From positions 1-38,573 of the forward strand of contig JANXSU010000111.1 in NCBI GenBank assembly GCA_025356545.1: a DNA stretch of 38,573 nt, read 5' to 3'. Shown piece by piece: positions 1-38,573 of the stretch (positions are counted from its first letter, which is position 1; each line of letters opens with the position of its first letter). Below the pieces are notes generated by a model, which saw nothing but the letters and a program-made list of their open reading frames with translations, was not told the DNA's origin and did not search any database. Made by a program: the position numbers and the translations under genes. The stretch is from Comamonadaceae bacterium (lineage in GTDB: Bacteria; Pseudomonadota; Gammaproteobacteria; Burkholderiales; Burkholderiaceae_C).

Positions 1-507
1 GTGTATTGGGAATTTGGATCAGGCGTGGTGCTATCGGATACAGGCGTGGGCTGGCAAAACCGTGGATCGAGCTTTTTGCTTGACCCCACGTCACACATTG
101 CGCTTGCGCCCAACAAAAAACCATTCCATACCTTAAACCCCGCGCTGGCTCGATTTGACGATGGCCGAACCATGGTGTATGGCAATATGGGCGGCGATGG
201 ACAACCGCAAAGTCAGTCGGCTGTGTTTAGCCGCTACGCCATGTTTGGGCAAACGCTGCAAGCAGCGGTATCTGCACCGCGTTGGTTGCTTGGCAAAACG
301 TGGGGGCAAGAATCGACCACGTTGAAATTTGAAAATCGAACAGATCAAAAAGCTCTGCAAGCCTTGCGAGATGCGGGTCACGACGTAGAGGTGCTAGAAG
401 ATTACAGCGACACCATGGGACACGCGGGCGCGATTGTGCGCGAGGCAAATGGTTTGTACCTTGGCGCTGCCGATCCGCGTAGCGATGGCGTGATTGCAGG
501 GTTTTGA
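1..507 (+). CDS. ggt: gamma-glutamyltransferase family protein, C-terminal part (5' truncated by window edge)
   Basis: Translation reads as a GGT small-subunit C-terminus (NPALARFDDGRTMVYGNMGGDGQPQSQ..., ...GHAGAIVREANGLYLGAADPRSDGVIAGF). The ORF runs from base 1. Confidence 0.85.
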   Translation: MYWEFGSGVVLSDTGVGWQNRGSSFLLDPTSHIALAPNKKPFHTLNPALARFDDGRTMVYGNMGGDGQPQSQSAVFSRYAMFGQTLQAAVSAPRWLLGKTWGQESTTLKFENRTDQKALQALRDAGHDVEVLEDYSDTMGHAGAIVREANGLYLGAADPRSDGVIAGF

Positions 508-510
508 GGC

Positions 511-1911
511 CTAATCAGGTAGGCCAGCTTGTCTGGCTAATTGCAGGGTTTTACTGTCCCAGTATTTAGGCGCTATCGTGCGCTGCTGCAAGAGTGACAT
601 TTTGAATTCTGGGTTAATCGCCAGTAACTCAGCCGCCGTAGCTTTTGCTTTTTCTATGTCACCTTTGCGGGCATAGGCAATTGCAAGCACAGCACGTGGG
701 GGAGGGAATTTTGGGCTTTTCGCTATTGCTTTAGATAACCATTCAATAGCAGTTGCATCGTCACCTAAATAAAAATAAGAGCAGCCTAAGTTGTGCACCA
801 TACTGGTGGGCGGGTTTTTAGGATCCAAGCTAATGCCTTGTGTTAAGTACTCAGCCGCCACCTTGGCATTGCCTTCGCGTAAATAAACGATGGCGACACC
901 GTTGTATACGGTGGGCTCTTTGGGCTCTAACTCTAGAGCTCGCATCGCTGCCCGCTTGGCACCTTCGATATCGTTACGCTCTAAGCGTGCCATAGACAAT
1001 GGTCGATAAATGAACGGGCTGTTTGGGTCAATTGCTTCAACTTTAAGTGCCAACCGTTCTGCTTCCTGAAGTATTTTTGTTTTCTCGTCAGGTTTTATTT
1101 ATGTAGAAAAATTGGTCGCCTTATTCATTAATGTGTAAGCTAGTCTTGCCTGTGCGGCACTATTGTTTGGATCGCGTGCAATCACCTGACGCAACAAATC
1201 CTCTATCTGCTGGAATGTCTCTAAGGTCAATGGTTTTAAGGCAAGTGCTCTGGCACGCATCACGAGGTCGGCAACCTCAGGACTATTAACGCGCTTGACG
1301 CTATCCCGCGCAGCCACAATCACCATCTCTCTGCCAATACTGTTGCCAATTTTTGCAGTCACTTGATCTTGCAAGGCAAACAAATTCGTCAACTCACCAT
1401 CGAAAGTCTCATTCCAAAGTTGTGCCCCAGTTTTCGTATCGGCCAATTGCGCTGTAATGCGCACCTTGTCGCCGCTGGCTAAGACACTGCCTTGTAGGGC
1501 AAAACGTGCGCCTACTTCTTTGCCAATTTGTTGTGCTGTGACCGCTTTATCTTTATATGCAACTGCAGTCGTTGTAGAGACCACAAACGCATCGCGGATA
1601 CGGGATAAATCGGAAGTAATGCTGGTCGTTAAAGCGTCTGCAATATATGCCTTTTGCCCGTCCCCTGTTTGATTTGTGAAAGGAAGAACAATGATGGACA
1701 ACGAATCAATATTTGCTTTGTTAGCTGCAATAGGCGTTGCCATAGATGACGACGTACTGCCTGCAACCGTTTGATATGTGGTGTAGTAGCCAACTAAACC
1801 ACTGAGCACGGCACCGCCGCCTGCAACGGCGACGATGATGCCTTTGGCGTGTTTGAGCTTTTCAAGCATTCGACTGAGCCAAGAGGTGTTGGGAGTGTTA
1901 TTTTTGATCAT
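511..1911 (-). pseudogene. TolB-like/FlgO-like N-domain + TPR protein interrupted by one in-frame TAA
   Basis: ORFs 1099..1911 and 511..1053 are in the same frame (1401 nt total = 467 codons). Bases between them read ...NKATNFST-TAA-IKPDEKTKILQEAERLALKVEAIDP..., i.e. continuous TPR protein except for the stop at 1099-1101. Confidence 0.8.
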
Positions 1912-2302
1912 CAGGAATAGTCAATCCTACCTTGCGAGCTGCGGGTAGATACTTCTTTGCATAGTAATCTTTAAACGCTTGCGGGCTAGATGGTTTAGGG
2001 GTTCTGTGGGTTGCATAAACAGATTTTGGATCGACACGCTTGAGATCCGCCAATGCGGCCTGAGCCTTGACATCATTGCCCTTGAGGGTGTACGCCATGG
2101 CTAAAAAAGCATATGCATCGACATAGCTTGGCGTTTTTTCTAATGTGGTGAGAAGCCATTTGATAGACGCATCGTTATCGCCTGCCATGAAATAAATCCA
2201 GCCCAAATTGAACGGGATGACATCGCGTGTACGTGGATGCCGCGGGTCGAGGGGCAATGCTTGGTTAAGAATATCTAAAGCTTTCTTGGACTCGCCACGC
2301 AT
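1898..2302 (-). pseudogene. C-terminal TPR fragment, paralogous to the downstream gene; N-terminal domain missing
   Basis: TPR motifs (ALDILNQALPLDPRHPRTRDVIPFNLGWIYFMAGDNDASIKWLL...) and a C-terminal architecture like 511..1053. No TolB-like domain upstream; an IS91-type remnant lies there instead. Confidence 0.65.
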
Positions 2303-2522
2303 GAGCAGCGTGTGTGACGGATAGATTCAATCACATGAGACCAAGTATGGCACGGATTTGGGGCGCTCAAAAGCCACTGATCTCTGCCGTTTGAACGGTT
2401 GCAGCCGACGCAATGAACAAGGTGATGAAGCTGCTGCTCGCCAATGGGTTTTGAACCTACGATGCACGCAGGCCTACCCCGCAGCGGGTCTGAAACGCTG
2501 CTTGGATCGCTGTGTCGATCAC

Positions 2523-2785
2523 TCACCAATTGATGCGCTGATCCACCTCGTCGTCCGGTGCCGGTTGCGCCGCCAGATCCCAGTCTGGTTCGACTTGGGC
2601 ACCTCTGCACCCCTCTGCGCATCAAAGTCCTCCCACATCGGCGGTCCACGCTCTGGTGCGATGTTTGGCGGCTCAGACTGCACCCCGATGTGATCGAGCA
2701 TGTGCCGGATATCGGCGCTGTGCGTGATGAAGACCATCAGACGCATTTGCCCACCGCAGCAAGGCAGCAAGCGAAAAACCCGGAA
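2523..2785 (-). mobile_element. IS91-family transposase C-terminal remnant, frameshifted
   Basis: Minus strand reads LPCCGGQMRLMVFITHSADIRHMLDHIGVQSEPPNIAPERGPPMWEDFDAQ in one frame. An adjacent frame continues DWDLAAQPAPDDEVDQRINW-stop (TGA at 2523-2525). Both match the typical zinc-ribbon and C-terminal motifs of IS91-type (Y2) transposases. The upstream boundary is approximate. Confidence 0.7.
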
Positions 2786-2900
2786 TGCAACGATTCAGGG
2801 AAGTGAGAGTCATGTTGTTTTGCCGCTGGTAATTTTATGACCGTATGATTCCGCCCGCCAATCGCCGGCATATATCCAGTCGGTTTTTCAGGTCTTCCCT

Positions 2901-5900
2901 TTAACGGGCCAGCACCGGTGCCAGCGCGACCCCGGTGTGCGTGCTCAGCCGCACCACGTCCTCCGGCGCCGCAGCCGCCACGATACGCCCACCGGCTTGG
3001 CCGCCTTCGGGGCCAAGGTCGATGATCCAATCGGCTTCGGCGATCACGTCCAGGTCGTGCTCGATCACCACCACGCTGTGGCCGCCGTTGACCAAGCGGT
3101 GCAGCACGCTGATGAGCTTGTCCACATCGGCCATGTGCAGGCCCACGGTGGGCTCGTCCAGCACGTACAGGGTGTGCGGGGCCTTCTGCCCACGCCGGGT
3201 AATGTCGTCACGCACCTTGCTCAACTCCGTCACCAGTTTGATGCGCTGCGCCTCGCCACCGCTGAGCGTGGGTGAAGGCTGGCCCAGGGTGAGGTAGCCC
3301 AGGCCCACGTCTTTGAGCAGTTGCAGCGGGTGGCTGATGTTGGGCATGGCGGCGAAGAAGTCGACCGCTTCGTCCACCTCCATTTGCAGCACTTCGCCAA
3401 TGCTTTTGCCACGCCAGGTGACGGCCAGCGTCTCGGGGTTGAACCGCGCGCCGTGGCAGGTCTCGCACAGCACTTTCACGTCGGGCAAGAAGCTCATGCC
3501 GATGGTGCGCACACCCGCACCCTCGCAGCCCGGGCAGCGGCCTTCACCGGTGTTGAAGCTGAAGCGTCCGGCCAAGTAGCCGCGCGCCTTGGCTTCCAGC
3601 GTCTCGGCAAAGAGTTTGCGAATGGTGTCCCAAAAGCCGATGTAGGTGGCCGGGCAAGAGCGCGGGGTTTTACCGATGGGGGTTTGGTCCACTTCGAGCA
3701 CGCGGTCGATGGGTTCGAAACCGCTGACGCCGTCGCAGCCAATCCACGCCAGTGCCTCGCCTGCGGCGAGGGCATCGCGCCCGGCCTTGGTGCTGCGCTT
3801 TTGCACAGCGGTTTGCACGTTGGCCAAGAGCACGTCACGGGCCAGGGTGGACTTGCCGGAGCCGCTGACGCCGGTGACGGCGACCAAGCGTTGCAGGGGG
3901 AGGTTAGCCGTCACGTTGTGCAGGTTATGCAGATGGGCGTTGTGGACGGTGAGCCATTGTTGCTCGTGGGTCGCAGAAATGGGGTCAGAGCCCGATTTCG
4001 TTTGAGTGCTCGCGCGCCGTTGCGATGATGCGGGTTTGCACCATCGTGTAACTGCCCGCCGGCCCGATTTCGTTTGAGTGCTCGCGCGCCGTTGCGATGG
4101 TTGTCCTGAATCGGGATCTGACCCCGTTTCTGCTTTCGCGCTTCGGGGCTGCAACTCACTTTCGGCAGCGGAGAGTGAAGCAACTGCACGCCGCGCCTGC
4201 AACGGGTGCTTCATCGCGTGCAGTAGGTAGCGACCGGTTTGCGAATCGTCTGCGCCGGTGATGTCGGCCAGTTTGCCTTGCGCCACCAGACGCCCGCCGC
4301 GCTTGCCTGCGCTGGGGCCGATGTCAATGATGTGGTCGGCGTGGCGGATGGTGTCTTCGTCGTGCTCCACCACGACCAGGGTGTTGCCTTTGTCGCTCAA
4401 GTTCTTCAGGGCGTTGAGCAATATCTGGTTGTCGCGCGCGTGCAGGCCAATGGTGGGCTCGTCCAGCACGTAGCACACGCCTTGCAGGTTGCTGCCAAGT
4501 TGCGCGGCCAGCCGGATGCGCTGCGCCTCGCCACCCGAGAGCGTGGGCGCGCCCCGGTCTAGGGTGAGGTAACCCAGGCCGACTTCTTCCAAAAATTCGA
4601 GTCGACTTTTGATCTCGGGCACCAGGTCGCGGGCGATGTCGCTCTCACGCTTGGACATGCGGCCTTCGACTTGCAGGGCTGCTACCCAGCGGCGGATGTC
4701 TGTCACGCTCAGGCGTGCAATTTCGGTGATAGACCAGCCCTCACCCCTGCCCTCTCCCAGAGGGAGAGGGGGTAATACTAAGTCCTTGGCGGGGTAAGGG
4801 GCTTGCGCGCCAAACTTCACGGCGCGCGCGGTGGCGTTCAAGCGCGTGCCTGCGCAGGTCGGGCACGCAGCGTCCAGCACCTCGTCCACCTCGGGCTCGC
4901 CAAAGGTTTGTTCACGGCCCTTGTTGTCGTCATCGCGCACCGAATCGTCAAACACCTTGCGCTGCTCTTTACTGAGCTTGACACCGGTGCCCACGCAGTC
5001 CGGGCACCAGCCGTGCTTGCTGTTGTAAGAGAACAATCGCGGGTCCAGCTCGGCATATGAGGTAGCGCAGACCGGACAAGCCCGTTTGGTTGAGAACACG
5101 TGCAACTGACCGAGGCCTGCGGTGGGCGTGCCGTCCAGCATGGCGGCACGCAGCCCCCCCAGATCACTCAACACATGCAGCACGCCCTTGCCGTGTTCCA
5201 GTGCGCGCGCCAGGCACTCGCGCAGCAGGGCTTCGTTGTCGGGCGTGACGTCCAGGCTGACCACGGGCAGCTCGATGGTGTGTTCTTTGAAGCGGTCAAT
5301 GCGCGGGAAGTTAGTGGTCGGCAAAAAATTGCCATCCACCCGCAGGTGCGAATAGCCGCGCGGACGTGCCCAGTCGGCCAGCTCGGTATAGACGCCTTTG
5401 CGGTTCAGCACCAGGGGCGCGAGCAAGCCGATGTGCTGACCGCGAAAGTGGGTCAGCAATTGCGCGGCGATGCTGTCAGGCGTTTGCGGCTGCACGGCAG
5501 CCCCGTCATGGATGCAATGCTGCGTGCCCAGTTTGACGTAGAGCAGGCGCAGGAAGTGCCAGACTTCGGTCGTGGTGCCGACCGTGCTTTTGCGCCCGCC
5601 ACGCGAGAGTCGCTGCTCAATCGCCACCGTGGGCGGAATGCCATAGACCGCGTCCACCTCGGGGCGACCTGCGGGCTGCACGATGCTGCGGGCGTAGGCG
5701 TTGAGGGATTCGAGGTAGCGACGTTGGCCTTCGTTGAAGAGAATGTCGAAGGCTAGGGTGGACTTGCCAGAACCGCTGACGCCGGTGATGACGTTGAACT
5801 GGCCGCGTGGGATGTTGACGCTGAGGGACTTGAGGTTGTGTTCTCGGGCGTTGATGATTTGGATGTTGTTTCCTCCGGCGCCAGCGAGCAAATTGGGGTC

Positions 5901-8900
5901 AGAACCCAATTTCGCTTGAGAGGGTTTGTTACCGGAAACATGGCTATCCTGAATTGGGGTCTGACCCCAATTTACTCTTTCTTCAACTCTGTGCGAGCCC
6001 GTGCCTAGCGTGCTGGCGTACTCACGCAGGGCTTGGCCGGTGTGGCTACTTGGGTGCTGGCTCAGGTCTTCGGGGGTTCCGGTGGCCACCACCTCGCCGC
6101 CAGCGTCGCCGCCTTCGGGGCCAAGGTCGATCAGCCAGTCGCTGGCGCGGATGACGTCCAGGTTGTGCTCAATCACCAAGATCGAATGGCCCGCGTCCAG
6201 CAGCTTGCGCAGGGCGCGCATGAGCTTGGCGATGTCGTCAAAGTGCAGGCCGGTGGTGGGCTCGTCAAACAGGAAGAGCGTGCCTTTGCGGGCGATGGCT
6301 TGACGGCTGGCGCTGCTGGTCTTGGCGGCCTGCGCCAAGAAGCCTGCGAGCTTGAGGCGCTGCGCCTCACCGCCGCTGAGCGTGGGCACGGGCTGGCCGA
6401 GGCGCAGGTAGTCCAGGCCGACATCGACGAGAGGCTGCAGGGCGCGGATGACGTCGCGGTCGTTGGCGAAGAGGCGTGCGGCTTCGTGGACGGTGAGGTC
6501 GAGGACGTCGGCGACGCTCAACGAGCGAAAACTGGGGTCAGAGCCCAATTTCGTATGGGCAACTTCTCCGCCGGGAAGGCCGTGTCCTGAATTGGGATCT
6601 GGCTCCACTTTTCTCTCAATCTTCACTTCCAAAATCTCAGGGCGAAAACGCTTGCCGTCGCAGTCTTGGCAGCGCAGGTACACGTCGCTGAGGAACTGCA
6701 TCTCCACATGCTCAAAGCCCGAGCCGCCGCAGGTGGGGCAGCGGCCATCGCCGCCGTTAGCGCTGAATTTGGAGGCGGTGTAGCCGCGTTGGCGTGAGAG
6801 TGCGGCGTTGGCAAAAATCTCACGCAAGGCGTCCCAGGCCCCGACGTAACTGGCGGGGTTGGAGCGTGCGGTTTTTCCGATGGGAGACTGATCCACAAAA
6901 ACCACATCGCCGAGCTGCTCAGCGCCCAGCAAGCGGTCAAACATACCGGGAGCATCGGTGGACTTGCCGAAGTGGCGCATCAAGGCCGGGGCCAGCACGT
7001 CTTGAATCAGCGTGGACTTGCCCGAGCCCGACACGCCGGTCACACACACCAGGCGCCCCAGCGGAATGTCCACACTCACGCCTTGGAGGTTGTGCTCGGC
7101 CACGCCTTCCAGAATCAAACGTGGCGTGTTCTCCACCACCAAGCGCCGAAAGCCCATGCCGACTTGTTTGCGTCCGCCGAGGTAAGCCCCGGTCAGCGTA
7201 TCGGCATGACGCAAGTCATCGGTCGTGCCATCAAACACAATTTGCCCGCCACGCTCACCGGGGCCGGGGCCCATGTCGATCATGCGGTCGGCGGCCAGCA
7301 TCACAGCCGGGTCATGCTCCACCACCACCAAGGTGTTACCCGCATCGCGCAGGCGCTGCATGGCTTCGATGATGCGGTGCATATCGCGCGGGTGCAGGCC
7401 GATGCTGGGCTCATCCAGCACGAACAAGGTGTTCACCAGGGAGGTGCCCAAGGCTGTGGTGAGGTTGATGCGCTGCACCTCGCCACCGGAGAGCGTGCGG
7501 CTTTGGCGGTCTAGAGTCAGGTAGCCAATGCCGACGTCGCACAGGTATTTGAGGCGGGTGCTGATTTCTTCGTGCAAAAGCTTGAGCGCCTGCTGCTCGC
7601 CGGTCCGCGAATGGGCGGCATTCTCCAACTCCATGCGGTCAAAGAAGCGGCGAAGCCGCTCAATCGGCAGCTTCATCAAGTCGTGCAGGCACAAGCCGGG
7701 TAAGGCTTCAAGCTGCGCGCGCGTCCACGTCACTCCGCTGGGCATAAAGCGCTGAGTTGGCTCCAGCACCGCATCTGCATCAGCTTTGCTGCCAATGCGC
7801 CACAGCAGACTCTCGGTCTTCAAGCGCGCACCGCTGCAGGTGCCGCAAGGTGTGTAGCTGCGGTACTTGGAGAGCAGCACACGGATGTGCATTTTGTAGG
7901 CTTTGCTTTCCAAATATTCAAAGAAGCGCTTGATGCCAAACCAGTGCTGGTTCCACTTGCCATTCCAATTGGGCGAGCCGTTGATGACCCAGGCCTGTTG
8001 CTCGGGCGTGAGCTTGACCCAGGGCGTGTCACGGGGGACGCCCGCCGCCTCGGCATGACGCATCAAATCGTCTTGCGCCTCTTGCCAGGCGGGGGTCTGC
8101 ATGGGCTTGATAGCACCAGCACGCAGGGTTAACTTGACGTCAGGGATCACCAGACCGTAATCGACCCCAATGACGCGGCCAAAGCCCCGACACACCTCGC
8201 ACGCTCCCACTGCCGAGTTGAAAGAGAACATCGACGGGATGGGATCGGTGTAGCGCTGATCGCTGTCGGGGCAGTGCAGGCCGGTGGAAAATTTCCACAA
8301 GGCCGGTTCGGCGTCATCGTTCAGCACATACACCACCATGCGTCCGATGCCGCGCTTGAGTGCGACTTCGATGGCTTCGACCACGCGGGACTTTTCAGCG
8401 CTGCTGAGACGGAAGCGATCGGCCACCACGTCGAGCATTTTCCTTGGCCCAGTAGTCGTGGCCACTTCACGCTCGGCCTGCACCTTGGTGAAGCCGCTGA
8501 GTGAGAGCCATTGCGTGACTTCATCCGCCGACGTCGTGGCAGGCAACTCCACCGGAAACGTCACAACCAAGCGTGGGTCGCCAAGAGCTTGCGCACGCTC
8601 CTGCATTTCGGCATAGATCGTCTCTGCCGTGTCATGCCGCACCGGCTGCGCCGTTTGCTTGTCAAACAAGGAGGCCGCACGCGCAATCAAGAGCTTGAGG
8701 TGATCATTCAACTCCGTCATCGTGCCTACCGTGGAGCGCGAGGAGCGCACCGGGTTGGTCTGATCAATGGCGATGGCCGGGGGCACGCCCTCCACCTTGT
8801 CCACAGCAGGCTTGTCCATGCGGTCCAGAAACTGACGCGCGTAAGCCGAGAAAGTTTCGACGTAACGGCGTTGACCCTCGGCATAAAGGGTATCAAACAC

Positions 8901-9026
8901 CAGGCTGGATTTACCCGAGCCGCTAGGGCCCGTGACCACGGTCAATTCACCCGTTCGGATGTCGAGATCGAGGTTTTTGAGGTTGTGCTGACGTGCACCG
9001 CGAATGCGGATGATTCCCTGGGACAT
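2901..9026 (-). CDS. uvrA: fused double-length UvrA-like excinuclease ABC ATPase (2041 aa)
   Basis: Four Walker A motifs (GPSGSGKSS, three GVSGSGKST), four signatures (LSGGEVQRINL, LSGGEAQRLKL, LSGGEAQRIRL, LSGGEAQRIKL) and CxxC zinc modules in both halves. Confidence 0.95.
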   Translation of the reverse strand: MSQGIIRIRGARQHNLKNLDLDIRTGELTVVTGPSGSGKSSLVFDTLYAEGQRRYVETFSAYARQFLDRMDKPAVDKVEGVPPAIAIDQTNPVRSSRSTVGTMTELNDHLKLLIARAASLFDKQTAQPVRHDTAETIYAEMQERAQALGDPRLVVTFPVELPATTSADEVTQWLSLSGFTKVQAEREVATTTGPRKMLDVVADRFRLSSAEKSRVVEAIEVALKRGIGRMVVYVLNDDAEPALWKFSTGLHCPDSDQRYTDPIPSMFSFNSAVGACEVCRGFGRVIGVDYGLVIPDVKLTLRAGAIKPMQTPAWQEAQDDLMRHAEAAGVPRDTPWVKLTPEQQAWVINGSPNWNGKWNQHWFGIKRFFEYLESKAYKMHIRVLLSKYRSYTPCGTCSGARLKTESLLWRIGSKADADAVLEPTQRFMPSGVTWTRAQLEALPGLCLHDLMKLPIERLRRFFDRMELENAAHSRTGEQQALKLLHEEISTRLKYLCDVGIGYLTLDRQSRTLSGGEVQRINLTTALGTSLVNTLFVLDEPSIGLHPRDMHRIIEAMQRLRDAGNTLVVVEHDPAVMLAADRMIDMGPGPGERGGQIVFDGTTDDLRHADTLTGAYLGGRKQVGMGFRRLVVENTPRLILEGVAEHNLQGVSVDIPLGRLVCVTGVSGSGKSTLIQDVLAPALMRHFGKSTDAPGMFDRLLGAEQLGDVVFVDQSPIGKTARSNPASYVGAWDALREIFANAALSRQRGYTASKFSANGGDGRCPTCGGSGFEHVEMQFLSDVYLRCQDCDGKRFRPEILEVKIERKVEPDPNSGHGLPGGEVAHTKLGSDPSFRSLSVADVLDLTVHEAARLFANDRDVIRALQPLVDVGLDYLRLGQPVPTLSGGEAQRLKLAGFLAQAAKTSSASRQAIARKGTLFLFDEPTTGLHFDDIAKLMRALRKLLDAGHSILVIEHNLDVIRASDWLIDLGPEGGDAGGEVVATGTPEDLSQHPSSHTGQALREYASTLGTGSHRVEERVNWGQTPIQDSHVSGNKPSQAKLGSDPNLLAGAGGNNIQIINAREHNLKSLSVNIPRGQFNVITGVSGSGKSTLAFDILFNEGQRRYLESLNAYARSIVQPAGRPEVDAVYGIPPTVAIEQRLSRGGRKSTVGTTTEVWHFLRLLYVKLGTQHCIHDGAAVQPQTPDSIAAQLLTHFRGQHIGLLAPLVLNRKGVYTELADWARPRGYSHLRVDGNFLPTTNFPRIDRFKEHTIELPVVSLDVTPDNEALLRECLARALEHGKGVLHVLSDLGGLRAAMLDGTPTAGLGQLHVFSTKRACPVCATSYAELDPRLFSYNSKHGWCPDCVGTGVKLSKEQRKVFDDSVRDDDNKGREQTFGEPEVDEVLDAACPTCAGTRLNATARAVKFGAQAPYPAKDLVLPPLPLGEGRGEGWSITEIARLSVTDIRRWVAALQVEGRMSKRESDIARDLVPEIKSRLEFLEEVGLGYLTLDRGAPTLSGGEAQRIRLAAQLGSNLQGVCYVLDEPTIGLHARDNQILLNALKNLSDKGNTLVVVEHDEDTIRHADHIIDIGPSAGKRGGRLVAQGKLADITGADDSQTGRYLLHAMKHPLQARRAVASLSAAESELQPRSAKAETGSDPDSGQPSQRRASTQTKSGRRAVTRWCKPASSQRRASTQTKSGSDPISATHEQQWLTVHNAHLHNLHNVTANLPLQRLVAVTGVSGSGKSTLARDVLLANVQTAVQKRSTKAGRDALAAGEALAWIGCDGVSGFEPIDRVLEVDQTPIGKTPRSCPATYIGFWDTIRKLFAETLEAKARGYLAGRFSFNTGEGRCPGCEGAGVRTIGMSFLPDVKVLCETCHGARFNPETLAVTWRGKSIGEVLQMEVDEAVDFFAAMPNISHPLQLLKDVGLGYLTLGQPSPTLSGGEAQRIKLVTELSKVRDDITRRGQKAPHTLYVLDEPTVGLHMADVDKLISVLHRLVNGGHSVVVIEHDLDVIAEADWIIDLGPEGGQAGGRIVAAAAPEDVVRLSTHTGVALAPVLAR
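3974..4132. repeat. REP-like palindromic element, copy 1, with internal 72-bp duplication, inside uvrA
   Basis: Arms ggggtcagagcccgattt (from 3981) and gaatcgggatctgacccc (to 4125), with outer arms cagaaat/gtttctg. The 37-mer cccgatttcgtttgagtgctcgcgcgccgttgcgatg occurs at 3991-4027 and 4063-4099. Core length is 145 bp. Confidence 0.9.
4741..4775. repeat. second palindromic repeat type inside uvrA
   Basis: Perfect 9-3-9 inverted repeat ccctctccc-aga-gggagaggg at 4750-4770, preceded by ccctcacccctg. Encodes LPPLPLGEGRGEGW on the minus strand. Confidence 0.8.
5890..5973. repeat. REP-like palindromic element, copy 2, inside uvrA
   Basis: aattggggtcagaacccaatttcg ... cctgaattggggtctgaccccaattt; core 5895-5968 = 74 bp. 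Confidence 0.9.
6530..6612. repeat. REP-like palindromic element, copy 3, inside uvrA
   Basis: actggggtcagagcccaatttcg ... tcctgaattgggatctggctccact; core 6534-6606 = 73 bp. Confidence 0.85.
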
Positions 9027-9140
9027 GGCGTCTTGTCTTTCCTGATGAGGCCAGACATTTTAGGCAATTGACAGGCAATTTCATGGGATTTTCAAACACT
9101 CCAAGCCTGTTTACAATGAAACTACGTCAAAGGATCATCC

Positions 9141-10247
9141 ATGCGATTCATTTCATCCTTGTTAACTGCACTACTGCTGGTCTCCCTGAACACTGCGGCG
9201 CAAGCCCAGATCCTGATAGGTCAAACGGCAGGATTCACTGGCTCGGTGGCGGCAGGCGTCAAAGAAACGACAGATGGTGCACGGCTCTATATCGACGCCG
9301 TCAATGCCAAAGGTGGTGTCAATGGACAAAAGATCGAACTGATCTCACTTGACGACAAATTTGATCCCAAGTTGGCGTCTGAAAATGCGCGCCAGTTAAT
9401 TGAAGAAAAAAATGTAGTTGCGCTGTTTCTGACTCGCGGCACACCTCACACTGAGGCCATCATTCCACTGCTTGACAAGCACGGCGTGCCTCTGATCGGC
9501 CCCTCCACGGGCGCTATGTCGCTTCACCAACCCGTACGCAGTCATGTATTCAACGTGCGCGCCACCTACCAGCGAGAAGCGGAAAAAGCCGTGCTGCATC
9601 TGGCGTCCAGCGGCATGAACAAAATTGCCGTAGTGCACGTGGACGACAGTTTTGGCCTAGATGGACTGACCGGGGCTCAGAAAGGTTTCACTGAGGCCAG
9701 TATTAGCGCCGTTGCAATAGAAAAATTTGACCGGGTCAAGCCTGATTTTTCCAAAATCACACCTGTTATTTTGAAATCTGGTGCACAAGCCGTTGTCATG
9801 ATTGCCTCGGGCACGGCGGCGGTGGATGGCATCAAAGCCCTACGGGCTGCAGGCAGTGCGGTGCAAGTCGTCACACTGTCCAACAACGCCTCCACAGGGT
9901 TCATCAAAAACCTAGGTGATCAAGCTCGAGGCGTGATCGTTTCCCAGGTTTTCCCCCAGTCGATCAACTTCGCACTAGTCAAAGAGGCAAACGACTTGGC
10001 ACGAGGAAAGAACCTCGCGGAGGTCAGCCCCGCCATGCTGGAAGGCTTCGCATCAGCCAAAGTAATGGTTGAAGCCCTGCGACGAACTGGCAGCAAACCC
10101 ACCAGGGAGCGACTGCAGTCAGTATTAGAGAACTTTGGGAAATTTGATCTTGGTGGCCTAGCAGTCAGCTACTCCATCAAAAATCACACCGGATTGGACT
10201 TCTCCGACTTGTCCATTATTTCCTCAGACGGCCGATTCCGCCGCTGA
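9141..10247 (+). CDS. ABC transporter substrate-binding protein (Peripla_BP_6 / branched-chain amino acid type)
   Basis: Signal peptide, then QILIGQTAGFTGSVAAGVKETTDGARLYIDAVNAKGGVNGQKIELISLDDKFDP..., typical of LivJ-like receptors. Confidence 0.9.
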   Translation: MRFISSLLTALLLVSLNTAAQAQILIGQTAGFTGSVAAGVKETTDGARLYIDAVNAKGGVNGQKIELISLDDKFDPKLASENARQLIEEKNVVALFLTRGTPHTEAIIPLLDKHGVPLIGPSTGAMSLHQPVRSHVFNVRATYQREAEKAVLHLASSGMNKIAVVHVDDSFGLDGLTGAQKGFTEASISAVAIEKFDRVKPDFSKITPVILKSGAQAVVMIASGTAAVDGIKALRAAGSAVQVVTLSNNASTGFIKNLGDQARGVIVSQVFPQSINFALVKEANDLARGKNLAEVSPAMLEGFASAKVMVEALRRTGSKPTRERLQSVLENFGKFDLGGLAVSYSIKNHTGLDFSDLSIISSDGRFRR

Positions 10248-10255
10248 TCGAGACA

Positions 10256-10774
10256 TCAGACCTTGAGCAAGCGTGCCAGTTGACGGCAGGCTTTTGGGCC
10301 TACTGCATCTTGAATTTTTGGTAAGAGACTCACTAGATCATCAAAATCGCCTGCCCCTTGCACCGCAAGATTTAATCGAAAACCACGCAAACCCAGTGAT
10401 GACGTCAACTGAGTAGCCACAGTGCAAGCCATTGCGTAGCGCTCTTGTCGAGAAAGCAGTCCGATGCGCTCGACATCTCGCGCAATTTCCGAATCAGGCT
10501 CCCAGGACGGATCACCTGACGACAGGCTGGCCACCGCGGGTGCCGGTGCAGACACTCCTGCTGCTGCCACTGGACTCAAAAAACCTTGGAGTACCAAGTA
10601 GTCAATATCCGCCTGAGTCACCCCCAAACCGGTGACGGCTTGCAAAATTTGTTCCGTCGTTTTCAGCCCATCGAACATGATGAAAGCTGATCGCTGCCGG
10701 GCCGAAAGCAGAGACGACCGCTCCTTAAACGCCTGTTGACCGAGTTCAGTTTTTAGATGTTTCATGGGTTTCAA
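10256..10774 (-). CDS. hypothetical protein
   Basis: 172 aa ORF, coding-like composition; no family recognised. Confidence 0.65.
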   Translation of the reverse strand: MKPMKHLKTELGQQAFKERSSLLSARQRSAFIMFDGLKTTEQILQAVTGLGVTQADIDYLVLQGFLSPVAAAGVSAPAPAVASLSSGDPSWEPDSEIARDVERIGLLSRQERYAMACTVATQLTSSLGLRGFRLNLAVQGAGDFDDLVSLLPKIQDAVGPKACRQLARLLKV

Positions 10775-10815
10775 TGTTAAGCCATTTTGGTTTTTTACAT
10801 TCCAACCCGCTCATC

Positions 10816-10989
10816 TTACTTGGCAGAACTGGCGGGGGCAATCGGTGTTTGCGCAGGGCTATTTGCAGGTGCATGAATGGCTTCTTCGCCATGCTTTTCA
10901 CCACCCATGTCCAGCTTGTCACCGCCCTTCATGATGACAAAAAGTGCCAACGCGGCGAAGATAACAAATCCAACAAAAATTTTCCACAT
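10816..10989 (-). CDS. small single-pass membrane protein (57 aa)
   Basis: MWKIFVGFVIFAALALFVIMKGGDKLDMGGEKHGEEAIHAPANSPAQTPIAPASSAK; ATG preceded by AGGAGAAAATC on the minus strand; N-terminal TM helix. Confidence 0.65.
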   Translation of the reverse strand: MWKIFVGFVIFAALALFVIMKGGDKLDMGGEKHGEEAIHAPANSPAQTPIAPASSAK

Positions 10990-10997
10990 GATTTTCT

Positions 10998-11030
10998 CCT
11001 GAAAAAAAGCCCTCCAGAGGAGGGCTTGTT
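10998..11030 (-). terminator. rho-independent terminator of the MFS transporter gene
   Basis: Minus strand: AGCCCTCCTCTGGAGGGCTTTTTTTC, a GC-rich stem followed by a T run, just 3' of the MFS stop codon. Confidence 0.85.
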
Positions 11031-11095
11031 GATCCCACATCAACCCGCCGAAGCGGATCAAAGGGGTGTAACAGCAAGCACAAGGCTTGGCAAGC

Positions 11096-12754
11096 TTAGT
11101 CGTTGGCGTAAATATCCACGTCTTTGGTTTCCTTGACGAACAACATGCCGATAACAAACGTCATACCAGCAATGATGATCGGATACCACAGGCCGTTGTA
11201 CATATTGCCGGTTTGCGCCACGATGGCGAACGCCGTGGTGGGCAGCAGGCCCCCGAACCAGCCGTTACCAATGTGGTAGGGCAATGACATCGAGGTGTAG
11301 CGGATGCGGGTGGGGAACATCTCCACCAACATGGCGGCAATCGGGCCGTACACCATGGTGACCAACAGCACAAGGTAAGCCAGGATGGCGATGACCATCA
11401 CTTTGTCCACCTTGGCCATGTCAGCCTTGGCGGGGTAGCCAGCGAGCTTGAGGTTCTCGGCCACAGCCTTCTTGAACGCGACGTCCTTGGCTTTGGCTTC
11501 ATCAGCGGGCAGGCCTTTGGCGGTATAGCTTGGGATCTCAACTTCACCAATTTTGATGCTGGCCACAGTATCAGCGCCACCAATGGCGTTCTCATAGCTC
11601 ACCGACGCGCCAGCCAACACTTGCTTGGCAATGTCGCAGGAGCTGGTGAACTTTTGCGTACCGGTCGGGTTGAACTGGAACGAGCACTCACGGGGATTGG
11701 CGGTGACCACGACTTTGTTCTTCTGCTGCGCAGCGTACAGGTCAGGGTTGGCGGCCTTGGTCAGCGCTTCAAACACGGGGAAGTAAGTCAGCACAGCCAA
11801 CAAGCAACCGGCCATGATGATGGGCTTGCGACCAATCTTGTCAGACAAGGTGCCGAAGATGACGAAGAACGGCGTGCCGATCAGCAGGGAGATAGCCACA
11901 TAGATGTTGGCCGTAGCACCGTCCACCTTGAGCGCTTGCGTCAGGAAGAACAAGGCGTAGAACTGACCTGAGTACCACACCACAGCTTGACCTGCGGTCA
12001 AACCGATCAGGGCCAAGATCACGATTTTGAGGTTTTTCCACTGGCCGAAAGACTCGGACAACGGGGCCTTGGAGGTCTTGCCTTCAGCCTTCATTTTGGC
12101 GAAAGCGGGCGACTCGTTCATGGACAAGCGGATGTACACCGAAATGGCCAGCAAGAAGATTGATACCAAGAAAGGCACGCGCCAACCCCAATCGGCAAAC
12201 GCTTCCTCACCAATGGCGGTACGCGTACCCAGAATCACCATCAGGGACAAGAACAGGCCCAAGGTGGCCGTGGTCTGAATCCAAGAGGTGTAGGCGCCGC
12301 GCTTGCCGTGCGGCGAGTGCTCGGCCACGTAAGTGGCAGCACCACCGTACTCACCACCCAGCGCCAAGCCTTGCAGCAGACGCAAAGCGATCAGGATGAT
12401 GGGGGCGGCCACGCCGATGCTGGCGTAGTTAGGCAGAACGCCCACAACGAAGGTGGACAGGCCCATGATCAAAATGGTGACCAGGAAGGTGTACTTGCGG
12501 CCAATCATGTCGCCCAGGCGACCAAAGAAGATGGCACCGAAAGGACGCACGATGAAGCCGGCAGCAAAAGCCAGCAGCGCGAAGATGAAGGCAGAGCCTG
12601 CATCCAAACCGCTGAAGAACTGCTTGGCAATGATGGCGGCCAGTGAGCCGTAAAGGTAGAAGTCGTACCATTCAAACACGGTGCCGAGGGAAGAGGCAAA
12701 AATCACCTTCTTCTCTTCGGGCGTCATGGGCCGGTGAGCCGCTGTAGTTGCCAT
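11096..12754 (-). CDS. MFS transporter, metabolite:H+ symporter (MHS, ProP/ShiA-like)
   Basis: GTVFEWYDFYLYGSLAAIIAKQFF and GRLGDMIGRKYTF motifs. Start placed at MATTAAHRPM with GGAG upstream; the track ORF extends to 12802. Confidence 0.9.
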   Translation of the reverse strand: MATTAAHRPMTPEEKKVIFASSLGTVFEWYDFYLYGSLAAIIAKQFFSGLDAGSAFIFALLAFAAGFIVRPFGAIFFGRLGDMIGRKYTFLVTILIMGLSTFVVGVLPNYASIGVAAPIILIALRLLQGLALGGEYGGAATYVAEHSPHGKRGAYTSWIQTTATLGLFLSLMVILGTRTAIGEEAFADWGWRVPFLVSIFLLAISVYIRLSMNESPAFAKMKAEGKTSKAPLSESFGQWKNLKIVILALIGLTAGQAVVWYSGQFYALFFLTQALKVDGATANIYVAISLLIGTPFFVIFGTLSDKIGRKPIIMAGCLLAVLTYFPVFEALTKAANPDLYAAQQKNKVVVTANPRECSFQFNPTGTQKFTSSCDIAKQVLAGASVSYENAIGGADTVASIKIGEVEIPSYTAKGLPADEAKAKDVAFKKAVAENLKLAGYPAKADMAKVDKVMVIAILAYLVLLVTMVYGPIAAMLVEMFPTRIRYTSMSLPYHIGNGWFGGLLPTTAFAIVAQTGNMYNGLWYPIIIAGMTFVIGMLFVKETKDVDIYAND

Positions 12755-12877
12755 TGTTATGTCTCCAACAAAGATTGATGGCCTCCAACATGGAGGGTTC
12801 ACGCATTCTTGGGGACGGCACTGACCTCGTTCTTACGCCAAACTTATTTCAAACTGACAAATTAGGTGTTAACCCGC

Positions 12878-12907
12878 GTTAATTTTTTCGCAAAGCAAAA
12901 AATTAAC
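12878..12907. repeat. AT-rich inverted repeat overlapping the stop codon of the isomerase gene
   Basis: gttaatttttt-cgcaaagc-aaaaaattaac: perfect 11-bp arms with an 8-nt loop. Confidence 0.8.
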
Positions 12908-13550
12908 GTTTTCTCAAGATGCCTGCCGGAATTTGTGCAGGCTTTGCCCAACTCGGGCCATTAAACCAGGCGTCCCCGGTAAGGTAGTCACGCAGCATGG
13001 GCAGGGCATCAAAACCCCAGAACACTTTGTCGTCCACGCCGAAGGCGGGCACACCAAAAACACACGCCGCAATGGCCTCATCGGTTTGCTGTTTGAGTTG
13101 CGCTTTCACCGCGTCACTTTGCGGGTCAGCATGCGCCGGCAAGCGCGCATCTAGCGCCTGTAGTCGAGCGGCATCCAGCACGTCCGCCCCACCGCGCCAG
13201 ACGTGATGAAACATGGTTTCGCAAACGTGGCGATTAGGCTCGCCCGCGTTCAAGTGCGCGTGGGCCACGGCCAAACGGAGCAAAGGCAGCGGGTTAAAGG
13301 GATGAACCGCTGGCATTTGTAGATCGACTTGTTGCTTGTGACCCAGCCACTCTACATGCCGATAAGTCCAATCACGCTTAGCTGCAATTTCCGCCGGGCC
13401 GAGTTGTCCATGATGTTGCAGCAGTGCGCCTAGCAGAACCGGCTTGTAGCGCACGGTGTAGCTCAGTCCCATCAGCACTTCGGGCAGTTTCTCAAAAGCC
13501 AGATAGGCATAGGGCGAGATGAAATCAAGGTAGAAAGTAATGTGTTTCAT
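12903..13550 (-). CDS. 2-hydroxychromene-2-carboxylate isomerase / DsbA-like family
   Basis: MKHITFYLDFISPYAYLAFEKLPEV..., ...AIAACVFGVPAFGVDDKVFWGFDALPML... Confidence 0.85.
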   Translation of the reverse strand: MKHITFYLDFISPYAYLAFEKLPEVLMGLSYTVRYKPVLLGALLQHHGQLGPAEIAAKRDWTYRHVEWLGHKQQVDLQMPAVHPFNPLPLLRLAVAHAHLNAGEPNRHVCETMFHHVWRGGADVLDAARLQALDARLPAHADPQSDAVKAQLKQQTDEAIAACVFGVPAFGVDDKVFWGFDALPMLRDYLTGDAWFNGPSWAKPAQIPAGILRKR

Positions 13551-13834
13551 GGGGTGATGAGTTCAGGTTTAGCGATGCGCTGCGCGATGCGTGCCCAGAC
13601 GATCTTCTTGTCATCGTTGTCCATGCTGCGCCATTGCCGCAACTCCTCTAGCGTGCGTGAGCAGCCGACACAAAACTCGCGCAGCGCATCCATGCGGCAG
13701 ACCGAGACGCAAGGCGATGGCACGTCGCCGTTCATGACCTGTACGGCCAGCGCGTGGGCTACGGTAAGCACCTCTGGTTTGGGTGCTGGCGTGCTTGGTA
13801 CTGTAGGTGTTGTGTTCGTCTTCGTCATGCTCAT
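13547..13834 (-). CDS. DUF1289 domain protein
   Basis: SPCVSVCRMDALREFCVGCSRTLEELRQW motif. The longer track ORF (to 14140) overlaps liuE out of frame, so the start is taken at MSMTKTNTT. Confidence 0.85.
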   Translation of the reverse strand: MSMTKTNTTPTVPSTPAPKPEVLTVAHALAVQVMNGDVPSPCVSVCRMDALREFCVGCSRTLEELRQWRSMDNDDKKIVWARIAQRIAKPELITP

Positions 13835-13841
13835 CTCAATG

Positions 13842-14747
13842 TCAAGCCCGCTTGTTGAGCAGCGCCGTCGCCACCCGTGAATTGGACTTGCGCCCGAGAA
13901 AATTGCTGATGAATTGGCCCGCATCCACCAACTTATCCAGATCAATGCCAGTATCAATGCCCATGCCGTGCAGCAGATAAACCACGTCTTCGGTGGCCAC
14001 ATTACCAGTCGCACCCTTGGCATAAGGGCAGCCGCCCAGGCCCGCCACGGAGGTATCAAACTGCCAGATGCCCATTTGCAAGCTGATGAGTGTGTTGGCC
14101 AGCGCCTGGCCATAGGTGTCGTGAAAATGCCCTGACACATCGTTGATGTCGTAATGCCTTAGCGTGGCCTCCATAGCGCGCTGCACCTTGAGCGGTGTGG
14201 CCACGCCAATTGTGTCGGCCACACCCATGTGCTGCACGCCGATGTCTTTCATGCCACGCGCCACGCGCTCCACACGCTCGGGCGAGACCTCGCCCTCGTA
14301 AGGGCAACCCATCGCGCAAGAGATAGCACCCCGCACATAAATGCCTGCCGCACGCGCGGCGGCCACCACCGGGCGAAAGCGCTCAATGCTGTCGTCGATA
14401 GAGCAATTGATGTTGCGCTGGCTAAAAAGCTCACTGGCCGCGCCGAACACCACGATCTCATCAGGCTTAGAGGCCAGCGCAGCCTCAAAACCTTTGAGAT
14501 TGGGGGTGAGCACTGAGTAGCGCACGCCACTTTGGCGCTGGATGCCCGCCATCACCTCGGCGTTGTCCGCCATCTGAGGTACCCATTTGGGGCTGACAAA
14601 GCTGGTGACTTCGATCGCTTTGAGCCCTGCGGCTTGCAGGCGGTGCACCAGCTCCACCTTGATGGCGGAGGGCACAGTCTGTTGTTCGTTTTGCAGGCCG
14701 TCACGCGGGCCGACATCGACGAGTTTGACTTGGGTGGGATGTGTCAT
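13842..14747 (-). CDS. liuE: hydroxymethylglutaryl-CoA lyase
   Basis: VKLVDVGPRDGLQNEQQTVPSAIKVELVHRLQAAGLKAIEVTSFVSPKWVPQMAD and GGCPYAKGATGNVATEDVVYLLHGMG. Confidence 0.95.
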   Translation of the reverse strand: MTHPTQVKLVDVGPRDGLQNEQQTVPSAIKVELVHRLQAAGLKAIEVTSFVSPKWVPQMADNAEVMAGIQRQSGVRYSVLTPNLKGFEAALASKPDEIVVFGAASELFSQRNINCSIDDSIERFRPVVAAARAAGIYVRGAISCAMGCPYEGEVSPERVERVARGMKDIGVQHMGVADTIGVATPLKVQRAMEATLRHYDINDVSGHFHDTYGQALANTLISLQMGIWQFDTSVAGLGGCPYAKGATGNVATEDVVYLLHGMGIDTGIDLDKLVDAGQFISNFLGRKSNSRVATALLNKRA

Positions 14748-14759
14748 TTTGAATTCCTT

Positions 14760-15680
14760 TCAATAGCCCTTGTCGCGGCTCACCACACCGGCAATCGGTT
14801 CGCCACGCTCCAGTGCCATGATCTTGCCGACCATCTGGGCAATGCTTTCATCGCGCAGCGTGCGTGCCGAGGTGTGGGGCGTGAGGGTGATTTTCGGGTG
14901 TTTCCAGAAAGTGTGCTGTGCAGGCAAGGGCTCTTGACGAAACACGTCCAGCGCCGCACCGGCCAGATGGCCACTGTCGAGCAGGGCAATCAAGTCCTCG
15001 TCCACCAGATGGGCACCACGCGCCACGTTGATGAGGTAGCCGCCCGGCTGGAGTTGCGCCAGCGTCTCGCGCCGCAAAATGCCACGGGTCTCATCGGTCA
15101 AGGGCAGCAGGCACACCAGCACCTTGCTGGCCGCTAAAAACGCGGGCAATTGCGCCTCGCCCGCAAAGCAGCGCACGCCTTCAATGGCCTTAGGGGAACG
15201 GCTCCAACCCACCACGGGGAAATCAAACTGGGCCACGGCCTGCGCCACGCGCTGCCCCAGCACGCCCAGGCCCATGATGCCCACCGGACAATCCGAGCGA
15301 AGTCGTGGCTTGCGAAACGCCCATTGACCTTGGTTCATCCCCGCTTCGTAATGATCGAGTTCGCGAAAGTGGCGAATCACCGCATGGCACACAAACTCCG
15401 CCATTTGCGCCGACATGCCCGCGTCGTCCAGCCGCACGATCAAGGTCTGCGCGGGCACTTGGAGTTGCAGCAAGGCATCGACCCCCGCGCCGATATTGAA
15501 CAGCGCGCGGATGTGGGGCTGCTCGTCCAAAAACTGTTGCGGCGGTGCCCAGACGACGCCGTAGTCAGCTGGCGCAGCACCGGGCGACCAGACCTCCACC
15601 TCGGCCTGTGGCAAGGCCGCGCGCAAACCCGCCAGCCAGGGCTCGGACTTGGTGTCTGCGTAACAAAAGCTGATTCGCAT
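14760..15680 (-). CDS. ghrA: glyoxylate/hydroxypyruvate reductase A family (D-2-hydroxyacid dehydrogenase)
   Basis: GIMGLGVLGQRVAQA, LINVARGAHLVDEDLIALLDSGHLAGAALDVFRQEPLP. Confidence 0.9.
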   Translation of the reverse strand: MRISFCYADTKSEPWLAGLRAALPQAEVEVWSPGAAPADYGVVWAPPQQFLDEQPHIRALFNIGAGVDALLQLQVPAQTLIVRLDDAGMSAQMAEFVCHAVIRHFRELDHYEAGMNQGQWAFRKPRLRSDCPVGIMGLGVLGQRVAQAVAQFDFPVVGWSRSPKAIEGVRCFAGEAQLPAFLAASKVLVCLLPLTDETRGILRRETLAQLQPGGYLINVARGAHLVDEDLIALLDSGHLAGAALDVFRQEPLPAQHTFWKHPKITLTPHTSARTLRDESIAQMVGKIMALERGEPIAGVVSRDKGY

Positions 15681-15684
15681 GGGG

Positions 15685-17751
15685 CTACGCCGTCACCGCC
15701 AAAGCGGATGTCAATCGCAGTAACTCAGCCCCCTCGGCCACCTGATCCCCAGGCGCATAGAGCAACTCAGCCACCAACCCATCGGCAGGCGCGGCAATGG
15801 TGTGCTCCATCTTCATGGCCTCCATGATGGCCAGCACCTGCCCGGCCTTCACAGCGTCCCCGGTCTGGACAGCAAAGGACACGACCTTGCCCGGCATCGG
15901 CGCGGTCAGGCGACCGCCCTGCGTGGGCGCTTCACCGGCATGCGAGAAGACATCAATCGCTATTATTTTGGTAGCTGCTTGTGGACTGAATACATGGGTT
16001 TCAGCACCTTTTTCATGTGAAATGGTGTGGCAAATAGCCGTCAAACGGCGTTCAGCAAATTCAATCACCAAACCTTGTGCCGTGGCGGTGAACTGCAATG
16101 CGCCTTGCACTGTGAGCCCCGTTGCTGGGGCATCCAGCGGCATCGCAACGTCTGCGCTGTGCACGCTCAGATGCATCGCACCGTCTCGCTCGTAGCGCAA
16201 GTTCGCCCGCACCGGCGTGCCATGAAACTCCAAATCAAAACGACGGGTAACCGCACCATAAGCGCGCCAGCCGTCACGGCGGCTGAAGGGGTCGGTGGTT
16301 TGCAGGGCGCGCTCGGCCACCAAGGTGCTGGCAATGTGCGCAGCAGCGGCCAAGGGCAAGCCCAGTTTCTCTTGGTGCAGCAAACGCGCTTGTTCACGCG
16401 GAATCAGCGCCGTGTCCAACTGGGCCTGCGCAAACGAGGGGCTTTGCAGCACGTGGCGCAAGAACTGCACATTGCTGTGCAAGCCCACGATTTGCGTTTG
16501 CGCCAAGGCGCGGTCAAGCCGGGCCAGGGCATCTTCACGGTTCGCGCCGTGCACGATCAGCTTGGCCAGCATCGAGTCGTAATAGGGCGAGATGACATCG
16601 CCCTCTCGCACGCCCGAATCGACCCGCACCGCACCCCGTGCAAACGTCACGCCTTCGGGCCAACGTAGCACCTGTAGCGTGCCAGTGGAGGGCAAGAAAT
16701 CATGGTCTGGGTTCTCGGCACACAGGCGCGCTTCAATCGCGTGGCCGGTGATGTGCAACTGGTCTTGTTGCAAAGGTAATTTTTCACCACAAGCCACACG
16801 CAGTTGCCACTCCACCAGGTCTTGCCCGGTAATGGCTTCGGTCACGGGGTGCTCCACCTGCAAGCGGGTGTTCATCTCCATAAAGTAGAACGTCATGCCA
16901 CCATCAGGCTGTTGTTCCACAATGAACTCCACCGTGCCCGCACCCACATAGTTCACCGCCCGCGCAGCGGCCACCGCAGCCGCGCCCATTTCAGCGCGCA
17001 GGGCACCGGTCATGCCCGGTGCGGGCGCTTCCTCCAGCACTTTTTGGTGGCGGCGCTGCACCGAACAATCGCGCTCGAAAAGGTGCACGTAGTTGCCATG
17101 GGTGTCGCCAAACACCTGCACCTCGATGTGGCGTGGGCGTTGCACATACTTCTCGATCAGCACCGCGTCACTGCCAAAGCTGTGAATGGCTTCGCGCTGG
17201 CAAGAAGCCAGCGCCGCCTCGAACTCGTCCGCATGGTTGACCACACGCAAACCGCGCCCGCCGCCGCCTGCGCTGGCCTTGATCAACACCGGGTAGCCGA
17301 TGGCGTCGGCCTCGCGCTGGAGCAGCGCCGGGTCTTGGTCACTGCCGTGGTAGCCCGGCACCAGGGGCACGCCTGCAGCGCCCATGAGCCGCTTGGACTC
17401 GGCCTTCAAACCCATGGCCTGGATACTGCCCGGCGCGGGGCCGATGAACACCAGCCCGGCGTCCGCGCAGGCTTGCGCAAAGTCCGCGTTCTCGCTCAAG
17501 AAACCATAGCCCGGGTGAATGGCCTGCGCGCCCGTGGCAAGTGCGGCCTCGATGATGCGTTGGCCATTCAAGTAACTTTGCGCAGGCGTGTTGCCGCCGA
17601 TGTGCACTGACTCGTCACAGGCACTGACATGCTGGGCTTGGGCATCGACGTCGGAATAGACTGCTACTGTTTTAATAGCTAGACGTGCGCATGTAGCGGC
17701 CACGCGGCAGGCGATTTCACCTCGGTTAGCGATGAGGATTTTGTTGAACAT
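15685..17751 (-). CDS. liuD: methylcrotonyl-CoA carboxylase alpha (biotin-containing) subunit
   Basis: Biotin carboxylase N-terminus MFNKILIANRGEIACRV; biotinyl motif LAIMEAMKMEHTIAAPADG near the C-terminus. Confidence 0.95.
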   Translation of the reverse strand: MFNKILIANRGEIACRVAATCARLAIKTVAVYSDVDAQAQHVSACDESVHIGGNTPAQSYLNGQRIIEAALATGAQAIHPGYGFLSENADFAQACADAGLVFIGPAPGSIQAMGLKAESKRLMGAAGVPLVPGYHGSDQDPALLQREADAIGYPVLIKASAGGGGRGLRVVNHADEFEAALASCQREAIHSFGSDAVLIEKYVQRPRHIEVQVFGDTHGNYVHLFERDCSVQRRHQKVLEEAPAPGMTGALRAEMGAAAVAAARAVNYVGAGTVEFIVEQQPDGGMTFYFMEMNTRLQVEHPVTEAITGQDLVEWQLRVACGEKLPLQQDQLHITGHAIEARLCAENPDHDFLPSTGTLQVLRWPEGVTFARGAVRVDSGVREGDVISPYYDSMLAKLIVHGANREDALARLDRALAQTQIVGLHSNVQFLRHVLQSPSFAQAQLDTALIPREQARLLHQEKLGLPLAAAAHIASTLVAERALQTTDPFSRRDGWRAYGAVTRRFDLEFHGTPVRANLRYERDGAMHLSVHSADVAMPLDAPATGLTVQGALQFTATAQGLVIEFAERRLTAICHTISHEKGAETHVFSPQAATKIIAIDVFSHAGEAPTQGGRLTAPMPGKVVSFAVQTGDAVKAGQVLAIMEAMKMEHTIAAPADGLVAELLYAPGDQVAEGAELLRLTSALAVTA

Positions 17752-17760
17752 GAATAGCCT

Positions 17761-18510
17761 TTACAAATTGCGCTGAGCCGATGCACTGGATTCCAGCCTT
17801 CGCGGGAATAACGAATTGAGGAGAGATAAATCTAGACAAGCCGCACCCGCTTCAGCCGATGACTGTGCAAAGCGGGGGATGTGTCCGAGTAAGGGCGCGG
17901 GCAATCTGCCTGCCAAGGCTTGGATGTTTTCTGGCACATAGGCCATTTCAGTATCCACCGTGTTGGCCACCCAACCCGCCAGCACCAGCCCGCGCGCAGC
18001 GATGGCCTGCGCGGTGAGCAACGCCTGGCTGATGCAGCCCAGGCGCAGACCCACGACCAAGATGACCGGCAAAGCGAGTTGCTGCGCTAGATCGGCCGTG
18101 TCGAAATAGTCGGTCAGTGGCACACAAAAGCCCCCCACGCCTTCAACCACCACCGCGTCCGACTGGTCCCGCAGTTGTCCGTAGCAAGACAGGATTTGCG
18201 CCGGGTCAATCGTCACCCCATCGATGGCGGCGGCGATGTGCGGTGCGGCCGGTGTGGAGAACACATAGGGCGCCGTCAGGGTCTGAGGGAATTGCAATGT
18301 CGAGGCTGCCGCCAACGCCTCCACATCCTCATTGCGCCAAGCACCCTCACGCCACACGGCTCCGGCTGCCACCGGCTTCATGCCCGCCACGCGCGCCCCG
18401 CTTTGCGCGAAGGCGTGCAGCAAGGCGCAGGATACGAAGGTCTTGCCGATCTCAGTGTCGGTGCCGGTGACAAAGCAAGAAAACGGACGTGAATGTGAGT
18501 GTGGAGTCAT
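17761..18510 (-). CDS. bioD: dethiobiotin synthase
   Basis: CFVTGTDTEIGKTFVSCALLHAF, VVVEGVGGFCVPLTD. Start taken at [10 protein letters not shown] next to the bioF stop; the track ORF runs to 18651. Confidence 0.92.
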   Translation of the reverse strand: MTPHSHSRPFSCFVTGTDTEIGKTFVSCALLHAFAQSGARVAGMKPVAAGAVWREGAWRNEDVEALAAASTLQFPQTLTAPYVFSTPAAPHIAAAIDGVTIDPAQILSCYGQLRDQSDAVVVEGVGGFCVPLTDYFDTADLAQQLALPVILVVGLRLGCISQALLTAQAIAARGLVLAGWVANTVDTEMAYVPENIQALAGRLPAPLLGHIPRFAQSSAEAGAACLDLSLLNSLFPRRLESSASAQRNL

Positions 18511-19697
18511 CACGTCGCCTGCGCTAAGGCTGCCTTCAATTGCGCCACATCGGCCAAGCTGTGTGAGGCCGACAAGGTGATGCGCAAGCGCGCCGTGCCC
18601 GCAGGCACGGTGGGCGCACGAATGGCTGATACCCAAAGACCTTGCGCCCACAAAGCATCAGCAAGATTCAACACGTCTTCGTTGCTGCCAATCACCAAAG
18701 GCTGTATCGGGGTGACCGAGTCCAGCTGCTGCCAGCCAGGTTTGACGCTTAAGCCCGTCAACTGCAAGCGCAAATCGGCCAAGTTCGCGCGCCTCACTCG
18801 CCCCTCCTCACCGGTCAACAAATCAATGCTGGTGAGCAGCGCATGGGCCAGCGCGGGTGGACTCGCCGTGGTGTAGATGTAGGTGCGGGCGCGCTGCACC
18901 AACCACTCAATGACCGTCTGATGTGCGGCGACAAACGCCCCAGCTACACCTGCCGCTTTGCCGAGCGTGCCCATGTAGATAAGCTGTGGTGAACGCAGAC
19001 CAAAGTGCGCCAGCACGCCGAGCCCGTTCTCGCCCAGCACACCAAAGCCGTGAGCGTCGTCCACCACCATCCAAGCCCCGTGTTGCTCGCACAGCGCCAA
19101 CAATTCAGGCAAAGGTGCGATATCACCATCCATGCTGAACACACCATCGGTCACGACCAGTTTTATCTTGGCCTTGCTGTTCTTCAGCGCTTGACCCAAG
19201 GTTTCTAAATCGGCATGGGGATAGACCGTAACCTGAGCCCGCGACAGTCGCGCACCATCAATCAAAGAAGCATGATTCAGCGCATCCGAAAAAATTTCCG
19301 TCTCTTGCGGCGCGGGTGACGCCAGTGCGCCAAGCAAAGCCAGATTGGCCATGTAGCCGGTGCTGAAGTGCAAGGCGCGCGGCTGCTCCAGATGCGGCGC
19401 GAACAGAGCCGCCAGCTTGTCTTCCAACTGCACATGGGCTTTAGAGTGCCCGCTGATCAAATGCGACGCTCCACTGCCAGCACCATACAGCGAAGCCCCT
19501 TCTCGCAAAGCTTCGACCACGCGGGCATCCGAGGCCAAGCCTAGGTAGTCGTTGCTGTTGAAGCTCAACATGGGGCGGCCATCCACGTCCACATGCACAT
19601 CGCATGCCGACGCTGTCGTTCGACGGCGGCGCAACAGGCCCTGCGCATTGATGGCTTGCATCTGCTGTTGCAGATCCTTGATCAACGAAGTGCTCAT
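18510..19697 (-). CDS. bioF: 8-amino-7-oxononanoate synthase
   Basis: [46 protein letters not shown]. Confidence 0.95.
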
Positions 19698-21058
19698 GCG
19701 TGCATCACCTGCGCCAAAACCGTCTGCATGCGTATGGCCAGCAGGGCCAGTTCTTCATCGTCCAAGATGTAGGGCGGCATTAAGTACACGGTGTTGCCGA
19801 TGGGGCGCAGCAGCAGCTCGTGTTCAAGCGCTGCGGTGAAGAAGCGCCGGGGAAAACTGGCCGCTGACGCTGCGTGGTCTAACACGACATCACAGGCCCA
19901 GACCATACCGCGTTGGCGCACGTGGCGCACTTGGGGATGATGGGCCAGCGGTGCGAGCAAGCTGCCCAGCCGTTGCGCTCGTTCGCGGTTGCGATTCAAC
20001 ACGTCATCGCACTCGAAAATATCCAGTGTGGCCAAGGCCGCGCGGCAAGCCAGCGGGTTGCCGGTGTAGGAGTGCGAATGCAAGAAGCCGCGCCGCACAT
20101 CCGTGTCATAAAACGCTTGATACACCGCTTCGCTCGTCATGACCAACGACAGGGGCAAGTAGCCGCCGCTGATGCCTTTGGACAGGCACACAAAGTCGGG
20201 CCAAATGTCGACCTGTTCACACGCAAAAAAAGTGCCGGTGCGTCCGCAACCCACTGCGATTTCATCGGCAATCAAATGCACGCCATACCGGTCACACAGC
20301 GTACGTGCCAGCTGTAGGTACAGCGGGTCATGCATGGCCATACCGGTGGCGCACTGGATGAGCGGCTCCACGATCAGCGCGGCGATGTGGCCCTCACGCG
20401 CTTGCAGCAAAGACTCAAGCGCATTCGCCGCGCGCCGTGCCACATCAGCGGCGCTCTCGCCCGGCAAGGCTTGACGCGCATCGGGTGACATCACCACATG
20501 GGCAGGGCGCAGCAAGGGGCCGTAGGCTTCGCGGAACAGCGGCACGTCAGTGACAGCCAATGCGCCAATGGTTTCCCCGTGGTAGCTACCCTGCAAACAA
20601 ACGAACTCTTGCTTGTCCGTCTGCCCCGCATTGCGCCAGGCGTGAAAGCTCATCTTCAAGGCGATCTCAACCGCCGACGCACCGTCGGACGCGTAAAAGC
20701 AATGGCCCAGCACACCGCCCGTCAAAGCTGACAAGCGCTCTGACAACTCCACCACTGGCGCATGCGTGAAGCCCGCCAGCATGGCGTGCTCCAGCCGATC
20801 CAGCTGGTCTTTCAAGGCGGCGTTGATGCGCGGGTTGGCGTGGCCAAAGAGGTTGACCCACCAGGAGCTGATGGCGTCCAGGTAGCGGCGACCCTCGGGG
20901 TCATACAGCCAAGCCCCGCGCCCATGGCTGATGGGGATCAGCGGCACGCTCTCATGCTGCTGCATTTGCGTGCAGGGATGCCAGACGCTGCGCAGGCTGC
21001 GGGCCATCCAGTCGGCATTGGAAGTACCCGAATCACGGGGATTCATATTCAAACTCAA
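19694..21058 (-). CDS. bioA: adenosylmethionine-8-amino-7-oxononanoate aminotransferase
   Basis: [65 protein letters not shown]. Confidence 0.95.
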
Positions 21059-21738
21059 TTCAACTCCCTCGGCGTTTCAACCGTTTTCCCGCTTGCAAAG
21101 AAGACGGCTACACGCCGAAACACGGCGCACAAAAACTTGAACAACAAGCGGACGACGACCCACATCAGCACCACCATGATGGCCAGCAACACGCCAAAGA
21201 CCACAGGGTGCGTGCTGGCCAACCACACAGCCCCCACCACCAGCCCGTCTTCAATCAGACTGGCCAGCACGTTAGAGAACGGCTCAGGCGAAGTATTGAT
21301 AGCCGCACGCGTCGTTGTTTTGGCCGCTTGACTGGTGGCGGCGAGTGTGCCGCCCAGCAAAGCGGCCACGGCGGTCATGGTCGCGCTGTCGGCCCCCAAA
21401 GCACCAGCTGCCAACAGCGCCCCTGCGGGGATGCGGATGACGCTGTGCACCAGGTCCCACAACGAGTCCAGCCCCGGAATTTTGTCGGCAAAAAATTCAA
21501 CGAGCAGCATAGCCCCGCTGGCCATCAGCATGGCCGGGTGCTGCAACACGCTCAGGCCCGTGGGTAGCGTGATCCAACCCAGCGTGCCCGAGAGCCCCAC
21601 CAGAAACACCACGGCGTAGAGCCTGAATCCACTGGCCCAACCTAAAGCGGCGGCCAGGGCCAGCAAGTGGGAGGTATCCAAAGTGCTCAGCGTAGGCATT
21701 GGAAATGTGGCCGTTTTAATACGACTCAGGCCAGCCAA
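21055..21738 (-). CDS. DUF4126 membrane protein
   Basis: LALAAALGWASGFRLYAVVFLVGLSGTLGWITLPTGLSVLQHP..., FFADKIPGLDSLWDLVHSVIRIPAGALLAAGAL. The true start may be MPTLSTLDTS (about 21696). Confidence 0.85.
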   Translation of the reverse strand: MAGLSRIKTATFPMPTLSTLDTSHLLALAAALGWASGFRLYAVVFLVGLSGTLGWITLPTGLSVLQHPAMLMASGAMLLVEFFADKIPGLDSLWDLVHSVIRIPAGALLAAGALGADSATMTAVAALLGGTLAATSQAAKTTTRAAINTSPEPFSNVLASLIEDGLVVGAVWLASTHPVVFGVLLAIMVVLMWVVVRLLFKFLCAVFRRVAVFFASGKTVETPRELN

Positions 21739-22514
21739 GACGGTTTTCGTTTTTGCAGGAAAGACTGCACGCCCTCACGCCCCTCGTCACTGGCGCGGAT
21801 GTCGGCAATGCCTTCGACCGTGCTTGCGATCAAGGGCGCGTTGATGTCGCGCCCAGCCACAACGTGAAGCAAGCCTTTGCAGGCGCGCATCGCGTTCGGG
21901 CTGGCACTTGCCAGCGCCTGGGCCAGCTCGGCCACTTTGGCATCCAGCGCATCCGCAGTGACCACCTCATGCACCAGCCCAATGCGGTGCGCTTCGGTCG
22001 CCGTAAAACGCTCGGCCGTCAGAAAGTAACGATGGGCCGCACGCGCACCCATGGCCCGAATCACATACGGGCTGATGGTGGCGGGGATCAGGCCGAGCTT
22101 GACCTCGCTCAGGCAATAGGTCGCCGTGTCCACGCTCACTGCCATGTCGCACGCGGCCACCAGCCCCAGGCCACCGGCAAATACATCGCCTTGAATGCGG
22201 GCCACGGTGGGCTTGGGGCAGGCATAGATCACCTGCAACATCTCGGCCATCTTGGCCGCGTCAGCGATGTTTTCTTCGCGCTGGAAGTCGGCCATGCGGC
22301 GCATCCAGTTCAGGTCAGCGCCGGCGCAAAAGGCCGCGCCTTCTGCGGCCAGCACGATGGCGCGCACATCAGAGCGCACACCCAACTCGACAAAGGCCTG
22401 CGTCAACTCGGCGATCACCTCGTCATTGAAAGCGTTGCGCACTTCGGGGCGACTCAGGGTAATGTGAGCGACGCCCGCCACCCCTACATTCATGTCCATT
22501 TTCAATGCGGTCAT
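21726..22514 (-). CDS. liuC: methylglutaconyl-CoA hydratase / enoyl-CoA hydratase family
   Basis: ITLSRPEVRNAFNDEVIAELTQAF, AAFCAGADLNWMRRMADF; located between other liu genes. Confidence 0.92.
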   Translation of the reverse strand: MTALKMDMNVGVAGVAHITLSRPEVRNAFNDEVIAELTQAFVELGVRSDVRAIVLAAEGAAFCAGADLNWMRRMADFQREENIADAAKMAEMLQVIYACPKPTVARIQGDVFAGGLGLVAACDMAVSVDTATYCLSEVKLGLIPATISPYVIRAMGARAAHRYFLTAERFTATEAHRIGLVHEVVTADALDAKVAELAQALASASPNAMRACKGLLHVVAGRDINAPLIASTVEGIADIRASDEGREGVQSFLQKRKPSWLA

Positions 22515-22903
22515 ACCTTCAATCCTCTTAATGTTTGCATCACGTCAAAGTCTGCATCCCGGTGCAGCAGTTGGTGATTGTGGGAGATACAGTAGCTTGC
22601 CAACAGAACGTCAATGGGGCTGCGGATGGTGTAGCCGCGCTCGCGCAGTTCACGGTAATGCTCGGCAGCAAGCAGGGCGTTGTCCAGGCCACCCAAATCC
22701 ACTTGTGGCAAAGCGCTGAGATAGGCTTGCGCCGCTCGCAGCGCTGGCCCTTTGCGGAAACCGCGCAACACTTCAAACGCCACCAAATCAGGAACGACGA
22801 CAGCCGCGTTGTTGTCTGCCAGCACTTGTACGAGTTGCAGCGTGGCGGGCTTGTCATCTCCTGTGAAGAAGTCAATCCACACATTGGAATCAACCAGAAT
22901 CAC
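22511..22903 (-). CDS. vapC: PIN-domain toxin, VapC-like
   Basis: MILVDSNVWIDFFTGDDKPATLQL..., RSPIDVLLASYCISHNHQLLHRDADFDVM: PIN-type acidic residues. Confidence 0.92.
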   Translation of the reverse strand: MILVDSNVWIDFFTGDDKPATLQLVQVLADNNAAVVVPDLVAFEVLRGFRKGPALRAAQAYLSALPQVDLGGLDNALLAAEHYRELRERGYTIRSPIDVLLASYCISHNHQLLHRDADFDVMQTLRGLKV

Positions 22904-23196
22904 CGCGCCTTCCTTTTCGGTACAGCTTTGGCGTTTTTTATCACTTTGTAGACAGCTTCAGGCTCATGCGCGGTAGTGGCAGGCGCTTCTAAGGCGCGCT
23001 CTTGCGCGGCCTTTGCCCAGCCTTCGTCAGAGTCGTCCCACTGCAACTTGCCGCGCAAAGCCAACAAGCCGTCGTAAACCTTGCGCCGCGCAATGAGCCT
23101 TAACCCCTCTTCCACCACTTCACGCTTGGTCTTGAAATTACCCGCCGCCATGGCCGAGGCCATGAGCTTGTCGTCAATCACGATGTTGGTCCGCAT
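22900..23196 (-). CDS. vapB: VapB-like antitoxin
   Basis: MRTNIVIDDKLMASAMAAGNFKTKREVVEEGLRLIARRKV, ribbon-helix-helix; overlaps vapC by ATGA. Confidence 0.9.
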   Translation of the reverse strand: MRTNIVIDDKLMASAMAAGNFKTKREVVEEGLRLIARRKVYDGLLALRGKLQWDDSDEGWAKAAQERALEAPATTAHEPEAVYKVIKNAKAVPKRKAR

Positions 23197-23266
23197 ATTT
23201 ATCTCCTGCAATGTGTATGAATTATATTAATCGTACACATTTGTGCGCATCTCAGGCATTTCAGAG

Positions 23267-24889
23267 TCACATCCTGAACAAGCCAAACTTGGTTTCTTCA
23301 ATCGGCGCATTCATAGCCGCGCTCAGCCCTAGTCCCAGCACACGGCGCGTATCAGCGGGGTCGATGATGCCGTCGTCCCACAGGCGGGCCGTGGCGAAAT
23401 AGGGGTGACCTTGGGTTTCGTATTGGGCTTTGATGGGGGCTTTGAAAGCGGCTTCTTCATCGGCACTCCAGGCACCGCCTTTGGCTTCAATGCCGTCGCG
23501 TTTAACCGTGGCCAGCACGCTCGCCGCCTGCTCACCACCCATGACGCTGATGCGCGCGTTGGGCCACATCCACAAGAAGCGCGGGCTAAAGGCGCGGCCA
23601 CACATGCCGTAGTTACCCGCACCAAAGCTGCCGCCGATGATGACGGTGAACTTGGGCACATTGGCGGTGGCCACGGCTGTCACCATCTTGGCGCCATGGC
23701 GGGCAATGCCTTCGTTTTCCACCTTGCGGCCCACCATGAAGCCGGTGATGTTTTGCAGGAAGACCAGCGGCACTTTGCGCTGGCAGCACAGCTCGATGAA
23801 GTGCGCGCCTTTTTGCGCCGACTCGCTGAACAAAATACCGTTGTTGGCGACGATGCCGACTACCATGCCTTCGATCCGCGCAAAGCCGGTGACCAGCGTG
23901 GTGCCAAAGCGTGCTTTGAACTCATCGAACTCACTGCCATCCACGATGCGGGCGATGATTTCGCGCACGTCAAAGGGCTTGCGGGTGTCAGTTGGAATGA
24001 CGCCGTAGAGTTCTTCTGCTGCGTATTTAGGAACTGCTTGTGCTTGTATTTGTTGGTCTAGCGGCTTATTTGTATTGAAATTTTTAACCGAGGCACGGGC
24101 CAAAGCCAAGGCATGCACGTCGTTCTCGGCCAGATGGTCGGCAACACCAGAGAGCCGCGTGTGCACGTCACCGCCACCCAAATCTTCGGCTGTGACCACT
24201 TCGCCTGTGGCGGCCTTGACCAGCGGTGGGCCCCCCAGAAAAATCGTGCCCTGGTTCTTGACGATGATGGCCTCGTCACTCATGGCGGGCACGTAAGCAC
24301 CGCCCGCCGTGCAAGAGCCCATCACCACGGCCAACTGCGCGAGGCCTTGCGCGCTCATCTGGGCCTGGTTGTAGAAGATGCGGCCGAAGTGGTCGCGGTC
24401 GGGGAAGACCTCGTCTTGATTGGGCAAATTGGCCCCGCCGGAGTCCACCAAGTAGATGCAGGGCAGGCGGTTTTGCTGGGCAATCTCCTGCGCGCGCAGG
24501 TGCTTCTTCACCGTCAACGGGAAGTAGGTGCCGCCCTTCACCGTCGCGTCATTGCACACGACCATGCAGTCCACACCGCTCACGCGGCCAATACCCACGA
24601 TCAAGCCCGCACCGGGCGCGCTGTCGCTGCCGTCGCGATCCGGGTACATGGCCAGCGCGGCGAGTGGCGCAATCTCAAGGAACGGCGTGCCGGGGTCGAG
24701 CAGCATTTGCACGCGTTCACGCGGCAGCAGCTTGCCGCGTGCCGTATGTTTCGCGCGGGCCGCCTCGCCGCCACCTTGTTCGGCCTTGGCCAGTTGCGTT
24801 TGCAGATCAAGCACCACGGCGCGCATGGCTTGCGCGTTGGTTTGGAAGTCGGCGCTGCGCGGGTTGAGTTTGGATTCAATGACGGTCAT
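23267..24889 (-). CDS. liuB: methylcrotonyl-CoA carboxylase beta (carboxyltransferase) subunit
   Basis: [68 protein letters not shown]. Start [10 protein letters not shown]. Confidence 0.95.
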
Positions 24890-24902
24890 GATGGGTCTCG
24901 CT

Positions 24903-26075
24903 TCAAGCCGTCTCAGAGAACAGCTCACGTCCAATCAACATGCGGCGGATTTCACTCGTGCCCGCGCCGATTTCATACAGCTTGGCATCGCGCCACAAAC
25001 GACCTGCTGGGTATTCGTTGGTGTAGCCCACGCCGCCCAGCGCCTGGATGGCCTCACCGGCCATCCAGGTGGCTTTTTCGGCGGTGTAGAGAATCACGCC
25101 CGCCGCGTCCTTGCGCAGCGTGCGCGAGTGGTCGCCTCGGTCGCACGCCTGTGCCACCGCGTAGGCGTAAGCACGGCAAGCCTGAAAGGTGGAATACATG
25201 TCGGCCAGCTTGCCCTGCATGAGCTGGAACTCGCCAATGCTCTGGCCGAATTGCTTGCGCTCGTGCACGAAGGGAACGACCACGTCCATGCACGCCGCCA
25301 TGATGCCCAGCGGCCCGCCGGACAGCACCACGCGCTCGAAGTCCAGCCCGCTCATCAGCACCTTCGCGCCCAGGCCTTCGCCACCGAGCACGTTGTCTTC
25401 GGGCACTTCGCAGTTGTCAAAGAACAGCGGAAAAGTGTTGGAGCCGCGCATGCCCAGCTTGTCCAGATGCGACCCATGGCTGAAGCCTTTGAAACCTTTT
25501 TCGATGATGAAGGCCGTCATGCCCCTTGCACCCATCTGCGGTTCTGTTTTTGCATAAACCACCAGCGTGTCGGCATCGCCGCCATTGGTGATCCACATCT
25601 TGCTGCCGTTAAGCACATAACGATCACCCTTCTTCTCGGCCTTGAGCTTCATGCTCACCACGTCTGAGCCCGCACCCGGCTCGCTCATGGCCAGCGCGCC
25701 CACATGCTCGCCTGAAATCAGCTTGGGCAGGTATTTGCGCTTTTGCGCGTCGCTACCGTTGCGGTTGATCTGGTTCACGCACAGGTTGCTGTGCGCGCCA
25801 AAAGACAGCCCCACCGAGGCGCTGGCGCGGCTGATCTCTTCCATGGCCACCATGTGCGCGAGGTAGCCCATGGCCGTGCCGCCGTATTCCTCAGACACAG
25901 TCAAACCCATCACACCCAAATCGCCCAGCTTCTTCCACATATCAGCCGGAAACTCGTTGAGCCGATCCACATCGGCAGCGCGGGGGGCGATCTGCTCTTG
26001 CGCAAAGCTGTGTACCGCTTCGCGCAGCGCGGCAATGTCTTCACCCAAGGGGAATTGAAAGGTCGATTCGAACAT
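24903..26075 (-). CDS. liuA: isovaleryl-CoA dehydrogenase
   Basis: Acyl-CoA dehydrogenase: [86 protein letters not shown]. Start [13 protein letters not shown]. Confidence 0.95.
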
Positions 26076-26102
26076 GGCAGTCTCCAGGTAGCCAGAATTG
26101 TA

Positions 26103-26123
26103 TTTTTGAGTCAAACTCAAAAA
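26103..26123. promoter_or_regulatory. palindromic operator candidate 1 (liuA-proximal)
   Basis: TTTTTGAGT-CAA-ACTCAAAAA, perfect 9-3-9 palindrome in the liuA/tetR intergenic region. Confidence 0.75.
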
Positions 26124-26185
26124 TTATTGAAACAACAGTGTATTCAATGTCATTTCACAAATCAATAAAACATTGAATTATTTAT

Positions 26186-26200
26186 TTGAGTATTACTCAA
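26186..26200. promoter_or_regulatory. palindromic operator candidate 2 (tetR-proximal)
   Basis: TTGAGT-ATT-ACTCAA, same half-sites and spacing as candidate 1. Confidence 0.75.
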
Positions 26201-26219
26201 TTTGTGGCATCATTTCAGC

Positions 26220-26933
26220 ATGACCGCTCAAAAACCCGCCGCCAACGCCGCACGCCCAGTGCGCCGCACGCCGGTCAGCGCCAAGTCTGAACAACGGGTG
26301 CAAGACATTCTGCGTGTGGCGCGTGAAGTGTTCTCTGAGCGCGGTTACGAGAACGCCACCACCACCGACATCGCTCAGCGCCTAGGCATCTCGGAAGCCA
26401 CGGTGTTCACCTACTTTCACAGCAAACGCGAGCTGTGCGTGCGCGTCATTGAGGATTGGTACGACGAAATCATCGCCGCCATGGAGGGCGGACTGCCCAA
26501 AGACAAACCCATGGCCGAGCAGTTCGCCTTCATCGTGCGAACCCACTTGCGCCTGTTCCTGATTCAAGGCACCGGCATGTGCGCGCTGGTGCTGTCAGAG
26601 CGCCCCGGCAGCGGCGGAAAAAGCGCCGAACTTGCCGACACCGTGGTCGCCTACCAGCGCCGCTACACCGCCCCGCTCATGGACTTGCTGGCACGCGGTC
26701 AAGCCAGCGGCGACATACGCAAAGACCTGCCGCTGCGCCTGCTGCGCCCCCTCGTTTTTGGCCCCATGGAACATATCTTGTGGGAAGCCGTCGCCACCCA
26801 AAAACCTGCCGACCTTGACGCCACGGCAAAGGCGCTCACCGAGGTACTGTGGCAGGCGATTGCCGCACCAGGAAAGGAACTTGAGCAACTGCGCACTTTC
26901 AGGCAAACCGTATCAAGCGCACTCGCCACTTAA
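26220..26933 (+). CDS. TetR family transcriptional regulator (candidate LiuQ-like regulator of liu genes)
   Basis: RVQDILRVAREVFSERGYENATTTDIAQRLGISEATVFTYFHSKRELCVRVIEDWY, TetR HTH; divergent from liuA. The track ORF starts at TTG 26202. Confidence 0.9.
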   Translation: MTAQKPAANAARPVRRTPVSAKSEQRVQDILRVAREVFSERGYENATTTDIAQRLGISEATVFTYFHSKRELCVRVIEDWYDEIIAAMEGGLPKDKPMAEQFAFIVRTHLRLFLIQGTGMCALVLSERPGSGGKSAELADTVVAYQRRYTAPLMDLLARGQASGDIRKDLPLRLLRPLVFGPMEHILWEAVATQKPADLDATAKALTEVLWQAIAAPGKELEQLRTFRQTVSSALAT

Positions 26934-26962
26934 TCCCGAGCTGAAGCCTTGGCTCGCAAGAC

Positions 26963-27313
26963 TCACGCTGGCCCTGGACCTCTCGGCTTCCTCGTGCGTC
27001 CGACCAGTGCAGCATCCAACCAAGCATCGGGCAACACACGCAGCAATTTGGCCACGGCGGCCATTTGCCAAGGGATGACGGCGTAGCTTGTGCCACGCTC
27101 GATCTTGCGAAAAGTCTTGTCGGCAAACACTTCGGGCTGCATCAGAAAAGGCATGGGGTAGGGGTTACCGCGCATGCTTTCGCTCCAGACGGTATACAAC
27201 GGCAATTGCAATATTTCCCAACCCAAGTTCAGGGCTGTAGTGAGCGCGAGGAAGTGCAAAATCAATTTGCTTCGCGTGAGCGAAATGTGGAGGAGGTGTG
27301 ATTGGTCAAACAT
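26963..27313 (-). pseudogene. chimeric ORF: membrane-protein N-terminus joined to a short-chain dehydrogenase C-terminus
   Basis: LHFLALTTALNLGWEILQLPLYTVWSESM (membrane-protein-like) runs directly into RGNPYPMPFLMQPEVFADKTFRKIERGTSYAVIPWQMAAVAKLLRVLPDAWLDAAL (SDR C-terminal tail). No Rossmann or catalytic region. Start chosen at MFDQSH; the track ORF runs to 27352. Confidence 0.6.
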
Positions 27314-27326
27314 GGAAGCGTCTGAG

Positions 27327-27340
27327 TTGATATAGATCAA
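27327..27340. promoter_or_regulatory. FNR/ANR-type binding site candidate upstream of the copper cluster
   Basis: TTGAT-ATAG-ATCAA, exact match to TTGATN4ATCAA. Confidence 0.7.
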
Positions 27341-27410
27341 TATGTGATCCACTTGCAGTGGCTACATTAAATCGCTCGCATAGTAAATTTTCAGCTGAAC
27401 TTTTAACTCC

Positions 27411-27818
27411 ATGAAGTCTTTCTTCAACAGTCGGAACACACGATACACCGCAATGGTGATGGCGTTCGTTTGGCTGATGACATTGGGGATCGGATTTGCC
27501 AATGCATGTTTGCTAGACGAGTCACTCGGGAACCATGCGCCTACAGCGCAAGTTCAAGCAACGCATCATGACGATGTTGATGAGCAGGCACTGGAGTCCG
27601 ACAAAGCAGTATGTCTTACGGTTTGTGAAGTGGAGAAAACTGCGGTTGTCAAGTTCAAGCAGGAAGACGTTCCTTCAGATTTGCAAGCAGCTCCTGTTGC
27701 GCATTTTCCCGCTCTCACTGTTACGGTGCTCGATCGCAATGATCGTTCTGTGCCGTCAGTAGTCCCCGACTGGCGCGAGCCACCTGTGTCGATCCGCTTT
27801 CTGCGGCTGACAATTTAA
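27411..27818 (+). CDS. uncharacterised protein with N-terminal TM/signal segment; first gene of the copper cluster
   Basis: MKSFFNSRNTRYTAMVMAFVWLMTLGIGFANACLLDESLG...; coding-like, no family recognised. Confidence 0.7.
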   Translation: MKSFFNSRNTRYTAMVMAFVWLMTLGIGFANACLLDESLGNHAPTAQVQATHHDDVDEQALESDKAVCLTVCEVEKTAVVKFKQEDVPSDLQAAPVAHFPALTVTVLDRNDRSVPSVVPDWREPPVSIRFLRLTI

Positions 27819-27964
27819 ATCTCTTTTTGCAGCGGTTGATACCCAGCGCACAGACGCTGGATAGCCCGTCTGCTTCCATGCCTCTGGTCCCTTCAACGGG
27901 TTGACCGGATGCCACCCAATTCTTGCCAGTTTCTCGTTCCTTGCTTCTTTAAATGGAGTTCCAA

Positions 27965-28453
27965 ATGACTAATCTTCGCCATACCGTTCTATCAGTTGCC
28001 ATTGCAACCGCCTCCCTCGGGGCATTTGCCCAGACCGCTGCAGAACACACCCAGCATCACCCCGCGGAGCCAGCGAAAAAAGCCACCAAAGCAGTTGCGC
28101 CCAAAGCGCCTGCTAAAACTGCAGAGTCAATGTCAGCCATGGACATCCAGATGAAAGCCATGCGTGAGATGCACGAAAAAATGATGGCGGCCAAAACTCC
28201 TGAAGAACGTAAAGCACTCATGGGCGACCACATGAAAGCCATGCAAGACGGTATGTCCATGATGGGAAAAATGGGTTCTATGGGTGCAGTGTCTGGAATG
28301 GGCGATATGAAAGGCATGGGCACTGACGCCAAGAAAGGCGGGATGTCTATGGACATGATGGCCCATCACGACATGATGGAAAAGCGCATGGAAATGATGA
28401 CTACCATGATGCAAATGATGATGGATCGCCTACCCACTCCAGCTGCTCAATAG
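27965..28453 (+). CDS. exported methionine-rich protein, probable periplasmic copper binder
   Basis: Signal peptide (LRHTVLSVAIATASLGAFAQ) followed by dense Met/His motifs (MKAMREMHEKMMAAK, MQDGMSMMGKMGSMGAVSGMGDMKGMG, MMAHHDMMEKRMEMMTTMMQMMMD). Confidence 0.85.
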   Translation: MTNLRHTVLSVAIATASLGAFAQTAAEHTQHHPAEPAKKATKAVAPKAPAKTAESMSAMDIQMKAMREMHEKMMAAKTPEERKALMGDHMKAMQDGMSMMGKMGSMGAVSGMGDMKGMGTDAKKGGMSMDMMAHHDMMEKRMEMMTTMMQMMMDRLPTPAAQ

Positions 28454-28517
28454 ATTGCTTTGGCACCCATCGGGTGGGGGTCGAAATCCCTGCTGAATTT
28501 CGTGCATTGAAAGAAAG

Positions 28518-30113
28518 ATGCTTATGTTGAAAAGACGAGCGTTATTCCATTTTTTGGGTGCCACAGCCCTGATGGCTACCGGTGTAGGCCATGCCAAGAC
28601 GGTAGCAGTCAAGCCATTTCGCCACTACCCGTTTGACCCGGTGGATGCAGAAAACTTTTTGCAGAAGCTGTTTATTCCACTAGGCAGCGGTCCATTTGGT
28701 GTTCTGGATGTTGCCGGGCCACTGACCATGCGGGCGACTGCCGCCAGTTTCTCCCTCCTGCCAGGCAAACCATCGCCCTTCCTGCTGTACCCAGAGCAGT
28801 CCGGCAAGGCGTACCAGAACCCTATCCTGCGCATGGAAAATGGTGCGAACCTGAAAGTCACGCTGCGCAATGAACTGGCAGAGCCGACCATCATTCACTG
28901 GCATGGTTTGCACACGCCGGCCAAGATGGATGGACACCCTGCCAGCACAATAGCCCCTGGCCAGTCTTTTGAGTACGACTTCAAACTGCGCAATCGCGGA
29001 GGCACCTACTGGTACCACACCCATGCGCACAACCTCACCGCCAAACAAGCCTATAACGGCTTGGCAAGTTTTTTTCTCGTAGAGGACGAAGACCAACGCA
29101 GGCTGGCCCAATCTGTGGATCTCAAGCTGGGCGAAACGGACCTACCGCTGGTCATCCAGGACAAGCAGTTCGATGGCCAAGGCAGACTGCACTACCAACC
29201 GAACGGGCAGGAAGCCATGATGGGATGGCTGGGTGACATTGTTCTAGCCAACTTGACGCCCAATGCGTACCAGACGGTCGCACCGCGCACCTACCGGCTG
29301 CGCATTCTCAATGGTTCCAATGCACGTATCTACCGGCTTGCCTTTCTGAAAGGGAAGGAGCGTCTGAGCTACACCGTCATCGGAACCGATGGCGGGCTGA
29401 TAGAACGTCCGCAATCCACAACGGAAGCGTTCATTGCACCAGGCGAGCGTCTGGACATTCTGTTTGATGCTGGTCAGGCTAAGGCGGGTGCGTCGGTATT
29501 CCTCAAAAGCCTGCCGTTTGACCCCATGGAGAATGAAGGTGACGCTGGAAGCATGCCCGGCATGGGCGAGAGCACGTCACGCCTGGACATGGGGGCGGAG
29601 TTCAACATCCTGAAGCTCGTGGTCGGCGAAGGAGCGCGCGTTGAATTGAAATTGCCAGCGGAGTTGTCGCACATTGCCCCGATTCCTTTGGCAGGTGCAA
29701 CCAAGCGCAATATCAAGCTATCGCTCCAAGGAATGAACTTCCTGATCAATGGCCGCACTTTCAAAATGGATGAAATCGCCTTTGACGTGAAACGTGGATC
29801 ACGAGAGGTATGGAGTATCAGCAACCCCAAACTGGGGATGCCCCATCCGATTCATCTTCATGGCTTTTCTTTTCAGGTCATTGAGCGCCTCAACAGCCCG
29901 AAGCAAATCGCAGGCTTGGCGAAATTCGACAAGGGGCGCACAGTGAGCGATTTGGGCTGGAAGGACACCGTGTTGGTCTGGCCGGGCGAGACGGTACGCG
30001 TCGCGATTGACTTCAGCCACGACTTACCGGGTGATCAGACCTACATGGTGCATTGCCACAACCTGGAGCATGAGGACGCCGGGATGATGATCAATTACCG
30101 AGTTATTGGATAG
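28518..30113 (+). CDS. multicopper oxidase (periplasmic)
   Basis: HWHGLHTP, YWYHTHAH, HPIHLHGFSF and HCHNLEHEDAGMM copper-ligand motifs. Confidence 0.95.
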   Translation: MLMLKRRALFHFLGATALMATGVGHAKTVAVKPFRHYPFDPVDAENFLQKLFIPLGSGPFGVLDVAGPLTMRATAASFSLLPGKPSPFLLYPEQSGKAYQNPILRMENGANLKVTLRNELAEPTIIHWHGLHTPAKMDGHPASTIAPGQSFEYDFKLRNRGGTYWYHTHAHNLTAKQAYNGLASFFLVEDEDQRRLAQSVDLKLGETDLPLVIQDKQFDGQGRLHYQPNGQEAMMGWLGDIVLANLTPNAYQTVAPRTYRLRILNGSNARIYRLAFLKGKERLSYTVIGTDGGLIERPQSTTEAFIAPGERLDILFDAGQAKAGASVFLKSLPFDPMENEGDAGSMPGMGESTSRLDMGAEFNILKLVVGEGARVELKLPAELSHIAPIPLAGATKRNIKLSLQGMNFLINGRTFKMDEIAFDVKRGSREVWSISNPKLGMPHPIHLHGFSFQVIERLNSPKQIAGLAKFDKGRTVSDLGWKDTVLVWPGETVRVAIDFSHDLPGDQTYMVHCHNLEHEDAGMMINYRVIG

Positions 30114-30143
30114 CTGGCTCACGAACACCAAGGAGATAAAGAT

Positions 30144-31193
30144 ATGAACTTAAAAATGAACAAGTGGCTTTGGTTGGCGGCGCAAGTTTTTTTGCTTGCT
30201 GCGGGCTCTACCTCTTTTGCCGCCGACCGCAAAATCTACGTCGCCAATGAAGACGCCGGCACACTTAGCGTCATTGACGGAGCGTCGCTCACGACGGTGC
30301 GCAACATCGCGGTGGGCCAGGGCGCGCACAATGTCCAGAGCGCACCCGACGGCAAACGCGTCTGGGTGACCAACAATGGATTGCCCCCATCCGCTGCAGG
30401 CAGTGCGCCGCACAAAGGCATGACCAAGGCAGAACACGGCGACATGTCCGCCACGGGAGAGGTCTGGGCCATTGACACGGCAACGGACGAGGTCGTTGCC
30501 AAAGTGCAGGTTGGCAAACACCCGGCCCATGTGGTACTGACAAATGACGGCAGCTACGCCTTGGTAACCAACGGTGGCGACAACACCGTGAGCGTGGTGG
30601 ACACCGCCACACTAAAGGTGGTAGACACCATACCGACCGGCGCGTTTCCCCACGGCATCCGCGTGAGCCCGGATGGCAAGCAGGCGTACGTTGCAAATTT
30701 GAAGGGTGGAACGGTCTCGGTGATCGATATTGAAAGCCGAAAAGAACTCACCCAGATTGCCGTAGGCAAAGGCCCAGCCCAAGTCGGGTTCACACCCGAC
30801 GGTCGATTTGCCTTCGTGTCGCTCTCGCAAGAAAACCGGGTCGCGGTGATGGACCCGGTCGGCCGCAAGGTAGTTCATACCATTGTGGTCGGCGCCACGC
30901 CCATCCAGCTCTTTGCCACACCGGACAGCCGCTTCTTGATGGTGGCCAACCAGGGCACCCGCAAAGCCCCCGGAAAGACCGTCAGTGTGATAGACCTCAG
31001 CAATTTTGAGCACATCAAAACCATTGGCACGGGCAGTGGCGCACACGGCGTGGCCATCGGCGCGGATGGGCGTTACGCCTATGTGAGCAATGTGTACGCC
31101 AACTCGGTCACGGTCATTGACATCCAGACGGGAAAAGCCGTAAAAACACTCGCAGTAGGCCGCAGCCCCAACGGTATTACGGTTGCACCATAA
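30144..31193 (+). CDS. exported YVTN-family beta-propeller repeat protein
   Basis: Signal peptide, then repeated blades (KIYVANEDAGTLSVIDGASLTTVRNIAVGQGAHNV..., QAYVANLKGGTVSVIDIESRKELTQIAVGKGPAQV..., YAYVSNVYANSVTVIDIQTGKAVKTLAVG). Confidence 0.93.
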   Translation: MNLKMNKWLWLAAQVFLLAAGSTSFAADRKIYVANEDAGTLSVIDGASLTTVRNIAVGQGAHNVQSAPDGKRVWVTNNGLPPSAAGSAPHKGMTKAEHGDMSATGEVWAIDTATDEVVAKVQVGKHPAHVVLTNDGSYALVTNGGDNTVSVVDTATLKVVDTIPTGAFPHGIRVSPDGKQAYVANLKGGTVSVIDIESRKELTQIAVGKGPAQVGFTPDGRFAFVSLSQENRVAVMDPVGRKVVHTIVVGATPIQLFATPDSRFLMVANQGTRKAPGKTVSVIDLSNFEHIKTIGTGSGAHGVAIGADGRYAYVSNVYANSVTVIDIQTGKAVKTLAVGRSPNGITVAP

Positions 31194-31227
31194 CCTTAAA
31201 GCGATAACCAGCGATAAGGAGAACCCT

Positions 31228-31506
31228 ATGAACCACGACCATCACCCGCATGATTCTCAGTCTCCCAATTTTTGGAGATCGCGATACGCCATCGGTCTAG
31301 TCGTACTCGGTGCGATAGCTGCCTACTTTCTGCTCACCGAGCACCTGGCGCATGTCGTTGGGGCGCTGCCGCTATTGATCCTCTTGGCATGCCCCTTGAT
31401 GCATGTGTTCATGCACCACGGCCATGGGAGTCACGGGCACGGTGACGATGCCACGAACGTCGAACCGAAAGAAACTTCGAAGCCAAAATCTGGAGAGCCC
31501 TCATGA
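31228..31506 (+). CDS. DUF2933-like small His-rich membrane protein
   Basis: MNHDHHPHDSQSPNFWRSRYAIGLVVLGAIAAYFLLTEHLAHVVGALPLLILLACPLMHVFMHHGHGSHGHGDD. Confidence 0.85.
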   Translation: MNHDHHPHDSQSPNFWRSRYAIGLVVLGAIAAYFLLTEHLAHVVGALPLLILLACPLMHVFMHHGHGSHGHGDDATNVEPKETSKPKSGEPS

Positions 31507-32153
31507 ACCATGAATCGGCAGCCTACGGGCTTTGGACGCTGGTGATTTTCAACTCCGCGATCTTCATCATGTTCGCCTACAGCTTCTTCAAGCCAGCCAC
31601 CGCGCGAGATTGGCGCAGCTTCAGCGCGTTCTCTGCGTTCATCGTGGCGCTGTTTGTGGAGATGTATGGCTTTCCGCTCACCATCTATCTGCTGTCTGGT
31701 TGGCTGCAAACACAATTCCCAGGACTGGACATTTTGTCCCACAACTCGGGGCATTTGTGGTCCACGGTGCTGGGTGAAAAGGGCGATCCGCATTTCGGCG
31801 TTCTGCATATTGCAAGCTATGTGTTCCTCGGTTTTGGGTTTTACCTGCTGTCTAACGCCTGGAGCGTGCTGTACCACGCGCAACGCCGGCATACCTTGGC
31901 CACGGCCGGGCCGTATGCGCGTATTCGCCACCCGCAATACGTGGCCTTTGTCCTGATTTTGCTGGGCTTTTTATTGCAGTGGCCCACCTTGTTAACACTC
32001 CTGATGTTCCCCATATTACTGGTGATGTACGGGCGTTTGGCGGTAACTGAGGAGGCAGAAATGCGGGCGCAGTTTGGCGCGGCGTTTGACCGTTATGCGA
32101 TGCAAACACCGCGGTTCTTTCCGCGCCTTGCCAAAGGGCCTGCAGCGCAATGA
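31503..32153 (+). CDS. isoprenylcysteine carboxyl methyltransferase (ICMT/PEMT)-family membrane protein
   Basis: GPYARIRHPQYVAFVLILLGFLLQWPTLLTLLMFPILLVMYGRLAVTEEAEMRAQFGAAFDRYAMQTPRFFP, typical C-terminal ICMT signature. Confidence 0.88.
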   Translation: MNHESAAYGLWTLVIFNSAIFIMFAYSFFKPATARDWRSFSAFSAFIVALFVEMYGFPLTIYLLSGWLQTQFPGLDILSHNSGHLWSTVLGEKGDPHFGVLHIASYVFLGFGFYLLSNAWSVLYHAQRRHTLATAGPYARIRHPQYVAFVLILLGFLLQWPTLLTLLMFPILLVMYGRLAVTEEAEMRAQFGAAFDRYAMQTPRFFPRLAKGPAAQ

Positions 32154-32185
32154 TCCGGATTGATTGAAAACTAAAGGAGTAATCC

Positions 32186-32512
32186 ATGACAACAGTAGAG
32201 CTTTCAGTTCAAGGCATGACCTGTGGATCGTGCGTGAAGCACGTCACCAAGGCCTTGCAATCGGTGGTCGGCGTGAGCAGGGTCGAGGTCGATTTGGCCA
32301 ACGGGCGCGCGACGGTCGAGGGAGAGTTAGCGTCGGGGGCGGCACCTCTGATTGCGGCATTGGCCAACGAAGACTACCCGGCCCAGCTGGCATCCGGCGC
32401 GGCGCCGGCGCCCGCTCCCAAAGCCGCTGGTTGCCATAACAGCCAAGGCAGCCAAAGCGGCGAAGGTGGTAAAGCAGCCCAAGGTAACAAGGGCGGCTGT
32501 TGCTGCAAATAG
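32186..32512 (+). CDS. heavy-metal-associated (HMA, CopZ-like) protein with Cys-rich tail
   Basis: VQGMTCGSCVKHVTKALQSVVGVSRVEVDLANGRATVEG and C-terminal GNKGGCCCK. Confidence 0.9.
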   Translation: MTTVELSVQGMTCGSCVKHVTKALQSVVGVSRVEVDLANGRATVEGELASGAAPLIAALANEDYPAQLASGAAPAPAPKAAGCHNSQGSQSGEGGKAAQGNKGGCCCK

Positions 32513-32547
32513 CCCGCTTTATTCCCCTTCACATCCGAGGCACCACC

Positions 32548-33180
32548 ATGCGCAAAATTCTTTCTATTTTTCTGGCCGCTGCAACGCTAACCCTGGCGGG
32601 CTGTGGCTACAACACCTTCCAAAGTACGGACGAGCAAATCAAGGCCAGCTGGGCGGAGGTGCTGAACCAATACCAGCGCCGGGCCGACCTGATTCCCAAC
32701 TTGATCAGCACCGTCAAAGGCGAGACCAAGTTCGAGCAGGACACCTTGACCAAAGTGGTGGAGGCGCGCTCCAAAGCCACGGCCATTCAGGCCACGCCCG
32801 AGCTGGTTAACGACCCTGCGGCATTTCTGAAATTTCAACAGGCACAAGGGCAGCTGACCGGCGCTTTGTCGCGTCTGCTGGTGGTGTCCGAGAACTACCC
32901 CAACCTCAAAGCCAACCAGGCATTTCGCGATTTGCAAGCGCAACTGGAGGGCACAGAAAACCGCATCACCGTGGCCCGCAACCGCTATATCAAATCGGTG
33001 CAAGACTACAACGTGACCGTGCGGTCGTTTCCCTCCAACCTGACGGCGATGGTGTTTGGCTACAAAGAAAAAGCCAACTTCACCGTGGAGAGCGAGAAGG
33101 AGATTTCCCGCCCACCCACCGTCAGTTTTGACAGCCCAGCCGCCGCACCACAGGGTGCCTCATCGGGAGTAGTCAAGTGA
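32548..33180 (+). CDS. LemA family lipoprotein
   Basis: Lipobox LAGC; QIKASWAEVLNQYQRRADLIPNLISTVKG and SENYPNLKANQAFRDLQAQLEGTENRI are LemA hallmarks. Confidence 0.93.
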   Translation: MRKILSIFLAAATLTLAGCGYNTFQSTDEQIKASWAEVLNQYQRRADLIPNLISTVKGETKFEQDTLTKVVEARSKATAIQATPELVNDPAAFLKFQQAQGQLTGALSRLLVVSENYPNLKANQAFRDLQAQLEGTENRITVARNRYIKSVQDYNVTVRSFPSNLTAMVFGYKEKANFTVESEKEISRPPTVSFDSPAAAPQGASSGVVK

Positions 33181-34043
33181 GTCTTCAGGGGCTGGCACGC
33201 CGACTCGGCACAGCCCTTGCGCTGTCACTGGCGCTGCTGGTTCCATGCGCCACCACGGCGCAGGTCGCAGTGCCTGCGCTTGTGGGGCACGTGACGGACC
33301 AGACCAAAACCCTGGCACTGGAGCAAATTGCCGCGCTGGAGCAAACCTTGTCGGCCTTCGAGGCGCGCAAGGGTAGCCAACTGGCGGTACTGATTGTTCC
33401 CAGCACCGCGCCTGAAGAGATCGAGCAGTTTGCGTTGCGCGTGGCCGAGCAATGGAAGCTGGGGCGCAAAAAAGTGGACGATGGTGCGATTCTGGTAGTG
33501 GCCAAGAACGACCGTGCGCTGCGCATTGAGGTGGGCTACGGCTTGGAAGGTGCGCTGTCTGACATCACCAGCAAACGCATCATCAGCGAGACCATCACGC
33601 CTCGGTTCAAGCAAGGCGACTTCTTTGGCGGTATTGAGGCTGGCGTTGCGCAGATCATCAAGGTGGTAGAGGGTGAGCCACTGCCCGCCCCCAGCAGCAG
33701 GCCAACAGGAAGTTATGACGATGTGCGTCAAATGCTGCCCGTGCTTTTTATCGCGGCATTGGCCGTCGGCGGCATATTGCGCAGCGTCTTGGGCAAAGTC
33801 CCTGGCGCACTGGTCACGGGCGCTGTGGTGTCTGTCCTGGCCTGGTTTGTGATCGGCACGCTGTTCCTCTCCGTCGTGGCGGGCTTGGGTGCTCTGGTTT
33901 TTACCTTGGTGGGAAGCACACGCATGCTGTATGGCATCGGCGGAATGGGCGGTGGAGGTCGGGGTGGATTCGGGGGTGGAGGTGGCGGATTTAGAGGCGG
34001 TGGTGGCGGTTTTGGCGGCGGTGGTGCATCGGGGAGGTGGTAG
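33177..34043 (+). CDS. TPM-domain (YgcG-like) protein with Gly-rich C-terminus
   Basis: VPALVGHVTDQTKTLALEQIAALEQTLSAFEARKGSQLAVLIVPST..., GYGLEGALSDITSKRIISETITPRFKQGDFFGGIEAG; Gly-rich tail GGGGRGGFGGGGGGFRGGGGGFGGGG. Confidence 0.93.
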   Translation: MSLQGLARRLGTALALSLALLVPCATTAQVAVPALVGHVTDQTKTLALEQIAALEQTLSAFEARKGSQLAVLIVPSTAPEEIEQFALRVAEQWKLGRKKVDDGAILVVAKNDRALRIEVGYGLEGALSDITSKRIISETITPRFKQGDFFGGIEAGVAQIIKVVEGEPLPAPSSRPTGSYDDVRQMLPVLFIAALAVGGILRSVLGKVPGALVTGAVVSVLAWFVIGTLFLSVVAGLGALVFTLVGSTRMLYGIGGMGGGGRGGFGGGGGGFRGGGGGFGGGGASGRW

Positions 34044-34045
34044 TT

Positions 34046-34546
34046 ATGGATATCTTTCGCATCATCAAACATCTGTTTTTCTTGGATTGGCAGGTGCGAC
34101 GGGCTTTTCCGAAGGCGAGCCTTGATGCCATCGCGCAAGCGATCCACGCCAGCGAACAGACGCATGGCGGCGAAATCCGCTTTGTGGTCGAAGCCAGCCT
34201 GGAAGGCGCACCGCTCTGGAATGGGCAGACCACCCGCGAGCGGGCCATTGACGTGTTCTCGCAACTGCGGATATGGGACACCGAGGGTAACAACGGGGTG
34301 TTAATTTACCTGCTGCTGGCGGACCGGTCGGTTGAAATTATTGCGGACCGGGGCATCCATATGCGCACCGGCAGCGCACCCTGGGTGGCCATTTGCCGCG
34401 CTATGGAGCTTGCCTTCTCGAAGTCCGATTTTTTGCCGGGCGCTGTGACCGGCATTACCGCCATTGCCAAAGTGATTGGCCAACACTTTCCCGCGCAAGG
34501 TAAACGCACCAACGAGTTGCCGGATAACCCCGTCGTCTTGACATGA
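34046..34546 (+). CDS. second TPM-domain protein, without signal peptide
   Basis: AIHASEQTHGGEIRFVVEASLEGAPLWNGQTTRERAIDVFSQLRIWDTEGNNGVLIYLLLADRSVEIIADRGIHMRTG. Confidence 0.88.
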   Translation: MDIFRIIKHLFFLDWQVRRAFPKASLDAIAQAIHASEQTHGGEIRFVVEASLEGAPLWNGQTTRERAIDVFSQLRIWDTEGNNGVLIYLLLADRSVEIIADRGIHMRTGSAPWVAICRAMELAFSKSDFLPGAVTGITAIAKVIGQHFPAQGKRTNELPDNPVVLT

Positions 34547-34567
34547 ACGCCATCGGAATACCTTGCC

Positions 34568-37015
34568 ATGAACACCAATCCGCACTCAGAACACGCCCCT
34601 GAACATGTCCCTGAACATGCCCATCACCATGGCGATGCCCATCCTGCAGCACCGCTCCCAGACAGCAAGGCCGGTGAGAATGCTGAGTTGAAAGACCCGG
34701 TCTGCGGCATGACCGTCACGGCCCAGTCGCCGCACCACTCCGAACACATGGGCCGCAGCTTCCTCTTTTGCAGCACCAAATGCAAAGCAAAATTTGATGC
34801 CAGCCCCATGCAATACATGACGGCGTTACACGGTGCGGCGCCTGCAGGCCCCAATTTGATGCAACCAGCCGTGCCCGTGCCGTCGACTGAAACACCGCCC
34901 GCGCCAGCCGCAGCCGGCACCATCTACACCTGCCCCATGCACCCCGAGGTGCGACAGGATCACCCGGGCAATTGCCCCAAGTGCGGCATGACACTGGAGC
35001 CCGTCATGCCCTCCCTGGAGGATGACGACAACCCCGAGCTGCGCGACTTCCAGCACCGCTTTTGGTGGACCCTGCCGCTGACAGTCATCGTGTTCGCGCT
35101 GGCGATGTTCGGCGAGCGTCTGCAACTGATGGAAATGCGAACGCAGAGCTGGGTGGAGTTCGCGCTGGCGTCGCCCATCGTGCTGTGGGCTGGGTGGCCG
35201 TTTTTCACCCGCGGCTGGCAATCTGTGGTCAACCGCAGTCCGAATATGTGGACGCTGATTGGCCTAGGTACTGGCGCGGCCTACGTGTACAGCGTAGCGG
35301 CCACCATCGCGCCGCAGGCGTTTCCAGACTCCTTCATTTCCATGGGCCGGGTGGCGGTGTATTTTGAAGCGGCGGCTGTCATCATCTCGCTCACGCTGCT
35401 GGGTCAGGTGATGGAGCTCAAAGCCCGCTCACAAACGTCCGCCGCCATCAAGTCTTTGCTGGGCTTGGCACCCAAAACCGCGCGCCGCATTCGCCCGGAT
35501 GGCACAGAAGAAGATGTGGCCCTCACACATGTCCACATTGGCGACCTTTTGCGAATTCGCCCCGGCGAAAAGGTGCCCGTGGACGGCGTGGTGACCGAGG
35601 GCGGCAGCGCGGTGGACGAGTCCATGCTGACCGGCGAGCCCCTGCCGGTGAGTAAGCGGGTGGATGACAAGGTGATTGGTGCCACGCTCAATACCAGTGG
35701 TGCCTTGGTAATGCGCGCAGAAAAAGTGGGCTCCAGCACCACGCTCTCGCAAATCGTACAGATGGTGGCCCAGGCCCAGCGTTCCAAGGCCCCTATGCAA
35801 CGTATGGCAGATGTGGTGGCCGGCTACTTTGTGGTCTCAGTCGTAGCCATTGCGCTGCTTACCTTCTTTGTCTGGGGCTTCTTTGGCCCTGCGCCCAGCT
35901 GGGTCTATGGCCTAATCAACGCGGTGGCGGTACTCATCATCGCCTGCCCCTGCGCACTGGGCCTGGCCACACCCATGTCCATCATGGTGGCAACGGGCCG
36001 GGGGGCGACCCAGGGGGTGTTGTTCCGCGATGCCGCTGCGATTGAGAACTTCCGCAAGATTGACACGCTCATCATCGACAAAACCGGCACGCTCACGGAG
36101 GGCAAACCGTCCTTTGACCGCGCCGTGCCCGCGCAAGGGTTTGAAACGAGCGAAGTGCTGCGCCTGGCTGCCAGCCTGGACCAAGGCAGCGAGCACCCCT
36201 TGGCAGAAACCATTGTGCGCGCCGCACGCGCGCAAGGCATGACGCTGGACAAGCCTGAAAACTTTGAGTCGGGCTCCGGTATTGGAGTGCGTGGCCAGGT
36301 AGGCGGGCGACAGTTGGCGCTGGGTAACACCACGCTGATGGAGCAAATCGGCGTTTCGGTGGGATCCATGGTGGCGCAAGCCGAGGCATTGCGCATCGAG
36401 GGCGCCAGCGTGATGCACCTGGCAGTGGATGGCCAGTTGGCGGGTCTGTTGGCCGTGTCCGACCCCATCAAGGCCAGCACGCCCGAGGCTTTGGCAACCT
36501 TGAAAGCCGCAGGCCTAAGGATCATCATGGCCACGGGGGATGGCCTGACCACGGCCAAAGCCGTGGGTGCCAAACTGGGCATTGACGAGGTCTATGGGGA
36601 AGTCAAACCGCAGGACAAACTGGCACTGGTGGAGCGCCTGCAGAAAGAGGGCCGCGTGGTTGCGATGGCCGGTGATGGCATCAACGATGCACCGGCTTTG
36701 GCCAAAGCCGATGTGGGTGTGGCCATGGGTACGGGTACGGATGTGGCCATGAACAGTGCGCAGGTGACCTTGGTGAAGGGTGACTTGCGGGGCATCGCGG
36801 TGGCGCGCTCGCTTTCTGTAGACACCGTGGCGAATATGAAGCAAAACTTGGTGTTTGCGTTTTTGTACAACGCACTGGGCATTCCGGTCGCCGCCGGGGT
36901 GTTGTTCCCCTGGACGGGTTGGTTGCTGTCACCACTGATCGCTGCCTTGGCCATGAGCTTCAGCTCGGCGTCGGTGATTGGCAACGCGCTGCGCTTGCGT
37001 GGACGCAGAGAATGA
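34568..37015 (+). CDS. P1B-type heavy-metal (copper/silver) translocating ATPase with N-terminal YHS and HMBD domains
   Basis: His-rich start; YHS-like [45 protein letters not shown] motif ACPCALG; phosphorylation site [35 protein letters not shown]. Confidence 0.95.
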
Positions 37016-37527
37016 GTGCACCGTTCCCATTTCACCGTGAAACCACCGTGCGCGTGGCGGCGAGCCCCCAAGTGGTGTTCGCGTTGCTGGACGACCATCA
37101 ACGGCTAGCTGCGCACATGGAAAAGCCCTCGCTAATGATGGCGGGGGCCACCATGGCGATTAAGACGGACAGCAAAAAGGGCCAAGCGCTCGGTTCGTTG
37201 ATCACCGTGACAGGACAAGTACTCGGCATGGCCTTGTCGGTTTCGGAAAAAGTGACCGAATACGCCCCTCCGCTGCGCAAAACGTGGGAAACCATCGGTG
37301 ATCCGCACCTCTTGGTCATTGGGGCCTATCGAATGGGCTTTGTGCTCGCTGCGGACGCTGAGGCATCGCAATTGCGCGTGTGGATTGACTACGATTGGCC
37401 GGCGGGGCGACGGGCACGTCTGCTAGGAAAGCTTTTGGGCAAAACCTATGCCGACTGGTGCGTGCAACGCATGGCTGCCGATGCAGCGCGTGTATTTTCT
37501 GAAAGACACAGTGATGGAAACCAATAA
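37012..37527 (+). CDS. SRPBCC / polyketide-cyclase-like protein
   Basis: [34 protein letters not shown]...; start overlaps the ATPase stop (ATGA). Confidence 0.75.
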
Positions 37528-37747
37528 ACATGATTTGAGCAATCTCTTTCGTCAACTGGGCTACTCCGGTGAAGCTAAAGACATTGACCTATTTATTGCC
37601 CGGAACCGCCTTAAAAAGGGTGTGGCATTGACCGATGCAGTGTTTTGGAGCCCCCCACAGGCGCATTTCCTGAAGCGTGCGCTTGCCGATGACTCGGATT
37701 GGTGCGAGGCGGTCGACGAGCTCTCGGTGCGGCTCACTGGGTCGTGA
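37514..37747 (+). CDS. DUF2789-like small protein
   Basis: HDLSNLFRQLGYSGEAKDIDLFIARNRLKKGVALTDAVFWSPPQAHFLKRALADDSDWCEAVDELSVRL. Confidence 0.8.
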   Translation: METNKHDLSNLFRQLGYSGEAKDIDLFIARNRLKKGVALTDAVFWSPPQAHFLKRALADDSDWCEAVDELSVRLTGS

Positions 37748-37815
37748 GTATCGGTATCAAACCCTTGGTTTGGGTGCATTAGAACGGGTGTCGCAATAAC
37801 AGCGAATTGAATTGA

Positions 37816-38466
37816 ATGTGCTTCTCTGCGACTGCAAGTTTTTCAGCGGGGATTGTTCTACTGAGCGTCGGCGTTCTGGCGGTCAAGTCTGCGCGTGGAC
37901 CGCGTGAAGTACCGCTCGCCGCGATTCCACTTCTCTTCGCCATCCAGCAACTGATCGAAGGTGTTGTGTGGTTGACGTTCCGTTATGAGGCACCGCTGCT
38001 CAACGCAGCGATGACGCACGCGTACACTTTTTTCTCCCACGTCCTGTGGCCGGTGTATGTCCCCGCGGCTGTGCTGCTGATCGAACCAGCCGGGTGGCGT
38101 CGCACCACTTTATGGGGAATCGTTGCAGCAGGCGCGGCCGTGGCCATTTACTTCATGTACATGCTGGTGGCGTTCCCAGTGGTCTCGCGTGCCACAGGCC
38201 AGCATATCGAGTACGTTTCTCCTCATTTCTTCGCAGCCGCGGTGATGAGCGGCTACTTGCTGTCGACGGCCGTCAGCCCGATGGTCTCCACATATCGGTG
38301 GGTGAAGGTGTTTGGCATGCTCGCGCTGGCGTCATTTGCAGTAGCCTACTACTTTTACGCCCGCTGGTTCATCTCTGTGTGGTGTCTTTTTGCCGCGATG
38401 CTGAGTCTTGTTTTGTGTGTGCATTTGACCTCAGGGACGCGGCGAACTAGAGCGAGCGCAGCATGA
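37816..38466 (+). CDS. DUF6629-like multi-TM membrane protein
   Basis: MCFSATASFSAGIVLLSVGVLAVKSARGPREVPLAAIPLLFAIQQLIEGVVWL... Confidence 0.8.
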   Translation: MCFSATASFSAGIVLLSVGVLAVKSARGPREVPLAAIPLLFAIQQLIEGVVWLTFRYEAPLLNAAMTHAYTFFSHVLWPVYVPAAVLLIEPAGWRRTTLWGIVAAGAAVAIYFMYMLVAFPVVSRATGQHIEYVSPHFFAAAVMSGYLLSTAVSPMVSTYRWVKVFGMLALASFAVAYYFYARWFISVWCLFAAMLSLVLCVHLTSGTRRTRASAA

Positions 38467-38573
38467 CCGCGCTATTAGCGGCGATGCACGTCGACCATGA
38501 GAGCCTGCGGCGTTCAGGGGTCGCTTGGCTCGCCATGGCGGTCTTCGTTGTATCCGCTGGTTACGGTGCGCTA
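38463..38573 (+). CDS. unknown ORF, 3' truncated by window end
   Basis: ATG overlaps the upstream stop (ATGA); reads MTALLAAMHVDHESLRRSGVAWLAMAVFVVSAGYGAL to the window edge. Confidence 0.5.
   Translation, partial: MTALLAAMHVDHESLRRSGVAWLAMAVFVVSAGYGAL

Follow-up and report, generated by a model that had tools for sequence, protein, structure and literature searches.

A class II FNR promoter geometry is conserved upstream of an exported leader gene that heads a copper-handling cluster in Burkholderiaceae

The stretch of DNA analysed here (the window) comprises positions 1 to 38,573 of contig JANXSU010000111.1 from a Comamonadaceae bacterium. It contains a perfect FNR/ANR-type palindrome followed by a set of genes for copper handling. 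The features that surround the palindrome are arranged as follows.

26963..27352, − strand: divergent chimeric ORF, the start of a membrane-protein gene joined near 27175 to a short-chain dehydrogenase C-terminus
27327..27340, + strand: FNR box TTGATATAGATCAA, perfect and palindromic, read directly from the sequence
27363..27368, + strand: −10 hexamer TACATT, offset by 36 nt from the start of the box, read directly from the sequence
27375, + strand: predicted transcription start, placed by class II geometry (box centre at −41.5)
27411..27818, + strand: leader gene, first of the operon, for a 135-aa exported protein with a signal sequence, ANAC, CLTVC and a C-terminal IRFLRLTI
27953..28453, + strand: Met/His-rich exported protein, which comes next after the leader in most relatives
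28518..30113, + strand: multicopper oxidase, CueO-like, by domain matches
30144..31193, + strand: YncE/cytochrome-D1-like beta-propeller protein, by domain matches
31228..31506, + strand: DUF2933 protein, its start set at an internal ATG of the ORF 31183-31506
31503..32153, + strand: isoprenylcysteine methyltransferase family membrane protein, by domain matches
32186..32512, + strand: CopZ-like heavy-metal-associated domain protein, by domain matches
32500..34546, + strand: three ORFs, for a LemA protein and two proteins with TPM domains
34568..37015, + strand: P-type ATPase bearing the domains YHS and HMBD; its translation shows CPC, YN...P and MxxSS, the motifs of Cu(I) pumps
37816-38466, + strand: DUF6629 protein, near the contig end

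The letters at 27327-27340, ttgatatagatcaa, have no mismatch to the target TTGAT-N4-ATCAA, which confirms the exact consensus match proposed by a first-pass annotation of this DNA; the −10-like TACATT that it had placed at 27363-27368 is likewise present in the sequence. The box centre lies at 27333.5, so that with +1 at 27375 the arithmetic of the class II position (−41.5) holds, and the start codon of the leader gene (27411) is 84 nt from the box start. The perfect palindrome occurs once in the window and 15 times in the 3.26 Mb assembly, where the other 14 copies apparently lie mostly within genes. At the genome's own rate, about 0.2 copies would be expected per 38.6 kb and, with the others mostly intragenic, the palindrome of the window is by itself weak evidence. 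All the genes of the cluster lie behind the box on the + strand. The leader is separated from the Met-rich gene by 134 nt, a gap that contains an inverted repeat at 27840-27863 and no clear shared regulator site, and the later gaps are of about 64 nt or less. Two further observations concern the surroundings. An imperfect 22-nt palindrome, TAAATTTTCAGCTGAACTTTTA, is located at 27384-27405, between the −10 and the start codon, and is not obvious upstream of the relatives' leader genes; an RNA structure between the start site and the ATG was considered and rejected because folding was no better than that of shuffled sequences. Far from the box, a 2041-aa ORF at 2901-9026 (− strand) has duplicated UvrA domains and is apparently a tandem UvrA protein.

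The leader protein had no match in Pfam or NCBIfam. Its family is recognisable by a signal sequence, ANAC, a middle part rich in His, CLxxC and the sequence RLTL conserved at the C-terminus. An assignment to LpqS or CzcI, proteins of copper or cation efflux, was rejected: NCBIfam gave nothing for the window protein and weak matches in a few members of the family (best E-value 0.0013 for LpqS and 0.0056 for CzcI).

Relatives of the multicopper oxidase and of the leader were gathered, and the regions upstream of the leader homologues were compared. The comparison set comprised 40 non-identical regions from more than 20 genera, mostly Burkholderiaceae. TTGAT-N4-ATCAA was found with at most one mismatch in 37 of them, about 60-100 nt before the start codon (no mismatch in 16, one in 21 and two in the remaining 3), and most of the substituted boxes retain the FNR/ANR pattern TTGAY-N4-RTCAA. 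This pattern, or a version of it with a single base changed, precedes the start codon of almost all the leaders by 62-95 nt. At the same threshold, a box preceded 0.65% of the 932 starts of other ORFs taken from comparable DNA and was present in 0.05% of shuffled upstream regions. A TAnnnT sequence follows the box start by 35-37 nt in 32 of the 40 regions (offset 35 in 22, 36 in nine and 37 in one) and at offsets 16-34 in none of the 40. Since the remaining spacer bases between the box and the −10 are variable among relatives, the conserved unit is a protein site together with a −10 at a fixed distance, which is the geometry predicted for a class II FNR promoter and bears out the position assigned to the box of the window. 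Leader homologues share 25-60% identity with the window protein, so that the conservation does not merely reflect recent copying, though the upstream regions are not fully independent. The conservation of the box in position and spacing far exceeds chance. Class- and order-wide profile searches for leader homologues outside the family were limited to ten scored candidates in each genome, so some will have been missed; several distant leader-like matches from other families have no box upstream.

The loci of the multicopper oxidases gave a second line of evidence. A box (TTGAY-N4-RTCAA) lies within 2.5 kb in 15 of the 16 loci that also carry the leader gene, and in the sixteenth TTAAT replaces TTGAT. 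When the leader gene is missing, the box was found at two of 64 loci, both from Polaromonas (three of the 64 have fewer than 500 bases of upstream DNA). The box goes with the leader gene, not with multicopper oxidases in general. The same leader-region matches appear in a contig labelled Thiobacillus denitrificans RG and in a Polaromonas MAG, which points to recent transfer or to a mislabelled assembly.

Across many genera the leader directly precedes copper genes, and the operons it heads often extend into genes for PPK2, FabI, Pta (phosphotransacetylase), AckA (acetate kinase) and DUF3141. An FtsH gene is located near the operon in one relative, and heavy-metal two-component genes are found near the clusters of some relatives. 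Plasmid pPNAP02 of Polaromonas naphthalenivorans CJ2 harbours two copper operons that are separate from each other and both headed by a leader (2583 and 21811 of the 42-kb region, L215; leader genes at 86647 and 105875 of the plasmid). In each, a box lies 65 nt before the leader and is followed by TAGGAT at offset 35. These two boxes are the only such sites in the 42 kb, and a further copper operon of the plasmid, adjoining a two-component regulator, has no box. The second of the leader operons has nearly the same gene set as the window.

The genome encodes a canonical FNR with four cysteines, which is the candidate regulator for this box. The protein contains CSNCNLRELC together with a fourth cysteine aligned to FNR and a recognition helix with LETVSR; its closest solved relative is FNR 5cvr (E 5e-51), with which these residues align. 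In searches of the genome with two CRP-family profiles, it was the only protein to combine an FNR-type recognition helix with the FNR cysteines; helices of the CRP type (SRE..SR) occur in two other members of the family, and a further one, which lacks E..SR, fits neither type. The gene ccoN is a typical FNR target; cco genes are well known to be controlled by FNR. As a positive control, ccoN of this same genome is closely preceded by a near-identical box, TTGATCTACATCAA. Another contig of the genome (C146; position 1501 of L009) also carries a perfect FNR box, roughly 30 nt ahead of a gene for a universal stress protein. Regarding copper sensors, the genome has no CueR match to TIGR02044 at E ≤ 0.001, and none of its response regulators exceeded the cut-off for CopR/CusR, below which seven full-length related regulators were found. 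CueR, CusR and CsoR operators were sought in 26900-28600 and rejected, the best CueR-like match having 4 mismatches and lying inside the leader gene; the earlier statement that no CueR-like site is present therefore holds. The cluster may nevertheless be subject to additional copper control.

Several known systems offer points of comparison. The FF-41.5 test promoter is an example of a class II FNR/ANR-dependent promoter (PMC4505428). With promoters of this class the window shares TTGAT-N4-ATCAA at −41.5 and a −10 at a fixed distance; its site differs in preceding copper-handling genes. The low-oxygen-activated (lxa) locus of Burkholderia cenocepacia (Sass 2013) is, according to the accounts in PMC4505428, PMC6127331 and PMC3759415, a set of 50 low-oxygen genes that includes six universal stress proteins. 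An FNR box-like motif has been reported for many low-oxygen-induced genes of this species (PMC4505428). The lxa locus itself has a role in anoxic persistence (PMC9104464). As far as these accounts go, the likeness consists of a low-oxygen gene set with FNR box-like motifs in Burkholderiales and of BCAM0309 (FtsH), which falls in the lxa range as an FtsH gene falls near the operon of one relative. The window, by contrast, holds the copper module only; FabI, Pta, AckA, DUF3141 and FtsH were seen beside relatives, and no identity with lxa is claimed. The PPK2, FabI, Pta, AckA and DUF3141 neighbours recall low-oxygen gene sets such as lxa, in so far as that locus is described in these sources, and may be taken as a lead. 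Clusters from Alteromonas (PMC8478169) and from Acinetobacter, Pseudomonas and Acidovorax plasmids have the same core of DUF2933, isoprenylcysteine methyltransferase and copper ATPase as the window. Unlike that of the window, the clusters of Alteromonas and Acidovorax have MerR-type or two-component regulators annotated next to them, and no leader-gene match was found in the compared plasmids. The Cus system and CopI have been described as important at low oxygen (PMC8910356, PMC13308877). Within the genome under study, the cco locus also has an FNR box near a copper ATPase (CcoI, of ccoGHIS), as in the window; CcoI supplies copper to the cbb3 oxidase, whereas the window cluster looks like detoxification. 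The first-pass annotation had considered FNR control unusual relative to CueR/CopR control. This remains true with respect to the related clusters elsewhere that are annotated beside regulators of the MerR or two-component classes, but not within Burkholderiaceae, where the box is the rule for this operon family.

Bacterial copper defence is usually described as turned on by copper sensors. The arrangement found here suggests a different order of events. At low oxygen, FNR carrying its iron-sulfur cluster would dimerise on the box at −41.5 and contact RNA polymerase, and transcription would start near 27375. The transcript would comprise the leader gene and then, most likely, the genes for the Met-rich protein, multicopper oxidase, beta-propeller, DUF2933 protein, methyltransferase, CopZ, LemA/TPM proteins and Cu(I) P-type ATPase. 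Buffering and export of Cu(I) would thereby be raised when the oxygen level drops and copper comes to be present mainly as Cu(I), the oxygen cue being used instead of, or before, the sensing of copper itself. Control of the leader promoter by FNR is highly probable and is the surest part of this proposal. Taken as a whole, an oxygen-responsive, class II FNR-dependent promoter that reads through into the copper genes is very likely present. Read-through from the leader promoter is itself likely, and the low-oxygen induction of the copper genes depends on it, across the 134-nt gap; we infer both that induction and a benefit to copper tolerance. It is plausible that low oxygen is the chief input, ahead of copper. 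Because multicopper oxidase requires oxygen, strictly anaerobic induction looks odd and microaerobic induction more sensible. No report of FNR control of this operon was found in the literature that could be searched.

Would the promoter instead drive only the leader, as a low-oxygen protein of its own, with the copper genes under a metal-responsive promoter of theirs? The 134-nt gap makes a second promoter possible, and both the inverted repeat in it and the heavy-metal two-component genes near some relatives' clusters would suit such an arrangement. However, no terminator-like site was found on the + strand between the leader and the cluster, the region 26900-28600 offers no CueR, CusR or CsoR-type site, and the leader stays directly before the copper genes in genus after genus, so that a promoter restricted to the leader appears unlikely. 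Use of the box by another CRP/FNR protein, either NO-sensing (DNR/NNR) or FixK-type, would make NO or a kinase cascade the signal. DNR and FixK proteins are established to share the same target sequence, and some relatives may carry them; in the genome studied here, however, the two CRP-family profiles found a single protein with an FNR-type helix, and that protein has the FNR cysteines. With an assembly that is 96% complete, a missed regulator gene is unlikely but possible, and control by such a protein is accordingly rated as quite improbable. That the palindrome is a chance match without a role would agree with its 15 perfect and apparently mostly intragenic copies in the genome. As far as sequence evidence can go, this was rejected as extremely improbable, given its positional conservation with the leader gene (37/40 versus 0.65%), the fixed −10 spacing and its tie to the leader rather than to multicopper oxidases generally (15/16 versus 2/64).

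An oxygen-sensing FNR promoter that serves the leader and the copper genes thus remains the preferred reading. Conserved before a copper cluster in dozens of Burkholderiaceae, plasmid copies included, such a promoter would tie copper handling directly to the oxygen level, and the leader, a widespread uncharacterised protein, would be marked out as part of the low-oxygen response. The broader proposal is that the unnamed exported leader heads an operon for copper defence throughout the lineage, which receives its main input from oxygen through FNR and not from copper, so that Cu(I) stress is anticipated; it has in our judgement an even chance of being right.

The edges of the cluster indicate how it may have reached this genome. 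The ORF at 26963-27352 combines the N-terminus of a membrane protein (LGWEILQLPLYTVW) with the C-terminal ~65 residues of a short-chain dehydrogenase. In Rhodoferax bucti (L050) the membrane-protein gene is intact and divergent. Its apparent start codon is nearly abutted there by the FNR box (L050 4814-4829), for which reason bound FNR might also repress the divergent gene in that organism. Judging from the chimeric ORF, the copper cluster was apparently acquired together with its FNR promoter, the apparent left edge of the insert being near 27175. In two same-genus genomes searched, one of them 58% complete, the leader is absent and the multicopper oxidase has weak matches only; the TetR gene next to the cluster lacks close relatives in the same-genus genomes, hence no empty insertion site was identifiable there. 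The DUF6629 family is also found inside the leader-headed operons of one relative (L189) and of pPNAP02, and on this account the island may extend to the contig end.
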